From assembly GCA_002238825.1 (NCBI GenBank), contig MPNC01000001.1:496001-560000 (forward strand): DNA of 64,000 nucleotides, in the 5' to 3' direction. Source of the stretch: SAR202 cluster bacterium bin87. Lineage in GTDB: Bacteria; Chloroflexota; Dehalococcoidia; Lucifugimonadales; UBA3495. The notes under the pieces were generated by a model that had not been told where the DNA came from, did no database searches, and saw nothing but the letters and a program-made list of their open reading frames with translations. Shown in pieces: positions 1 to 64,000 of this stretch; the first letter of the stretch is position 1, and every line of letters begins with the position of its first letter. A program made the translations under genes and the position numbers.

Positions 1-39
1 AACGATCAATGCGATGTTGGCCCAGGGGAAACGCATGGC

Positions 40-492
40 TCATCCGGCGTTGGCAGATCTCGCCAGGCGAAGCTGGTCCCGGCCCCAGAGGATTACGATG
101 CCCGCCAGGCCCAGGTGCAGAAGCGTGGAAATCCAGGCGGTAAACCAACCGGAATCGCCGAAGACGGTCAACCCGAGCGCCAAACGCGCCAGCATGACGG
201 CGACGTACACGGACCCGATGACGATGACGCACCGGCTGCCCGTCGCGTTCAACAACCGCGCGCGGTGAACCATGCTGCAAATTGCCGCGCCCAACAGGGC
301 GACGATGACTACCTGGGATGCCAGCAGTGCCGGGTATGGCATACCGCTGCCCTGCCAGGCGTCGAAAGCAGGCAGGAATTCTTGTGGGAACCACCGCTGC
401 ACGGCCTGTCCGGCCACGCGCAACAGAAACGCGGCGGACAGCGCCGATACCACAACAATGGACCATAGCTCGCGGCGGATGGTCGCTTGCAT
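40..492 (-). CDS. Small multi-pass membrane protein, unknown function
   Basis: Predicted 150-residue integral membrane protein that I do not recognise. Hydrophobic segments lie near residues 9-28, 53-73, 85-107 and 118-135, giving about four membrane helices with short charged loops and an Arg/Lys-containing C-terminus. The chosen ATG at 492 overlaps the TGA stop of the upstream FAD oxidoreductase gene by one base (TGATG), which indicates translational coupling; a further upstream in-frame start would run deep into that gene. Co-transcription suggests it may anchor or serve the oxidoreductase, but that is inference only. Confidence 0.6.
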   Translation of the reverse strand: MQATIRRELWSIVVVSALSAAFLLRVAGQAVQRWFPQEFLPAFDAWQGSGMPYPALLASQVVIVALLGAAICSMVHRARLLNATGSRCVIVIGSVYVAVMLARLALGLTVFGDSGWFTAWISTLLHLGLAGIVILWGRDQLRLARSANAG

Positions 493-1898
493 CACGTCTC
501 CCCGGCATACGCCCGGTACCAGTCGCTGGAGAACACGTTGCACGGATCATACTGCCTTTTGCGGGACAGGAACTCCGGGAACTGCGGATAGCACGCGGCC
601 AGTTGCTCGGGCGTGGCAAATTTGTTGTAGGTCAGAAAGTAGCTGCCGTCCCGCTCGATGGCCAGGTCGATGAGCGCCCGCAAGGCGTCTTTGACGCGCT
701 GGATGCCGGCGGGATCATGGTCCACGTGCAGGTTGACGACGATGCACGCGTAGGGCTGCCGGGCCCAATTGAGCACGGTTTCGTCGTCACGCTCGATGAG
801 GCGTATGGTGCCGTATATCACGTTGGCTTCCCGCCGCCGCAAATCCGCGCCGGCCGCGCCCATGAACCCGGGCAATTCGGGCAACGGCACGTACAACTCG
901 GTGATGGTCTCGGAACCGGGTACGCTGAAATCGAGCCGCCGGTCGAGTTCATGGTGGTAGTGGTCGATGTACTGGCTCAACTGGAAAGTGTCGCTGTCGT
1001 AGGTCTGTCCGTCGGTGCTCCGGTAAAACCCGGCATATTCGTCAAACGCGCGGGCTTTGTCGGCATGGGACCAGTACAACAGTTGCCGCCACGCAGCTTC
1101 GGTGAGCAGGTTTTGTGGCGGTGTCGCAGTTCGGGCCTCCGCGTCGCTGACCGGCTGATAGCAGGACAGGACGCCATCCCGAAGGAAACCGGGCGATTTC
1201 TCATCGGTGCGGTACTGGAAATCGCCGTAGGTGAAACCATTCGCAATCCGCTGCTGGAAAAGCTCTCCGACCTTGTCGATAGTGGTGACTTCCACCACCC
1301 GGCGCACGCGGTGGGCCGGCATGAGGCGCAGGTCGACGGTGGTGATCACGCCGAACAGCCCGTATCCGCCGATGGCCAGGCGGAACAGATCGGGATTCTG
1401 TTCCCGATCGCACCGGATCAGGTTGCCGTCTGGGTTGATCATTTCGAAAGCATTCACGTCCTGCACGATTGGCCGATAGGTCAGCCCGCGCCCGTGGCCG
1501 TTGGCGGCCAGGGCGCCGCCGATGCTGAGCCGGTCGGCGCCGGTCTGCTTTTGCACGACGCTCCAGCGCCGGTCAGCGTTTTCCTGCATCGCGCGCAGAC
1601 CACAAACCAGATCCGACCACCTGATCCCGGCCTCTACCGTAACGATACCTCGATCAGCGTCCAGGTTGACGATGCGATTCAAATGGCGCGTGTCCAACAA
1701 CGTCCCGCCGGACAAAAATTGCTGCCCGCCCATGGCGTGGCGGCCCGCGGCGACGCTCAGGCTCCGGCCGGCGTCGCGGGCCCTGGCTACCGCATGGCGT
1801 GTTTCGGTAACCGTCTGCGGTGCGATGATCTCACTGACTTGCGTTTCGTTCAATGCAGAATGGATGTCGTTGACCGTAACGGATTTTGTGGTTGGCAT
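492..1898 (-). CDS. FAD-binding oxidoreductase of the VAO/PCMH family
   Basis: 468-residue flavoprotein resembling sugar-lactone oxidases (L-gulonolactone oxidase type). The N-terminal third carries the FAD-binding region: a loop around residues 50-60 with the sequence GRHAMGGQQF, followed by LDTRHLNRIV and a VEAGIRWSDL stretch, all typical of the VAO-type FAD_binding_4 domain. The middle contains the second FAD-contact block with GGALAANGHGRGL and IGGYGLFGVIT. The C-terminal part holds the less conserved substrate cap. It is the first gene of a two-gene unit with a small membrane protein. The substrate cannot be deduced; the family oxidises alcohols or lactones using O2 or another acceptor. 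Confidence 0.8.
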   Translation of the reverse strand: MPTTKSVTVNDIHSALNETQVSEIIAPQTVTETRHAVARARDAGRSLSVAAGRHAMGGQQFLSGGTLLDTRHLNRIVNLDADRGIVTVEAGIRWSDLVCGLRAMQENADRRWSVVQKQTGADRLSIGGALAANGHGRGLTYRPIVQDVNAFEMINPDGNLIRCDREQNPDLFRLAIGGYGLFGVITTVDLRLMPAHRVRRVVEVTTIDKVGELFQQRIANGFTYGDFQYRTDEKSPGFLRDGVLSCYQPVSDAEARTATPPQNLLTEAAWRQLLYWSHADKARAFDEYAGFYRSTDGQTYDSDTFQLSQYIDHYHHELDRRLDFSVPGSETITELYVPLPELPGFMGAAGADLRRREANVIYGTIRLIERDDETVLNWARQPYACIVVNLHVDHDPAGIQRVKDALRALIDLAIERDGSYFLTYNKFATPEQLAACYPQFPEFLSRKRQYDPCNVFSSDWYRAYAGET

Positions 1899-2053
1899 GG
1901 TGCGAATCGTCGTCCTTTTTGCTAATTTCGTGCTTACTTGTACCTACGAGCGCGAGAGCATTGCGGATGAACCCCTCGTGGTACACTCCCGTCGCGTTGG
2001 GCGGGACCGGTTCGAGCCGCCAACGGGCACCCCAGAATAGGCGGACGAGAAGT

Positions 2054-3280
2054 ATGCAGCCACTTTCGGACTTGCGGGTTTTGGCCGTTACCGTGTTCCT
2101 CGCCGGGCCGTTCCTCAGCATGACGCTGGCGCGGTTGGGGGCCGAGGTGATCAAGATCGAGATACCCGGCCGGGGTGATCCGGTGCGTGGGAACGGTCCA
2201 TTTGCCGGTCCCGATGGGATCCACTCCGAGCAGCGAACGGAACAGCACGTCGCCACCCGGTTTCTGAAGCGCAGTCAGGGCGTAAAGAGCGTGACCCTGG
2301 ACCTGAGAAACCCGCGCGGCCGGGAGCTGTTCCTTGAAATGGCGCGGCAATCCGACGTGGTGCTGGAGAACCTGGCGCCGGGCTCCATGACCCGGTTGGG
2401 CCTGGGCTACCCGGACGTGGCCGCCGTGAACCCGGGGGTCATTTACGCCAGCATTTCCGGCTACGGACAGACCGGGCCCTATGCCCAGCAGCCGGCCCAC
2501 GACCCGCAGATCCAGGGCATGAGCGGCCTGATGGATATCAACGGCGAACCCGACGGCCCGCCTACCCGGGTGGGTTTCTACATCGGAGACCTGGTCACTC
2601 CCATGTTCGCGTCCACGGCGATCCTGGCGGCCCTGCGCGAAAAGGAGAAAACCGGAAGGGGAACCTACCTGGACGTATCGATGATGGACACCCTGACCTC
2701 GCTGATGTTGATGGAAAACCTGGAAGAGGATATGGCGTCGGGCATTCCGCTGCGCACCGGCAATAACAGCCGCAGCGGGCCGACCGGGCAGTACCAGGCC
2801 AGCGACGGCGCCGTCATCATCACCGCGGCCAGCGACGATCAATGGCGTCGCCTGTGCAACGCCATCGGGATGCCGGAACTCATCGATGATGAACGGTTCG
2901 CCCGTTATCAAGTCAGGTCGGAGAACGCCGCCGCCGCACGCGCGGAGGTTCAGGCCCGCATCGGCGAAATGACCCGAGCCCAGGCCCTGGAGTGTCTTTC
3001 GGCCGGCGACGTGCCGTGCGGGCCGGTGCGGACGGTGCCGGAGATATTGGCTGACAACCATTTCCGGGACCGGGGCGCCCTGCGGCCCATGCGGAATGCC
3101 GCCTTCGACGGTGAGGTGGACGAGGTTGTCGCAGGCTTCCCGGTGTTGTTCGATGGCCAACCGCTTCCCGATGTCCCCGGCGCGCCGTCCCTGGGAATGC
3201 ACAACGCCGAGGTGCTGGCCGAACTCTGCGGCGTGGATGCGAGGGAATTGGAGCGGCTGCGAGGGGACGGAGTCATTTAG
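2054..3280 (+). CDS. CaiB/BaiF family CoA-transferase (class III)
   Basis: 408-residue class III CoA-transferase, the family that moves CoA between carboxylic acids through an aspartyl-CoA thioester. Visible family marks are the N-terminal LARLGAEVIKIE segment, DVVLENLAPGSMTRLGLGY, the ISGYGQTGPY loop and the C-terminal dimerisation half ending with PSLGMHNAEVL. The likely catalytic Asp lies in FYIGDLVTPM near residue 179, aligned by eye with Asp169 of CaiB. The ATG at 2054 gives the usual family start (PLSDLRVL). It is divergent from the FAD oxidoreductase. The acyl substrates are not predictable. Confidence 0.85.
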   Translation: MQPLSDLRVLAVTVFLAGPFLSMTLARLGAEVIKIEIPGRGDPVRGNGPFAGPDGIHSEQRTEQHVATRFLKRSQGVKSVTLDLRNPRGRELFLEMARQSDVVLENLAPGSMTRLGLGYPDVAAVNPGVIYASISGYGQTGPYAQQPAHDPQIQGMSGLMDINGEPDGPPTRVGFYIGDLVTPMFASTAILAALREKEKTGRGTYLDVSMMDTLTSLMLMENLEEDMASGIPLRTGNNSRSGPTGQYQASDGAVIITAASDDQWRRLCNAIGMPELIDDERFARYQVRSENAAAARAEVQARIGEMTRAQALECLSAGDVPCGPVRTVPEILADNHFRDRGALRPMRNAAFDGEVDEVVAGFPVLFDGQPLPDVPGAPSLGMHNAEVLAELCGVDARELERLRGDGVI

Positions 3281-3316
3281 CGGCGGGAATCGACTGTGTA
3301 TCGGCCCGCGTGTCTC

Positions 3317-3994
3317 CTACTCCGTCTCCAGCTCCTTCTGCAACATCTGCGCCCAATGCACCTCACCTCGTTCGACCAGCCGCTCTATGCCCGGCCTGAT
3401 GCGTTGGGCGGCCACCACAGCGTGCGCCGGCCGGCCGGTGAATCGGGTTAGATAGCCGGCGTTTCTGGTGGCGCGGTCAACGTCTCGCCAGTTGCCCGTG
3501 TACGATGCTTCCACGGCGATGTAAAGGCTGCCACCATCGTCGCGATCCGTCGCCTCAATGATGATGTCGGCGTTCTCAAAGCTGGTGAGTTCGTTGGTGG
3601 GAATGCCGTCGGTGTCGGCGTGATCGATGATGTCCAACAGGTCGCCCAGTTCGAGTACCCGGTATTCTCGGCAGCCGACGACCCTGACGATTCGCGCAAC
3701 CATTCGCAGCGCTCCATTGCGAGCGTGAGCCGCAGTGATGGGAGCCAAGCGAGAATCGAGGCGGGTTTGGCCGGTTTCCAGCGCAAGGAGTCGACGGTCC
3801 GTGTTGGCCACGAACTCGGCCAGCGTCGATTCCAACGCAGCCAGCCTGCGGTCCGTGCTTTCGGCAGATTCGGCGAACGCCTGTGGCAGTTCCAACAGCT
3901 CGCGAGATAGCATCCTGGAGCGGAGAGCTTCGTTCCACTCCGGGTGTTCGTCCAGAATTCGGATCAGGTCTTCGATTGTATTGACCGTGGTCAT
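3317..3994 (-). CDS. Coiled-coil protein with putative PD-(D/E)XK-like C-terminal domain
   Basis: 225-residue protein. Residues about 30-85 are heptad-rich (TDRRLAALESTLAEF, TDRRLLALETGQTRL) and should form a coiled coil. The C-terminal half contains ENADIIIEATDRDD followed by YIAVEAS, an acidic-strand pattern resembling the catalytic core of PD-(D/E)XK nuclease-fold proteins, and then an Arg-rich helix ending in a hydrophobic TGRPAHAVVAAQ strand. The architecture (coiled coil plus restriction-like fold) is seen in uncharacterised proteins of Cyanobacteria and Chloroflexota. Nuclease activity is inferred and unproven. The gene converges on the CoA-transferase gene and diverges from the CitE-like gene. 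Confidence 0.7.
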   Translation of the reverse strand: MTTVNTIEDLIRILDEHPEWNEALRSRMLSRELLELPQAFAESAESTDRRLAALESTLAEFVANTDRRLLALETGQTRLDSRLAPITAAHARNGALRMVARIVRVVGCREYRVLELGDLLDIIDHADTDGIPTNELTSFENADIIIEATDRDDGGSLYIAVEASYTGNWRDVDRATRNAGYLTRFTGRPAHAVVAAQRIRPGIERLVERGEVHWAQMLQKELETE

Positions 3995-4104
3995 GTGGAT
4001 GGCCCTCTGGGTTTGATTGTATCAGCCAACCTTGGCGTCATATCAAGCCGGCCGGCGATGGTACGATTGGGGCTGCCCCATTTATTACAGGAGGAAATCT
4101 CTCA

Positions 4105-5004
4105 ATGCCCCGTATCACCACCAAGCCTCTCCGCTCCGTCATGTTCGTGCCCGGCAACAAGGAAGACTGGATGCGCAAGGCGCCTCAGTATGGTTCCGAC
4201 GCGTTGATCCTCGACCTGGAGGACTCGGTGCCCGAGTATGACAAGGACGCCGCGCGCCCACTGGTAGCGAAAATGATCGACGAGTTGTCGGAACGCGGCC
4301 AGACCCTTTTCGTCAGGGTGAACCGGTTGGAAACCGGACTGACCGGTTTCGACCTGGAAGCCGTCACCCGGCCCGGGTTGTACGGCATCCTGTTGCCCAA
4401 GGTGGAAACGCCGGCGGACGTGGTCGAAGCCGACGTGCTGCTGCGCTATTTCGAGCGCAAGGCCGGCATGGAACTGAACACCGTCTGCATCGACCCTGGA
4501 CTGGAGACCGCTTCGGGGATCCGCATGGCCTACGAGATCGCCATGGCCTCGGACCGGGTGGCGCACATGGGCGGCAGCGGCGGGAAGGGCGGGGACACGG
4601 CCCGCAGCGTCGGCTACCGCTGGACCCTGGAGGGAGCGGAAACCCTGTACCTGCGCAGCAAGGTGCTGATGGACAGCCGGGCCGCCGGGATCCAATGGCC
4701 CATCAGCGGCGGGTGGTTCGATATCCGGGACCTGGAAGGCCTGCGCTACTGGGCCAACAATCTGAAGGCGCTGGGGTACACCGGGATGAACCTGATCCAC
4801 CCGTCGCACGTGCCCATCGTGAACGAGATATTCACGCCCACGCCCGAGGAAATCGCCTTCTGGCAGGGGTTGCTGGATGCCATGGAGGAAAGCCGCCGTC
4901 AGGGCACGGCTGCCGTTACGTATGCCGGCGACATGGTCGACGTGGCCCACGAGGAAACGGCCAAGGCGATGCTGGACATGTGCCGCAGCCTGGGGCTCGT
5001 GTAA
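4105..5004 (+). CDS. HpcH/HpaI aldolase / CitE-like lyase
   Basis: 299-residue TIM-barrel lyase of the citrate-lyase beta/malyl-CoA lyase family, which cleaves or forms carbon bonds of acyl-CoA hydroxyacids using Mg2+. The N-terminus RSVMFVPGNKEDWMRKA is the classical CitE opening, followed by ALILDLEDSVP with the acidic metal/substrate ligands, LFVRVNRLETG with the conserved Arg, and GILLPKVETPADV. The C-terminus GMNLIHPSHVPIVNEIFTPTPEEI is also typical. A strong ribosome site (caggagg) lies 12 bases before the ATG. L-malyl-CoA or citramalyl-CoA lyase are the most likely reactions, but family members are not separable by eye. Confidence 0.85.
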   Translation: MPRITTKPLRSVMFVPGNKEDWMRKAPQYGSDALILDLEDSVPEYDKDAARPLVAKMIDELSERGQTLFVRVNRLETGLTGFDLEAVTRPGLYGILLPKVETPADVVEADVLLRYFERKAGMELNTVCIDPGLETASGIRMAYEIAMASDRVAHMGGSGGKGGDTARSVGYRWTLEGAETLYLRSKVLMDSRAAGIQWPISGGWFDIRDLEGLRYWANNLKALGYTGMNLIHPSHVPIVNEIFTPTPEEIAFWQGLLDAMEESRRQGTAAVTYAGDMVDVAHEETAKAMLDMCRSLGLV

Positions 5005-5011
5005 CGGGTCT

Positions 5012-5248
5012 ATGTTGTTGCGGCGCGTGTTGGATCGCGCCTGGACTCTGGAGGAACGCTGGCGAGCCGACGAACGCATTGAGCAGTTGATGAACGAACT
5101 GCGCGAGGAACGGCGACAGGCTGACGAACGACTGGCCGAAGAGCGCCGCCTTGCCGCCGAAACTCAAAGAGCGATGATGTCCACGATTGCCGAGCTGACT
5201 GGCGCCATTGCTGAACTCCGAAGGCAGAACGGGAACGGCCAGTCGTAA
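5012..5248 (+). CDS. Small charged coiled-coil protein
   Basis: 78-residue ORF starting 8 bases after the CitE-like stop. It is almost entirely helical and highly charged: RADERIEQLMNELREERRQ, then DERLAEERRLAAETQRAM and TIAELTGAIAELRRQN, with clear heptads. The composition recalls the coiled-coil segment of the 225-residue protein at 3317-3994, so the two may belong to a common family of short accessory proteins. No function is assigned. It could be a remnant of a longer coiled-coil gene. Confidence 0.45.
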   Translation: MLLRRVLDRAWTLEERWRADERIEQLMNELREERRQADERLAEERRLAAETQRAMMSTIAELTGAIAELRRQNGNGQS

Positions 5249-5263
5249 TCCGACCCGTTGCCG

Positions 5264-8200
5264 CTAGCCACCCTCGCCGGCGCGCAGCACCCGCTGGACT
5301 TCCAGGCGGCTGGTCACGAAGGCCAGCCAGATAACGGTGACCACGCTCACCGTGGCCAGCACCGCGTAGGCCAGCGCCAGCATCCGCCAGTCGGTTTCGA
5401 AGGTCAACGGCGGTGTGGCGCGAACTCCGCCCTCGGCGACCTCCAGGACGGGCAGCAGCGCGGCGCCAATCTGCGCGCCGGCCCAGGTTCCGACGGCTAC
5501 GCCGGCGATCACCACGATTGCCAGGTTGAACCAGACCACTCCGTTGAGTTGGCCACGGGTGCTGCCCAGCGTCCTCAGCAGGGCGAACTCGGTCTGGCGC
5601 TCCCGGGTGTCCAGCCAACTGTACAGCGCGATACCGGTCGCGCTGGCGAGAGCCAGGGCCAGGAACATGATAACCAGCAATCCGCCCCAACCCGCGTTGG
5701 CCAGGGGCTCCTTGCCGCGCACCGCCGCCTCCTCTTCCGCGACATAGGCCTTGCCGGCGGTGAGGCCCAAATCCTCTATGCTGGAAACTGCCGCTTCGCT
5801 CTCAGCCAGCGCGTGTTCCAAATCGCCGATAGCAATATCGCGATCCAGCCAAACTTCGCCTGAACCGCCGAAAATGCGCCGGCTGTGCCGGTTGGCGTAT
5901 TCGACGAATTCGCCGAGGTCGGTGACGACAAAAGGTTGCTCCCGAGGGTCCACGGTTGGGAAAAACTCGGCAACCCCCACGATACTGATCGGAAGCGCAA
6001 AGGTGGACATTCCGAGGCTGATCTGGTCTCCGACTTCGGAGCCGGTCGCTTCCAGGATGCCCGGGCTGACCAGAGCCTTGACCGGCGGGGCGTTTTCGCC
6101 GGGCCACAAACCCGGCGCCCCGATGCCGCCGGGCGACCAACTGAAAACAGCGGAACCGGTGGTGCCGGGCCGGGCCACGTTGCGACTGGTCTCCACGGAA
6201 TAGAGCCCCGGACGCACGTAATCCTCGATTACGCTCCAGCCGTCGGCAGAGTTCAGGTCGGCTAATACCACCTCGCCGGCCTCGGTGTGGGCGGTCAATC
6301 CGTCGATGAAAAGCACACCGGGGCGATCTCCGCTGGTCCGCCCGGAGATTTGCAAATTTATGAGGGTGAGTGGAGACACGTCCAACCGGGGCGCATCGGG
6401 GTCGTTGCTGGGTCGGCCGCCCCGACCCAGGCGAAGCATGGTGCTGCCCTGGAGCATTTGCCATTGGCGGGTCTCGCGGACGTCGCCCAGTTGCACGTCG
6501 TAGAACCGGCCGGAACCGTCCCGCAGCCGTGCGGTGACGCCCACCAGCGGCTCCCGACGGACGGGCCCGGTTTGCGTCGTCATGGCCCACAACGACAGTG
6601 CGGTGGTGCCTTCCGGGAGCGGCAGGCCTTCCGGAGCGTCCGGGTTTGGCGCGATTCGGGACATCAGGTCAGGCAAGCCGCCGGCGTCCGCGAAATCGTC
6701 CCGCCACCATGCGACGTCCGCCAGGCGCGGGGAATCCACGGCCAGCACCGAAACGCGCTGGGATCCGAAGCCCTCGGTCAGCAGGCTGCCTTCGGTTTGC
6801 ATCGCTTCTGCGGAGTTGGGCAACACATCCGATAACCCCGCAAACGCTCGGGCAATGCGACCGTTATCGTGTTGTATGCGGATGTCTGCCCCCGTGTCAT
6901 AACGGACCCGGTCATCCAGGCTGCGGTTCAGGGTGGCCGAAAACGCGCTGCCGACGACGCCGAGGGCGGTTGCCAGCATCAGCAGCGCGACTAGGCTTCC
7001 CGGAGCGATCGGGTCGCGGGCGATACGGCGCAGACCCTGCACCAGCCATCCCGGTCCCACCGGTCCCACGATGCGGGCGGATATGCCCAGGAACAATGGG
7101 AACAGCCGCATGACCAGCAACCCCAGGGCGATCAGACCCAACGCTGGCCCCAGCAGCAGGGCGAAATCGATCTCCAGGTCGCGGCTGCCCAGGCTCCGGG
7201 TCAACACCGTTCCACGGCTGGAAATCTGCCACCAGAGGAACGCGATGACCACCAGGGCCAGAAGATCCAGGTAATAGCGGTGAATGAATGGGGTCCGCGC
7301 CGGTCGCGCGCCGGATTGGCGGAACTCCACGATGCCCTTGTTCGCCGCGGCCAGGGTGGCGATGGCGAGTACGATCACGGCCAAAGCCGCTCCTGCCGCT
7401 CCCATGCCGAAAGCCTGCCAGGACAGGGAAACCGGGGCGCCCACGGATTCGGAATCGAATACCAGCCCGCCCAGAGCTTTTGCCAGCAATGGGGACAGGA
7501 GGGCTCCGGCGACCAGAGCCGGGCCGGCCAGGAGCAGACCCTCAACCAGGGTCAGGATGCCGATCTGGAAGGTGGTCGCGCCCCGGCTTTTGAGCATGGC
7601 AATCTCGCCGGCGCGGGCGCGAATCACCATTCCCGCGGTGATGGTCAGGTAGTAGGCGAGAATGCCCGTCACTAGGAACACCATCAGGAACAGCGGGATC
7701 CGCGCCAATAACAGTTGCTCCTCATGGTCTTCCAGGATGCGAATCAACCCGGTGGAGGTGCTGCCGTTTGGCAGGTTGTTGGACACATCCCGCCGTACGC
7801 GCCGTAGATCCAACTGCAGTTCGTCGACCCGTTTGGCGGGAATTCCTTCCCGGTCCACCTGCACGAACCAGGCGGAGCTGGTGTAAATGCCGGGGTAGCG
7901 TCGCGCAATCTGCTGCCGCAGCGCCTGTTCCGAAGTGAACAGCGGAACCAGCGTCCAATCGTCATCCCGGTACGACAGCGACTTGTGCCGGCGGTACCAG
8001 TATTCGTCCTCCAGGTCGGTCGGTTCGATGACGCCCACCACCACGACGGGGGTTGACTCCTGGCCGTCACCGCCGGTGGCCGGCACGATTTCGAAACCCT
8101 CGCCCACTTCCAGGTCCAGGAATTCGAGACCCTGCGAATCAACCATGATCTCGATCACGATCCCGTCGGTTTCCCCGGTGCTGTCGTCGTAGCCGCCGTC

Positions 8201-8683
8201 GCCGGTGACCTCGGGCCAGCGCCCCTGGACCAGTTGCGCTTGTCCCTCTTTCAACCCGGACAGGAATTGGACTCGCCCCCGGGGGCGAACGTCGTTGGGC
8301 AGGTCGAGGTTGGGCTGACCGGTGAAATAGAATGTCGCCGTTTCGACCTGGAAGGAAACGGCTCCGACGGCGTCGCCCAGGGGTGGAAGGACGCGCTGCG
8401 CGACGAACTGCCGGCTCGTGAGGTAACGGTCGCTGGCTGCAGTCGCGATCCGGGGGTCGTCGAGGTCGTTGAACACGCGTACCCACAGATTCACGTCGCT
8501 GGATTCCGCATCGGCCAGGGACCGGCGCAGCGCGGTTTCCGCCAGCAGATCGTTGAAGACCACCGCGCTCGAAAGCAGAACAACGGCCAGCGTGACGCCG
8601 AGCAGGACCGTCAGTTCGATCCGGAACGACGACATGAGCCGGCGCCGCGCCAGTACGTAACCCAGGTTGAGGATGGCGGTCAT
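5264..8683 (-). CDS. Large FtsX-like ABC transporter permease (second of tandem pair)
   Basis: 1139-residue permease of the FtsX/MacB/LolCE class. An N-terminal membrane helix near residues 20-45 is followed by a large extracytoplasmic domain. A first helix bundle at about 330-480 begins LARIPLFLMVFLVTGILAYY and includes AGEIAMLKSRGATTFQIGILTLVEGLLLAGPALV. More helices precede a second extracytoplasmic domain, and a C-terminal FtsX bundle contains RQTEFALLRTLGSTRGQLNGVV. Both bundles carry the cytoplasmic LKSRGA / LRTLGST coupling motif that contacts the ATPase. It starts 6 bases after the stop of its tandem paralogue, so the two are co-translated. They presumably form a heterodimeric exporter or lipoprotein-handling complex; no ATP-binding subunit is adjacent. 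Confidence 0.85.
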   Translation of the reverse strand: MTAILNLGYVLARRRLMSSFRIELTVLLGVTLAVVLLSSAVVFNDLLAETALRRSLADAESSDVNLWVRVFNDLDDPRIATAASDRYLTSRQFVAQRVLPPLGDAVGAVSFQVETATFYFTGQPNLDLPNDVRPRGRVQFLSGLKEGQAQLVQGRWPEVTGDGGYDDSTGETDGIVIEIMVDSQGLEFLDLEVGEGFEIVPATGGDGQESTPVVVVGVIEPTDLEDEYWYRRHKSLSYRDDDWTLVPLFTSEQALRQQIARRYPGIYTSSAWFVQVDREGIPAKRVDELQLDLRRVRRDVSNNLPNGSTSTGLIRILEDHEEQLLLARIPLFLMVFLVTGILAYYLTITAGMVIRARAGEIAMLKSRGATTFQIGILTLVEGLLLAGPALVAGALLSPLLAKALGGLVFDSESVGAPVSLSWQAFGMGAAGAALAVIVLAIATLAAANKGIVEFRQSGARPARTPFIHRYYLDLLALVVIAFLWWQISSRGTVLTRSLGSRDLEIDFALLLGPALGLIALGLLVMRLFPLFLGISARIVGPVGPGWLVQGLRRIARDPIAPGSLVALLMLATALGVVGSAFSATLNRSLDDRVRYDTGADIRIQHDNGRIARAFAGLSDVLPNSAEAMQTEGSLLTEGFGSQRVSVLAVDSPRLADVAWWRDDFADAGGLPDLMSRIAPNPDAPEGLPLPEGTTALSLWAMTTQTGPVRREPLVGVTARLRDGSGRFYDVQLGDVRETRQWQMLQGSTMLRLGRGGRPSNDPDAPRLDVSPLTLINLQISGRTSGDRPGVLFIDGLTAHTEAGEVVLADLNSADGWSVIEDYVRPGLYSVETSRNVARPGTTGSAVFSWSPGGIGAPGLWPGENAPPVKALVSPGILEATGSEVGDQISLGMSTFALPISIVGVAEFFPTVDPREQPFVVTDLGEFVEYANRHSRRIFGGSGEVWLDRDIAIGDLEHALAESEAAVSSIEDLGLTAGKAYVAEEEAAVRGKEPLANAGWGGLLVIMFLALALASATGIALYSWLDTRERQTEFALLRTLGSTRGQLNGVVWFNLAIVVIAGVAVGTWAGAQIGAALLPVLEVAEGGVRATPPLTFETDWRMLALAYAVLATVSVVTVIWLAFVTSRLEVQRVLRAGEGG

Positions 8684-8689
8684 CGTCGG

Positions 8690-11600
8690 CTACTCAGCTT
8701 CTCGCAGGACTTCCGGTGGGCGCAGCCGCCGCGCCACCACGCCGGCCAGTGTGATGGCCGCAATCGCCGCCACGACGAGACAGACGAACGTCGCGACCAG
8801 CCATGGGCCTTCAGCCACGAATATTATCGGCGGGGTGACGGCTCCTCCGGCTGCGTTGCCGGCCAACTCTCCCAGCGTCCAGCGCGCCAGTCCCCAACCA
8901 GCCAATCCGCCCACCACGATGCCCAGCACGCCAACCATTACCCGTTCCAATGCCAAACCGGCGATTCTTTGCCACTGAGGGATGCCCAGCGCCGCTCCCA
9001 CTGACATGTCGACCCGCTGCTCGCGTACGGCTACCGCCGCGTGGGCGCACAGGGCCAGGGCCACCGCCAGGGCCAGGGCGGCCAGGCCGATACCGGTCAG
9101 GGCGTCCCAGGCTCCGCCGGCCAATGGATTCCGCGTTGCGAGATCGACGGCGGCGTCGCGATCCCGGAGAAAGGACAGGCGGTAACCGACGTCCAGTATC
9201 TCGTCGGCCACCCGTTCACGGTCTGCGCCCTCAGCCACGTCGAACCACCACTCGTCCGGGGTGATGGGTTGCGCCCCCGGAGCCTGGTTCAACCAGGCCC
9301 GCAACTCGTGCACCGACACCACCACGAACGAGCGCCTGGCATCCAGCGTGGGGAAGTGATTGACGATGCCGGTGACCCGGGCGGGCACCACGTATCCATC
9401 CACAGTGATCCTCACCGTCTGGTCGGGGAGGAATCCGGGTCCGGCGAGGGCTGGCAACGGCAAAGGAGCGGGCGGGATCACGATACCCCGGGGGGACCGT
9501 CCCAGCGGCTCCTCCCATTTGATCGAGAGTCCGGTGTCACCGGTGTGTGCTGCTTCAGTGGTCCGTTCGGTGCGGTCCGGAACGTTTCCGGCCTGGGGCA
9601 ATGATACCCAGGGACCGATGTCCTCAAAGCCCTCGATCACCTCGCCCGACGGCGGGTGATTCGGCCCGTATACCGTGATGCTGTCAAAGGAGAGGCCGCC
9701 GGGGGGCGTCCGCGCGAACGAGTCTCCGGAGATGTAAAGCGCAACCGTTCGCCAGGTGTCATCGGCGGCGGCGGTGGCGCTCTCCTCGGGCAGCAGCGCC
9801 GTCAGGTGGTGCCACCCCGTCTGGTGTTGGCTCAGCATTCCCAATTCGAGGTTGCGGTAAAAACCACGGTCGCTTCCTATGCGGAGCCACAGGCGGTAGC
9901 TGGGCAACGGCACCGAGGCGCCAACCGTCGGCGCGTCGTCGCGCCGGACCCAAACGCCGATTTCCTCTGTGCCCTGGGGGATCTCGATTCCGGCGGTTTC
10001 GGGGGAAAGGGTCCGTCGCAGCGGCGCGGACAGCGTGTCCAGAGGAGTGGGCTCCCCGTCGACGAAGTCGTCGCGCCACCAGGAGACCTGTCCGATGGTC
10101 AGAGGATCAACGCCCAACACGGTACCGCGCTGGAACGGCCCATCGATGAACCCGACCGGCTCCCGAATTATCGGGGACACGGCTTCAACTCCGTCAATCG
10201 CCTTGAGTTGATCGATGCGCTGCTGCTCGGTGCGCCCGATGAAGCTCGTCCCGCCCAGCGTGATGTCGCCCCCGACGCCGTGGTTTGCCTGGTCTGCTTC
10301 GCTGCGCGCCAGGGTGGTCTGAAAAGTTCCGGCGAACACTCCCAGAGCCGCTGCCAGGGTCACGACAACGGTTAATGACGCGTAGGGAAGCGGATGGCGG
10401 GCCATTCGCCGCAGCGACAGGCTTACCCACGCCGGGGCCAGTTGCCGGGACAACCACGCGGTTCCGGTCATCAGCCACGGCAGGGCGCGCAGCAACAGGA
10501 AAGCCAGGGTCAGCAGAGCCGCAGAGGGCGCCAACAGCAGCGAAGGATCCAGTTGCGGCCCGCGGCCGGCGAGTTCTGCTTCCACGAAGCCGCCCCGTTG
10601 CCGGATCTGCCACACCAGGACTACCAAGGCGACCACCGCGATCACGTCGATATAGTAACGCTGCAACCAGGGGGCGGACGGCGGGCGGGCCCGCGATCGC
10701 AGGAAATCGAGGATCCCGAGACGCGCCAGGCTTCCGCCGGCAACGGTCAGGACCGCCAGGCTCAGCAGCCCTCCGATCGCTCCCATGGCGTACATCTCCC
10801 ACGACAGGGATACCTCGAGAGGAGCCTCGCCGGCGCCGACGCGTGCCGCCGGGTTGATCGTTTCCACCAGCAGCAGGCTCCCGATTCCCCAGGCCAGCAG
10901 CGGCCCGATCAGGGTCGCCACGACCACGATCAGCCCCTCGCCCAGTGCGAGCAGGCCACCCACCTGGCCGATGCTCGCGCCCCGGCTGCGCAGCATTGAG
11001 GATTCGGCGGATCGAGCGCCGGCCAGCAGTCCGACGGCGAGGGCCAGGAAATACAGTATGACCACCACCACCAGGGAAATGAACAGGATCAACGGTGCCC
11101 GCGCCAGCGTGAGTTCCCTTTGGTATGTGGCCAGCACTCCCGTGTTGCGGCTGTTCTCCAATCCGGTCAACACGTACGACCTCGGGAAACGGCTGTTGAT
11201 ATCCGTCTCCAACGCGGTCAGGTCATCACGGGTTTGTTGCACTGTGGGGGAGGTGATGACGTCGGGGTTGACGTAAATGAACCAGCCGTAGTCACCCACC
11301 AGGGTTGGGAAAGGTTTGCCAATCCCGTCAAAGAAAGCCTGCTCGTTGACGAAAATGGGCGCCACGGGCCGTCCTTCCCAGTCGCCCATCCTGAAGTAGT
11401 CGGCGGAGCCCATCCAGTACTCTTCGCGCGGGTCGATGGGTTCGGCGATCCCGACAATCTCGATCCCGATGTATTCGGGCGGATCGTCGTCGTTTCCCGG
11501 GAACACCACCAGCCAGGCTTCTTTGCCGACCCCCCATCCCATGAGTCGGGAAGTGTCCAAACCCAGCACTCCCTCTATCCGGGGGCACCCGTCGGAAAGG

Positions 11601-12118
11601 TTGACGCAGGCCCCCGGGTCATTGCCCACCGTTGGGGTCGGCCAACGACCTTCCACCAGGCGGGAGTGGGCAGCAAACTCCGTAACGAAAAATGGCCGGC
11701 CCAGCGGGACGTCTACGATCCCGAACGGCGCGCCCACCTGGACGAAAGGCAGCGTGGGCAGCATCTTGGCGTAACGTTCTTGGCCCCGGCGCAGATAGGC
11801 GACGTCATCGTCGATGATCTGCTCGATATCGGTGCGCAGCGACGCGTGGTCTTCGGGACCAAGCGGACGGTTGCGCACTACGATCTGGGTGTTGATCACG
11901 GTGGGGGACGTAACCGCCAGCGAGTGCCGCAGGCCGGCCTCGGCCAGTCCCTGCGAATACATCGCGCCCAGCGCCATGATCGTCACCGCCGCCAGAACGC
12001 CGAAGGCGGTGACGGCCAACAACCCCCAAGCGGAACGTATCCGCCGGGGCAGCAACCACAGCAGCAGGGCAAAATTACGGGTCAAGGCGTGTTGCTCCAG
12101 GGCGAACGCCAACGCCAA
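8690..12118 (-). CDS. Large FtsX-like ABC transporter permease (first of tandem pair)
   Basis: 1142-residue paralogue of the following permease with the same plan: an N-terminal helix near residues 25-55 (IRSAWGLLAVTAFGVLAAVTIMAL), a long extracytoplasmic domain, a helix bundle at about 350-480 with ARSAESSMLRSRGASIGQV, a second extracytoplasmic region, and a C-terminal bundle with VREQRVDMSVGAALGIPQWQRIAGLALERVMVGV. The ABC3-type permease fold couples to a cytoplasmic MacB/LolD-type ATPase. The neighbouring gene upstream is a flavin monooxygenase rather than an ATPase. Tandem duplication followed by divergence gives a probable obligate pair. The substrate is unknown. Confidence 0.85.
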   Translation of the reverse strand: MALAFALEQHALTRNFALLLWLLPRRIRSAWGLLAVTAFGVLAAVTIMALGAMYSQGLAEAGLRHSLAVTSPTVINTQIVVRNRPLGPEDHASLRTDIEQIIDDDVAYLRRGQERYAKMLPTLPFVQVGAPFGIVDVPLGRPFFVTEFAAHSRLVEGRWPTPTVGNDPGACVNLSDGCPRIEGVLGLDTSRLMGWGVGKEAWLVVFPGNDDDPPEYIGIEIVGIAEPIDPREEYWMGSADYFRMGDWEGRPVAPIFVNEQAFFDGIGKPFPTLVGDYGWFIYVNPDVITSPTVQQTRDDLTALETDINSRFPRSYVLTGLENSRNTGVLATYQRELTLARAPLILFISLVVVVILYFLALAVGLLAGARSAESSMLRSRGASIGQVGGLLALGEGLIVVVATLIGPLLAWGIGSLLLVETINPAARVGAGEAPLEVSLSWEMYAMGAIGGLLSLAVLTVAGGSLARLGILDFLRSRARPPSAPWLQRYYIDVIAVVALVVLVWQIRQRGGFVEAELAGRGPQLDPSLLLAPSAALLTLAFLLLRALPWLMTGTAWLSRQLAPAWVSLSLRRMARHPLPYASLTVVVTLAAALGVFAGTFQTTLARSEADQANHGVGGDITLGGTSFIGRTEQQRIDQLKAIDGVEAVSPIIREPVGFIDGPFQRGTVLGVDPLTIGQVSWWRDDFVDGEPTPLDTLSAPLRRTLSPETAGIEIPQGTEEIGVWVRRDDAPTVGASVPLPSYRLWLRIGSDRGFYRNLELGMLSQHQTGWHHLTALLPEESATAAADDTWRTVALYISGDSFARTPPGGLSFDSITVYGPNHPPSGEVIEGFEDIGPWVSLPQAGNVPDRTERTTEAAHTGDTGLSIKWEEPLGRSPRGIVIPPAPLPLPALAGPGFLPDQTVRITVDGYVVPARVTGIVNHFPTLDARRSFVVVSVHELRAWLNQAPGAQPITPDEWWFDVAEGADRERVADEILDVGYRLSFLRDRDAAVDLATRNPLAGGAWDALTGIGLAALALAVALALCAHAAVAVREQRVDMSVGAALGIPQWQRIAGLALERVMVGVLGIVVGGLAGWGLARWTLGELAGNAAGGAVTPPIIFVAEGPWLVATFVCLVVAAIAAITLAGVVARRLRPPEVLREAE

Positions 12119-12146
12119 CGAGTATCTGCGATCACCGGTTTAGCGA

Positions 12147-13262
12147 TCACCGGTTTTCGGTCGCCACGCGCTCGCGTAGCAACGGCAGCAGTTCGTCGGC
12201 CGCCCGCCGGCACTCCTCCACATGGGGAAAGCCGCTGAGGATGAACTCGTCGATGCCCAACCGCCAGTAGTCCAGCAGTTCGTCCGCCACCTGTTCCGGA
12301 GTGCCCACCAGCGCGCTGCCGCAATTTACCCGGACCTCCGAAAGGCCGTTCCACAGGTGGGGCCCCAATCGGTGGTCTTCCGCTTCCCGGGCCTGTGCCT
12401 GCTGCCCCACCATGGGCGTGCCGACTATAGCCGACTGCCGCTGCGCCTTGACCTCCGGGGCGGCGTCGGCGATGAGCCTCTGCGCCGCTTGCCAGGCCTC
12501 GTCCTCTTGATCCCGTATCACCAGGTGAGTGCGCAACCCGAGAGTGAGCGGTCGACCCGTGCCGGAAAATTGCTGTTTCAGGTCGGACACGCGCTGAGCG
12601 GTGTCTTCCAATGGCTCGATCCAGCCCAGGTGCACGTCCGCCTGGCGGGCGGAGAGCCCCAGGGCTCGCGGCGACGCGCCACCCAGGTAGAACTTGGGAG
12701 CGTCCTGACCCGGGGCCGGCGCGCAGTACGCGTCGGCAAGCTGGTAGAAATCGCCGGTGTAGGTCACCGGCTGGGGGTCTTGCCACAGGGCGCGGCAGGC
12801 CTGGATGAACTCCTCCGCTCTTTCATAGCGCGTCGCATGGTCGCTGACCTCGCCCACTCGTTCAAAGTCGTTCTGGATCCCCCCAGGCACGATGTTGATG
12901 TCCAGGCGACCCCCGGATATCTGGTGCAACGCGGCTGCCATCTGGGCAAACAGACCGAGGGCGATGAACCCGGGTCGCACCGCCACCAGGAAGCGTATTC
13001 TGGAGGTCACCGCCGCCAGCGCCGTGGCCGTCGTCCACGTCTCCGCCAGAGGAGCGTCCTCCGAGAATAGCCCGTTGGCGAAACGGGTGGGAATCAGCAT
13101 CGAATAGAAACCGCACTGCTCCGCGGTTTCCGCCACCTCGCGCAGGTAATCGAATGTCGGCGGGCGGTCGGCGCGGACTGTACCCGCGCGCGCGCCATCT
13201 CCGTCGATGGGGACAAACCAGTCAAAACGCGGTTCCGGACGTCGTCCGTTGCTAGTGGCCAT
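12147..13262 (-). CDS. LLM-class flavin-dependent monooxygenase (SsuD-like)
   Basis: 371-residue TIM-barrel flavoprotein of the bacterial luciferase-like superfamily, closest in look to alkanesulfonate monooxygenase. Recognisable blocks are the N-terminal FDWFVPIDGDG, LREVAETAEQCGFYSMLIPT, the central LAAVTSRIRFLVAVRPG and FAQMAAALHQISGGRLDINIVPGG, ERAEEFIQACRALW and the C-terminal LVGTPEQVADELLDYWRLGIDEFILSGFPHVEE. The family uses FMNH2 from a separate reductase plus O2 to cleave C-S bonds or hydroxylate; no reductase gene is adjacent. A 15-base direct repeat (gcgatcaccggttt) straddles its stop codon. Confidence 0.85.
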   Translation of the reverse strand: MATSNGRRPEPRFDWFVPIDGDGARAGTVRADRPPTFDYLREVAETAEQCGFYSMLIPTRFANGLFSEDAPLAETWTTATALAAVTSRIRFLVAVRPGFIALGLFAQMAAALHQISGGRLDINIVPGGIQNDFERVGEVSDHATRYERAEEFIQACRALWQDPQPVTYTGDFYQLADAYCAPAPGQDAPKFYLGGASPRALGLSARQADVHLGWIEPLEDTAQRVSDLKQQFSGTGRPLTLGLRTHLVIRDQEDEAWQAAQRLIADAAPEVKAQRQSAIVGTPMVGQQAQAREAEDHRLGPHLWNGLSEVRVNCGSALVGTPEQVADELLDYWRLGIDEFILSGFPHVEECRRAADELLPLLRERVATENR

Positions 13263-13352
13263 ACTTCACCGGTCAAATTTACAGGATGGATCAGACAACG
13301 CCGCACATCCTACAAGTTACGTTCACGGATGGTCAATTTGTACAGCAGGTCC

Positions 13353-13497
13353 CAGGGCCTTTCCAAAGTCATTGTGAGGAGCGGAGCGACGTGGCAATCC
13401 CGTCGATGCGACAAGGCTTTCCCGTACGAGTCATGTTCCCGGAGCTAGATTGCCGCGCTGCGCTCACGATGACAAAAGCTACTTTGGAAAGGCCCTG
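13353..13497. mobile_element. MITE-like element, 17-bp terminal inverted repeats, GAGCG core
   Basis: A 145-bp non-coding element. Its ends are perfect 17-bp inverted repeats: cagggcctttccaaagt at 13353-13369 and its reverse complement at 13481-13497. Inside, the two arms of an imperfect palindrome (tcattgtgaggagcggagcg and its counterpart ending gctcacgatgac) can fold into a long hairpin. No direct repeat is visible at the borders, so the insertion is probably old. It sits 11 bases downstream of the CtaG-like gene and might act as its terminator. Its ends match those of the 33989 element at 15 of 17 bases while its core matches the elements near 43 and 49.7 kb. Confidence 0.75.
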
Positions 13498-13508
13498 CAA
13501 CACCGCGT

Positions 13509-14522
13509 CTAGGCCTCGGGCCGGTCGGGCCCGACGGCGTCGTCGGCTTCCCCATCGACAACGGGCTGTGGCATGGGCGGGTTCGGATTCGCTTCCATCT
13601 CGCGCTGGTACCACATGAACATCACGATCCCGGCGGACAGGATGCTCATCATGTCGCCCGGAACCCACAGGAGGAGGCCGCCGAATCGCTGGTCGTCCAA
13701 ATGGGAGAACCCTTCCCAGGGTCGGGGGAGGTCCTGGTACGCCGTATAAATCAGCTCTTCCTGGAAGGTTATGCCCGCTCCCAGCAGTGTGTTGGGGAGC
13801 ACGATCAGGCCCAGGTAGAGCACGCGCAGCCCGTAGTGCAGCCGCGAACGGTGCGGCTTGGGGTCGATCACGATCCACCAGAACAGAAACCCGCTGGTCA
13901 GCATCGTGCCGTGCATCAGTTCGTGCACCCAGTCGTTGTGCACCGCCAGGTTGTGCGGCCCCGGCGCTTGCCAGATAAAGAGCAGAGCGAGGAAGGTGAC
14001 TGTGGTGAGCACCGGGTTCGTGATCTTGCCGTAGACCCACCGGGCCAGCGGTGAGCGCACCAGCCGCCGGACGATGTGCTGCCGGGCCCACGTCGGCATT
14101 CCGCGCAGCATGGGCGTTAGCGGCGCGCCGAGCAGGATGAGCAGCGGGCCCACCATGCGAACCATCAGGTGTTGCACCTGGTGAACGGAGAAATAGTGCT
14201 CGGCCAGAGGTTCGATGGGCGATTGCAGCGCGGCGAAGAGCACCAGGATGCCGGCGAAGAAACAGCCCTTCTGCCACGCGTTGACGCGATGCGTCGGGTT
14301 GGGCCAGTTGTTCAGGCCGTTTACATACAGGTAGACCGCTCCCATCAGGAACAGGCTGGGCACCGGATTTGTGATGAAACCCCACGCCGTCGCCGGCGTC
14401 TGGCCCGGCGGGATGCCCTGGTGTGCGGACGCGATGCCGACGTTCAGGGCGAGGCCGGCCAATGCGGCGGCCGCGGCTCCAACGGCCCAGAGGCTCCAGC
14501 GATGGCCAAAAAACGTGGTCAT
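13509..14522 (-). CDS. ctaG: CtaG-like cytochrome c oxidase assembly membrane protein
   Basis: 337-residue polytopic protein of the caa3-type CtaG family, linked to assembly of the Cu centres of heme-copper oxidases. About seven to eight helices are visible, with family hallmarks FSVHQVQHLMVRMVGPLLILLGAPLTP, VHNDWVHELMHGTMLTSGFLFWW and the C-terminal GDMMSILSAGIVMFMWYQRE. Conserved His residues in HQVQHLM and VHELMH are candidate copper ligands. The ATG at 14522 overlaps the preceding TGA by four bases (ATGA), so it is coupled to the membrane-anchored protein upstream. No cytochrome oxidase subunit gene lies in the window. Confidence 0.75.
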   Translation of the reverse strand: MTTFFGHRWSLWAVGAAAAALAGLALNVGIASAHQGIPPGQTPATAWGFITNPVPSLFLMGAVYLYVNGLNNWPNPTHRVNAWQKGCFFAGILVLFAALQSPIEPLAEHYFSVHQVQHLMVRMVGPLLILLGAPLTPMLRGMPTWARQHIVRRLVRSPLARWVYGKITNPVLTTVTFLALLFIWQAPGPHNLAVHNDWVHELMHGTMLTSGFLFWWIVIDPKPHRSRLHYGLRVLYLGLIVLPNTLLGAGITFQEELIYTAYQDLPRPWEGFSHLDDQRFGGLLLWVPGDMMSILSAGIVMFMWYQREMEANPNPPMPQPVVDGEADDAVGPDRPEA

Positions 14523-15091
14523 GGCGATCCGTCCCCGCGCGCCGCTGCCCGCGCCTTCTGGTTCTGGCGCACCCTCCACGTCAGGTAGCCGGCGCCAATG
14601 AACAATATGACCGCTACGCCGATGAAAACCAAACCCGCCGCCGAGTCCGAGGTGGGCGTGGGGACGTCAAACACAAATCCGTCGGCCCCGTAAGATCCGC
14701 CGGAGGGCGGTTCGATCAGGATGGTGGTTTCCCACCTTCCGGGGTCGAACTGCAGGGTGGCCGTATAGAGTCCCGCAACGTTCGGGCTAAGCGCGATGTT
14801 CTCCCCGGTTTCATCGCTTTCGCTCCACGTGGTGAGCACCGACACCGTCAAGTCCTCTGCGGGCGTTCCGGTTGCGGTCTCGGCAATGCGGATGAAGAAC
14901 TGCACCGATTGTAGGGAAGGCAGCGTCTGAGCGTCGACCACCACAGTGTAGGGTCCGGCGACCGATTCGTTGCGCCGGGAATCCTGCCCGACGATGTCCT
15001 GGCCCTCCACGGCGTAAGCGAACCCCGACCACAAAGCCACCACGACGGCCAGGGTCAGGACGGGCGATATCAAACTGCGAATCAGCGTCAT
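14519..15091 (-). CDS. Secreted/membrane-anchored beta-rich protein, possibly YtkA/CopC-like
   Basis: 190-residue protein beginning MTLIRSLISPVLTLAVVVALW, a signal peptide with an AYA-VEG cleavage region. The exported part is beta-rich, with strands around VQFFIRIAET, LTVSVLTTW, GLYTATLQFDPGRWETTILIE and a proline/glycine-rich tail. A single C-terminal helix (AGLVFIGVAVILFIGAGYLTW) anchors it, followed by a short basic tail. Pairing with a CtaG-like gene suggests a role in copper delivery or oxidase maturation. An in-frame ATG 15 codons upstream is rejected because it falls inside a terminator-like hairpin at 15107-15134. Confidence 0.6.
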   Translation of the reverse strand: MTLIRSLISPVLTLAVVVALWSGFAYAVEGQDIVGQDSRRNESVAGPYTVVVDAQTLPSLQSVQFFIRIAETATGTPAEDLTVSVLTTWSESDETGENIALSPNVAGLYTATLQFDPGRWETTILIEPPSGGSYGADGFVFDVPTPTSDSAAGLVFIGVAVILFIGAGYLTWRVRQNQKARAAARGDGSP

Positions 15092-15106
15092 AGGCCACCA
15101 AAATTT

Positions 15107-15134
15107 GGAGGAGCGAACCGGCGTCCGCTCCTCC
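15107..15134 (-). terminator. Hairpin terminator after the 15163-15822 gene
   Basis: A perfect 9-bp stem (ggaggagcg at 15107-15115, cgctcctcc at 15126-15134) has a 10-base loop and, on the minus strand, is followed by AAATTTT. It lies just downstream of the minus-strand EthD-like gene and ahead of the exported-protein gene. It therefore separates two transcripts and helps decide the start of the latter. Confidence 0.55.
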
Positions 15135-15162
15135 ATTTTACGCTACAGAACGTGCGGCTCCG

Positions 15163-15822
15163 TTACAGTTGGAAAGTCTTGCGCCAAATTCCCGGCGAGC
15201 CCGCAGCGTGGGTCATTACGTCGCGCATGCGGCCGTTGTCCGGGTGAGCCTCCCGTTGCTCGAGCCAGGGGGCGGTGGAAGACACCTCGGGGTTGGCGAA
15301 TTCGTACACCGTGGCATAGGCCGGTTCACCGCGCACCGACTTCCACCGCCGTCCACGAATGCATCCTGGAACCTTCTCGTAATTCGGCACGTAGACGGTC
15401 GAGTACCAGTTGTTCCACTCCGCATCGCTCGCTGCGGGCACGTCCATCCGTCCAATCTGCAAAGCGGGGGACATGTCGGCGTTGGCCAGTTCGTCGCTCA
15501 GCTCCGTGGGGTGGATCATCTGGTAGACGTTGTTGATGACGGTGGTCGCCACCGCGCGGGGGCCGACCTTCTGGCCCCAGGGCGTGGGCGGCCGGTTCTT
15601 GAACGCGTCCGTATTGATCACGTCGGCGGATTCCAGCTCGTACATCGCCAGGTGCTTGGGGCCGCTGCTGGTGGCCTCGTACCGGGCGGCGTTCAGGACT
15701 CCGGGCACTGACAGGAGCTCCTGCAGGTGCTCGGTGTTGTACCACTGGTTGAACTCTTCCTCGACGTCGGCAGGAACTTCGCACCAGACCATCATCAGGC
15801 CGGTGCCGCGTTTCTTGGGCAT
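15163..15822 (-). CDS. EthD/DUF-like protein with two ferredoxin-like repeats
   Basis: 219-residue cytoplasmic protein composed of two similar halves. The first contains MVWCEVPADVEEEFNQWYNTEHL and LSVPGVLNAARYEA; the second repeats the plan as IGRMDVPAASDAEWNNWYSTVYVPNYEKVPGCIRGRRW. The pattern (strand, E/W-N-x-WYxxxH/Y helix, PGxxxxxR strand) is that of dimeric alpha/beta-barrel (Dabb/EthD-like) domains fused in tandem. The ATG at 15822 has a good ribosome site (aaggag) and is preferred over an upstream start. Such proteins often occur with catabolic enzymes, but no specific reaction is supported. Confidence 0.65.
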   Translation of the reverse strand: MPKKRGTGLMMVWCEVPADVEEEFNQWYNTEHLQELLSVPGVLNAARYEATSSGPKHLAMYELESADVINTDAFKNRPPTPWGQKVGPRAVATTVINNVYQMIHPTELSDELANADMSPALQIGRMDVPAASDAEWNNWYSTVYVPNYEKVPGCIRGRRWKSVRGEPAYATVYEFANPEVSSTAPWLEQREAHPDNGRMRDVMTHAAGSPGIWRKTFQL

Positions 15823-16012
15823 GGTGGCTCTCCTTGATCTTGAGTTCGTGAGCACGGATTTGGGCTAAGTCTAACATAGCCCCCACCGGCTTTCGTAACT
15901 CGAAACACCGCGAACACATCCGCCGATGGCGCCCGGCCTTGCGATGTCAGCAGCAGAGCCATGAGGCCGCTGTGATAACATTGCCGCCACCCTCACGGTT
16001 CCTGCGTTTACC

Positions 16013-17218
16013 ATGACCTATTCCCTGCTCTCCGGCCTGCGCGTCCTCGAAATCGGCTCCATGATTTCCGCGCCCTATTGCGGCAAATTGCTCGCCGACG
16101 CCGGCGCCAGCGTAGTCAAGATAGAGCCGCCGGGCCTGGGCGAGGACGCCCGGCGCTACGGCCCGTGGCCGGACGATGTGCCCCATCCCGAACGCAGCGG
16201 GCTCTACCTGTACCTGAACACCAACAAAGAGGGCATCACCGCGAATCTCGATACGCCGACGGGTCGCGCAATTCTCCGTGAGCTGTCAACAAAATCCGAC
16301 GTGGTGGTCCACAACGTTCCGCCCGCCGACATGGACCGATTGGGGTTGGATTACGACGTCCTTGCCGGTGGAAATCCGCAACTCGTTATGGCCAGCATCA
16401 GCCCGTGGGGTCTGTCAGGTCCGTGGCGTGACTACAAGGCCTACGACATCAACCTGGCCGCCGCCGGAGGAATCTGCGAGGGGCTGGGAGCAGCCGACCG
16501 GGAGCCGTTGACCTTCGGCACCCCGGAGGTCGGATACTTCGCCGGCATGGCCGCGGCTTCGTCCATCGTCATGGCGTTGCTCGGTCGGGAAACCCACGGC
16601 GGCCAGCACATCGATATTGCCGAAGCCGAAACCATGGCCGGCCTTTACAACGGCCCGGAAGCCCTGATGGCCGTTTACGAGTGGCGCGTTACCCGGCGCA
16701 CCGGTCATCACGCCCTTGATTTCCCGTATCCCAACTGCATTCTGCGGTGCAAGGACGGCCACATCTTCGTCGGTTCGCCTGAGGGCCGGCAGTGGCGGCG
16801 TCTCATGGAGATCATGGGCAACCCCGACTGGTCACAGGAACAGCGCTTCCGCAACCGCACCGCCATGAACAACCTCTACGCCGACGAGGTGGACGGGTAC
16901 GTGGAGGCCTGGCTGGCTGACTACACCAAGGCCGAACTGTTGGAAATCGCGCTGGAGAACCGCATCCCTCTGGCGCCCGTGCGCACCTACGAAGAAGTGC
17001 GGTCTGATCCGTCGCTGGCTGACCTGTTCGTCGTGATCGAACGCGATGACACCGGCCCGGTGGCTTACCCCGGAACGCCTTACCGATTGCCCGCAATGGA
17101 CGCATCCAACCCCAGACCTGCGCCCACGTTGGGCCAACACAATCGAGCCATTCTCTGCGATGAACTGGGATACTCAGCCGCGGATCTGGTGAAGCTGTAC
17201 CAGACCGGGATCATCTGA
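16013..17218 (+). CDS. CaiB/BaiF family CoA-transferase-like protein lacking the usual catalytic Asp
   Basis: 401-residue class III CoA-transferase homologue: LRVLEIGSMISAPYCGKLLADAGASVVKIEPPG at the N-terminus, NTNKEGITANLDTPTGRAIL, SDVVVHNVPPADMDRLGLDY, ISPWGLSGPWRDYKAYD and a C-terminal APTLGQHNRAIL. At the position where CaiB and formyl-CoA transferase carry the aspartate nucleophile (TADYFSGL type motif), this protein reads PEVGYFAGM, with Gly at residue 174. If the by-eye alignment is right, it cannot form the aspartyl-CoA intermediate and may be a non-catalytic partner of a heteromeric transferase. It lies upstream of another family member at 17552. Confidence 0.8.
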   Translation: MTYSLLSGLRVLEIGSMISAPYCGKLLADAGASVVKIEPPGLGEDARRYGPWPDDVPHPERSGLYLYLNTNKEGITANLDTPTGRAILRELSTKSDVVVHNVPPADMDRLGLDYDVLAGGNPQLVMASISPWGLSGPWRDYKAYDINLAAAGGICEGLGAADREPLTFGTPEVGYFAGMAAASSIVMALLGRETHGGQHIDIAEAETMAGLYNGPEALMAVYEWRVTRRTGHHALDFPYPNCILRCKDGHIFVGSPEGRQWRRLMEIMGNPDWSQEQRFRNRTAMNNLYADEVDGYVEAWLADYTKAELLEIALENRIPLAPVRTYEEVRSDPSLADLFVVIERDDTGPVAYPGTPYRLPAMDASNPRPAPTLGQHNRAILCDELGYSAADLVKLYQTGII

Positions 17219-17281
17219 GCGCCAACGTCAGCGTGGCGTCCCGCGCACGCGGCGATCGCTGCCTTCTCTCATCCATCCACC

Positions 17282-17542
17282 ATGCTGATCCGAATTGTGA
17301 TTGCTTGTGTGGTGGTTTTCCTGGGCAGTTGCCTGATCGCCCGGCAAATCGCGATCCGGAAGAACCACCGTCCGGACGTCATAATCATTGCCGGTATCAT
17401 CGTCGGAGCCATTTGCTTTGGACTGCTCTGGACACTGAGCCTGGTCTACGGCGGCGGATACACGAAAGTCGCTGCGGGAGCGCTGCTGTCGGTCATGCCG
17501 GCGGTTGCCGCATGGATCGTGCCGCCTCGCGAACAAAAGTAA
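17282..17542 (+). CDS. Small membrane protein, unknown
   Basis: 86-residue protein with three hydrophobic stretches (residues about 2-22, 34-57 and 62-80) separated by a short basic loop RQIAIRKNHRP. It sits between two CaiB/BaiF genes on the same strand, ten bases before the second one, so it is likely co-transcribed. No family is recognised. A small integral membrane protein in a CoA-thioester cluster might help substrate entry, but this is a guess. Confidence 0.55.
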   Translation: MLIRIVIACVVVFLGSCLIARQIAIRKNHRPDVIIIAGIIVGAICFGLLWTLSLVYGGGYTKVAAGALLSVMPAVAAWIVPPREQK

Positions 17543-17551
17543 GAGTGCAAT

Positions 17552-18805
17552 ATGGTTGAACTGTCCAATTCCGACAACAAAGACGCGGAAGCCCGCCCGG
17601 GCGTGTTGAACGGGTATCGGGTGCTTGACTTCGGTTGGGTGCTGGCCGGCGCGCTGCCCGGTATGGTCCTGGCCGACATGGGCGCCGAAGTGATCAAGGT
17701 CGAAACCCGGCAGCGGTTGGACTACATGCGCTTGGGCCGTCCCATCGTTGGCGACCAGCCCGACCCGGAGCAGAACCCGATGTTTCACAACGTGAACCGG
17801 GGCAAGCTCAGCGTGACCCTGAACATCGCCGAACCCGACGCCGTGGAGTTGGCCAAGCGGTTGGCTGCCCGCAGCGATGTGGTCATCGAAAATTTCTCGC
17901 CGGGCGTCATGGACCGGTTGGGCTTGGGATACGAGGCGTTGCGCGCCATCAAGCCGGACATCATCATGGCGTCCATTTCCTCCACCGGTCAGGAGGGGCC
18001 CTTGCGTGATCTGCGCGCCTACGCGCCGTCCATAGGCTCGCTATCCGGCCTGGACAGCACCATGGGATACGAGGGTGGTGGCCCCCTGGGACTGAAGCAC
18101 GCCTTTGGCGACATCTGCGGCGCCCTGCACGCCGTCTTCGCCATATCGTCCGCGTTGTTCCACCGGAACCGCACCGGCCGAGGCCAGTACATCGACGTGT
18201 CCATGCTGCGGGCAACGGTGGCGACCCAGGGCGTCGGCCTCATGGAGCAGGCTCTGACCGGGCGTTCGCTTCAGCCTCGCGGCAACTACGATCCCACCAT
18301 GGCGCCCTATGGGAACTACCCGTGCGCCGGCGAAGACACCTGGGTGTCCATTGCCGTCAAATCGGAGGCAGAATGGCGTTCTCTGGTTCTGGCCATGGGC
18401 TCGCCGGCCTGGGCGGACGATCAGCGGTTCGGGAGCCAATACCGGCGTCAGCGCCACCGACGCGAGCTCGACGCGCTGCTGAGCCGGTGGACGGCCCTGC
18501 ACGAACCGGACGCCATTACTGACTTGCTGCAATCGCACGGTGTGGCAGCTGCGCCCGTGCTGGGCGCCGAGGAACGGCTCTTTCATCCGCACTTCATGGC
18601 CCGGGGCTTATACAGCGATACCGAACACCCGGCGTTGGGCGCAGAGCCGGTGTTCAACCTGATGTGGAACCTGAGCAAGACTCCGTCAAACGTCCGCCGC
18701 CACGCCCCCCTGCTGGGCGAACACAATCGCGACGTGCTGTGCGGCTATCTGGGATTGAGCGAGGACGAGCTGGCGGAGTTGGAAGAGCGGCGGGTGGTAT
18801 ATTAG
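17552..18805 (+). CDS. CaiB/BaiF family CoA-transferase (class III)
   Basis: 417-residue class III CoA-transferase. Family signatures are YRVLDFGWVLAGALPGMVLADMGAEVIKVE, NVNRGKLSVTLNIAEPDAVELAKRL, SDVVIENFSPGVMDRLGLGYEAL and ISSTGQEGPLRDLRAY. The candidate aspartate nucleophile lies in HAFGDICGAL near residue 187. The C-terminus HAPLLGEHNRDVLCGYLGL is standard for the family. The ATG lies 10 bases after the small membrane protein and the gene is followed by a MaoC-type dehydratase, so a small acyl-CoA operon (16013-20073) is likely. Substrates are unknown. Confidence 0.85.
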   Translation: MVELSNSDNKDAEARPGVLNGYRVLDFGWVLAGALPGMVLADMGAEVIKVETRQRLDYMRLGRPIVGDQPDPEQNPMFHNVNRGKLSVTLNIAEPDAVELAKRLAARSDVVIENFSPGVMDRLGLGYEALRAIKPDIIMASISSTGQEGPLRDLRAYAPSIGSLSGLDSTMGYEGGGPLGLKHAFGDICGALHAVFAISSALFHRNRTGRGQYIDVSMLRATVATQGVGLMEQALTGRSLQPRGNYDPTMAPYGNYPCAGEDTWVSIAVKSEAEWRSLVLAMGSPAWADDQRFGSQYRRQRHRRELDALLSRWTALHEPDAITDLLQSHGVAAAPVLGAEERLFHPHFMARGLYSDTEHPALGAEPVFNLMWNLSKTPSNVRRHAPLLGEHNRDVLCGYLGLSEDELAELEERRVVY

Positions 18806-18837
18806 GCCGACACGGAACCAGCGATGAGGATCATGCC

Positions 18838-20073
18838 ATGACCCAGCAGCAGTCCCAGCAACAGGTTGTCGAAACTCTGCCCGAGGTGGAGGGTGGCATT
18901 TCCGACGAAGCCCTCGCCGCCGCCCGCGCCATGATCGGCGTGCGCATGCGCACCGAGCAATACGTGCGGCAGGCTAACCTGGACACGATGCTGAACTTCG
19001 TCAACGGTATCGGCGATGCCAACCCGCTGTTTCGGGACCAGGAATACGCCGTGTATTCCAAGTACGGGAGTGTTGTTGGCCACCCGTGCGCTCCTTACAT
19101 GCGCCACTGGTCTGGCCGCACCCGTTGGGGTCTGCCGGGTGTCCACGGTTTCTTCGCTGGCAACGACTGGGAATTTTTCCGCGTGCTCCGGCCCGGCGAC
19201 GCCGTGAACTGCGTGGAGCGCGTGCTGGACGTGCAGGAGAAACAGAGCGCCTACTCCGGACGCCTGGTCATTCAATACGTTGAAACCACTTACTCCAACC
19301 AGCGGGACGAGGTTGTGGCCAGGGTCGTCGGCTGGTGTACGCGCCACCAGCGGCGCGCCTCCCGGGAGCGCGGCAAGTACGCCGACGTGCCCAAGCGCCA
19401 CGAGTACACCGAGGACGAACTTGCCGAGATTGACGAGCAGGTGCTCAACGAGACGGCGAGGGGTGGCCAGCCCCGTTACTGGGAAGACACCGAGATCGGA
19501 GAGGAGTTGCCCACCGTGGTGCGTGGCCCCCTCTCCCTGCAGGACGTGAGCGCGTTCCTGGTGGGCACCGGTCGCTCCAGCGCCCACGGCGTGCTGCTCC
19601 GGGAGGCCATGCGCCATCCCAACCACTTCTTCCGAAACCCGGAGTCCGGCGGTGGCCTGGAATACACCGGCATCGGCCACCTGCGCGACTCGGTCGCCGA
19701 GGCGGTGGGTGTGCCCGGCGCGTACGACTACGGCCCGCAGCGCGTGTCCTGGCTGGGAACCCTGATGACCAACTGGATGGGTGACGACGCTTTTCTGAAG
19801 CGCCTTCGAGTGGAAACCCGGCGGTTCAACGTCTACGGTGACACGCAGTTCTGCAAGGGGCGCGTTGCGCGCAAGTACATCCACCAGGGCAACGCGTTGG
19901 TCGACATCGACATCTGGGCCGAAAATCAGCGCGGCGAGGTCACCGCTCCCGGCATGGCAACCGTGCTATTACCATCCCGTGATCCGAGGAATCCCTGGTT
20001 CACCGACGGCAGCCAACTGTCGCTGCGGGACGTGACCCTGCCGGAAGAGGCGCCGCCAATCCTGCCCGTATGA
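18838..20073 (+). CDS. MaoC-type double-hotdog acyl-CoA dehydratase/hydratase
   Basis: 411-residue protein with two hotdog domains. The first (residues about 35-180) has the MaoC_dehydrat_N pattern: IGDANPLFRDQEYA, the hot loop with FFAGNDWEFFRVLRPGDAVNCVERV, and VIQYVETTYSNQRDEVVARVVGWCTRHQR. The second starts near residue 210 with RYWEDTEIGEELPTVVRGPLSLQDVSAFLVGTG. It ends with a strand-rich IHQGNALVDIDIWAENQRGEVTAPGMATVLLPS. This layout fits hydratases acting on mesaconyl- or enoyl-CoA-like thioesters. The start at 18838 is the first ATG in frame after the CoA-transferase stop. Its position after a CoA-transferase supports hydration of the product thioester; the exact substrate is inferred only. 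Confidence 0.75.
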   Translation: MTQQQSQQQVVETLPEVEGGISDEALAAARAMIGVRMRTEQYVRQANLDTMLNFVNGIGDANPLFRDQEYAVYSKYGSVVGHPCAPYMRHWSGRTRWGLPGVHGFFAGNDWEFFRVLRPGDAVNCVERVLDVQEKQSAYSGRLVIQYVETTYSNQRDEVVARVVGWCTRHQRRASRERGKYADVPKRHEYTEDELAEIDEQVLNETARGGQPRYWEDTEIGEELPTVVRGPLSLQDVSAFLVGTGRSSAHGVLLREAMRHPNHFFRNPESGGGLEYTGIGHLRDSVAEAVGVPGAYDYGPQRVSWLGTLMTNWMGDDAFLKRLRVETRRFNVYGDTQFCKGRVARKYIHQGNALVDIDIWAENQRGEVTAPGMATVLLPSRDPRNPWFTDGSQLSLRDVTLPEEAPPILPV

Positions 20074-20080
20074 GCGCGCG

Positions 20081-20635
20081 TCAGTAGGCGAATATATCGT
20101 CTACGGCGCAGGCGAAACCGGGCAGGACCGGCTCACAGGTCAAAGTATCCCCGGGGCCAAACCGCCGCACCGTGCCGTCATCGTGGTGCGTGTGTATCTC
20201 TCGCGGCACGGGATACACGACCATAACCAGCCGAACGCCGGCGTCGAGCCACAGCCGTATCTTGCGGTCCAGCCTCGCTTGGCGGTCATTGGGCGAGAAA
20301 ACTTCCATGACCAGGTCGGGAATGACCTGCGCATAACCCCGGGACTGCGGGCTGGTAGACATACGCTCGTAAGAGACAAAAGCGTAATCTGGCGCCAGGA
20401 CGGTATCCGGCGCGACGTCGATCCAGAACCCCGTTTCCGCCATGCGGCCTCGGCCGAGACCATGCTGGTGGATGAAAGAGCTCATTCGCCAAGATGCCTC
20501 GTTCCCCACAAAACCGTGGTTGTCTCCGGCTGGCGGCATTTCGACAAGCTCCCCCCTGATGAGTTCACGTCGCATGCCGTCGTCCGGAATCCCCAGCAGG
20601 TCGTTCGCAGTGAGCAGTTTTTTGGCGGTGGTCAT
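20081..20635 (-). CDS. Uma2-family putative PD-(D/E)XK endonuclease
   Basis: 184-residue Uma2/DUF820 protein. The restriction-endonuclease-like core is visible: DGMRRELIRGELVEMPPAGDNHGFV at the N-terminus, ETGFWIDVAPDTVLAPDYAFVSYERM, then IPDLVMEVFSPNDRQARLDRKIRLWLDAGVRLVMVVYP with the acidic residues (APD, DLVMEVFSP) of the PD-(D/E)XK fold, and a beta-strand tail. The family is heavily amplified in Cyanobacteria and Chloroflexota and is often a solo gene of unknown role. It converges on the dehydratase gene with only 7 bases between stop codons. Confidence 0.8.
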   Translation of the reverse strand: MTTAKKLLTANDLLGIPDDGMRRELIRGELVEMPPAGDNHGFVGNEASWRMSSFIHQHGLGRGRMAETGFWIDVAPDTVLAPDYAFVSYERMSTSPQSRGYAQVIPDLVMEVFSPNDRQARLDRKIRLWLDAGVRLVMVVYPVPREIHTHHDDGTVRRFGPGDTLTCEPVLPGFACAVDDIFAY

Positions 20636-20726
20636 CGCGTGCTGCCTCCCGAGATTAGTGAGCCAACACCATGGTGATGCAGTTGAGCGAATTGGTCAAT
20701 AATTGACAGATGCGAAGAAGACACCG

Positions 20727-21947
20727 CTACTCCACGACCCGCACGAACCTGCGACGGCCCGCGCGCACGACATCGCCAGCGTTCAGGGTGGGTTCGTCGC
20801 CGATGGACGCGCTCGTGCGCTGCCCGTCCGCGCGGATCAACTCCACCGCTCCCTGGGTTAGCAGGCGCCGTGCTTCGCCGTTGCTGCTGGCTAGCCCGGT
20901 GTGCACCAGCATGCGCTGAACCGGCATTCCGGCAACTTCCGACAAGGCCACCTCCGGCATGTCATCGGGCAGGTCGCGACGCTGGACCACCTGCTCAAAG
21001 TGGGACTGTGCGCCATCCGCGGCGCCGCTGTCGTGGAAGGTGGTCGTGATCCGGTGTGCCAGTCCCTTCTTGAAGTCCATCGGATTGGCGGTTTCGGATT
21101 TCATCGCGCGGGTCATCTCGGCGATATCAGCGTCCGGCACGTCGGTCAGGTACTCGTAGTACGACGAGATCAGCTCGTCGGGCAGGGACATCAGCTTGCC
21201 GTACATTTCCTCCGGCGGCTCTTCCAGGGCCACGTAGTTGCCGAGGCTCTTGCTCATCTTCTGCACGCCGTCGGTTCCCACCAGGATGGGCATCATGAAG
21301 CACTGTTGCGGCGTTTGACCCATCATCCCCTGCAGTTCACGACCGACCAGCAGGTTGAACATCTGGTCCGTGCCGCCGAATTCCACGTCCGATTCGATCA
21401 CCACGGAGTCGTAAGCCTGCATCAACGGATAGAGCATCTCGGTGATTGCGATGGGTTGGTTCTGGGCGTAGCGGTTGGCGAAGTCCTCCCGGTGCAGGAA
21501 CTGGTTGATGGTGAACCGACTGGTCAGTTCGATCACGTTGGCCAGTGTAAATTCGCCGAACCACTGGCTCTGCCATTCCACCTGCGTGCGGTCCCGGTCC
21601 ACGACCTTGAAGAACTGGCGCATGTAGGATTCGGCGTTTTCCAGGACCTCGGCGTGGGTGAGCATCGTGCGGGTTGCCGAGCGGCCGGAAGGGTCACCAA
21701 TCTGCGCGGTCCAGTCGCCCACGATGAGGATCACCTGGTGCCCGAGATCCTGCAGTTGCCGGAGTTTCCGCAACCCAACGACGTGACCCAGGTGGATGTC
21801 CGGCCGGCTGGGATCAAACCCCATTTTCAGGCGCAGCGGCGTGCCCCGCTGCAGCATGGCGGTGAACTCTTCCTCAGAGATGATCCGGCTTACACCGCGC
21901 CGCGTGATGGTGGACAGGTTTTCGGGGATCTGAACTTGGCTGGTCAA
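20727..21947 (-). CDS. tyrS: Tyrosyl-tRNA synthetase (TyrZ type)
   Basis: 406-residue class I aminoacyl-tRNA synthetase that charges tRNA-Tyr. The HIGH-type motif is HLGH at residues 52-55 within SRPDIHLGHVVGLRKL, and the second ATP-binding motif is the canonical KMSKS in VQKMSKSLGNYVAL. Tyr-recognition blocks DWTAQIGDPSGR, YPLMQAYDSVVIESDVEFGGTDQMFNLLVGREL are present. The C-terminal S4 RNA-binding domain covers about residues 340-406. The KMSKS form (rather than KFGKS) places it in the TyrZ branch. It follows ribF by 39 bases on the same strand, probably one transcript. Confidence 0.95.
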   Translation of the reverse strand: MTSQVQIPENLSTITRRGVSRIISEEEFTAMLQRGTPLRLKMGFDPSRPDIHLGHVVGLRKLRQLQDLGHQVILIVGDWTAQIGDPSGRSATRTMLTHAEVLENAESYMRQFFKVVDRDRTQVEWQSQWFGEFTLANVIELTSRFTINQFLHREDFANRYAQNQPIAITEMLYPLMQAYDSVVIESDVEFGGTDQMFNLLVGRELQGMMGQTPQQCFMMPILVGTDGVQKMSKSLGNYVALEEPPEEMYGKLMSLPDELISSYYEYLTDVPDADIAEMTRAMKSETANPMDFKKGLAHRITTTFHDSGAADGAQSHFEQVVQRRDLPDDMPEVALSEVAGMPVQRMLVHTGLASSNGEARRLLTQGAVELIRADGQRTSASIGDEPTLNAGDVVRAGRRRFVRVVE

Positions 21948-21986
21948 CGCTCACCTCGCCTCTGTTGGTCAATATCGACCGGCGGA

Positions 21987-22973
21987 TCAGGCGCTTTCCT
22001 GCCGGTCGTGCTGTTCTAGCACCAGACGGGCGTTGGCCACGTCCAGGTTCATCTGGGAAATCAGGGCGTCTATCCCGTCGAAGGTCTCTTGCCCCCGCAG
22101 CCTTGATACGAACTCAAGCTTCAGGTTTTCATCGTAAATGTCGTCGGAGAAGTCCAGCAGGTGCGCTTCAATCAGGCGCTGGCTCAGCCCAAAGGTGGGT
22201 CGCACACCAATGCTGGTAGCCGCCATGTGGCGCACGCCGTTTACGGTAGCGTAGGTGGCGTACACCCCGTCGGCTGGGATCACGAAATTCGCAATGGGGA
22301 TGATGTTGGCTGTGGGGAAGCCCAATTGGCGGCCCATCTTGGCGCCGTGCACGACAATGCCGTCCGTTGCGTAGGGTCGTCCCAGCAGGAATTCGGCGCC
22401 GTCCACGTTGCCGTCGGCCAGGGCATTGCGGACTCTACGGCTGCGGACGGTGCTGCCCTCGAGCTCCAGGGGCGACACGGTTTCCACCCAGAAACCCAGC
22501 GCGGCCCCGCGGCGACGCAGGTATTCCAAGTTGCCGCTCCGGTTCCGGCCCAATGCGAAATCCGGGCCGGTAACTATTCCGCGCATGTGCAGGCAGTCAA
22601 CCAGCATGTGCGTGAATTCGTTGGCGTCGAGGTTGGCAATGTCATTGGTGAACTCGACGCAGATGACGCTCTCTACCCCCGCGTCGTGCAGCAGTTGAAT
22701 CTTTTCTTCGGGGGTGATGATCTTGGTGACGGTGCGTTCCGGGTTCACCACTTCCGCAGGATGATTGCTGAAAGTGATGACGGTGGAAATCAGCGGCGGT
22801 TCCGCCAACTCCAGAATCCGGCTGATGAGGTGGCGGTGTCCCCGGTGGACACCGTCGAACACGCCGATGGTGACGACCGTGCCCATTGCGTGCTGGGGCG
22901 CCGCATCAGCCAATGCCTGATGGAAGGCCCCTCGGCCCGGAGTTCCGGAAGTTGCGTTGTCCGAGGAGAGCAT
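21987..22973 (-). CDS. ribF: Bifunctional riboflavin kinase / FMN adenylyltransferase
   Basis: 328-residue RibF, which converts riboflavin to FMN and FMN to FAD. The N-terminal adenylyltransferase domain has VVTIGVFDGVHRGHRHLISR, the nucleotidyltransferase motif with GH, and IVTGPDFALGRNRSGNLEYLRR; the SRRVRNALADGNVDGAEFLLGRPY linker leads to the flavokinase domain with GRQLGFPTANI. Product flavins would support the many flavoenzymes in the window. The ATG at 22973 gives a normal N-terminal length; TTG at 22994 is possible. Confidence 0.93.
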   Translation of the reverse strand: MLSSDNATSGTPGRGAFHQALADAAPQHAMGTVVTIGVFDGVHRGHRHLISRILELAEPPLISTVITFSNHPAEVVNPERTVTKIITPEEKIQLLHDAGVESVICVEFTNDIANLDANEFTHMLVDCLHMRGIVTGPDFALGRNRSGNLEYLRRRGAALGFWVETVSPLELEGSTVRSRRVRNALADGNVDGAEFLLGRPYATDGIVVHGAKMGRQLGFPTANIIPIANFVIPADGVYATYATVNGVRHMAATSIGVRPTFGLSQRLIEAHLLDFSDDIYDENLKLEFVSRLRGQETFDGIDALISQMNLDVANARLVLEQHDRQESA

Positions 22974-23252
22974 GGCGTCCAGGCGGCCGGTCAAGTTCGC
23001 AGATTCAAGAAAGAGCCGCGCATCGCCAGGTACCCGAAATGGGCCCTCGCGTCATACTCATCGCGGCGCAATTTAGCGCAGTCGATGGTAGCACAGGGCC
23101 CCCGGCCGGGCAAGCAGACTCGTCCTGATGAACCGGCGATATACTGGTTGGGGTCGCCGGTATGACACGCAAAAGCCCTGAAATTTGCTGCCACCGCATT
23201 CGTCACCCACCGCGCGACCGGTTCTAAAATGCCACCACGCAAATCACATTCC

Positions 23253-23828
23253 ATGAGAGTATCCGGCGGCGTGTCCCGAGGCCTTCCGTTGGCAGGGGCC
23301 GCGGTTGCCGGAGTTCGACCCACAACTGAGAGGGTTAGATCCGCGATTTTCAACATTCTGCAACCCGACCAGGTGGAAGACTGCCGAGTGCTGGACCTGT
23401 ACGCGGGCACCGGCAGTTTGGGCATCGAAGCCCTCAGCCGTGGCGCAACGCGGGCCGACTTCGTGGAACGCAACCGACGTCAATGTCGGGTCATACAGGA
23501 GAATCTGGACTTCACGGGTTATAGCGACGTCGGTCGAGTCAGTTGCGCGGAAGTACTGGACTGGTTGAATAGGTCCGCCACGCACTCAGGTGACAATGAT
23601 TTGTATGATCTCGTCGTCCTGGATCCACCCTACCGTATGGGAGAACCAACACCTACGCTGGAACGCCTGGCCCACTCCGGGCTGCTCCACCCAGACGCCA
23701 TTGTAGTAGTCGGCTTCAGCAATCGCGTGACCTTGCCTCCCGACGTCCATTCCCTGCATGAAATTGATCGACGCAGCTACGGGGATAATGCGGTAGGATT
23801 CTACGTCGTTCGCGCCTCCGCGAATTGA
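23253..23828 (+). CDS. rsmD: 16S rRNA (guanine(966)-N2)-methyltransferase
   Basis: 191-residue RsmD that methylates G966 of 16S rRNA. The start MRVSGGVSRGLPL matches the family opening and is followed by RPTTERVRSAIFNIL. The SAM-binding motif is VLDLYAGTGSLGIEALSRGA and the catalytic motif is VLDPPYRMG. An ATG 24 bases earlier is also possible. It diverges from ribF and is followed immediately by coaD, the classical rsmD-coaD pair. Confidence 0.93.
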   Translation: MRVSGGVSRGLPLAGAAVAGVRPTTERVRSAIFNILQPDQVEDCRVLDLYAGTGSLGIEALSRGATRADFVERNRRQCRVIQENLDFTGYSDVGRVSCAEVLDWLNRSATHSGDNDLYDLVVLDPPYRMGEPTPTLERLAHSGLLHPDAIVVVGFSNRVTLPPDVHSLHEIDRRSYGDNAVGFYVVRASAN

Positions 23829-23860
23829 CTGACGTTAACAATGATTTGGAGTATCCCCGT

Positions 23861-24349
23861 ATGGTAACCGCTCTCTATCCCGGAACATTCGACCCAGTGA
23901 CCATGGGGCACCTGAACGTGGCCCAACGGGCAGCCCGGCTCTTCGACAACTTGATCGTCGCCGTTTATGACACCCCTTCCAAGAGCCTGCTGTTCAACAC
24001 TGAAGAACGCGTCGGTCTGATGCGTGAAGCGGTGGCGGACCTGCCCAACGTTACCGTCCGCCCGTTCCACGGTCTGGTGGTTGGCACCGCTCGCGACGCG
24101 GGAGCAGCCGCCATCATCCGGGGTCTCCGCAGTGGTCCGGACTTCGAGTACGAGTCGCAGATGTTCTTCATGAACCGACGCCTGGAACCCGACGTCGACA
24201 TGGTGTCGCTGATGAGCGATCAGGAGCACATGTTCATCAGTTCCAGCCTGCTCAAAGAGGTCGCCCAATTGGGTGGCGAAATCGCCGGCATGGTCCCTGA
24301 GCACGTGGCTCGGGCCCTGGCGGAAAAATACCAACTGCCGCAGCGGTAG
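23861..24349 (+). CDS. coaD: Phosphopantetheine adenylyltransferase
   Basis: 162-residue CoaD, catalysing the penultimate step of coenzyme A synthesis. The N-terminus VTALYPGTFDPVTMGHLNVAQRAARLF contains the nucleotidyltransferase T-x-GH motif. RPFHGLVVGTARDAGAAAIIRGLR and the C-terminal EHMFISSSLLKEVAQLGGEI are diagnostic. The ATG at 23861 gives the standard length of about 160 residues. It follows rsmD by 32 bases. Confidence 0.95.
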   Translation: MVTALYPGTFDPVTMGHLNVAQRAARLFDNLIVAVYDTPSKSLLFNTEERVGLMREAVADLPNVTVRPFHGLVVGTARDAGAAAIIRGLRSGPDFEYESQMFFMNRRLEPDVDMVSLMSDQEHMFISSSLLKEVAQLGGEIAGMVPEHVARALAEKYQLPQR

Positions 24350-24357
24350 CCTTTCAT

Positions 24358-24954
24358 GTGCAATCTGAACCGCCGGCCAAGGGGGTCATCATAGATATCA
24401 ACAGCATAATCGACCGCATCGAATTGTTGGTGGAATCGAGCAAATCCGTGCCGCTCAGCAACAACGCGATGGTCGACAGGAGCAAGATCGGCGAGCTCGT
24501 CGCGCAACTCCGCATGGCTGTCCCGCAGGAAGTCAGGCGAGCCGAGGAAATGTTGTCCCGCAAGGATGACATAATGTCTTCTGCGGTGTCCGAAGCGCAC
24601 CAGGCCCGACAGCATCTGGAGCAGGACTTCCGAACCCGCCTCAGTGAGCACGAACTTGGCCGGAAAGCCGAGGAAATGCTGCGCGAAGCGGAGGCCGCTG
24701 CCCGACGCATGATCGACCAGGCCGAGCGGGAGGCGGAAAGCCGTCGCAACCAGGCGGATGCCTACGCCCTGCGCACCCTGAGGGATCTGGAGCGCGAACT
24801 GACTTCCGCTACGGGCTCCGTGCGGAAGGGCATTGACATGCTTGCGGGTGAGACCCTGGCGGCCAGCACGAACCCCGGCATCCCCTCTCCGCATGATTTC
24901 GCGCCAAACCTGGGCGACGATCGGGAAACGGCCGACTACGGGACCTTCCGTTAG
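24358..24954 (+). CDS. DivIVA-like coiled-coil protein
   Basis: 198-residue, mostly helical protein starting with GTG eight bases after coaD. The first part (IDINSIIDRIELLVESSKSVP) resembles the short membrane/septum-binding segment and linker of SepIVA-type proteins; a charged coiled coil follows (residues about 50-165) with repeated AEEMLREAEAAARRMIDQAE and REAESRRNQADAY heptads. The C-terminal tail is disordered. Position after rsmD-coaD is common for this protein in Chloroflexota. A role in cell-shape or envelope organisation is inferred, not shown. Confidence 0.65.
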   Translation: MQSEPPAKGVIIDINSIIDRIELLVESSKSVPLSNNAMVDRSKIGELVAQLRMAVPQEVRRAEEMLSRKDDIMSSAVSEAHQARQHLEQDFRTRLSEHELGRKAEEMLREAEAAARRMIDQAEREAESRRNQADAYALRTLRDLERELTSATGSVRKGIDMLAGETLAASTNPGIPSPHDFAPNLGDDRETADYGTFR

Positions 24955-24981
24955 CCCGGCCGCTCGAATTCAATGATCACC

Positions 24982-25003
24982 GGGGCGGGGTAACTCTCGC
25001 CCC
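24982..25003 (+). terminator. Possible terminator of the rsmD-coaD-DivIVA unit
   Basis: GGGGCG at 24982-24987 pairs with CGCCCC at 24998-25003 around a 10-base loop, followed by ttcgtctt. The stem is short and the T-tract poor, so only moderate support. Confidence 0.4.
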
Positions 25004-25009
25004 TTCGTC

Positions 25010-25041
25010 TTACGACAGTGTCAGGTTACGACAGTGTCAGG
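25010..25041 (+). repeat. Perfect 16-bp tandem direct repeat
   Basis: The sequence ttacgacagtgtcagg occurs twice head to tail (25010-25025 and 25026-25041), 40 bases before a promoter-like TTGACA. It may be slippage or a paired regulator site for the DUF151 gene. Confidence 0.6.
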
Positions 25042-25080
25042 CGTAGCGGTGTCGACGCTCGCCATACGCACGATTTACGC

Positions 25081-25111
25081 TTGACACCTCTGACTCTGGC
25101 GGGTGTACAAT
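25081..25111 (+). promoter_or_regulatory. Promoter for the DUF151 gene
   Basis: TTGACA at 25081-25086 and TACAAT at 25106-25111, with a 19-base spacer and an upstream TG of the extended -10 type. Predicted start near 25118, about 75 bases before the ATG. Confidence 0.55.
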
Positions 25112-25193
25112 CCTGCTTGCCCGCTGGTTGGAATTCTGTGTCGACAGTCTGGCCAGGCCATACCGGAAGCGTTGGTTGGAGTGACGGAGCGAG

Positions 25194-25736
25194 ATGCGTG
25201 AACTGGTAATCGACAGCATCCGGATCAGCCAGATGAACTATCAACGGGTGGTGGTCCTGAAAGAGTTGGCCACCGATCTGTTCCTGTTGATCTGGATCGG
25301 CCCCACCGAAGCCGAAGCCATCGCGGTAAAGATGCAGGGCATGTCCGTTCCGCGCCCGCTCACGCACGATCTCTTCGTAGATCTGGTCAAATCGATGGGT
25401 GGCACCTTCGAGCACATCCTGGTCAATGATCTTCAAAATGAGACCTTCTATGCGAAGATCGTGGTCCGGATCGACGACCGCATCCACGAGATAGACTCGC
25501 GGCCCAGCGACGCCATGGCGGTTGCCGTGCGCGCCGAAGTCCCGATCTACGTCGCAGACCAGGTCATGGATAAAGCCGCCATTTCGATGGACCAGGAAAC
25601 CGGCCAGCCCGCGGTGTCTCCGGAAGCCGGTGGCGAAGCCGCGCCGGCGGAGGTCACCGAGGAGGAACTCCAGGGGTTGTCCGCCTTTACTGACCTGATC
25701 AACGAATTGGACATGGAAGACTTCGAGCGCAAGTAG
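25194..25736 (+). CDS. Bifunctional nuclease family protein (DUF151)
   Basis: 180-residue protein of the BFN/DUF151 family. The conserved core runs from VIDSIRISQMNYQRVVVLKE through LFLLIWIGPTEAEAIAVKMQG, PRPLTHDLFVDLVKSMGGTFEHILVNDLQNETFYAKIVV to the family signature EIDSRPSDAMAVAVRAEVPIYVADQVMDKAAI. Plant BFN members show RNase and DNase activity; bacterial roles are undefined. The C-terminal 40 residues are acidic and less conserved. A ribosome site (ggagtgacggagcg) precedes the ATG. It stands between coaD and the ATP synthase operon with its own promoter. Confidence 0.85.
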   Translation: MRELVIDSIRISQMNYQRVVVLKELATDLFLLIWIGPTEAEAIAVKMQGMSVPRPLTHDLFVDLVKSMGGTFEHILVNDLQNETFYAKIVVRIDDRIHEIDSRPSDAMAVAVRAEVPIYVADQVMDKAAISMDQETGQPAVSPEAGGEAAPAEVTEEELQGLSAFTDLINELDMEDFERK

Positions 25737-25836
25737 GTTCGAAATGCGTACGTGTGTAGCGACGACGGATGCTGCCCTGCCCTTAACGGTGGGGCGTTTT
25801 CGTAAGCGCGGTGACGATTTCTGCAAAAATCTCCGA

Positions 25837-25865
25837 TTGACAGTTCGGAGGGCGGATGCTACGAT
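25837..25865 (+). promoter_or_regulatory. Promoter of the ATP synthase operon
   Basis: TTGACA at 25837-25842, a 17-base spacer and TACGAT at 25860-25865. Predicted transcription start near 25872, 15 bases before the first ATG. The hexamer pair and spacer length are the same as at 52452-52480. Confidence 0.7.
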
Positions 25866-25886
25866 GCCTGCCGTTTGGAAACGGGT

Positions 25887-26161
25887 ATGCCGCAGTGGAT
25901 AATCACTGCGCTGCGACTGACCGGTTTGGGTTGGTTTGTTGCTGTGTGTATCGTCCTGGGTATCCTCGGAGGGCTCTGGCTGGGCAATCTGACCGGCCAG
26001 GTGGCGCTCCTCGTACTGGTGGGGACGGTATTGGGCAGCGTGGTAGCCTTCTACGGGGTCTACCGCATGATCATCCCCGCCGTCTACGGCAGCAACAGCC
26101 CCGACCGCTCTCCTGACCAAGCGAACAAACCGTGTACTGACCGCGGAGGCAACGAACCGTC

Positions 26162-26165
<4 letters not shown>
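25887..26165 (+). CDS. AtpI/AtpZ-like ATP synthase accessory membrane protein
   Basis: 92-residue protein with two membrane helices (residues about 10-32 and 38-60) linked by a short Gly/Leu turn, followed by a polar tail. Proteins of this type (AtpI, AtpZ) precede F1Fo operons and assist c-ring assembly or Mg2+ supply. The ATG at 25887 is preceded by ggaa. The stop overlaps the GTG of atpB by four bases (GTGA). Confidence 0.7.
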
Positions 26166-27569
<1,404 letters not shown>

Positions 27570-27573
27570 CAAC

Positions 27574-28077
27574 ATGGTAGAACTGGGACTGAACGTTCCG
27601 GCGCTGATCAGCTATCTGATCAACTACGTCGTCCTCCTGATCCTGCTGGGAGCGCTGGCCTACCGGCCCTTGCTCAACGCGCTCGACAGTCGCGTGGACA
27701 GCATTCGGGAGAGTTTGGCGGCTGCCGACCGCGCCCGTGAGGAAGCGGCCACCTCCCGCTCCGCCATCGAAGAGGAGCTCAACGAAGCCCGGCGGGAGGG
27801 GCAGCGCCTTTTGGATCAGGCCCGTGAAGCCGCCGAGCGTTTCCGCGAAGAGGAAATGGAGCGCGCCCGTCAGTCGGCTGAGGAATTTTCCGAGCGCGCC
27901 CGCGCCGACATCGCCCGCGAGCGCGACGCCGCCGTCAGCGAAGTCAGAGCCGCGTTCGGCGACCTGGCGATCTCCGCCGCTGAACGCATCATCCGACGCA
28001 GCGTGGACCGCCAGGCCCATCAGGACTTGATCGATCAGGTCCTGGCGGAAGGCGAACAGGCGCTGCGGCGCAACTGA
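27574..28077 (+). CDS. atpF: ATP synthase subunit b
   Basis: 167-residue peripheral-stalk subunit b. One N-terminal helix (residues about 7-30, VPALISYLINYVVLLILLGAL) anchors it; the rest is a long charged helix with AADRAREEAATSRSAIEEEL and EERFREEEMERARQSAEEF-type heptads, ending in the conserved AAERIIRRSVDRQAHQDLIDQVL. It begins four bases after the atpE stop. Confidence 0.93.
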   Translation: MVELGLNVPALISYLINYVVLLILLGALAYRPLLNALDSRVDSIRESLAAADRAREEAATSRSAIEEELNEARREGQRLLDQAREAAERFREEEMERARQSAEEFSERARADIARERDAAVSEVRAAFGDLAISAAERIIRRSVDRQAHQDLIDQVLAEGEQALRRN

Positions 28078-28173
28078 TCGCTCACCTCGCCGCCGCTTCA
28101 GGCAATCAATGATGCGTGGTCGCCCCACATCGCGGCGACTGCGCAATCGCAAGAGTTAGGGAGACAGTAACCC

Positions 28174-28713
28174 GTGGCAAACCGCTTGTCCGGTCAGCGC
28201 TACGCCCAGGCCATCTTTGAGTTGGCCGAGCAAGAAGAGCAGCTGGAACCGTGGGACCAGGAACTGCGATTGGCCGCCGACGTGCTCGGCGACGAGGAGT
28301 TCAGCCTGTTCCTGCGGCATGCCGAGGTGCCCTTGGAACGCAAGATCTCGGCCATCGACCAGGTGCTGTCCGAGACTCACCAGATGGTTCGCAACCTGGT
28401 CGCTCTTCTGGTCAGCCGCAGCGGCGTGGACGCCATGCGTGATGTCCAGGAAGCTTACACTCACCTTCTGGATGAACGGCTGGGGCGTCAGCGTGTTGAA
28501 GTGACTGCTGCGGTTCCGCTGGAACAACCCGAACTCGACCGGATCACTGACCTCGTCGGCCGCATGGTGGGTAAGGAAGTGGTGGTCACCGCCCAGGTGG
28601 ATGAGTCCATCCTCGGCGGATTGATCATCCAGATCGGTGACCAGCTTCTGGACGGTAGCGCAAGCTCCGCCCTGGAACGGCTCCGCCAAACGGTCCGCGC
28701 TCAAGCGGCCTAA
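28174..28713 (+). CDS. atpH: ATP synthase subunit delta
   Basis: 179-residue F1 delta subunit, which links the stalk to the alpha/beta head. Family marks are the N-terminal RLSGQRYAQAIFELAEQ, the helical bundle up to residue about 110, and the C-terminal VTAQVDESILGGLIIQIGDQLLDGSASSALERLR. GTG start at 28174 with a ttagggaga ribosome site. Confidence 0.93.
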   Translation: MANRLSGQRYAQAIFELAEQEEQLEPWDQELRLAADVLGDEEFSLFLRHAEVPLERKISAIDQVLSETHQMVRNLVALLVSRSGVDAMRDVQEAYTHLLDERLGRQRVEVTAAVPLEQPELDRITDLVGRMVGKEVVVTAQVDESILGGLIIQIGDQLLDGSASSALERLRQTVRAQAA

Positions 28714-28740
28714 CCAACGCAACTTTTAGGAGACTCGCCG

Positions 28741-30249
28741 ATGGCAGTCAGGGGACAAGAGATAGTTTCTCTCATCAGGCGTCAGATCGAGGAGTTTGGC
28801 GGTGACCTCTCCCTGGTCGACGTTGGCACCGTCCTGCAAGTTGGCGATGGTATCGCCAGCATCCAGGGATTGCAGAGCGTCCGCTCAAACGAGTTGCTGG
28901 ATTTCGGCAACGACGTGTTGGGTCTCGCGCTCAACCTGGAATCGGACGTCGTAGGCGCCGCCATCCTGGGCGATCCCACAGCGGTCAAGGAAGGCGATCG
29001 GGTCCGGGCTACCGGACAGATCATTGAAGTGCCGGTTGGTGACGCGCTCATTGGTCGCGTGGTGGACCCGTTGGGTCGGCCACTGGATGGCAAGGGCCCG
29101 GTCGTGACCGACCGCACCATGCCCGTCGAGCGCACGGCCCCCAACGTCGTGGTCAGGAAGTCGGTGGACACCCCGGTGCAAACTGGCATCAAGGCTATCG
29201 ACGCGATGATTCCCATTGGCCGCGGCCAGCGTGAACTGATCATCGGTGACCGCTCAACCGGGAAATCGGCCATCGCTATCGACACCATCATCAACCAGAA
29301 AGACACGGACCTCATCTGTATCTACGTGGCCATCGGCCAGAAGCAGGGCAAGGTCTCCCAGGTTGTCGGTATCCTCGAGGAATACGGGGCGATGGACCAC
29401 ACCATCGTCGTCAACGCCGGCTCCGCCGACTCCGCGCCGCTGCAGTTCATCGCTCCTTACGCCGGCTGCGCCATGGGCGAGGCCTTCATGGAAGAGGGCA
29501 AGGACGTGCTGATCGTCTACGACGATCTGACCAAGCACGCCTGGGCCTACCGCCAGATGTCGCTCCTCCTGCGCCGCCCCGCCGGGCGCGAAGCCTATCC
29601 GGGCGACGTTTTCTACCTGCACAGCCGCTTGCTCGAGCGCGCCGCGCGCCTCGACGATACGCTGGGAGGTGGCTCGTTGACGGCCCTGCCAATAATCGAG
29701 ACCCAGGCCGGCGACGTGTCCGCGTACATTCCAACCAACGTCATCTCCATTACCGACGGGCAGATCTACCTTGAGCCCGAACTGTTCAACGTCGGCATCC
29801 GCCCCGCGGTCAACGTGGGTCTGTCCGTTTCCCGCGTGGGTGGCGCCGCGCAGACCCGAGCCGTGCGCCAGGTTGCAGGACGCCTGCGTCTGGACCTTGC
29901 CCAGTACCGCGAATTGGCGACATTCGCCCAGTTTGGCACTGCCGATTTGGACGCCGCCACCCGTGCCCAGTTGGCGCGGGGACAGCTTGCCACCGAGGCT
30001 CTTAAGCAGGGCCAGTATCAACCCCTCAACCTGGGTGACGAGGTGATTGTCCTCTTCGCGGTGAACTCGGGCCTGATGGAAGATATTCCGCTGGAACGCG
30101 TCGGCGCATTCGAAGAGCAAATGCTCCGCCACGTCACCGCAACCCATCCCGAAATCAGCCAGGCGATCCGCGATACCGGCAACCTGCCGGAGGAAATCAC
30201 CCAACAACTCACCGCGGCCATCAACGACTTCAAGCCTACCTTTCAGTAG
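28741..30249 (+). CDS. atpA: ATP synthase subunit alpha
   Basis: 502-residue F1 alpha subunit (non-catalytic nucleotide site). Walker A is GDRSTGKSA at about residues 169-177; the usual form is GDRQTGKTA. The P-loop region is preceded by [19 protein letters not shown]. The arginine finger segment is [21 protein letters not shown]. Domain order is beta-barrel, nucleotide-binding domain, C-terminal helices. Starts 27 bases after atpH with an aggaga ribosome site. Confidence 0.97.
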
Positions 30250-30298
30250 AAATCGTCTGAAGTAGGTTCACCCATCAGGGCGCAGCCAGGGTTAATGC

Positions 30299-31159
30299 AT
30301 GCCTAGCGTTAGAGACATCCGCCGACGCATTCGCAGCGTCGAAAACACCGGCAAGGTCACCAACGCGATGTCCCTCATCGCGGCGTCAAAGATGCGACGG
30401 GCCCAGCTCGCCGTTACCGACGGGCGTCCTTACGCGGAAAAAATCCACGAGGTCATCGCCACCCTGGCGGCGCAACCCACGGATGACGATACCGTCCACC
30501 CGCTGCTCGAGACCCGCCCGGTCAACACGGTGGGGATGGTGGTTATCACGCCGGACCGCGGCCTGGCCGGCGGAATGCACGCCAACATCAACCGACAGGT
30601 CGCCCGGTTCATCCTGGACAGCGACGCGACGGTGCGCAGCATCGTGGTCGGTCGCAAGGGCCGCGATTTCCTGGTGCGCTACACCGACACCGTGCAGGCC
30701 GTTTTCACCGATCTGAGCGATCGAGTTTCCCTCGCGGACACCACCGCGATCTCGCGCCTGGTCATCGACGGGTACACCGCAGGCGAATTCGACGAGGTGC
30801 ATCTGGCCTACATGCGCTTCGTATCCACCGTCCAGCAGCAACCGGTCATTGAACGCATACTGCCCGTTGAACCGGCTGCCCTGGAATCCGCCCAGCGGGT
30901 TGGCTACATCTATGAGCCGGACCCGGCCACGGTTCTGAGCGCGCTGCTGCCCCAATTCGTTGAAATGCAGGTGTACCACGCGATCCTCGAAAGCATTGCC
31001 AGCGAACAATCCGCGCGAATGGTCGCCATGCGCAACGCCACCGACAACGCCAATCAACTGGCTTCCGACCTCACGTTGGTCATGAACAAGCTCCGCCAGG
31101 ACAGCATCACCAACGAGTTGCTGGACCTGGTCGGTGGTCAGGTGGCCATGGAGGGCTGA
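30299..31159 (+). CDS. atpG: ATP synthase subunit gamma
   Basis: 286-residue central rotor shaft. N-terminal coiled-coil helix: SVRDIRRRIRSVENTGKVTNAMSLIAASKMRRAQ. The Rossmann-like middle contains GMVVITPDRGLAGGMHANINRQVARF. The C-terminal helix is SEQSARMVAMRNATDNANQLASDLTLVMNKLRQDSITNELLDLVGG, the classic rotor signature. Confidence 0.96.
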   Translation: MPSVRDIRRRIRSVENTGKVTNAMSLIAASKMRRAQLAVTDGRPYAEKIHEVIATLAAQPTDDDTVHPLLETRPVNTVGMVVITPDRGLAGGMHANINRQVARFILDSDATVRSIVVGRKGRDFLVRYTDTVQAVFTDLSDRVSLADTTAISRLVIDGYTAGEFDEVHLAYMRFVSTVQQQPVIERILPVEPAALESAQRVGYIYEPDPATVLSALLPQFVEMQVYHAILESIASEQSARMVAMRNATDNANQLASDLTLVMNKLRQDSITNELLDLVGGQVAMEG

Positions 31160-31226
31160 TCTTCACGGCCTCACTCGCGAAACCAAAGATTCGCGAGACC
31201 CCCGAAATTCGCCCGTTCCCAGTTAG

Positions 31227-32642
<1,416 letters not shown>

Positions 32643-32679
32643 TAGTTGCGAGTTTACGGTCCAACAGGAGCTCACCCCG

Positions 32680-33120
32680 ATGCCGATGCAGTTGCAAATC
32701 ATCACCGCGGAACGCGAAGTGTTCTCCGGGGAAGTGGACGCGCTGGTCGCTCCGGGCGTCGCCGGGCAACTGGGCATCTTGCCCAACCACGCCCCGTTGA
32801 TGACCGTGCTGCAGCCGGGCGAATTGCTCGTTCGAGCCGGCGGCGACGACAGTTATCTCGCGTTATCCGGCGGGTACCTGGAAGTGCTGGGCAATCAGGT
32901 TATCGTCCTGGCCGACGCGGCCGAAGATGTGGACGAAATCGACGAGGCACGGGCGCAGGAAGCTCTGGTACGTGCCCAGGAACGCGTCGCGGGTCGCGAA
33001 TCCGACATCGAATTGGAACAGGCGGTGGCATCCCTGCGCCGCGCCCAAGTGCGGGTAACCGTGGCCCGTCGTCGGCGTTCCACCCCGCACCGCTCACTGG
33101 CGCCTCAAGCCCGGCAGTAA
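32680..33120 (+). CDS. atpC: ATP synthase subunit epsilon
   Basis: 146-residue subunit with an N-terminal beta-sandwich (QLQIITAEREVFSGEVDALVAPGVAGQLGILPNHAPLMTVLQPGEL) and a C-terminal helical pair (DEIDEARAQEALVRAQERV). ATG at 32680 has a aacaggag ribosome site; a second ATG lies two codons later. It is the last gene of the operon and converges on rex with only 2 bases between stop codons. Confidence 0.93.
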   Translation: MPMQLQIITAEREVFSGEVDALVAPGVAGQLGILPNHAPLMTVLQPGELLVRAGGDDSYLALSGGYLEVLGNQVIVLADAAEDVDEIDEARAQEALVRAQERVAGRESDIELEQAVASLRRAQVRVTVARRRRSTPHRSLAPQARQ

Positions 33121-33122
33121 GC

Positions 33123-33827
33123 TCAGTTTGAGGGTGAGGGACCGTTGATCGACGGACCGCCCTCGGTGAGATAGTACGTCATCGACTGCAGGGCCAGTAC
33201 CGGGTCGATGCTGCGCACCCGGATACCGTCGGGAACCTGCGCGTTAATGGGCGCGTAGTTCAAAATCGCCCGCACGCCGCATGCCACCAGTTGGTCGATC
33301 ACGGTTTGCGTGTGGGCGCTGGGCACGGCTACGATGGCGATGCTGATGTCCCTTTCGGCCACTGTTTCTGCCATCTCCGCCATCGGCTGTACCGATACGC
33401 CGCCGACCTCTTGACCCACATTGGCCAGGTTGTTGTCGAATGCGGCCACCAGGTGGAAACCGTCGGGGTTGAAGCCCGGGTAATTGAGTATCGCATTGCC
33501 CAGCCTGCCAACTCCGACCACGGCGACGTTCCATTCGCAGTTCAGGCCCAGGATCTGTTTCAATTCCCGGAGCAGGTCGCGCACAACATACCCTCGGCCC
33601 TGCTTGCCGAACCGGCCGAAGTACGACAGGTCCTTGCGGATTTGCGCCGGCGTAACCTGCAACTGCTCGCCCAACTGCTGCGAGTTGGTCACCTCGTCGC
33701 CCGCGTCCAACAACTGCGACAGGATGCGAACATACTGAGGCAACCGGGAGATCACCACTTCGGGAACCTCGCCGGGAGTCAGCGCCGTTGCGGGCCGGAA
33801 GCCAGGTCCGCTGTAATTGGATGACAT
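33123..33827 (-). CDS. rex: Redox-sensing transcriptional repressor Rex
   Basis: 234-residue Rex. The N-terminal winged helix contains VISRLPQYVRILSQLLDAGDEVTNSQQLGEQLQVTPAQIRKDLSYFGRFGKQGRGY, the DNA-contact region. The Rossmann fold with NAD(H)-binding VAVVGVGRLGNAILNYPGF follows, then AAFDNN and a C-terminal domain-swapped helix. Rex senses the NADH/NAD+ ratio and represses respiratory and fermentation genes; convergent location to atpC is suggestive only. Confidence 0.93.
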   Translation of the reverse strand: MSSNYSGPGFRPATALTPGEVPEVVISRLPQYVRILSQLLDAGDEVTNSQQLGEQLQVTPAQIRKDLSYFGRFGKQGRGYVVRDLLRELKQILGLNCEWNVAVVGVGRLGNAILNYPGFNPDGFHLVAAFDNNLANVGQEVGGVSVQPMAEMAETVAERDISIAIVAVPSAHTQTVIDQLVACGVRAILNYAPINAQVPDGIRVRSIDPVLALQSMTYYLTEGGPSINGPSPSN

Positions 33828-34258
33828 GTGGTCGTATCGCGCCTTAGCTTGAATGCATCAAATATTCAGTGCAATCTTCCGGTATTCTTGAAGAAATCGA
33901 TAACTTGCTCCTATTCCCGGCCCCTTTGGAACATGGTCATAATCTATCCCGCCGATAATCCATCGTCAATACCGATACGCTTTCGCACCAGGGCCTGTGC
34001 AAAGTCCGTCCTCCCGCTCATGGTGAGCTTGTCGAACCACGACTCCGGCAACGGCAGCATCCTTCGACAGGCTCAGGATGAGCGGAAACCAAAGAAGCCT
34101 ATTACTTTGCACAGGCCCTGGCTTTCGCACGTGGAACCCTTGCACCAACAACGAGGACACCGCGGGGAATGCACCCGGCTCCGCTGCCGGCGCGACGCGC
34201 GGTCGCGCGACGGGTTAGACTGTGCATGCTTTCCACCGCGCCTGTGCGGTTTCATTCC
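33828..34258. other. Intergenic region between rex and DUF503 gene
   Basis: 431 bases without a supported gene. It contains the 132-bp MITE-like element (33989-34120). The remainder holds the rex upstream region on the left and, on the right, a GC-rich inverted repeat near 34189-34217 and a TAGACT -10-like box near 34217 ahead of the DUF503 gene. Reading frames through it have no family resemblance. Confidence 0.6.
33979..34130. mobile_element. 132-bp MITE-like element with 10-bp target-site duplication
   Basis: The element at 33989-34120 has perfect 17-bp terminal inverted repeats (cagggcctgtgcaaagt at 33989-34005 and its complement at 34104-34120). The bases just outside it are identical: gctttcgcac at 33979-33988 and again at 34121-34130, a 10-bp target-site duplication. 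The interior carries a second palindrome (arms near ctcatggtgagcttgtcgaa and ttcgacaggctcaggatgag). No transposase is encoded, so movement would need a transposase in trans. It is non-coding and lies in the rex-DUF503 intergenic region. Confidence 0.85.
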
Positions 34259-34558
34259 ATGCACGTCGCCGTAGCTCACATCACCATCCGCGTGCCTGAA
34301 AGCCGTAGCCTCAAGACCCGTCGGCAGGCCGCGCGAAGCCTGATCCAGCGGATCCGCAGCCGTTTCAACGTCTCGGTCGCCCAGGATGCCGGCGCTGACG
34401 GCAACTTGTGGCAGAGCCTTACGCTGGCGGTCTCATGCGTGGGAGCCAGCGCGGACCAGACCCGGTCGTTGATCGACGACGTGGTCGCTTTCGTGGAAGA
34501 GGTTCGTCCCGATCTGGAACTTCTCGACTACCAGATCGAAGTCATGGGAGGGTTCTGA
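34259..34558 (+). CDS. DUF503 (YlxP-like) protein
   Basis: 99-residue protein of the DUF503 family: MHVAVAHITIRVPESRSLKTRRQAARSLIQRIRSRFNVSVAQ, then GNLWQSLTLAVSCVGASADQTRSLIDDVVAFVEE and the terminal LELLDYQIEVMGGF. The ferredoxin-like fold family is linked to ribosome maturation genes in other bacteria; the molecular role is undefined. ATG at 34259 gives the standard N-terminus. Confidence 0.85.
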   Translation: MHVAVAHITIRVPESRSLKTRRQAARSLIQRIRSRFNVSVAQDAGADGNLWQSLTLAVSCVGASADQTRSLIDDVVAFVEEVRPDLELLDYQIEVMGGF

Positions 34559-34566
34559 AAATCTAA

Positions 34567-34605
34567 ATCGCCCGAACCTCCGGGGGAGCCGGAGATCCGG
34601 GCGAT
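34567..34605. terminator. Bidirectional terminator between DUF503 and SelW-like genes
   Basis: Outer arms atcgcccg (34567-34574) and cgggcgat (34598-34605) enclose a second stem ctccgg (34578-34583)/ccggag (34589-34594), giving a strong branched hairpin between two convergent genes. Confidence 0.65.
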
Positions 34606-34619
34606 CATCGGCACACGGG

Positions 34620-34889
34620 CTACATTCGGTCGCTGATCGCGGCCATCAGGTCCTGCAGGTCTGGGAACAGGTGAGCGTCGGGCGTGTGCTTATGCTCGCC
34701 GACCAAATCACCGTCGATCAGGATGTCGAACTTGCCGTGTTCCCCGGGTGTGAGTTTGAAGGTCGATATGTTGTCACCCGTCCGGGTCAGTGCTTCGCTG
34801 GCCATCCAGGCCGCGCGTCCGGCATGCCCTCAATCCCAGCAGTAGACGATTTCGATTTCCATCCGCTTTACGTCAGGTCTCTGAGCCAT
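34620..34889 (-). CDS. SelW-like (Rdx family) selenoprotein, in-frame UGA = Sec
   Basis: Read with UGA as selenocysteine, this is an 89-residue thioredoxin-like Rdx/SelW protein. The redox motif is C-W-D-U at residues 17-20 within EIEIVYCWDU, immediately after the first beta strand, exactly where SelW carries CxxU. The following GHAGRAAWMASEAL helix, the LTPGEHGKFDILIDGDLV beta hairpin and the FPDLQDLMAAI helix match the family. The UGA (34832-34830) is followed 21 bases later by a 7-bp SECIS-like hairpin. ATG at 34889 has a gggaggg ribosome site. Conventional gene finding would see only the 61-residue part after the UGA. A Cys-replaced homologue is absent here, so a pseudogene is the alternative, but the intact flanking frame argues against it. 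Confidence 0.8.
34796..34815 (-). promoter_or_regulatory. Putative bacterial SECIS element of the SelW-like gene
   Basis: On the minus strand, bases +15 to +34 after the UGA fold as CGCGGCC-[UGGAU]-GGCC-A-GCG: a 7-bp stem with a one-base bulge and a 5-base apical loop with G in second place. Position and loop fit the bacterial SECIS consensus (loop 16-37 bases after UGA). Confidence 0.55.
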
Positions 34890-34992
34890 GGGTTCCCTCC
34901 CTCTCGTCGACGTCGCTGGCGTTTTCGTTGGGGCGGATGATAGGGCAATCCCGTTTACCGCGCAATGCCGGTCGATGGTGCCCGGGGAGCGG

Positions 34993-35793
34993 TCAGCGCT
35001 GGGCGGTCATCGCCTGACTGGTGTCGGAGCCGACCACCTGATCCATCCAGCCGCAGACGCCTTCCCAGAATTCGGGGAAATCTCCAACGTTCATGTGGCC
35101 GGCCGTATCGATGGCAACCAACTGCTTGGGCTCCCTCGCCGCATCCAACAGCTTCGTTCCCTGGCTGAACGGGACGACTTCATCGTCCGTGCCGTGCAGG
35201 ATAAGCAATGGACAATCGATCCGATCAACCAGCTTCACCGAATTGTAGCGGTCTCCGACCAGGCGCCCCGACCACGTCAACCTCGGGTAGGCCAGCCGGC
35301 CCATGTCGCGCAGCGAGGCGAAGGGGGCCACGAGCGCCATTCCCAGTGGAGAAAAGGTTTCGGACGCCAGCCGGATCGCCACCGCCGCCCCCATCGATAC
35401 GCCCATGAACAGCGTATTGCCCGGTTCCGCTCCGTAGTTCTTTTCCAAGTGAGCCAGCGCGGCCCTGGCATCCGCGGCCGTGCTTCGTACCGTTGCCCGG
35501 CCACGGCTGTTTCCGAAACCGCCGTAGTCAAATCCGAATATGTTCGCGCCGGTGTGTTTCCGGACCGCCGCGAATTCCCCGACCCGTAGGCTGAGGTTCC
35601 CTCCGGCTCCTCCGAACCACATCCAGGTCAGGTCGGTTCTACGGTCACCGGGGACAAACCAGCATTGCAATCTGTGACCCGGTTCGGATTCGCACCAGGT
35701 CTCGTAAAACTCCATCCCCATGTCGGTCGGGAGGGCGTCGGTGACCGGTTGGGGCTGGAAAAGTAGGCGGCGTTCCAGTATGCCCAAGAACAT
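34993..35793 (-). CDS. Alpha/beta-hydrolase (serine hydrolase)
   Basis: 266-residue alpha/beta-hydrolase resembling small ABHD13/BEM46-type proteins. Catalytic triad candidates are Ser in the nucleophile elbow LFMGVSMGAAVAI, Asp in LILHGTDDEVVPF and His in AIDTAGHMNVGDF. The strand NIFGFDYGGFGNSRG with the oxyanion-type Gly cluster precedes the elbow. The N-terminus is hydrophobic (FLGILERRLLFQPQP), so a membrane association is possible. Substrate unknown. Confidence 0.8.
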   Translation of the reverse strand: MFLGILERRLLFQPQPVTDALPTDMGMEFYETWCESEPGHRLQCWFVPGDRRTDLTWMWFGGAGGNLSLRVGEFAAVRKHTGANIFGFDYGGFGNSRGRATVRSTAADARAALAHLEKNYGAEPGNTLFMGVSMGAAVAIRLASETFSPLGMALVAPFASLRDMGRLAYPRLTWSGRLVGDRYNSVKLVDRIDCPLLILHGTDDEVVPFSQGTKLLDAAREPKQLVAIDTAGHMNVGDFPEFWEGVCGWMDQVVGSDTSQAMTAQR

Positions 35794-35976
35794 TGTTCGA
35801 CATCCCTGAAAACGAGAGTTGAGCTGGCCACATGCGGCAAATCGCCTCGGTGACCGTCCGGCAGGAGTGCGCAGCTCACACCATTAAGTACGATCCACTT
35901 CCGGAGATTAGTCTCATTGTCGGCGAAGCCGATCCGAAAAGGCGCAACCGTCCCCATTGGACCCGCAGCGCGTGGG

Positions 35977-38034
35977 CTAATCGTCGGCCAGGCTGTCGGC
36001 GAGGATTTCGAGAACGTCGCGCGCATCCTTGCCCTCGGAGTGCCCCTTGGATTGTATCCCTTCGGTCATCATCTGCAGGCAGAACGGACAGGAAACGCCG
36101 ACGGTATCGGCTTCGGTTTCCAGGAAGTGGTCGGTGCGCACGTGGTTGATGCGCTCACCCTGGCTCTCCTCGATCCACATGTGACCGCCGCCGGCGCCGC
36201 AGCAGAACCCGCGCTCCCGACATCGTGGCTCCATCTCCACCAGTTTGAGGCCCGGAATGGCTTTGGCCACGTTCCGCGGCTCGTCGTACACTCCGTTGTG
36301 CCGTCCCAGGAAGCAGGAGTCGTGATACGCCACGGACACATCCATGATCTTCACCGGCTTGATCCTGCCTTCCTTGATCAGGCCGTCCACGAACTGGCTG
36401 TAGTGCAGGACCTCGTACTCACCGCCGAACTGCGGGTACTCGTTCTTCATCGTGTTGAAGCAGTGCGGGCAGATCGTCACCACCTTCTTGACGTTGTAGC
36501 CGTTCAGCACCTCGACGTTCTGCTGTGCCATGATCTGGAACAGGTACTCGTTGCCCATGCGGCGTGCCGGATCCCCGGTGCAGCTCTCCTCGTCCCCCAG
36601 GATCGCGAAGTCCACGCCCGCGGATTTCAATACCTTTGCCATGGAACGCGCGATGCCCTGACTGCGCTGTTCCAGGGCTCCGGTGCAGCCCACCCAGAAA
36701 AGGACTTCGGCGTCGGGTTTTTCAGCCATGGTTGGAACGCCTAGACCTTCTGCCCAGTCAGTGCGCGCGAAGGTGGTGCCGCGCCAGGGGTGTCCGCGCT
36801 GCTCCATGCTCAGCAGGGCGTTCATGCCGGTCTCGGGTATTCGCGACTCCTCCAATACCAGGCTGCGGCGCATGTCGATGATGGTGGGCACATGCTCCAC
36901 TACCACCGGGCATTCCTCCATGCAGGCGCCGCAGGAAACACAATCCCAAATCGCCTGCTCCGGTATGGCGCCGTCGATCAGCGGCATCGGCTCCACGTGT
37001 TCAGCATCACGCGCGCCCTGGTGGCCGATGGCGATCATGTGCTCCTTGATGTTTTCCACGATGTGCATCGGGGACAGGACCTTGCCGGTGGTGTGGGCGG
37101 GACAGGCGTCGGTGCATCGCCCACACACCGCGCAGGCGTAGCCGTCCAGCAATTCTTTCCAGGTGAAGTCCTGCACACGAGACGCGCCGAACCGCTCGAC
37201 GTTCTCGAGGTCCATGGTCGCCAGCGTGCCCCGAGGCTCCAGGTTCCGGAAGAAAGCGTTCAGCGGCGCCGCGACCATGTGGATGTGTTTCGAGAAGGGA
37301 ATGTACAGCGCGAACCCGAGCACAATCAGCAGATGCACCCACCAGAAGATCGCTTGCAAGGCGCCGGCGGTCGCCTCGGACATACCCGCTGCGCTCAGCC
37401 AGTTGCCGACCGCCCCGCCGATCAACACGGCAGCCTCGGGTCCCACTCCGCCAGCTGCAACATAGAAAATGTGCACGAGCAGCGTGGCGACCATCAGGCC
37501 GGCCGTTAATCCAACGATGACAACCGACTCGCCCTTGCGGGTCAGGTCAAAGCTCAGCCGGTGCGGTTGCGCGATCCAGCGGCGCACCAGGGCCCATATG
37601 AGCGCGACCAGAATCACGGCCGCGAAGATGTCCAGGTAAATGCTGTACACCAGCACGCCGGTCCTGGTGAGTATGGTTTCTCCCAACGGATGCCAGATCG
37701 ATCCGCCGAATATGAAAATCAGGTACGAAAGGCTGAAAGAGAGGAACCCCCAGAAAATCGCGGCGTGCCCAAGACCCGCCAGATCGATGCTCCGTGACCT
37801 GGGATCCAGGCTGCCAACTCGCTGCAGGACTTTACGCTGCCCCAGGACAATCCCTGCGGCTCCTGCCAATCTGGTCATCGGGCGGTCGAATCGGGCCACC
37901 GGGAGACCCTGGAGCACGAGTCGAAATACCCGGTGATACACCATGTATCCGGCCACGCCAAGGGTTGCCAGCGTAAGCACGTAGACACCTGCCCAAACGG
38001 GAATGACACCAAAAAGCGAATCGGGGGGAACCAT
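35977..38034 (-). CDS. Membrane Fe-S oxidoreductase (NarI-like + 4Fe-4S + two CCG domains; HdrDE/FadF-like)
   Basis: 685-residue fusion. Residues 1-270 form about six membrane helices of the respiratory nitrate-reductase gamma type that could carry heme b. Next are two 4Fe-4S ferredoxin motifs: CAVCGRCTDACPAHTTGK and CVSCGACMEECPV. The C-terminal half has the cysteine-rich repeats of heterodisulfide reductase subunit D, including CTGDPARRMGNEY and the terminal CCGAGGGHMWIEES. The protein resembles FadF-like enzymes that pass electrons from a cytoplasmic donor (for example an electron-transfer flavoprotein or acyl-CoA oxidation) to the quinone pool. No ETF gene is adjacent. It is transcribed divergently from the HNH gene. 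Confidence 0.85.
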   Translation of the reverse strand: MVPPDSLFGVIPVWAGVYVLTLATLGVAGYMVYHRVFRLVLQGLPVARFDRPMTRLAGAAGIVLGQRKVLQRVGSLDPRSRSIDLAGLGHAAIFWGFLSFSLSYLIFIFGGSIWHPLGETILTRTGVLVYSIYLDIFAAVILVALIWALVRRWIAQPHRLSFDLTRKGESVVIVGLTAGLMVATLLVHIFYVAAGGVGPEAAVLIGGAVGNWLSAAGMSEATAGALQAIFWWVHLLIVLGFALYIPFSKHIHMVAAPLNAFFRNLEPRGTLATMDLENVERFGASRVQDFTWKELLDGYACAVCGRCTDACPAHTTGKVLSPMHIVENIKEHMIAIGHQGARDAEHVEPMPLIDGAIPEQAIWDCVSCGACMEECPVVVEHVPTIIDMRRSLVLEESRIPETGMNALLSMEQRGHPWRGTTFARTDWAEGLGVPTMAEKPDAEVLFWVGCTGALEQRSQGIARSMAKVLKSAGVDFAILGDEESCTGDPARRMGNEYLFQIMAQQNVEVLNGYNVKKVVTICPHCFNTMKNEYPQFGGEYEVLHYSQFVDGLIKEGRIKPVKIMDVSVAYHDSCFLGRHNGVYDEPRNVAKAIPGLKLVEMEPRCRERGFCCGAGGGHMWIEESQGERINHVRTDHFLETEADTVGVSCPFCLQMMTEGIQSKGHSEGKDARDVLEILADSLADD

Positions 38035-38375
38035 TACAGCCTTGTCCTGGAGCGGTACGCGGCGGTCCGTAACGCTCTGCCTAAAATCGGCGGTAGTTTA
38101 TCACACGGTATTTCCCCATCCGGTTTCCCCACGGGCCAGCGGTCATTTCCTACCCGGCGGCGTTGGGCGGGTCAAAGCCACCGACGCATGCGATCCGGTG
38201 GCTCCCGTGGGCGTAGCGCAGTCCTGACTCGTCCGGTCCGGCGGGTAATTGCTGCCATGTCCCATTATGGAAATCGGCGTTATAATGGGCGAAGAGATAT
38301 GAACCCTGTGAATTAGCGAATTAACGTTTCGGCACGACGCGGCAGCGAACGCGCTACCTGCAACGAGGTTGGCAG
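38035..38375. other. Divergent intergenic region, 341 bp, with two inverted repeats
   Basis: No gene recognised. It contains an 8-bp perfect inverted repeat cccattat/ataatggg (38261-38268 and 38282-38289), overlapping the TATAAT box at 38281 region and thus a candidate operator for the HNH gene. A second stem agccaccg/cggtggct (38174-38203 area) could be a small RNA or terminator fold. A tRNA was looked for and not found. Confidence 0.5.
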
Positions 38376-39107
38376 ATGGCAAGCCGGGGACGAACGGGTC
38401 GAAAAAAGGGCGCGGCCAGGAACCGAAACAACGGCCGCCAGCCCAACGCCAAAAGTTCGGGCGGAAAGCCCGATAAAACGAGTGTCTCTACGGCGTCGGA
38501 GGAAGATCAACGCAACGGCAGGGTCCCTGTCCCGGGTCGCCTCACCGCCCCAGTGCTGGTCCTGAACCTCAACTATGTCCCGGTCAACGTCTGCACCGTG
38601 CGCCGCGCCATCGTCCTGGTAGCCAAGGGCAAGGCCGAACTCCTCGAACAGCGGGCCGAAACTTCCCGCATCCGCACCTACAACGCCGCTTTGGATGCTC
38701 CTTCAATCATTCGCCTGGTGTATCTGGTCAAGCGTCCCTTTGCGCCGCGCCGCCTGTCCAAGAAGGAAGTTTTCCTGCGGGACCACTACACCTGCCAATA
38801 CTGCGGCAAGCGGTCGCAGAACCTCACCCTGGATCACGTCGTACCCCGGCGACAACGCGGCCCGCACACCTGGGACAATGTGGTGGCCGCCTGCGGGCGT
38901 TGTAACCTCGACAAGGCCGGACGCACGCCGGAAGAGGCGAACATGAAGCTGCACCGGCTCCCGACTGCCCCTCAGCCCAATCCGTACCGCATTCTGGAAA
39001 ACCGAACGATCCTGGAAGAATGGAAGCAGTACATACCGTGGCAAACTGCCGGCAAGGGGAAAAACGGCAGTGAAAGCGAGCCGGCGTTGATGGCGGTTGC
39101 CGACTGA
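38376..39107 (+). CDS. HNH endonuclease
   Basis: 243-residue protein. The first 55 residues are basic, low-complexity and probably disordered. The HNH domain starts near residue 140 with CQYCGKRSQNLTLDHVVPRRQRGPHTWDNVVAACGRCNLDKAGRTPEEA: two CxxC zinc pairs, the catalytic His in LDHVVPR and the Asn/His cluster. The preceding block VNVCTVRRAIVLVAKGKAELLEQ is typical of the widespread HNH family of Gram-positive and Chloroflexota genomes. The gene precedes an Smr gene by six bases, so co-transcription is likely. Role in restriction or repair is unknown. Confidence 0.85.
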   Translation: MASRGRTGRKKGAARNRNNGRQPNAKSSGGKPDKTSVSTASEEDQRNGRVPVPGRLTAPVLVLNLNYVPVNVCTVRRAIVLVAKGKAELLEQRAETSRIRTYNAALDAPSIIRLVYLVKRPFAPRRLSKKEVFLRDHYTCQYCGKRSQNLTLDHVVPRRQRGPHTWDNVVAACGRCNLDKAGRTPEEANMKLHRLPTAPQPNPYRILENRTILEEWKQYIPWQTAGKGKNGSESEPALMAVAD

Positions 39108-39113
39108 ACCTCC

Positions 39114-39569
39114 ATGGCGAGCATAGATCTCCACGGCAGGACCTGGTCCGAATCCCTGGCTGAACTGATCGCGACTTACAATCGGATCCTGGCGAATGGC
39201 TCGTCGTCAGACATCCTGGAGGTCGTGCATGGCTACGGCTCGACAGGCACGGGAGGTTCGCTGCGCCGCCGCGTGCGCTCGTTCCTCGCAACCCACAGCA
39301 ACCGCCTGGAGTTCCAAGCCGGCGAAGACGCCGACGGTAATCCCGGGCACACCCTGGTCATGCCCATTCAACCGCTGCCCGAAGTGAGCGACCTGCTGGC
39401 CGAACAGGTGCTGGAATACTGCGAGACCGCGCGAACGCAGCGCAAGATCACCGGCAAGTTCCGACGCTACGGTGACCCCAACGTCATCCAGGCAGTCCGC
39501 AGCCTCGAAAAGCAGGGCCGGCTCCGTGCGGTGAACAAGGGACGCAACAAGGCCTACGAAGCAGCGTAA
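39114..39569 (+). CDS. Smr-domain protein
   Basis: 151-residue Smr (small MutS-related) protein, a likely nuclease domain. The signature DLHGRTWSESLAELIATYNRIL at the start and VVHGYGSTGTGGSLRRRVRSFL are the classic DLHG and HGxG motifs. A C-terminal basic helical tail (SLEKQGRLRAVNKGRNKAYEA) may bind nucleic acid. Six bases after the HNH stop. Confidence 0.8.
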   Translation: MASIDLHGRTWSESLAELIATYNRILANGSSSDILEVVHGYGSTGTGGSLRRRVRSFLATHSNRLEFQAGEDADGNPGHTLVMPIQPLPEVSDLLAEQVLEYCETARTQRKITGKFRRYGDPNVIQAVRSLEKQGRLRAVNKGRNKAYEAA

Positions 39570-39585
39570 TGGGCCGCAGTATCTT

Positions 39586-40641
39586 TCAGGCCACGCCTGC
39601 CGGCACCGCCAGCATCATGCATTCCAGCGCCAGCCGCGGGTTCACGTTGGCGTCCAACGCCCGCAGCGTCTCCTGAACACTGTCCAGGAACGCCACGACC
39701 TCTGCCGTAGTTGTCGCATCGGCTTGCGTGCCCAGTTCGTCACGCCAGTCATCGTTGTGCACGTGCTCGGACTGGCCTTCTTTTACCAGAAGCACGTCGC
39801 GCCACCAGCGTTCCCAGAGGTACAGTTCCTGTCGGACCGATTCGCGGTCGCTCGAAAAGCCTCCCGCCAGGGTATTGGCGTAGTTGAACCGCGCATCCAG
39901 AGGAGACGAGGATATCTCCGGAACCTGCGCCAGGCGTTCCCGGTAGGAGTCCATCCGCTCCGGATCCTCCAACACGCTGATCGCCCAACCCGGGCAGCCG
40001 CGTGCCAGGCGGGCGAGCCGGCGCGCATCATCGGGCGCAACCCCGCGCGTGGACGCGAGGTATTCGGTCAACGCCGGGCCGGGCATGGGTCGCAGCGGGA
40101 GCATCCGGCAGCGCGACCGGATGGTAGGTAGAATTGCGTCCTCGTTCGTGGTGAGGAGCAGCACGAGCACTTGGGGCGGCGGTTCCTCCAGCGTCTTCAA
40201 CAGCGCATTGGCGGGTTCGCTTTGACCTGCCGATAAGGTTTCGGCGCCGTCGAAGATCACCACCTTCCAGGCGCCCTCCACCGCGGTCACCGCCAGAAAA
40301 CTCTCTGCCTCCCGGACCTGATCGATGCTGATCCGGGTGGAAACCCGCGGATCGTCGCCCACTGCGACTATCTTGACGTCGGCGAACACCCCCCGCCGAA
40401 TTCGCAGGCAGGGGTCACAATTGCCGCACGGGCCCCGGGATTCGTCCTGATCATCGAACATGGACCCGGCCTGCTGCCCGTTGACGACCGCACAATTGAC
40501 CGCCGCGCCGAGATCCAGAGCCAGCGTCATCTTGCCGACATGCGGCGGTCCGGAAAGCAGATATGCGTGAGCGAGCCTGCCGGCGCCCAGGCCGGCGTCG
40601 ATTTGCTTCAGCAGGTGGTCCTGCCCAATGGTCGACCACAT
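39586..40641 (-). CDS. holB: DNA polymerase III subunit delta'
   Basis: 351-residue clamp-loader subunit. N-terminal AAA+ domain: WSTIGQDHLLKQIDAGLGAGRLAHAYLLSGPPHVGKMTLALDLG with the Walker A GPPHVGKM, then a zinc-binding region with CGNCDPCLRIRRGVF and sensor residues in VVIFDGAETLSAGQSEPANALLKTLEEPPPQVLVLLLTTN. Walker B is degenerate, as in delta' proteins. The start is ATG 40641. It is convergent with the Smr gene. Confidence 0.88.
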   Translation of the reverse strand: MWSTIGQDHLLKQIDAGLGAGRLAHAYLLSGPPHVGKMTLALDLGAAVNCAVVNGQQAGSMFDDQDESRGPCGNCDPCLRIRRGVFADVKIVAVGDDPRVSTRISIDQVREAESFLAVTAVEGAWKVVIFDGAETLSAGQSEPANALLKTLEEPPPQVLVLLLTTNEDAILPTIRSRCRMLPLRPMPGPALTEYLASTRGVAPDDARRLARLARGCPGWAISVLEDPERMDSYRERLAQVPEISSSPLDARFNYANTLAGGFSSDRESVRQELYLWERWWRDVLLVKEGQSEHVHNDDWRDELGTQADATTTAEVVAFLDSVQETLRALDANVNPRLALECMMLAVPAGVA

Positions 40642-40688
40642 GCTGCGGATTCGCCTCACGCCCCGCTGGCCCGTCAGCCGATAGCCGG

Positions 40689-42002
40689 CTACAGGTCACA
40701 CAGCATCATGTCTGCATAGGACTCGCGCCGGCGGATCAGCCGGCTTTCGCCGTTGTTCACCAGCACGATGGGAGGGCGCGGGTTCAGGTTGTAGTTGCTG
40801 GCCATTGACGGGCAGTATGCGCCGGCGGCAGGTATGGCGATCACATCTCCAGCCGCAGGAGCGGGCAGCAAAATGTCTGATGCCAGCACGTCGCCCGACT
40901 CGCAATACTTGCCGGCGATGGTCACCGTGGCGTCCGGATCCGCGGCCGGCCGGTTGGCGGACAGCACTTCGTAGGACGCCTGGTACAGCGCCGGCCGGAT
41001 GTTGTCTCCCATGCCGCCGTCGACGCTCACGTACGTACGTACCCCCGGTATGTCCTTGATCGCGCCGATCCGGTATAACGCCACGCCGGCCGGACCGATA
41101 ATCGAACGGCCCGGCTCGATGACCAGGGTGGGCTGGTCCATTCCCAGTTCGTCGCAGGTTGCTGTCAGCGTCCCGACGATTGCCTCGGCGTAATCGTCCG
41201 CAGCCGGAGGTTGGTCATTCCGGGTGTAGGCGATGGCGAACCCCCCGCCCGGGCTGAACTCCTGCAGGTTCAACCCTTGCTCGCGCAGCCCGGCGGCGAA
41301 CCGCAGGACCAGGTCCGTCGCCGCCTGATACGGCTCCAACTCGAATATCGGCGATCCCAGGTGGAAGTGCAGCCCTTTCAGGTCGAGATGCGGCGCGGCG
41401 ATGGCTTGGAGTATCGCTTGCTCAGCGTCGCCGGTTTGGATGGAAAAACCAAATTTGGAGTCAATGATTCCCGTGGTGGTATAGGCATGCGTGTGCGGGT
41501 CGATGCCGGGGGATACGCGCACCAGGATGTCCTGCGATTTGCCAGCGTCCGCGCAGATTCGCTCCAGCAGGTTCAGCTCGTGAAAACTGTCCACCACCAC
41601 GCGGCCGATGCCCGCAGCCACCGCTTCTTCCAACTCGGCCGGCGTCTTGTTGTTGCCGTGGAAGTAGACCTTGTCCAGCGGCACGTCGCCCGCCATCGCC
41701 ACGGCCAGCTCGCCTCCGGACACCACGTCCAGGCCGAGACCTTCCTCGGCGAAGATGCGCGCCAAGGCCGGGTTGATGTATGCCTTGGAGGCGTATACCG
41801 CCTGCGCGTTGGCGTAACGCGACGCGAAAGCTCCTGCGAACTGGCGACACCTCGAGCGCAACGTGGCCTCATCCAGGACGTACAGCGGAGTGCCGTACTG
41901 CTCCACCAGATCGACGGCGTCGCACCCGCCGATGGTGAGGTGACCGGTGGCGTTGGTGTCGGTGGTGTCGGGGAAAACGTGCGTCAGGTGGCGGGGCAGC
42001 AT
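40689..42002 (-). CDS. lysA: Diaminopimelate decarboxylase
   Basis: 437-residue PLP enzyme converting meso-diaminopimelate to L-lysine. N-terminal barrel with the PLP-Lys in AQAVYASKAYINPALARIFAEEGLGLDVVSGGELAVA. The central region includes KFGFSIQTGDAEQ and LKGLHFHLGSPIFELEPY, then the C-terminal domain with VEPGRSIIGPAGVALY and GKYCESGDVLASDILLP. Residues are complete and the length is normal. It precedes holB on the same strand. Confidence 0.93.
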   Translation of the reverse strand: MLPRHLTHVFPDTTDTNATGHLTIGGCDAVDLVEQYGTPLYVLDEATLRSRCRQFAGAFASRYANAQAVYASKAYINPALARIFAEEGLGLDVVSGGELAVAMAGDVPLDKVYFHGNNKTPAELEEAVAAGIGRVVVDSFHELNLLERICADAGKSQDILVRVSPGIDPHTHAYTTTGIIDSKFGFSIQTGDAEQAILQAIAAPHLDLKGLHFHLGSPIFELEPYQAATDLVLRFAAGLREQGLNLQEFSPGGGFAIAYTRNDQPPAADDYAEAIVGTLTATCDELGMDQPTLVIEPGRSIIGPAGVALYRIGAIKDIPGVRTYVSVDGGMGDNIRPALYQASYEVLSANRPAADPDATVTIAGKYCESGDVLASDILLPAPAAGDVIAIPAAGAYCPSMASNYNLNPRPPIVLVNNGESRLIRRRESYADMMLCDL

Positions 42003-42087
42003 GGCGTGAACGCTCCAAATGAGTGTGATGACGGGGAATAATCTAGCACATCAGCCGGATTCTTCGCGCTGCGGTGGTGCAGAAATC

Positions 42088-42113
42088 AGCCCGCCAAAAT
42101 CCTTCGGCGGGCT
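42088..42113 (-). terminator. Terminator of the collagen-like gene
   Basis: agcccgcc (42088-42095) pairs with ggcgggct (42106-42113) over a 10-base loop; on the minus strand it is followed by gatttctg. It lies between the minus-strand collagen-like gene and lysA. Confidence 0.6.
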
Positions 42114-42170
42114 CGTTTCATTAACGCTTGAAGCCGACTATCTGGAATTTTGTTCGCCGGGACCCGCCAC

Positions 42171-42869
42171 CTACGAACGGGCGCGTCGCGAAAAAGCCAC
42201 TATGGAAAGTATCAAGGCCGCCAGCGCGAGTAGGACCGCGATGACTGCCGCAACTAGCGTGTAAAGACCATACCCCTCGGACTCGCCCTGCTGCCCGCGC
42301 GGTCCTTCCGCGCCTGCTTGCCCTGCCTCGCCTTGCGGACCAGCGGGTCCCGGTTGTCCCTGAGCTCCCGCGGCGCCCGGTGGTCCAGGCGGCCCGGACG
42401 GGCCCCGTTCACCACGCGGCCCGGCGGGTCCGGGGACCGCTACCGGCGCTGGAGTCGCCGTAGGCTGGGGCATGGGGGTAGGCGTTGCAGTTGGCGCCGG
42501 GCCGCCTCCGATTCCAGCCCGCAACTCCAGGTCGGCTTGCAGGAACCCTGCCTGCCAGTTCATTTCGACGTTAGCCCTTTGGCCCTTTATCAGAAAGTAA
42601 ACCGGGCCAACACCCGGTGGCTCCGGCACCTGGAGCGGACCGAACCGCCCGTCATTGCGCGCTGTGATGCGACTCAACCGGACATCGCCCTGCATCGCCT
42701 CTATCAACGTGCCCGGAGGTACCAACTGGTCGTCCAGCCAAGCTGTTCCGGCCAGAACGGTCGGCGGTGACGGCGGCGATTGCGCCAACACCGTTGCGTG
42801 TGCGAACGCCCCGAATAGTATCGCCAGCCCAACGGGCAAAACTAAAACCAGCCACCGAGTTCTGATCAT
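42171..42869 (-). CDS. Cell-surface protein with collagen-like Gly-X-Y repeats
   Basis: 232-residue exported protein. Residues about 5-28 form a signal peptide (RTRWLVLVLPVGLAILFG) ending at an A-x-A site. A conserved N-terminal domain contains VLAGTAWLDDQLVPPGTLIEAM and DGRFGPLQVPEPPGVGPVYFLIKGQRANV, a fold of the Ig/carboxypeptidase-regulatory type seen in Chloroflexota surface proteins. A Pro/Thr-rich linker precedes 17 consecutive Gly-X-Y triplets, then a C-terminal helix (LYTLVAAVIAVLLALAALILSIVAF) anchors it. ATG 42869 has a ggaggaatc ribosome site and overlaps the end of the preceding ORF by four bases. Confidence 0.8.
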   Translation of the reverse strand: MIRTRWLVLVLPVGLAILFGAFAHATVLAQSPPSPPTVLAGTAWLDDQLVPPGTLIEAMQGDVRLSRITARNDGRFGPLQVPEPPGVGPVYFLIKGQRANVEMNWQAGFLQADLELRAGIGGGPAPTATPTPMPQPTATPAPVAVPGPAGPRGERGPSGPPGPPGAAGAQGQPGPAGPQGEAGQAGAEGPRGQQGESEGYGLYTLVAAVIAVLLALAALILSIVAFSRRARS

Positions 42870-43348
42870 TGGATCGATTCCTCCAGCCCCAAGTTGGCGA
42901 GACAAATGGACGCACGGGCCGCATCCGTCATATCGTTTCCCGCGTTTACCTGCAAGTGCATCACCAGAAGGTGATCGCGCATCATGAGGTTACAACGAAC
43001 TCCAGTCAGAATGTAACGCAAATGCTCCCCGATGTCTGCGATCCTGAACCGCGCCGCGGTCATCAAGTCGACGAGCGCTCCGTAACTGTCCAGAATTCAA
43101 GAGGTTGTCATTGCGAGGCGCTTGCGCCGTGGCAATCTCGATGCCGTTGCAGCAACGTCTGCCCTGAAGGACTCCCCGGCGCTAACGAGATTGCCGCGCT
43201 TCGCTCGCAATGACACTTCCCCCACAACTCTGAACAGTTACAGCGCTCCGGCTCCTCCGCAGATAATCAGTCTGGCGCCATCAGTTCGATGGGCAAGGAA
43301 ACTGGCGGGCCCAACGCAGGCGCGAGGGGACCTCAACCGGCGCACCAT
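42866..43348 (-). pseudogene. ORF split by a 160-bp MITE-like insertion
   Basis: If the element at 43082-43241 and one copy of its 8-bp target duplication are deleted, a single ATG-started minus-strand frame of about 104 codons results, from 43348 to the TGA at 42866. The left arm reads about 39 codons including ACVGPASFLAHRTDGARLII and the right arm continues LMTAARFRIADIGEHLRYIL and onward to ANLGLEESIQ. Present-day reading hits stops inside the insertion. Its stop overlaps the start of the collagen-like gene (ATGA), so the frame was probably the first gene of that operon. No family is recognised. Confidence 0.5.
43074..43249. mobile_element. 160-bp MITE-like element with 8-bp target-site duplication (IS66-like ends)
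   Basis: The element spans 43082-43241 with imperfect terminal inverted repeats (gtaactgtccagaatt and its counterpart at 43226-43241, 14 of 16 bases). It is flanked by agcgctcc at 43074-43081 and 43242-43249. Ends beginning GTAA and an 8-bp duplication are the hallmarks of the IS66 family. The interior has the shared palindromic core (gtcattgcgaggcgcttgcg and inverse). It carries no transposase. Confidence 0.8.
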
Positions 43349-43496
43349 TTGATCGCCAGGACAAAGAATGCGCCGACGCAACCCAGGAAGTCATTCCCTA
43401 CTGCGCGCTGATATCGTGCGCGTCGTCCGTTGGGGACGGCGTAACATAACCCTGTCCGGCGATTTGTTCCCATAGACGACTGTCTATCGAGGCGCT

Positions 43497-43568
43497 TCGT
43501 CACGAGTTGTGACGAATACCCAGGTTGATTTTGGCCCATGTCTGGCGTATCGTCACAACTCGTGATGA
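43497..43568. promoter_or_regulatory. Promoter and paired operators of the XRE regulator
   Basis: Two 19-bp near-palindromic sites occupy 43497-43515 (tcgtcacgagttgtgacga) and 43550-43568 (tcgtcacaactcgtgatga); each is the near reverse complement of the other (18 of 19 bases). Their centres are 53 bases apart. Between them lie TTGATT (43525-43530), a 17-base spacer and TATCGT (43548-43553). The second site overlaps the -10 box and the ATG at 43565, so self-repression is likely. Confidence 0.65.
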
Positions 43569-43840
43569 CTTATCAGGTCGCATTTGGCCGCCACGTCAGG
43601 CAGATCCGGCTTCGGCGCGACGAGACCCAGGAAGAAGTGGCCCATCGGGCGGGCATCCACGTCACGTATCTGTCCGGTATAGAGCGCGGCGTCCGCAACC
43701 CTTCTCTGACGAGCATCTGCGCCCTCGCCGCCGGGCTGGGGGTGCCAGTGAGTCACCTGTTCGATTTCGACCCCCGGGCCAATGAGCCACGTAAAAAAGC
43801 CGGGTCGCTGCGCCGTCGAGCGCGAGCACGCAGCGCCTAA
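43565..43840 (+). CDS. XRE-family transcriptional regulator
   Basis: 91-residue DNA-binding protein. The helix-turn-helix HTH_3 domain is clear: GRHVRQIRLRRDETQEEVAHRAGIHVTYLSGIERGVRNPSLTSICALAAGLGVPVSHLF, followed by a basic tail. ATG at 43565 lies just past the -10 box, giving a near-leaderless transcript; an ATG at 43538 is possible. The operators at its 5' end point to autoregulation. Confidence 0.85.
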   Translation: MTYQVAFGRHVRQIRLRRDETQEEVAHRAGIHVTYLSGIERGVRNPSLTSICALAAGLGVPVSHLFDFDPRANEPRKKAGSLRRRARARSA

Positions 43841-43866
43841 TCGGCTCTCAGCCGCACGCGTTCTAA

Positions 43867-43896
43867 TTGACCGCCCGCCGGCGCGCCGTCTATACT
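43867..43896 (+). promoter_or_regulatory. Promoter of the coxSLM unit
   Basis: TTGACC at 43867-43872, 18-base spacer and TATACT at 43891-43896. Start predicted near 43903, about 100 bases before coxS. Confidence 0.6.
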
Positions 43897-44004
43897 GCCG
43901 CACGAATGAACCGGCGCCGCTGTTCGTTGCCGGTTGGCCTTCGTTCACTACCTCACCCTCGCTGCCGCCGGCATGGCGGCCGTTCCTGATAGAGGAGGTG
44001 TATT

Positions 44005-44484
44005 TTGCCGAATAAAGTACCCATCACGATTACCGTGAATGGCCGCTCGCACTCCGCCGAAGTGGAACCCCGCACCCTGTTGGTCCACTTCCTGCGCGAG
44101 ACCCTGAACCTGACCGGCACCAAGATTGGCTGCGACACCAGCCAGTGCGGTGCCTGCGTAGTCAAGATGAACGGCGTTACCGTCAAGTCGTGCACCGCGT
44201 TTGCCGTGCAGGCCGATGGAGCCGAAGTGACCACCATCGAGGGGTTGGCTGACGGCGGAAACCTGACCGCGGTCCAGGAAGCCTTCTGGAACAACCACGG
44301 CCTCCAGTGCGGCTACTGCACCGCCGGCATGATTATGACGGTCACCGAGATCATCGAGCGCAACCCCAACCCGTCGGCCGACGAAGTCCGCGCCGGCCTC
44401 GAGGGGAACATGTGCCGCTGCACCGGATACAACAACATCGTCAGGGCCGCTCTGGCCGCCGCCGCTGCCGGACAAGGAGGCTGA
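44005..44484 (+). CDS. coxS: CO-dehydrogenase-family small 2Fe-2S subunit
   Basis: 159-residue two-cluster iron-sulfur subunit of the xanthine-oxidase/aerobic CO dehydrogenase family. The plant-type 2Fe-2S site is [22 protein letters not shown]; the second, helical site is [18 protein letters not shown] with [13 protein letters not shown] start at 44005 follows a perfect agaggaggtg ribosome site. The operon order S-L-M is that of form II enzymes. Confidence 0.9.
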
Positions 44485-44488
44485 CGCC

Positions 44489-46894
44489 ATGACTACCCGA
44501 ATTTTCGGATCCGGCATCCGGCGACGCGAGGACCCGCGCCTGATCACCGGTCAGGCCGCCTACACCGACGACATCAAGCTGACCGGCATGGTCCACGCGG
44601 CCATCCTGCGCAGCCCCCACGCCCACGCGCGCATCACCAGCATCAACACCGACGCGGCCAAGGCCTCGCCTGGCGTGCTCGCCGTCTACACCGGCGCTGA
44701 CATCGAAGGCGTGCTGAATCCCATCCCCTGCGCCTGGGCCATTCCCGACTCCGATCTGAAGGCCGTGGCCTACCCCGCCATCGCGTCTGACGTGGTGCGA
44801 TACGTGGGTGACGCGGTAGCTGTGGTGGTAGCGGAAAACCGCTACCAGGCCGAGGACGCCCTGGAACTCATCGACGTCGGCTATTCCCCGTTGCCGTCCG
44901 TCATCAACCCGGAGGCCGCCCTGGCGGACGGCGCTCCGCAGTTGCATGAGGACGCACCCAACAACCAGGCTTTCCACTGGGTCGCGGCCGGCGGCGATAC
45001 TGACGCCGCATTCGCCGACGCTGCCGTGACGGTCAGCGAGACCATCAACCAGCAGAAGCTCATCCCCACTCCCATGGAGACCCGCTCGGCTATCGCTTCT
45101 TGGTCGTCGGCCATGGGCGAACTGACGCTTTGGAACACCACCCAGAACCCGCACATCGCCCGGTTCGTGACCTGCCTGGTCACCGGCATCGCGGAGCACA
45201 AGATCCGGGTCATTGCCCCCGAAGTCGGCGGCGGTTTCGGCGCGAAGATCGCGGTCTATCCTTGGGAAATGATCACCGCCTTCTGCTCCATGCAGTTGGG
45301 CGTCCCGGTCAAGTGGACCGAGACCCGCAGCGAGAACTACATCGCCACCACCCACGGCCGCGACCACGTCGAGTACGTGGAGATGGCCGCCGATGCCAAC
45401 GGCAAGGTGACCGCCGTCCGGAGCGTGGTCTACGCCGGCATGGGCGCCTACCTGTCCACCGCCGCGCCTGGGATCCCTACGATCCTGCACGGCCTGATGT
45501 ACTCCGGCCCGTACGACATCGCCAACATCACGGCGGACGTATACGGCGTGTTCACCAACTCCACTCCTGTAGAAGCCTACCGTGGCGCCGGCCGGCCCGA
45601 GGCAACGTTCCTGCTGGAGCGGTTGATGGACAAGGTCGGCGACGCTGTCGGCATCGACTCGGTGGAAGTGCGACGCCGCAATCTGATCGAGCCCTTCGAC
45701 AACAACCGCGACGTTGCCATCGGCATCACCTACGACAGCGGAAACTACTCCGCCGCGCTGGACCAGCTCCTGGGTCACATTGGCTATGACCAGTTCCGCC
45801 ATGATCAGGAGCACGAACGCGAACATGGCACGCTTCGGGGTATTGGCGTCGCCTGTTACTGCGAGATCTGCGGGCTGGGTCCCTCCCAGGTGGCCGGAGC
45901 TGTCGGTTTCGGCGGCGGCCTGTGGGAAAGCGCCACCGTGCGCATCTATGCCACCGGCAAGGTGAACGTGTTCATCGGCACGTCCCCCCACGGTCAGGGT
46001 GAGGAAACCACCTTCGCCCAGATCGTCGCGGACGAAATCGGTGTTGACGTTGACGACGTGGAAGTTATCCACGGCGACACTGATATTACGCCCATGGGTT
46101 GGGGCACTTACGGCAGCCGCACCACCGTGGTCGGCGGCGCCGCCGTGGCCCTCACCATGCGCAAGCTGCGCGACAAGGCCCGCGTCATCGCTGCCCACCT
46201 GCTGGAGGCCGATGAGGCCGACATCGAGTACGAGGACGGTCAGTTCTTCGTGCGCGGCGCCCGTGACCGCTCCCAGAGCATCCAGGACGTCGCCCTGCAG
46301 GCCAACGTGGCGTGGAACCTGCCCGAGGGCATCGAGCCCGGCATGGAAGCCAGCACCTACTACGACCCGCCGAACTTCAGCTACCCCTTCGGCGCCCACG
46401 CGGCCATCGTCAGCGTGGACCCGGACAATGGTCACATTACCCTTGACCGCTATGTAGCCGTCGACGATTGCGGCCCCCAGATCAACCCGATGATTGTGGA
46501 AGGCCAGGTTCACGGCGGCGTGGTCCAGGGAGCCGGCCAGGCCCTCTGGGAAGGCGCCGTCTACGACGACAACGGCCAGTTGCTCACCGGAACGATGATG
46601 GACTACGCGATCCCCCGCGCCCACCTGGTGCCGGACATCGAGGTCCATTCCACTGTGACCCCCTCGCCGCACAATCCACTGGGCGTGAAGGGTATCGGAG
46701 AGACCGGGACCATCGCGTCCACCGCGGCCATCTACAGCGCGGTGATGGATGCCCTCAAACCGCTGGGTATCACCAGTCTGGACATGCCGCTATCCCCCGA
46801 GAAGGTGTGGCGCGCCATCCAGGCCAGCGGTTACACCGGTAATGGTCACGGACATGACCATGGGCACGACCACGGTCATGGTCACAATCACTAA
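44489..46894 (+). CDS. coxL: Form II CO-dehydrogenase-like large molybdenum subunit with His-rich tail
   Basis: 801-residue molybdopterin-binding subunit. Active-site loop AYRGAGR at residues 363-369 marks form II (BMS-type) rather than the AYxCSFR loop of proven form I CO dehydrogenases, so oxidation of CO is not established. Other family blocks are GSGIRRREDPRLITGQAAYTDDI at the start and GEGHPHGQ-like FIGTSPHGQGEETTFAQIVADE. The last 18 residues (GNGHGHDHGHDHGHGHNH) contain eight His in alternation, an unusual metal-binding tail not common in the family. Confidence 0.88.
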   Translation: MTTRIFGSGIRRREDPRLITGQAAYTDDIKLTGMVHAAILRSPHAHARITSINTDAAKASPGVLAVYTGADIEGVLNPIPCAWAIPDSDLKAVAYPAIASDVVRYVGDAVAVVVAENRYQAEDALELIDVGYSPLPSVINPEAALADGAPQLHEDAPNNQAFHWVAAGGDTDAAFADAAVTVSETINQQKLIPTPMETRSAIASWSSAMGELTLWNTTQNPHIARFVTCLVTGIAEHKIRVIAPEVGGGFGAKIAVYPWEMITAFCSMQLGVPVKWTETRSENYIATTHGRDHVEYVEMAADANGKVTAVRSVVYAGMGAYLSTAAPGIPTILHGLMYSGPYDIANITADVYGVFTNSTPVEAYRGAGRPEATFLLERLMDKVGDAVGIDSVEVRRRNLIEPFDNNRDVAIGITYDSGNYSAALDQLLGHIGYDQFRHDQEHEREHGTLRGIGVACYCEICGLGPSQVAGAVGFGGGLWESATVRIYATGKVNVFIGTSPHGQGEETTFAQIVADEIGVDVDDVEVIHGDTDITPMGWGTYGSRTTVVGGAAVALTMRKLRDKARVIAAHLLEADEADIEYEDGQFFVRGARDRSQSIQDVALQANVAWNLPEGIEPGMEASTYYDPPNFSYPFGAHAAIVSVDPDNGHITLDRYVAVDDCGPQINPMIVEGQVHGGVVQGAGQALWEGAVYDDNGQLLTGTMMDYAIPRAHLVPDIEVHSTVTPSPHNPLGVKGIGETGTIASTAAIYSAVMDALKPLGITSLDMPLSPEKVWRAIQASGYTGNGHGHDHGHDHGHGHNH

Positions 46895-46923
46895 CCGGCG
46901 CCGGCACAGGAGGACTGATTGCA

Positions 46924-47802
46924 ATGTTTGCAGCAGATTTTGAATACCGGAAGGCCGGTTCCATCGCAGAAGCGGTACAACTGCTTTCCGATAACCCGGG
47001 AGCGAAGATTCTGGCCGGGGGCCACAGCCTCATACCGTTGATGCGGTTTCGCCTGGCCAGGCCGGAGGTCGTCATCGACATCGGTGGCATCGCCAACCTG
47101 CGCGGGATCACCGTCGGCGGCGATACCATCAACATCGGCGCTCTCACCACCCACTCCGAGATCGCCGCGTCGGCCGACGTCCAGCGATCCAACGGCCTGC
47201 TGGCGGAAGCGTCCGGCGGCATCGGAGATCCGGCGGTGCGCAACCGGGGCACCATCGGCGGCAACCTGGCCCATGCTGACCCGGCGTCCGACTGGGCGAC
47301 GGTGCTCACCGCGTTGGGCGCCACCGTCTCCGCGCAGGGGCCCTCAGGAGCGCGGACCATCGCGGTGTCCGATCTGATCGAGGACGCCTTTGCCACGGCG
47401 CTGGCCGAAAACGAACTCATCACCACGGTCAGCGTACCCGTGCTGGCCGCCAACCAGCGCGCCGAATACGCCAAGATGGCGCATCCGGCAAGCTTCTACG
47501 CCGTAGTCGGCGGGGCCGTAGTCGTGACCATGGACGGGAATCGCTGCACCGCCGCCTCCGTGGCGGTGGGCGGTCTGACCCCGCGTCCCGTCAAAGCCCC
47601 GTCTGTGGAACAGGCTCTGGCCGGGACCACGCTGACGGCGGACAGCATCGGCGACGCCACCTCGCGTCTCGGCGAAGACATCACCGCTGCGGGAGTGGAC
47701 ATAATCGGCGACGTCTACGCCTCCGCGGAGTTCCGCGCCGGTGTCGCGCCGGTGGAGGTCAAGCACGCCCTGATGCACGCCATCGGCTTGGCCCATCACT
47801 GA
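46924..47802 (+). CDS. coxM: CO-dehydrogenase-family FAD subunit
   Basis: 292-residue flavoprotein subunit. The FAD-binding region has FEYRKAGSIAEAVQLLSDNPGAKILAGGHSLIPLMRFRLARPEVVIDIGGI, and the second FAD-contact motif is GDPAVRNRGTIGGNLAHADPASDW. The C-terminal CO_deh_flav_C domain is complete. It starts 29 bases after coxL with a aggaggact ribosome site. Confidence 0.9.
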   Translation: MFAADFEYRKAGSIAEAVQLLSDNPGAKILAGGHSLIPLMRFRLARPEVVIDIGGIANLRGITVGGDTINIGALTTHSEIAASADVQRSNGLLAEASGGIGDPAVRNRGTIGGNLAHADPASDWATVLTALGATVSAQGPSGARTIAVSDLIEDAFATALAENELITTVSVPVLAANQRAEYAKMAHPASFYAVVGGAVVVTMDGNRCTAASVAVGGLTPRPVKAPSVEQALAGTTLTADSIGDATSRLGEDITAAGVDIIGDVYASAEFRAGVAPVEVKHALMHAIGLAHH

Positions 47803-47828
47803 TCCGGTGACGCCCGTCGGCAACTTGG

Positions 47829-47860
47829 CTGGCCGCCGTAATCGCTACGGCGGCCAGTTT
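47829..47860 (+). terminator. Rho-independent terminator after coxM
   Basis: A perfect 12-bp stem (ctggccgccgta at 47829-47840, tacggcggccag at 47846-47857) with a 5-base loop is followed by TTT. It ends the coxSLM transcript. Confidence 0.8.
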
Positions 47861-47934
47861 GATGTTGCTGGTATGCTGATCATCGTCCATGTTTCGGCAA
47901 TTGATCGGCTAACCCTGAATGTAGAGGCTACCTG

Positions 47935-48813
47935 TTGAAGATCCTGCTCACCAATGATGATGGTATCCACGCCACCGGAATCTGGGCGGCGGCTCGCGCC
48001 CTCGCCGATGTCGGCGAAGTGGCAGTGGTCGCACCGGACCGCGAACAGTCTGGCGTGGGCGCGTCCATGACCCTGCACGCCCCTCTGTTTGTCCACTCGG
48101 TGCCGGCGGAACAGTACCTCTCTCAGTTCGCCCCCGGTGACGACACCCCGCCGCGCAGCGCGGACGCGGTGCTGGTCCCCGCTGGAGACGCCGCTCCGCC
48201 TCCGGCTCATCCCATCACGGCCTGGGCGGTCCAGGGCACCCCTGCGGATGCGTGCATCCTGGCTCTCGAGGAGTTGGTGAACCCGAAACCGGATTTGGTG
48301 GTCAGCGGCATCAACCGTGGGTCCAATCTGGGCTGGGACGTGATCGTGTCCGGCACTGTCGGCGCCGCAACGCAGGGTTGGGTGCGAGGCTATCCCACGA
48401 TTGCCATATCGGTGGGTTCTGTCCAGGCTCCCCGATACCAATTGGCAGCGCAGGTGGTGGCGCATTTGGCCCGCCGACTGGCCGATGCCCCCGAGGTTTC
48501 ACCCGCCTATTTCCTCAACGTGAACGTCCCCAACGAGCCCGCGGACCGCATCGCGGGCGTGAAGGTGACGCGTCTGGGCGGCCGGGCCTACGGGGAATCG
48601 GTACGTTCCGAGGAGTCCTTCGGCCATCGTCGTTACTGGATCTCCCGCAACCGTCCGGTGCTGGCTGGTGGCGAGGGCAGCGATATCGACGCCAGCAAGG
48701 CCAACTATATCGGCATCACTCCCATGGGCATGGCCTTTTCCACCACCGACGAACGCGTGGAAATGGTCAAGGGACTGGTGGACGGGATGCCTCTGGGCGC
48801 CGCTTCGACCTGA
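47935..48813 (+). CDS. surE: 5'/3'-nucleotidase SurE
   Basis: 292-residue SurE survival protein, a metal-dependent nucleotide phosphatase. The N-terminal ILLTNDDGIHATGIWAA has the DD metal pair; VVAPDREQSGVGASMTLHAPL and VVSGINRGSNLGWDVIVSGTVGAATQGW are diagnostic. TTG start at 47935 (residue Met, then KILLTNDDG). It follows coxM after a terminator, so it is a separate unit. The C-terminal part is a little longer than the shortest SurE proteins. Confidence 0.88.
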   Translation: MKILLTNDDGIHATGIWAAARALADVGEVAVVAPDREQSGVGASMTLHAPLFVHSVPAEQYLSQFAPGDDTPPRSADAVLVPAGDAAPPPAHPITAWAVQGTPADACILALEELVNPKPDLVVSGINRGSNLGWDVIVSGTVGAATQGWVRGYPTIAISVGSVQAPRYQLAAQVVAHLARRLADAPEVSPAYFLNVNVPNEPADRIAGVKVTRLGGRAYGESVRSEESFGHRRYWISRNRPVLAGGEGSDIDASKANYIGITPMGMAFSTTDERVEMVKGLVDGMPLGAAST

Positions 48814-48835
48814 TTTAGCGGGTCCGGCGCCGCGC

Positions 48836-49465
48836 CTAGCGTCTTCTTCGCCGGCTGCGCACACTGCCCCGGTTGCCGCGTCTGCTCCGTTCCGGCGGTG
48901 GCGACGGGGTTGCAATCCTGGCCGTTCCGTCAGCGTCGGCATCTTCGTAGGCCGCGAACCCGCCGGACTCCCGGACGCGTCGGATTAGCGGACGGTCTCG
49001 GGTCAGCCACAGCGTTTGCGTGATGATGGTGAGCGCGATGCCCGGCGCCGCCAGCGCCAGGAGCGTGGGGTCTAGCAGAGGGTCGCCGTTTTGCATCCTG
49101 AACTGTGTTCTCAGGAAGATCCAGCCCCCGCCGATGATGATCCACGCCCACGACAGCGCGCCGCTCACCACGCCGTTGTGCCACGGTGACCGTATGAACA
49201 GAATCGCGCTGCACGGCCACCAAACGAACGTCGGCACCAGGAACCATCCCTGGTAGTACCAGGGTTTCAGCGCGTCGGGAGGCACCGGAGGGGGCGGGGG
49301 AAGGGGCTCGGGCGCGCGCGATCCTCCCACCTCGTCCGCCGTATTGGACTGTTCCGTTTCTTCCGTCGGTCGCTCTATCGACACAGCAATTTCCCGCGCC
49401 GGTTGCGCGTCAACCAAGGGTGAAGTTGCGGCTCGCTCAGGTCCTGCGCTCCGCCACCCGAACAT
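48836..49465 (-). CDS. Membrane protein of unknown function
   Basis: 209-residue protein. The first 70 residues are polar with a proline run (PEPLPPPPPVPP). Three hydrophobic segments follow, around YYQGWFLVPTFVWWPCSAILFI, GVVSGALSWAWIIIGGGWIFL and LLALAAPGIALTIITQTLWL. The C-terminus is strongly basic (a run of Arg), suggesting a cytoplasmic RNA- or membrane-binding tail. Convergent with surE; no family recognised. Confidence 0.55.
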   Translation of the reverse strand: MFGWRSAGPERAATSPLVDAQPAREIAVSIERPTEETEQSNTADEVGGSRAPEPLPPPPPVPPDALKPWYYQGWFLVPTFVWWPCSAILFIRSPWHNGVVSGALSWAWIIIGGGWIFLRTQFRMQNGDPLLDPTLLALAAPGIALTIITQTLWLTRDRPLIRRVRESGGFAAYEDADADGTARIATPSPPPERSRRGNRGSVRSRRRRR

Positions 49466-49671
49466 GATCTGGCAGTTTTGCCGAACGCTCTGGGTGAAGC
49501 CCTTTAGGCCGGGTCTATTTTATCAGGCAGTCCGGCTATCAACTCGGGCGAGGGTTGATCCCCGCCGGGCAATCGCGTCTTCAATATATTGGGATACAAG
49601 GGTCTGGATTGTATCCCGCCGGGCCATAGCACTCCCACATCTCGGCGCCTGGAAGTCCCAGAAACCCCTCG

Positions 49672-49880
49672 CGCGTACCCATTCTGTCATCCTGCGTACC
49701 TAATCTGTCATCGCACGTACCTATTCTGTCATCGCGAGGAGCGCAGCGACGTGGCGATCTCGTGCCCGAAGCAGCGTTCCTTGCCCGAACGAGATTGCCG
49801 CGCTGCACTCGCAATGACCGGCCGCGGAAAGCGGGGACGTGTTCGCTCGCAATGACGGGTTCGCAAAAACTGGGTACGCG
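49672..49880. repeat. MITE-like element copy A
   Basis: Ends are cgcgtaccc at 49672 and actgggtacgcg ending 49880; the core is the shared palindrome (gtcatcgcgaggagcgcagc and inverse). It contains an extra 21-bp triplicate at its left end. It is nearly identical to copy B, 18 bases away, indicating local duplication. Confidence 0.7.
49674..49736 (+). repeat. 21-bp tandem triplicate
   Basis: Three consecutive 21-base units of the form cgtaccYattctgtcatcNNg begin at 49674, 49695 and 49716, with small differences. They sit inside element copy A and are absent from copy B. Confidence 0.7.
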
Positions 49881-49898
49881 TGAACGTCAGTCCCCTCG

Positions 49899-50065
49899 CG
49901 CGTACCCAGTTTGTCATCGCGAGGAGCGCAGCGACGTGGCGATCTCGTGCCCGCAGCAGCGTTTCTTGCCCCAACGAGATCGCCGCGCTGCGCTCGCAAT
50001 GACAGGCCGCGGAAAGCGGGAACGTGCTTGCTCGCAATGACGGGTTTGGAATGACTGGGTACGCG
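49899..50065. repeat. MITE-like element copy B
   Basis: 167-bp element with 12-bp terminal inverted repeats (cgcgtacccagt at 49899-49910, actgggtacgcg at 50054-50065). The same core palindrome is present. Differs from copy A mainly by the missing triplicate and scattered substitutions. Confidence 0.7.
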
Positions 50066-50287
50066 TGAGCCGGACGCCCTCCTGTTACTCAAACAAACCC
50101 GTGTCGCAAGATCCTGTGCATCCCGTTCATCCTGTCTATCCCGGCAAATTTCACCGTTCACTGCTGCCAGTTGAACTCCGGCGCCATCGCTGATTGAGTA
50201 GCGATTGCCCGGCTGATCCCCGTGCTATGATTGCGCAAACCGTCTCCCCACCTGTGTATCTGTTCGTTTGTTCCTGGCGCACCGCCG

Positions 50288-51592
50288 ATGGCATTCCTCC
50301 CTGCTGCCCTGATTCCACATTGGGTGCGCACCTATGCCGCTGTGATACTGGCCGTGTCTCTGGCGGTCAACCTCATCACCAGCTTTTCCCTCTACGTCCA
50401 GGCGCTCACCATCCCGGGGATGAAGGGCACCTTCGATCTGTCCTACACCACGGTTTTCGTGCTGGTGGTGGCCCTGTCGATATCCCGCGTTGTGTCCGGT
50501 TTGCTATCCGGCGCCGCCGCTTCCCGATACGGCGGGCGGTGGATGGTAATCTCCAGCATTTTCGTGCAGGCCGCGTCCATGGCCTTCCTGGGCTGGTCGC
50601 CCAGTTACTGGGTTGCTCTTGCAGCAATGGTCGCGGTGGGGGTGTCGTCGGGAGCCGCGCTGACCCCCATGATGGGCATGTTGGCGCCGTGGTTTCGCAT
50701 CACCGACCGTGGAGTCGCGGCCGGCATCGCCGCGTCCGGCGGTAGCCTGGCGATCATTTTCACCGGCGTCATTGTCCCGCCGTTGACCGGCGTCTTCGGC
50801 GACGAGGCTTGGCGGTACACCTGGTACGTGCTGGCCGCCACCAGCGTGGTGATCGGTCTGCTATGCGTCAGCTTCATACGCGAAGCAGCACCCGCGGCGG
50901 CGCCATCCTCTGGCGCGCCTGCCGAAAGCACGTCTTCCACACGCGCCCCGGCGCGGCGTGGACCCGCCGGCTGGCCCGTACAGGTCTACACCAATCCCTA
51001 TGTCTGGCTCATCACGGGGATGGCCTTCTGCTCCGGGTTCGTTCACGGGATCCTGACCTCCAGCTACGGCGCATACCTTGAGGTGGAACACGGCATGGAC
51101 GTGGCAGTCGTCGGCGCATTGTTCATGCTCATCGGTGTCCTGAGCATTGGCAGCGGCGTCGGCTCGGGCGCGTTGTCCGACCGGGTGGGCCGCGGGCTGG
51201 CTTTCGGCGTAACGTTCCTGATCGAGGTTGTCTGCCATGCCCTGTTCTGGCTGTTTCCCGAGCTGATTTTCTTCATCATCGCATCAGTGCTCGCGGGATT
51301 CGCCCTCCGTTCGACGTACACGATATGCGCCGCTGCGGCTGGCGACTTCGTTCCTGTTTTTATGGCGCCGGCCGCATTCGGATTGATGGGCATGGGCGCG
51401 GGCATTGGGGGTACAATTTCTCCCGCCATATCCGGCCCGATTGCCGACGCTACCGGCACTCTCCGATGGTCATTCGCCATGGCGTCCGGCATTGCCCTTA
51501 TCGGCGCCGGGCTGGGTTTCACGCTTCACATCATGACCCGCACTCGCGGCCAGGGCGCGACGGGCACGGCGTCGTCTCCGGCGCAACCCTGA
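50288..51592 (+). CDS. Major facilitator superfamily transporter
   Basis: 434-residue secondary transporter with about 12 helices in two bundles. The first bundle shows ASRYGGRWMVISSIFV, the MFS loop 2-3 type motif in variant form; VGVSSGAALTPMMGMLAPWF (motif with Gly/Pro turns) and AAGIAASGGSLAIIF follow. A polar loop (residues about 215-245) precedes the second bundle with GVGSGALSDRVGRGLAFGV, the repeat of motif A. Most like the oxalate/formate antiporter-type group. Likely a carboxylate or organic acid carrier; the substrate is not decidable. Confidence 0.85.
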   Translation: MAFLPAALIPHWVRTYAAVILAVSLAVNLITSFSLYVQALTIPGMKGTFDLSYTTVFVLVVALSISRVVSGLLSGAAASRYGGRWMVISSIFVQAASMAFLGWSPSYWVALAAMVAVGVSSGAALTPMMGMLAPWFRITDRGVAAGIAASGGSLAIIFTGVIVPPLTGVFGDEAWRYTWYVLAATSVVIGLLCVSFIREAAPAAAPSSGAPAESTSSTRAPARRGPAGWPVQVYTNPYVWLITGMAFCSGFVHGILTSSYGAYLEVEHGMDVAVVGALFMLIGVLSIGSGVGSGALSDRVGRGLAFGVTFLIEVVCHALFWLFPELIFFIIASVLAGFALRSTYTICAAAAGDFVPVFMAPAAFGLMGMGAGIGGTISPAISGPIADATGTLRWSFAMASGIALIGAGLGFTLHIMTRTRGQGATGTASSPAQP

Positions 51593-51640
51593 ATCCGCAT
51601 CGCGTTGGCGCGCACCGGGTCCACTGCAGGTGGTACGAAT

Positions 51641-52357
51641 TTGACTGACGGCAATAACGAAGACTTCAGCCGAGCCATGGTGGTGGTCGCCCACGCGGAC
51701 GACGCCGAGTGGGGCTGCGCCGGAACCGTGGCCCGCTGGTGCGCCGAGGGCAAACACGTGGTCTACGTAGTCTGCACCGACGGCAGCAAGGGAACATCGG
51801 ACCCGACCATTTCCCCTGACGAGGTCATCGCATCCCGACGCGCTGAACAGGAGGATGCTGGCCGAGTGCTCGGGCTCGCCCACGTGGTGTTCCTGGGATA
51901 CCCAGATGCCTACCTGCAGTCCAACCTGGAGTTGCGCAAGGCCATCACCCGGGAGATCCGCCGGCATCGCCCCGATGTCCTGATCTGCATGAACCCCGTG
52001 CGTAACCTGGACGGCGACGGCTACATCGATCATCCCGATCACTTCGCCTCCGGGGATGCCGCCATGGGCGCCGTGTACCCGTCGGCGCGGGACCCGCTCA
52101 CCTTTCCCGAGCTTCTCACCGAGGAGGGGTTGGAACCCCACAAGGTTCGCGAAGTGTGGGTGATGGGCCGAACCGAACCCGATCACTTCGTGGACGTTAC
52201 CGATCATATTGAGACTGCCGTGGACGCCCTGCGAGCCCATCGGAGCCAAGTCGATGCCGCGGCTGCGGACCAGTACCTTAGGCAATGGCGTCGCCGCGAT
52301 GGCCCCAGAATCGGCGTGGAATATGCCGAGGTGTTCAAGCGTTTTCGCCTGGGCTAG
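51641..52357 (+). CDS. PIG-L (LmbE-like) family deacetylase
   Basis: 238-residue Zn-dependent N-deacetylase-like protein. The metal motif AHADDAEWGCAGTVARW replaces the usual HPDD with HADD. The middle has VVYVVCTDGSKGT and SRRAEQEDAGRVLGLAHVVFLGYPDAYLQ, with HPDHFASGDAAM providing the second His set. The start is uncertain: TTG at 51641 has an aggtgg ribosome site, TTG 51605 and ATG 51677 are alternatives. It follows the MFS gene by about 50 bases. Confidence 0.8.
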   Translation: MTDGNNEDFSRAMVVVAHADDAEWGCAGTVARWCAEGKHVVYVVCTDGSKGTSDPTISPDEVIASRRAEQEDAGRVLGLAHVVFLGYPDAYLQSNLELRKAITREIRRHRPDVLICMNPVRNLDGDGYIDHPDHFASGDAAMGAVYPSARDPLTFPELLTEEGLEPHKVREVWVMGRTEPDHFVDVTDHIETAVDALRAHRSQVDAAAADQYLRQWRRRDGPRIGVEYAEVFKRFRLG

Positions 52358-52451
52358 GTTGGCATCCGCCAGGTTGCCGCCGCCCGAACGGGGTCGGTCT
52401 CCGGGATAGCGTTGCGGGTACGAACCCGCGGCCGGCGCGAACGCTAACTTA

Positions 52452-52480
52452 TTGACATCCCACCCTTCCGGCTATACGAT
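52452..52480 (+). promoter_or_regulatory. Promoter of the DUF1800-DUF1501-NHL cluster
   Basis: TTGACA (52452-52457), 17-base spacer, TACGAT (52475-52480), identical hexamers to the ATP synthase promoter. The leader to the ATG is about 135 bases, long enough for regulation. Confidence 0.6.
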
Positions 52481-52622
52481 TCTAATCTGATAATCGTTCC
52501 GCAGTTGGGCAGCCGCTGACGGCCGTTCCAATTGCGAGAATAACGGTTATTGCGGTATATTTGCATCACAAAGAAACGGCCGATCGGGACCCTGTTCCCA
52601 AGGTACACGAAAGGAGGAAACA

Positions 52623-54047
52623 ATGGCAGGAAGCAACGACATCGCACTGATGGCGCACCTTCTCCGCCGGGCCGGCTTCAGCGCCAGCCGCGACGAGATC
52701 GAAGCCGCCGCTGCGAAGGGTTATGACACCGTGGTGGAGGAGTTTTTGAGCCCCGGCGGCACCTCGGGCGTCGAAGACGACCTGATGCTGCGCTACCACC
52801 CCACCTACAACCACCCGGGCGCCATCGAGATCAACATCCAGAACTGGGTGTATCGCATGGTCAACACCGAGTACCAGCTCAAGGAGAAGATGGCCCTCTT
52901 CTGGCACATGATCTTCTGCGCTGGCCACTCCAAGATCGACTCCGGCGAGGAAATGGGCCGGATGATCCAGATGTTCCGGGACAAGGGCATGGGCAACTTC
53001 CGGGAACTGCTGATGGAACTTTCCACCAGCCCCGCCATGGTCTATTACCTGGACAACTGCGAGAGCCACAAGACGGCCATCAACGAAAACTACGGCCGTG
53101 AGCTGCTCGAGCTGTTCTCCATGGGCGTCGGCATGAATGAGGGGTTCAACTACTCCGAGGACGACGTCAAGGCCACCGCCCGCGCGTTCACCGGCTGGAA
53201 CATCGCTCCGCCGTACCCTCCGTTCCCCTACGGCCGCAGCCCCTGGGAATTCCGGTTCGACCCCGCCGACCACGACGACGACGAAAAGACGTTCCTGGGT
53301 CACACGGGCAACTGGAATGGCGACGATATCCTGGACATCATCGCCGGCGAGCGCGCCACCGCCCGCTTCATCTCCCGCCACCTGTACAACTACTTCGTCG
53401 CCGACGAGGTTCCGGTTCCCAGCTGGCGCCAGACCCCGCCGAAGGACGAGGCTCTGTTGGAAGCGCTGGAGCAGGCATATTTCGACAATGACTACAACGT
53501 CACCGAGATGCTGCGCACGCTGTTCACGTCCGACTCGTTCAAGAACGCCCGCTACGCCAAGGTCAAGAACCCGGCCGAGATGGTTGCGGGCACCCTGCGC
53601 ATGGTCGGCGACCACCGCGACGAGATCAAACCCGGCATGTTCGAACTCAGCCAGGAGCCCAAGTACATGGGCATGGACCTGATGAACCCGCCCACCGTCG
53701 AGGGTTGGCACACCGGCCACGAGTGGATCGACTCCGGCACCCTGGTCGAGCGCATCAACTTCGCCGCCGACTACCTGGGCCGCACCGAACTCCCCGGTGT
53801 CCAGAGCATGATCTCCAAGCTCATGGCCCAGGGTGACAGCCTCAGCCCCGAACAGTTCGTCGACACCTGCGCCGATCTGGTGGGTTGCTTGAACCTCACC
53901 GATGACACCCGCGAGCAACTCATCGACCACGCCGGCCGTGGTGGCAACCTCACCCACGGCTCCGACGCTGAGCGCGCCGAGTTCGCCCGCCGCTCCGGCG
54001 AGATGTTCCAGATCATCGCCTCCACCTCCGAGTTCCAGTTCGAGTAA
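52623..54047 (+). CDS. DUF1800 protein
   Basis: 474-residue DUF1800 protein: IALMAHLLRRAGFSASRDEIEAAAAKGYDTVVEEFL at the N-terminus, then YQLKEKMALFWHMIFC, NYGRELLELFSMGVG and the C-terminal VEGWHTGHEWIDSGTLVERINFAADYLG. No N-terminal signal peptide is evident, whereas many relatives are exported. The strong ribosome site aaaggaggaaaca precedes the ATG. The family is found adjacent to DUF1501 in many bacteria; biochemical function is unknown. Confidence 0.88.
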   Translation: MAGSNDIALMAHLLRRAGFSASRDEIEAAAAKGYDTVVEEFLSPGGTSGVEDDLMLRYHPTYNHPGAIEINIQNWVYRMVNTEYQLKEKMALFWHMIFCAGHSKIDSGEEMGRMIQMFRDKGMGNFRELLMELSTSPAMVYYLDNCESHKTAINENYGRELLELFSMGVGMNEGFNYSEDDVKATARAFTGWNIAPPYPPFPYGRSPWEFRFDPADHDDDEKTFLGHTGNWNGDDILDIIAGERATARFISRHLYNYFVADEVPVPSWRQTPPKDEALLEALEQAYFDNDYNVTEMLRTLFTSDSFKNARYAKVKNPAEMVAGTLRMVGDHRDEIKPGMFELSQEPKYMGMDLMNPPTVEGWHTGHEWIDSGTLVERINFAADYLGRTELPGVQSMISKLMAQGDSLSPEQFVDTCADLVGCLNLTDDTREQLIDHAGRGGNLTHGSDAERAEFARRSGEMFQIIASTSEFQFE

Positions 54048-54152
54048 TCGGCGATCATCCCGACGTTGGCCGGCCCCGGCGCATCAGTAATCCAGCGACG
54101 GCCCGGCCAACCCCAACGTTACGACCAGATACCCAAAACGGAGGACTATCAA

Positions 54153-55292
54153 ATGGTCTCTACCAACAAAGATAACGTTCTGGTGGTGCTCTCGCTGTCC
54201 GGCGGGAACGACGGCCTGAACACCGTCATTCCTTACAACGACGGCCACTACCGCGACTTCCGCCCCAACCTGGGCGTGGACGCCGAGCAAGTCATCGATC
54301 TGAATGGCGAGATCGGCCTGCACCCCACCATGCTTCCCCTGAAGAAGTACTGGGACGAGGGCAAGCTCGCCGTATTCCTCGGCATCGGCTACGCCAACCC
54401 CTCCTATAGCCATTTCCGCAGCATGGACATCTGGCACACCTGCGAGCCCGACACCATCGGGACCGAAGGCTGGCTCGGCCAGGTCATCCACGAACTCGAC
54501 CCGAAGAACGAAGGCCAGGGCATCACCGGCGTGAACTTCGGTCGCGGCCTCCCCCGCGCCCTCGCTAAGGAAGGCGTGCCGGTCGCTTCGGTCGGCAATC
54601 TCGAGACCTACGGCCTGCTCACCGGCATCGAGGGTGATGACCAGCGCGCCGAGGCCCTGGACCTCTTCAGCAAGATCTATGCCCCCACCATCGGGCAGGG
54701 TTTCGTCAGCGACTACCTGCGCTCCACGGGCACCTACGCTCGCATCGGCGCCGACATCCTGGCCACCGCGCCGCCGAAGTACACCTCCAACGTGGAGTAC
54801 TCCAGCACCACCGTCGGCCAGTACATGAAGAACATCGCCCAGACCCACCTCGCTGACCTGGGAACCCGCGTGCTCTTCACCACCAGCCCCTACAACGGCT
54901 TCGACACTCACGCCAACCAGGCCCAGCTCCACAGCGGCCTGTGGACCGATGTGTCCGCCAACGTCGACACCTTCATCACCGACCTCCGCGAGCACGACGC
55001 CAGTGACAACGTCATCACGTTCATGTTCTCCGAGTTCGGCCGCCGCATCGGCGACAACGGCTCCGGGACCGACCACGGCGCCGGCTCCGTCGCCTTCATG
55101 GTGGGCGAGAAGGTCAAGGGCGGCATCTACGGTGTCTACCCGTCCCTGGCTCCGGCCGATCAGGAAGAAGGCGGCAACCTCCGGTCCAACATGGACTTCC
55201 GCCAGGTTTACGCCACCGTCCTGGAAGACTGGATGGGTCTCGACTCCAACCCCATCAACCGCGGCGTCTTCGAGAAGGTCCCCTTCCTGTAG
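54153..55292 (+). CDS. DUF1501 protein
   Basis: 379-residue DUF1501 protein of the alkaline phosphatase/sulfatase superfamily. Blocks are VLVVLSLSGGNDGLNTVIPYNDGHYRDFRP, GLHPTMLPLKKYWDEGKLAVFLGIGYANPSYSHFRSMDIWHT and FMFSEFGRRIGDNGSGTDHGAGSVAFMVGEKVKGG. The superfamily's metal ligands (Asp in SGGNDG, His in DHGAG) are present. No Tat signal is seen although relatives often have one. ATG at 54153 has an acggaggact ribosome site and the gene follows DUF1800. Confidence 0.88.
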   Translation: MVSTNKDNVLVVLSLSGGNDGLNTVIPYNDGHYRDFRPNLGVDAEQVIDLNGEIGLHPTMLPLKKYWDEGKLAVFLGIGYANPSYSHFRSMDIWHTCEPDTIGTEGWLGQVIHELDPKNEGQGITGVNFGRGLPRALAKEGVPVASVGNLETYGLLTGIEGDDQRAEALDLFSKIYAPTIGQGFVSDYLRSTGTYARIGADILATAPPKYTSNVEYSSTTVGQYMKNIAQTHLADLGTRVLFTTSPYNGFDTHANQAQLHSGLWTDVSANVDTFITDLREHDASDNVITFMFSEFGRRIGDNGSGTDHGAGSVAFMVGEKVKGGIYGVYPSLAPADQEEGGNLRSNMDFRQVYATVLEDWMGLDSNPINRGVFEKVPFL

Positions 55293-55313
55293 GCCAACGG
55301 TTGCGAACCAACG

Positions 55314-55351
55314 AGGCGGAGGGCCGTCGCTGGACGGCGAACCCTCCGCCT
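55314..55351 (+). terminator. Attenuator-like hairpin between DUF1501 and NHL genes
   Basis: aggcggaggg (55314-55323) pairs with ccctccgcct (55342-55351), with an inner ccgtc/gacgg stem. No T-run follows, so partial read-through into the NHL gene is plausible. Confidence 0.55.
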
Positions 55352-55388
55352 TATCCTGAACAACGACGACCGAAAAAGAGGGAAGTCT

Positions 55389-56393
55389 ATGAGTACCCAT
55401 CTCTTTGGCCTTGTGGATATTGCCTTCCCTTATAGCCACTCCGTTGGCCGCAATGAGTTCAACGGCACCGGGTTCCGCAATCCGGTGGACATGGCTATAG
55501 ACAGCGAAGGCAAGATCTTTGTCCTGAACCGCTCCTACGAGAATCGACCCGACGGCGTGCACGTAACCGTGGCCACGCTGAGCGAAGATTACGTCAGCGA
55601 GTTCAGCCAGTTCGGCGAGGCGCCGGGCGACATGTACTGGCCCACCTCCTGCGCCCTTGATGGCGACAACAACCTGTATGTCGCTGACGAGTATCTCAAT
55701 CGCATCACCATCTACACCGAAGACGGCGACTACGTGTCCCACTGGGGCGCCGCCGGCAACGGCCCTGGTCAGTTCGATGGTCCGTCAGGAATCGCCATCG
55801 TCGGCGACACGATGTGGGTGGTTGACAGCAAGAACAACCGCGTCCAGAGCTATGGCCTCGACGGCTCCTTCAAGAGCCAGTTCGGAGAAGCCGGTTCCGG
55901 AAACGGCCAGTTGAATCTACCCTGGGGCATCTGCGTGGACAACGACGGCCTCATCTACGTGGCTGACTGGCGCAATGACCGCATCCAGGTGTTCAACCAG
56001 GCCGGCGATTGGCAGGCCAGCTACGGCACCAGCGGCGACGGCCCCGGCCAGTTCAAGCGGCCCAACGCCGTGTTCGTGGACAACGATGGCGACATCTATG
56101 TCTGCGACCGCGAGAACGACCGCGTGCAGATCCTGGCTCCCGACGGACGCTTCCGCGCCCAGCTCAAGGGTGACCATCAGATCTCGGATTGGGGCAAGAG
56201 CAAGCTCAACTCCAACCCCGACATGATCCGCCAGCGGACCATGGCCATCACAAACGATGGCGGCACCTTCGAAAAGGTGTTTGCCAACCCGTGCGCCGTG
56301 CGCGTCACCGCTTCCGGTCAGATCGCGATCCTCGACCACACCCGTGGCCGGATCCAGGTCTACCAAAAGGAAAAGGAACCCGTACTGCTGTAG
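55389..56393 (+). CDS. NHL-repeat beta-propeller protein
   Basis: 334-residue protein made of about six NHL blades. Typical repeats are GDMYWPTSCALDGDNNLYVADEYLNRITIY, GPGQFDGPSGIAIVGDTMWVVDSKNNRVQSY, GNGQLNLPWGICVDNDGLIYVADWRNDRIQVF and GPGQFKRPNAVFVDNDGDIYVCDRENDRVQIL. No signal peptide or enzyme domain. The propeller is likely a protein- or carbohydrate-binding scaffold serving the DUF1800/DUF1501 products. Confidence 0.85.
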   Translation: MSTHLFGLVDIAFPYSHSVGRNEFNGTGFRNPVDMAIDSEGKIFVLNRSYENRPDGVHVTVATLSEDYVSEFSQFGEAPGDMYWPTSCALDGDNNLYVADEYLNRITIYTEDGDYVSHWGAAGNGPGQFDGPSGIAIVGDTMWVVDSKNNRVQSYGLDGSFKSQFGEAGSGNGQLNLPWGICVDNDGLIYVADWRNDRIQVFNQAGDWQASYGTSGDGPGQFKRPNAVFVDNDGDIYVCDRENDRVQILAPDGRFRAQLKGDHQISDWGKSKLNSNPDMIRQRTMAITNDGGTFEKVFANPCAVRVTASGQIAILDHTRGRIQVYQKEKEPVLL

Positions 56394-56417
56394 CAGCCGG
56401 AGAAAACTTCCAAAGAG

Positions 56418-56452
56418 TAGGGGCGAATGAAAATTCGCCCCTATTTTCGTTT
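56418..56452 (+). terminator. Strong rho-independent terminator after the NHL gene
   Basis: 11-bp stem taggggcgaat (56418-56428) / attcgccccta (56433-56443) with a GAAA loop followed by TTTTCGTTT. Confidence 0.88.
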
Positions 56453-56507
56453 GTTGCGGCCTTGATTGCTGATCGAGGGCCACACCGACGGATTTGGCCG
56501 CCGCTGC

Positions 56508-56861
56508 TTATTCTTCCGGCCCCTTCGGCATCCCAGCGTCGATCCACGCTGCAACCTCGGCAGCCTCCGCGCGCGAAAGGAATGGGCCCCGCAGCGGCAT
56601 CCGGCCGAAGGTCCCGCAACCCAGCCGCAGCGAACGCACCAGGTGCGTGTCGGCTCCGGGAACTCCCGGCTCGATGGATGGATACCCGTTGAGCACCGAT
56701 GCGGCCAGCTCCTCCGGCGTCTCCCACCAGTATTCGTGAATGCCGGGATAGGGCTGGCGGCCGTGCCGTTCGATCCAGCGATCCATGATCGTGTCCAGCA
56801 GTTCTTTGACCCGCGGCCAATACACGGGGACGGCTTCATTCTGTTGGGTGTCGGTGCTCAT
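56508..56861 (-). CDS. Hypothetical protein with cytochrome-c-like C-terminal pattern
   Basis: 117-residue protein. The N-terminal half is aromatic (YWPRVKELLDTIMDRWIERHGRQPYPGIHEYWWETPEELAASVLNGYPSI). The C-terminal part GRMPLRGPFLSRAEAAEVAAWIDAGMPKG resembles the C-terminal helix of c-type cytochrome domains, but there is no CxxCH heme site. Function unknown. ATG at 56861; minus strand between the NHL and mogA genes. Confidence 0.55.
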   Translation of the reverse strand: MSTDTQQNEAVPVYWPRVKELLDTIMDRWIERHGRQPYPGIHEYWWETPEELAASVLNGYPSIEPGVPGADTHLVRSLRLGCGTFGRMPLRGPFLSRAEAAEVAAWIDAGMPKGPEE

Positions 56862-56919
56862 TTTGCGGCGGTCTCCGGTTGATGATGCTGAATGCGAGTA
56901 TGCGATTGACGTTCGAAAA

Positions 56920-57411
56920 TCAGCGCGGGTGTTCCTGCACCGACTCGCGCTGCAGGAGTTCGATTGCGTGCGGCAATACGGGCATGATGACGTCCAGGCA
57001 TTCACCGACGCCCCGGGGGCTTCCCGGCAGTGTGATGATCAGCGTGTGCCCCCGTATGCCCACCACGGATCGGCTCAACATCGCCATGGGCGTGAATTTG
57101 AGGGTCTGAGCCCGCATGGTTTCGGCCATCCCCGGGACTTCCCGGTCTATGGCTCCCAGCGCAGCCTCGGGCGTGACGTCGCGCTGGCCCATTCCCGTCC
57201 CGCCGGTGCTGACTATCAGGTCCACTTCGCTGGAATCGGCCCACTCGCGGAACCGAGCCGTGATGGTGTCAGCGTCGTCCGCCACAACCTCGTAGCGGAC
57301 TTCTTCGTAATCGGGCGCGGGCAGTTTATCGCGAATGGCCTGGCCACCGGTATCTTCACGTTCGCCTCGGGCGCCCGAGCTGCTGATGGTGAGAATTGCC
57401 AGACGGTACAT
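56920..57411 (-). CDS. mogA: Molybdopterin adenylyltransferase-like protein (MogA/MoaB)
   Basis: 163-residue MoCF-binding protein that activates molybdopterin by adenylylation. Motif LAILTISSSGARGEREDTGGQAI, VDLIVSTGGTGMGQRDVTPEAALGAIDREVPGMAETMR and ITLPGSPRGVGECLDVIMPVLPHAIELL are the classical MogA/MoaB blocks. The start is ATG 57411. It supports the cox and formate dehydrogenase-type molybdoenzymes in the window. Confidence 0.88.
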   Translation of the reverse strand: MYRLAILTISSSGARGEREDTGGQAIRDKLPAPDYEEVRYEVVADDADTITARFREWADSSEVDLIVSTGGTGMGQRDVTPEAALGAIDREVPGMAETMRAQTLKFTPMAMLSRSVVGIRGHTLIITLPGSPRGVGECLDVIMPVLPHAIELLQRESVQEHPR

Positions 57412-57514
57412 TTCGCGGTTCAGTAAAGGTGTTGCGACAGAGTGTGACGGGCGCAATGATACCACACGGTCGGCAGGTTTCAGGTTCCGTATGGGTCGAC
57501 GCCGGCGTGCGTCG

Positions 57515-57544
57515 TTGACACTGCAAACAGGCAGTACGTATAGT
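57515..57544 (+). promoter_or_regulatory. Promoter upstream of the HIT gene
   Basis: TTGACA (57515-57520), 18-base spacer, TATAGT (57539-57544). The predicted leader of about 90 bases contains a 27-codon open frame from ATG 57552 of unknown significance. Confidence 0.55.
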
Positions 57545-57641
57545 AATCGCATGCCCCGAATCGCCTTTGTGGTGGCCCGCTCGGCGACCTTGCCGTCCGA
57601 CCGCCCCTCGGTACTCTGGACCGGGCCGCACTGAAACCTGT

Positions 57642-57980
57642 ATGAGTTCCGAACCCACCAATTGCGTATTCTGCGAGATCGTGGCCGGCCGCGAACCGGC
57701 GCGGATCCGCTATCTGGACAATGACCTGATCGCCATCGTCAACCGTCTCACCTGGGTGCCGGTCATGCTGCTCGTCATGCCGCGCCGCCACATGTCGCAA
57801 CTCGAGATGTGGAGCAGCGGGATCATGTCCCGCCTCGGCGACGTGGCGGCCACCTTGGGCTGCATGTATTGCCCCAACGGTTTCCGCATACTGTCCAACT
57901 TCGGGTACGATGGATTGCAGAGCCAATCCCACGGCCACGTACACGTCATCGGCGGTCAATTCCTCGGCCACTACGCGTGA
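57642..57980 (+). CDS. HIT-family protein
   Basis: 112-residue histidine-triad nucleotide-binding protein. The active-site motif is SHGHVHVIGG (His-x-His-x-His). An N-terminal CVFCEIVAGREPARIRYLDNDLIAIVN gives the usual start with a Cys pair. Likely hydrolyses nucleotide phosphoramidates or dinucleoside polyphosphates. Alone on the + strand, divergent from mogA. Confidence 0.85.
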   Translation: MSSEPTNCVFCEIVAGREPARIRYLDNDLIAIVNRLTWVPVMLLVMPRRHMSQLEMWSSGIMSRLGDVAATLGCMYCPNGFRILSNFGYDGLQSQSHGHVHVIGGQFLGHYA

Positions 57981-58027
57981 TACGCTTCCGACCACACAAC
58001 CCCTGAATTCAAGGAGACCTCGTCGCT

Positions 58028-58816
58028 ATGCCTGAAACCGTTCTCTACGAAAAGACCGGGACCGACAACCACGTTGCGGTCATAACGCTCAACCGGCCCG
58101 AGTCGTCCAACGCCATCAACCGCCAGCTCCGGCAGGACCTGCGGGAAGTTATCGACCACTTCGACAACGAGGACGACGAGGCCTGGGTGGCCGTGATCAC
58201 CGGCGCCGGCCGCAATTTCTGCGCCGGCCGTGACCTGAAGGAGCGCGCCTCCGATAACGCCGAAGGTGTCCAGGCTCGCGCCGAAAACAGCATGTCCCCC
58301 AACAAGCCCCACATGTGGGAGCGCCCGGTGAAGCCGCTGGTGGCCGCCGTTAATGGAGCCGCCGCCGCCGGCGGCTGGTCCATCGCCCAGATGTGCGACG
58401 TTCGCCTGGCCGCAGACAACGCGCGCCTCGGCATCACCGAGACCAAGTGGAGCCTGATGCCGCCCTTCGCCATCGAGCTGACCAAGATGATCGGTATCTC
58501 CAACGTTTTGGAACTGGTGATGACCGCCGACCTTCTTCCGGCCGAACGGGTCAAGGAAATGGGCTTCCTGAACAAGGTTGTGCCGGCCGACGAGCTCGTG
58601 CCCGAAGCCGTCAAGATGGCCGAGAGCATCGCGCAGAACGCTCCGCTGGCAGTTCGGACCATCAAGGACCTGGCCTACAGCAGCCTGGACATGTCCATCG
58701 CCGAAATCAGCGCCAAGACCTACGTAGCCTACGACTACATTCTTACGACGCAGGACAGCAAGGAAGGCCCGCGCGCCTTCGCCGAGAAGCGCCGCCCGAA
58801 TTGGCAGCTCAAGTAG
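58028..58816 (+). CDS. Enoyl-CoA hydratase/isomerase family protein
   Basis: 262-residue crotonase-fold protein. The oxyanion hole blocks VITGAGRNFCAGRDLKERA and VKPLVAAVNGAAAAGGWSIAQMCDVRLAADNARLGITETKWSLMP are intact, and the C-terminal ARAFAEKRRPNWQ tail is typical. Catalytic Glu candidates lie in the ITETKW segment. The reaction (hydratase, dehydrogenase or isomerase) is not decidable. Ribosome site aaggagac precedes the ATG. Confidence 0.85.
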   Translation: MPETVLYEKTGTDNHVAVITLNRPESSNAINRQLRQDLREVIDHFDNEDDEAWVAVITGAGRNFCAGRDLKERASDNAEGVQARAENSMSPNKPHMWERPVKPLVAAVNGAAAAGGWSIAQMCDVRLAADNARLGITETKWSLMPPFAIELTKMIGISNVLELVMTADLLPAERVKEMGFLNKVVPADELVPEAVKMAESIAQNAPLAVRTIKDLAYSSLDMSIAEISAKTYVAYDYILTTQDSKEGPRAFAEKRRPNWQLK

Positions 58817-58873
58817 CCCCATCCCGCCGTCGCCGTATCATGAGCCGGCCAGCCCTACCTCAGGAGGAACGAC

Positions 58874-59716
58874 ATGACCACGCAAGTGCAACCCAAGAGC
58901 CGCAACGTCACCGCCAACGGGATCAACCTGCACTACCTTGACTGGGGCACGGAGGGCCTGCCTCCCCTGGTAATGTTGCACGGCCTTCGTGGCCACGCCA
59001 ACGTCTGGGCCGACGTCGCCGAATCGCTCTGCGGCGACTACCACGTCTATTCGGTCGACCAGCGTGGCCGCGGCGACACCGATCACGCTCCCGGCGGAGA
59101 CTACTCCACCGAGGCTTTCGTCGCCGATCTGCTTGGTTTCGCTGACGCCATGGGCCTGGACAAATTCATCCTGTTCGGCCACTCCATGGGCGGCCGCAAC
59201 AGCATGGCTTTCGCCGGTGCGAATCCCGAAAGGCTGGAGCGCCTGTGCGTCGTGGATATCGGCCCGCGCGTAGAAGCCACCGGCGGGAACCGCATTACCG
59301 AGGAGCTGCGCGGCCTGCCGCCCGGGTTCGACAATTTCGAAGACGCCCTTGCCCATGTTCAGGCAGCCAACCGTTTCGCATCCGAGCCGGTTATGCGCCG
59401 CCGTCTGGCAGGTCAGACCCACCAATCGGCCGACGGGAAGATCAGTTGGAAATTCGACCCGGAGATACGCGAGCAGCGCATCAATGGCACGGCCGCTCCC
59501 GCCACCGACCTGTGGCCGGCGCTCGAAAACATCACCTGCCCGACCCTGATCGTGCGCGGAACCGAAACCGACCTGCTCACCCAGGAAACCGCCGACCGCA
59601 TGGTGGAGACCCTGGCTCAGGGCAGCATGGTGAACATTGAGCGCGCCGGGCACATGGTGTTCGAGGACAACCCGTCCGACTTCATCGCCGCCGTAAAGTC
59701 CTGGCTGGCGGACTAA
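58874..59716 (+). CDS. Alpha/beta-fold hydrolase
   Basis: 280-residue hydrolase. Nucleophile elbow FGHSMGGRNSMAF (Ser), Asp in IVRGTETDLLTQE region and His in ERAGHMVFEDNPSDF form the triad. The oxyanion motif LHGLRGHANVW is present. Usual for esterases, C-C hydrolases or haloalkane dehalogenase-like enzymes. Forms a unit with the enoyl-CoA hydratase 58 bases upstream; aggaggaacg ribosome site. Confidence 0.85.
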   Translation: MTTQVQPKSRNVTANGINLHYLDWGTEGLPPLVMLHGLRGHANVWADVAESLCGDYHVYSVDQRGRGDTDHAPGGDYSTEAFVADLLGFADAMGLDKFILFGHSMGGRNSMAFAGANPERLERLCVVDIGPRVEATGGNRITEELRGLPPGFDNFEDALAHVQAANRFASEPVMRRRLAGQTHQSADGKISWKFDPEIREQRINGTAAPATDLWPALENITCPTLIVRGTETDLLTQETADRMVETLAQGSMVNIERAGHMVFEDNPSDFIAAVKSWLAD

Positions 59717-59737
59717 TCCGACTGGTTTTCGGCGCCG

Positions 59738-59767
59738 ACGGCCGTTCCCGTTTACGGGAACGGCCGT
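59738..59767 (+). terminator. Hairpin after the hydrolase gene
   Basis: A 14-bp perfect inverted repeat (acggccgttcccgt / acgggaacggccgt) at 59738-59767 lies 20 bases after the stop codon; no T-run follows, so it may act as a stabiliser or with Rho. Confidence 0.6.
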
Positions 59768-59835
59768 AAGTGTGCGCCGTGCTACAATTCGCTCATTCCA
59801 TTACGACGGCCTGCGTGTCGCCGAGGTAACCTGCC

Positions 59836-61059
59836 ATGAAAATCTCTTTTTTCCACCTGATGCCCTACCAGGACCTGCCGGACGATTTCGCCGAGCAGCA
59901 CCATTCCGCCTGGGTCGATCTGCCCAACGAGAACTTCGACCCGGCCAAGGGCAACGAATACTACCAGCAATACATCGACCAGCTGCGTTACGCGGATGAG
60001 GTCGGCTTTGACGGTATATGCGTCAACGAGCACCACAACAACGCGTACGGCATCATGCCGTCGCCGAACTTGATCGGGTCGGTGCTGGCCAATTCCACCA
60101 ACAACGGCGCCGTCATCGTTCTGGGGAACAGCCTGGCCCTCTACAACCCTCCGGTGCGGGTCGCCGAAGAGATGGCGATGCTCGACGTTATTTCCAACGG
60201 ACGCCTGGTCGCCGGTTTCCCGGTGGGCACGGCCATGGACACGACGTTCTCCTACGGCCAGGTCCCCATCACCCTGCGCGATCGCCACACCGAAGCGCAC
60301 GACGTGATCATGCAGGCCTGGACGCAGCACCAGCCCACGATTTTCAATGGCAAGTACAACAAGCTGCGTTACATCAGCATCTGGCCGCGCCCGATGCAGG
60401 AGCCTCATCCGCCGGTGTGGATCCCCGGTTCCGGGAGCCTGGAAACCTGGGACTGGGTCCTGGACCGGGACTACGTCTATTGCTACCTGTCCTACTATGG
60501 TTATCTGCGCGGACACAACATCGTCAAGGGCTACTGGGAGCGCGTCGCCGAGCGCGGTATTGACGACAACCCGCACCGCCTCGGCTTCCTCCAGTTGGTG
60601 TGCGTCTCCGAAACCGACGAGCAGGCGGAGAAGGACTACGAGGAGCACGTGAAGTACTTCTACGAGAAGATGCTCCGCGTGTACCCGCCCTTCGCTGAAT
60701 CACCCGGCTACCGGTCCCTGGAGTCCATTCGCAAATCCCTGCGCCCCCAGATGGGTGAAGAGGCCCAGCGCACTGCCCAGGAAAACGGCTGGAAGGACTA
60801 CATCGAACAGGGACACGTCATCGGCGGCAGCCCCGAAACCGTCCGACGCAAGCTGACCGAAGCCTGCGAGTTGCTGCGGGTGGGACATCTCATGGTCTTG
60901 CTCCAGATCGGCAGCATGCCACCGGACCTGGTGCGCAAGAACACCGACCTGTTCGCTAACGAAGTGATGCCTCACATCAAGGGCCTGTTCAACGAATACG
61001 ATGACCCTTGGTGGCCGGAGCGTCTCAAGTCGAGCGCCGCCGAGGCTGTCGGCGACTGA
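59836..61059 (+). CDS. LLM-class flavin-dependent monooxygenase
   Basis: 407-residue luciferase-like TIM-barrel protein. Blocks MKISFFHLMPYQDLPDDFAEQHHSAWVDLP, EVGFDGICVNEHHNNAYGIMPSPNLIGSVLA, VRVAEEMAMLDVISNGRLVAGFPVGTAMDTTFSY and the C-terminal GSPETVRRKLTEACELLRVGHLMVLLQIGSMP are characteristic. Needs reduced flavin from a separate reductase. Probably degrades an organic substrate as in SAR202-type flavin monooxygenase expansions. Confidence 0.85.
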   Translation: MKISFFHLMPYQDLPDDFAEQHHSAWVDLPNENFDPAKGNEYYQQYIDQLRYADEVGFDGICVNEHHNNAYGIMPSPNLIGSVLANSTNNGAVIVLGNSLALYNPPVRVAEEMAMLDVISNGRLVAGFPVGTAMDTTFSYGQVPITLRDRHTEAHDVIMQAWTQHQPTIFNGKYNKLRYISIWPRPMQEPHPPVWIPGSGSLETWDWVLDRDYVYCYLSYYGYLRGHNIVKGYWERVAERGIDDNPHRLGFLQLVCVSETDEQAEKDYEEHVKYFYEKMLRVYPPFAESPGYRSLESIRKSLRPQMGEEAQRTAQENGWKDYIEQGHVIGGSPETVRRKLTEACELLRVGHLMVLLQIGSMPPDLVRKNTDLFANEVMPHIKGLFNEYDDPWWPERLKSSAAEAVGD

Positions 61060-61073
61060 TCCTTTCCGATGCC

Positions 61074-61586
61074 ATGCGTCTCAAAGATGGTGACATCGCC
61101 GCAGCTGTGGCGCGCGCTTTGGCTGCCTCCAGGGACCCTGCCCAACCCGCAGATGACGGCAGGTCTTCGGAGAAATATGCTCAACTGAGCATGGATTTCC
61201 GGGCGAGCGCCTGGCGTCACCTCAACGAGGACGGCGATTTGCCCCAGGCTTCGAGCAAGGCTTGGGGCATGGTCGCTGAGACCATCAAGGCGGTCAGCGC
61301 TCAACACGGGGGGATTATCCATGCCCACCGTTCGATATGGCACGTGATCCGTGAGCTAAGCCGTCTGGTCGGTGAGACTGGTGACGAGCAGACGCAAGCG
61401 TGGATCAACAACGCTTTCAGGAGCGCCCGTTCGCTGCACACTAACTTCTATGAGGACGAGGAGTCACAGACCGAGGTGGCCGCGGGGATCGCGTTGTGCG
61501 AGGAACTCTCCGACCGTCTTTACGAACTCTTCTGGACAGATCGTTCCCATGATGCTGCGCCCCCGAATACCGAGGTCAACCCATGA
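61074..61586 (+). CDS. PaREP1-like helical protein
   Basis: 170-residue, mostly helical protein. The middle contains SSKAWGMVAETIKAVSAQHGGIIHAHRSIWHVIRELSRLVGE, a pattern of the PaREP1/HEPN-like family. Its ATG is 61074 and the TGA stop overlaps the ATG of the Sec-containing peroxiredoxin-like gene by four bases (ATGA), so the two are co-translated. HEPN-type proteins may bind nucleotides or RNA; the role here is unknown. Confidence 0.65.
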   Translation: MRLKDGDIAAAVARALAASRDPAQPADDGRSSEKYAQLSMDFRASAWRHLNEDGDLPQASSKAWGMVAETIKAVSAQHGGIIHAHRSIWHVIRELSRLVGETGDEQTQAWINNAFRSARSLHTNFYEDEESQTEVAAGIALCEELSDRLYELFWTDRSHDAAPPNTEVNP

Positions 61587-62074
61587 GCGAAAAACTCCAA
61601 CAGGGCGATCGCTTGCCCGAACTGTCCCTGGACTTGATCGACGGCGGGAAACTATCCCTCCCCGGTGACATGTCATCCCGCTACCTGGCGGTTCTCTTTT
61701 ACCGCGGCCTGTGGTGACCCTACTGCTCGCGGCAGTTGGCCGCGTGGCAGTCGCAACAGGATTCTCTTGCCGAGATGGGGCTCTCCATCATCGGCGCCAG
61801 CGTGGAACCCAGGGAAGTCGTGGAGGAAATGGCCACCAAGTCGGGCGTCAACTTTCCCATGGCTTACGGCGTAACCCGTGAGCAGGCCGATATCCTCGGC
61901 TCCTGGTGGTCCGACGACCGCGGCGGATACATCCAACCCACCGAGTTGTTGCTCGGTCGCGGGGGCACCGTGCTGGGCTCTATGTACGCCAGCGGCCCCG
62001 TCGGTCGCGTGAGCCCGGACGAGGCCGTGTACTTCATACAGGGCCGCGAGCGCGCCCGTTTGCGCAGTCAATAG
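61583..62074 (+). CDS. AhpC/TSA-like peroxiredoxin-fold selenoprotein, in-frame UGA = Sec
   Basis: Read with UGA as Sec, a 163-residue thioredoxin-fold protein. Residues 35-55 are LAVLFYRGLW-U-PYCSRQLAAW: Sec45 replaces the peroxidatic Cys of the RGxWCPYC motif, with Cys48 as partner (UxxC). The preceding PELSLDLIDGGKLSLPG and following LAEMGLSIIGASVEP, TKSGVNFPMAYGVT and GYIQPTELLLGRGGTVLGSMY are classic AhpC/TSA blocks. The UGA (61715-61717) is followed 16 bases later by a 10-bp hairpin with loop AGUUG. It is coupled to the PaREP1-like gene. Conventional gene finding would truncate it at the UGA. A nonsense mutation is the alternative but would not explain the hairpin or the Cys position. 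Confidence 0.85.
61724..61749 (+). promoter_or_regulatory. Putative bacterial SECIS element of the peroxiredoxin-like gene
   Basis: Bases +7 to +32 after the UGA: stem UGCUCGCGGC / GCCGCG(U)GGCA with one bulged U, one U-G pair, and apical loop AGUUG (G second). Loop begins 17 bases after UGA, within the usual window. Confidence 0.65.
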
Positions 62075-62101
62075 ATTCTGGAGCGACGGGCCTTCGACTC
62101 G

Positions 62102-64000
62102 TCACTCTCCAGGTTCCACACGCACCGCGCACACCTTGTACTCCGGTATTTTCGAATCCGGATCGTACACGGCGTTGGTCAGGAAGTTTGCCGCCGAGTC
62201 GCTCAAGCGTACGAAAGGTATGAAGATCTCGCCGGTGCGCATTCGGTAGGTGTATCGCGCCACTCCGGTGAGTTCACCACGCCGGGAATGAACCCTCACG
62301 CTGCCCCCGTCGCGCAAACCAAACCGCTCGCCATCGGCGGGATTGATCGAGACCTCGAGATCCGGCGCCCGCGCCAACAGGCTCCCCACCCGCCGCGTGA
62401 TCGTGCCCCCGTGCCAGTGGTACAGCACTCTGCCCGTGTTCAAGACCAGGGGGAACCTTTCCGTGGGAGTTTCCGCCGCCACCGGCCCCTGCTCGTAGGC
62501 CACGAATTTGGCCCGTTCGCCCCTGGGGAAGTTTTCTCCATAGAGATAGCTGGTCCCCGGATGGTCCGGCGTCGGGCAAGGCCATTGGATGCCGCCTTCA
62601 TCGTCCAATCGCTCGTAGGAAATCCCCGCCAGCAACGGATTCAGGCTGGCCATCTCCGCGAAAATGTCGGACGGATGCCCGTAGGCGAACTGATCCGCGA
62701 CAGGCAATCCTAGCCGATCGCCGATTCGCGTCGCCAGATCATCGACAATAGCCCAGTCCGGCCTGCTTTCGCCCACAGGTTCCACCACTTGCCGGACCCT
62801 CTGCACGCGGCGCTCACTGTTGGTGAAAGTCCCGTCCTTCTCCGCGAAGCTGGTTGCGGGCAATATGACGTCCGCCAGACGGGCCGTCTCGTGCATGAAA
62901 ATGTCCTGCACCACCAGGAAGTCCAGTTTGCGGAACAGTTCCTCGGCCCGGTTGAGGTCGGGTTCGCTGAGCAGGGGATTTTCGCCGGTGATGTACATCG
63001 CCTGCACGCCGTCCGGTTGGCCAATGGAATCCACCATGTCGGTCACGACCCGTCCCTCGTGATCAGGCAGCATGCCGTCAGCACCCCAGGCCCGGCCGAA
63101 CTTCTCCAACGATTCGGGTCGGAGGCTCTGGTAGCCCGGCAGCGAGTCGGGAACACAGCCGGCGTCGCCGCATCCCTGCACGTTGTTCTGGCCTCGCAGC
63201 GGCGAAATGCCGGCCCCCCGGAAGCCGAGTTGCCCGGTGACCAGCGCCAGGTTGAGCACCGAGTGGACGTTGGCGGTCCCGTTGGTGTGCTGGGTCAGTC
63301 CCATTCCCCATATCAGGCAGGCGCCTCCGCGATCAACATCGGCGCTTCCCAGCCGGGGAACCGGCGGCCGCGCCACCATGCGAGCCGCCGCACGGATGTC
63401 GTCCGCGGAAACTCCGGTGATCGCGGATGCCCGCTCTGGGGTGTAACCGTCGATCACAGATCGCCACTCGTCGTAACGCTCGGTGCGCCGGCTAACGAAC
63501 CCGTCGTCCGCCAATCCTTCCGTCACCACCACCTGAGCCATGGCATTCAGCAGCGCCACGTCCGTACCGGGATATGCCCGCAGCCAGAGGTCGGCGTAGT
63601 CGCACATATCTATTCGTCGCGGGTTGATCACGATGAGCTTGGCGCCCCTTTCCACCACGGCGCGGCGCATCCGCGAGGCGGCTACCGGATGGTTGGATGT
63701 GGGATCGCAACCCATCACCACCAGGCAACCGGCGTTTTCGTAGTCCGTGTAGGAGTTGCTCGTCGCCCCACTGCCCAGCGAGGTCAGCATCGCGGCGACC
63801 GATGGCGCATGACACAAACGCGTGCAGTGGTCGATGTTGTTGCTGCCCATCACCAGCCGAGCAAACTTCTGCTGGACGTAGCCGTCTTCATTCGTCGCCT
63901 TGGCGGAGCACAGCGTCCCAAAAGACTCGCCCCGGTAGTCGACCAGACGCGAGGCCACCAAGTCCAGCGCCTCGTCCCAGGTCGCTTCGCGTAAGTCCCC
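62102..64000 (-). CDS. fdhA: Formate dehydrogenase-type molybdopterin oxidoreductase, truncated at window end
   Basis: The frame is open to base 64000, so the N-terminal part lies outside. The visible 632 residues belong to the molybdopterin (DMSO-reductase) superfamily close to formate dehydrogenase alpha. The active site reads IDHCTRLCHAPSV; the residue equivalent to Sec/Cys of formate dehydrogenase is the Cys of RLCHAPS, so this is a Cys enzyme. Other blocks are GCDPTSNHPVAASRM, GGACLIWGMGLTQHTNGTANV, RGQNNVQGCGDAG and the C-terminal Molydop_binding region RVLYHWHGGTITRR. Partner Fe-S and diaphorase subunits would be expected upstream, beyond the window. Confidence 0.82.
   Translation of the reverse strand, partial: GDLREATWDEALDLVASRLVDYRGESFGTLCSAKATNEDGYVQQKFARLVMGSNNIDHCTRLCHAPSVAAMLTSLGSGATSNSYTDYENAGCLVVMGCDPTSNHPVAASRMRRAVVERGAKLIVINPRRIDMCDYADLWLRAYPGTDVALLNAMAQVVVTEGLADDGFVSRRTERYDEWRSVIDGYTPERASAITGVSADDIRAAARMVARPPVPRLGSADVDRGGACLIWGMGLTQHTNGTANVHSVLNLALVTGQLGFRGAGISPLRGQNNVQGCGDAGCVPDSLPGYQSLRPESLEKFGRAWGADGMLPDHEGRVVTDMVDSIGQPDGVQAMYITGENPLLSEPDLNRAEELFRKLDFLVVQDIFMHETARLADVILPATSFAEKDGTFTNSERRVQRVRQVVEPVGESRPDWAIVDDLATRIGDRLGLPVADQFAYGHPSDIFAEMASLNPLLAGISYERLDDEGGIQWPCPTPDHPGTSYLYGENFPRGERAKFVAYEQGPVAAETPTERFPLVLNTGRVLYHWHGGTITRRVGSLLARAPDLEVSINPADGERFGLRDGGSVRVHSRRGELTGVARYTYRMRTGEIFIPFVRLSDSAANFLTNAVYDPDSKIPEYKVCAVRVEPGE

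Follow-up and report, generated by a model that had tools for sequence, protein, structure and literature searches.

A SelW-family gene with an in-frame UGA predicted to be read as selenocysteine in a SAR202-like Chloroflexota genome

The locus and its reading frame

We analyzed a stretch of 64,000 nucleotides (the window) from the SAR202 cluster bacterium bin87. A small gene of the SelW/Rdx family lies on the minus strand between an alpha/beta hydrolase gene and a convergent DUF503 gene. The features that we discuss are as follows, with the evidence for each in parentheses where it applies.

34620..34889, minus strand: SelW/Rdx-type selenoprotein gene, 89 amino acids, CWDU motif, ending in TAG (sequence reading, family profiles, homologues, selection, and fold)
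34830..34832, minus strand: in-frame TGA at codon 20, read as selenocysteine (TGA in 90 of 93 distinct homologues)
34796..34815, minus strand: bacterial SECIS hairpin with 7 pairs, one 3' bulge, and a UGGAU loop (folding, co-variation, and synonymous constraint)
34894..34905, minus strand: probable Shine-Dalgarno stretch GAGAGGGAGGGA, purine-rich, 5' of the ATG (read from the sequence)
34566..34606, minus strand: terminator-like hairpin, 18 pairs, with a T-rich tail, in the space where the SelW and DUF503 genes converge
34993..35793, minus strand: alpha/beta hydrolase gene, a conserved neighbor, upstream in the same direction, with a genuine TGA stop (Pfam and synteny)
34169..34558, plus strand: DUF503 protein gene, convergent, a conserved neighbor (Pfam and synteny)
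61583-62068, plus strand: peroxiredoxin-like selenoprotein candidate with an RGLWUPYC motif and a TGA at 61715 (AhpC-TSA, E = 5.5e-17)

The SelW frame opens with an ATG at 34889, has one in-frame TGA (34832-34830), and closes with a TAG that ends at 34620. According to the initial annotation, translation through the TGA gives a SelW-like protein with C-x-x-U after the first strand. The readthrough product is indeed such a protein: it has 89 amino acids, with CWDU at that position, and begins MAQRPDVKRMEIEIVYCWDUGHAGRAAWM. As was also foreseen for any annotation without selenocysteine (Sec) decoding, a standard list of open reading frames shows only a 61-amino-acid piece (34620-34805).

The gene order FeS protein-hydrolase-SelW-DUF503-Rex-atpC is found at eight loci from congeners and at two loci from the wider family (L055-L059 and L061-L065), and SelW has different or truncated surroundings at the more distant loci L066 and L067. 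In three congeners (G005, G007, and G009; loci L133, L134, and L135), DUF503 comes soon after the hydrolase gene, and the whole SelW gene is cleanly absent from its place between the two; G007 and G009 have a remaining gap of about 30 bases. No functional link between SelW and its neighbors is obvious from the conserved order. We also noticed a perfect 18-nt inverted repeat at 33988-34121 of the window, with its arms 98 nt apart, in the space that separates Rex from DUF503. It may be a small mobile element or one of the REP-like type.

Protein family, fold, and conservation of the UGA codon

The SelW product scores above the curated cut-offs of both Pfam Rdx (PF10262; 50.8 bits, cut-off 22.6) and NCBIfam CXXU_selWTH (TIGR02174; 36.9 bits, cut-off 34.2). 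The TGA column aligns with cysteine (Cys) of homologues, and C17 and U20 are invariant in our alignment (A2). The AlphaFold2 model of the product (pLDDT 90.2) has a thioredoxin-like fold whose first strand spans residues 10-16 and whose first helix spans 23-40, with CWDU between the two. When we compared the model to the PDB with Foldseek, the 21 best matches were all chains of SelW-family proteins (E values down to 3.6e-7). The modeled fold agrees with the solved structures of the family.

A profile built from 29 relatives matched six of these structures (Atu0228, which is 2FA8, as well as 2OKA, 3DEX, 2P0G, 2OJL, and 2OBK) with E values of 4e-23 to 2e-20. All six have the same fold as the SelW product and are about 28-38% identical to it in structural alignments; they are from Proteobacteria and Streptomyces, outside the Sec-decoding order of the present gene. 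Mammalian selenoprotein W (2NPB) has the Rdx family, the CxxU motif, and the thioredoxin-like fold in common with our protein, but the sequence match is weak (profile E = 0.032). The SECIS elements of eukaryotes differ in type from those of bacteria and are located in the 3' UTR (PMC1088965).

Among 93 distinct SelW-like sequences from genomes of the order, the Sec position is encoded by TGA in 90, by TGC in one (L044), and by TGT in one (L111). The remaining sequence (L037) is a second copy beside a TGA-bearing copy; it has an Asp codon, and both of its redox residues are gone. TGA is fixed across many genera and in three groups of SelW paralogues, and no further in-frame stops were seen inside the SelW matches of the relatives. 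Each of the three SelW-like genes in the genome under study itself carries TGA. The initial annotation had named loss of the frame in close relatives as evidence that would count against Sec, and instead the relatives retain both frame and TGA. Across the phylum, the Rdx matches are mixed: about 51 of 77 among the matches listed have one TGA and the rest do not, and this search gave no match whatever for several of the sampled members of the same class. The named relatives are metagenome-assembled Dehalococcoidia/Chloroflexota (one is a SAR202-cluster bin), and some of them are sponge-derived, as we read their bin names.

One locus (L078, G055:C10:159700-160600) has tandem SelW genes, one with Sec and the other with neither Cys nor Sec (YSLSD). 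Judging from its sequence, the second gene is possibly a redox-dead copy of SelW.

The hairpin past the UGA

The initial annotation described a hairpin of 7 pairs that begins 14 nt after the UGA, with a five-base loop and a G at the second position of the loop. All of this stood (CGCGGCC/GGCC-A-GCG, loop UGGAU), and what had been missed was a one-base bulge (A) in the 3' arm. The bSECIS model (PMC13188914) has a loop of 3-9 nt, an upper stem of 4-16 bp, a distance of 16-37 nt from the UGA to the loop, a G in the first two loop positions, and an MFE of -7.5 or below. The SelW hairpin is within every one of these constraints: its loop has 5 nt, with a G at the second position and another G after it; the loop starts 21 nt past the UGA; and the energy is -11.9 to -12.2 kcal/mol. 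This energy is unremarkable for the sequence (z of -1.3 to -1.6, with 14 to 21 of 200 shuffles equally stable), so we dropped folding energy as proof of a SECIS and used co-variation and synonymous constraint instead.

Among 21 distinct sequences, 88.4% of the pair cells hold standard pairs, versus 80.0 in shuffles and 30-48 with slid partners. There are 13 two-sided pair changes (versus 2.9 in shuffles), which are carried by two pairs and are shared among related sequences, so that there are fewer independent events than these counts. The co-variation score of 0.322 (versus 0.144 in shuffles) was reached by 0 of 500. Pair 21/33 was seen as GC, UA, CG, and AU, which are all four of the Watson-Crick types, and this requires three or more independent changes there. 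Each partner is the third position of an Ala codon, and constraint on the protein therefore does not explain their match. Synonymous differences among the congeners are also at their lowest here, with 0.035 in codons 24-32 versus 0.548 elsewhere; this is the lowest value of all nine-codon windows.

In two groups of SelW paralogues, the hairpin is shifted by three bases and the loop is mostly CGUGGA or CGUGGC, again with G at the second position. The three copies without Sec have all lost the lower stem, and one of them keeps the upper stem. Because the loss is only partial, we set aside hairpin loss in Cys-type homologues as a strong line of evidence. Overall, the retention of TGA in 90 of 93 homologues and the co-variation of the hairpin show that the combination of an in-frame TGA and a hairpin is more than chance, and on these comparisons we regard the predicted hairpin as a true SECIS element of the bacterial type.

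Selenocysteine decoding in the genome and its order

Absence of selB or selC from the genome had been named in advance as evidence against Sec. Both were found, with a tRNA-Sec match of 66.4 bits (ARAGORN identifies it as tRNA-SeC with anticodon tca) and a SelB match of 352.7 bits (curated cut-off 242), and so were SelA (544.5 bits, curated cut-off 268) and SelD (373 bits, curated cut-off 125). These genes are on contigs other than the window's, and the genome is rated as 4.8% contaminated. In three congeners whose assembly is a single contig (G002, G006, and G010), SelB, tRNA-Sec, and a TGA-bearing SelW gene are on one chromosome, which rules out a binning error. Across the order, 56 of 60 genomes have SelB above the cut-off and 53 of 60 have a tRNA-Sec match of at least 59.7 bits (both counts include the genome under study).

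The expectation of a second, unrelated Sec gene in the window was also borne out, by the peroxiredoxin-like gene on the plus strand. All 13 members of the genus in which a close match was seen keep its TGA at 61715, as do more distant relatives, and the hairpin past this TGA is more stable than most shuffles (z of -2.45). In a codon-score scan of the window, this gene and SelW were the only plausible Sec genes; the remaining candidates have the look of antisense frames or of genes that lie side by side, and two such frames contain further stops. In the whole genome (G000), 9 of 14 matches to the AhpC/TSA family have one in-frame TGA, which makes them candidates by match. SelD (L051, G000:C42:681408-682328) has one in-frame TGA too, and from its sequence it is probably a selenoprotein itself. 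We rejected the AhpD type (CMD) as a further Sec family, with a single weak in-frame-TGA match among 17. The nine TGA-bearing AhpC/TSA genes, together with three SelW genes and SelD, point to a large selenoproteome.

We conclude that 34889..34620 on the minus strand is a real gene, from a marine or sponge-associated member of the Chloroflexota, and that it encodes a small SelW-family redox protein with UGA used as Sec. Its predicted product is an oxidoreductase with a thioredoxin fold in which the UGA at codon 20 would be translated as Sec via SelB and the SECIS (probability of roughly 0.97). The machinery, the conserved frame and TGA, selection, and SECIS co-variation all support this reading, which the initial annotation had put forward. 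Sec-tRNA(Sec) would be made by SelA and SelD and carried by SelB, which would bind the hairpin just past the UGA and so deliver Sec at codon 20. Given the family and the CxxU motif, Sec is expected to be inserted in the cell, and Cys17 and Sec20 would form a reversible selenenylsulfide and take part in thiol redox chemistry. From the motif and the fold, we infer thiol/selenol oxidoreductase activity and an interaction with glutathione.

A standard ORF finder gives only the 61-amino-acid fragment, as it would for a pseudogene in which a Cys codon had mutated to a stop and the remainder was decaying. Among ten congeners, however, the 19 codons that precede the UGA have a dN/dS of 0.034 and the 69 that follow it have one of 0.044, and the latter value excludes decay following a stop mutation. 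The fixation of TGA over many genera and three paralogue groups, without other in-frame stops, also stands against a pseudogene, which we consider extremely improbable. A genome-wide reassignment of UGA (to Trp or Gly, for example) would account for a sensible readthrough protein with no special decoding. But 8 of 13 other genes that were checked in the window end in an ordinary TGA stop, including the hydrolase directly upstream of SelW; none of these has an internal TGA; and the TGA column aligns with Cys rather than with Trp. These ordinary stops exclude reassignment for practical purposes.

It is very unlikely that the stop is leaky or regulated, with insertion of a near-cognate amino acid, or that the downstream 61-amino-acid ORF, which has an in-frame ATG at 34805, is the real product. 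The codons before the UGA are as strongly constrained as those after it, the redox motif would disappear, and both the hairpin and the full Sec machinery fit Sec insertion. An alternative that concerns the hairpin alone is that it arises as a by-product of codon conservation (RAAWMA) and that another structure nearby serves SelB. The amino acids there are nearly invariant and the folding z-scores are modest, as this alternative would have it, but the strongest co-varying changes are at third positions of two Ala codons that protein constraint does not tie together, the synonymous sites are most frozen at just this place, and the lower stem is gone from all three copies without Sec. We therefore regard a by-product as improbable.

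SelW-like proteins were the most abundant family of marine selenoproteins in two surveys, of the Sargasso Sea and GOS (PMC1088965, PMC2398784), with 427 Sec versus 56 Cys forms in GOS (PMC2398784), and Cys forms are few in Sec-using organisms (PMC1794560). The present gene has in common with known bacterial SelW-like selenoproteins the family, CxxU after the first strand, a bacterial SECIS just past the UGA, and few Cys forms. It differs in its host, which belongs to a Dehalococcoidia/SAR202-like order of Chloroflexota, in the combination of CWDU with a GHAGRAAWM helix start, and in its moderate Pfam score (50.8 bits). For Chloroflexi, the count in a survey from 2006 was only three selenoproteins (PMC1794560), and our literature search found no paper that joins selenoproteins with SAR202. 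Thus, the type of protein is already known and the decoding mechanism is standard; what is new is the occurrence of this protein in a poorly described lineage of Chloroflexota.

We lean, by a little, towards the broader interpretation that this order is an undescribed selenoprotein-rich lineage of marine and sponge material, in which Sec is nearly universal, SelW has multiplied to as many as three or four Sec copies per genome and is lost whole but seldom exchanged for a Cys form, and there are many Sec enzymes of the peroxiredoxin type. Because standard annotation truncates SelW and the sibling genes, the selenium biology of an uncultured group of marine Chloroflexota is under-reported. More widely, this order of Chloroflexota decodes Sec throughout, and the genome seems to be rich in selenoproteins.
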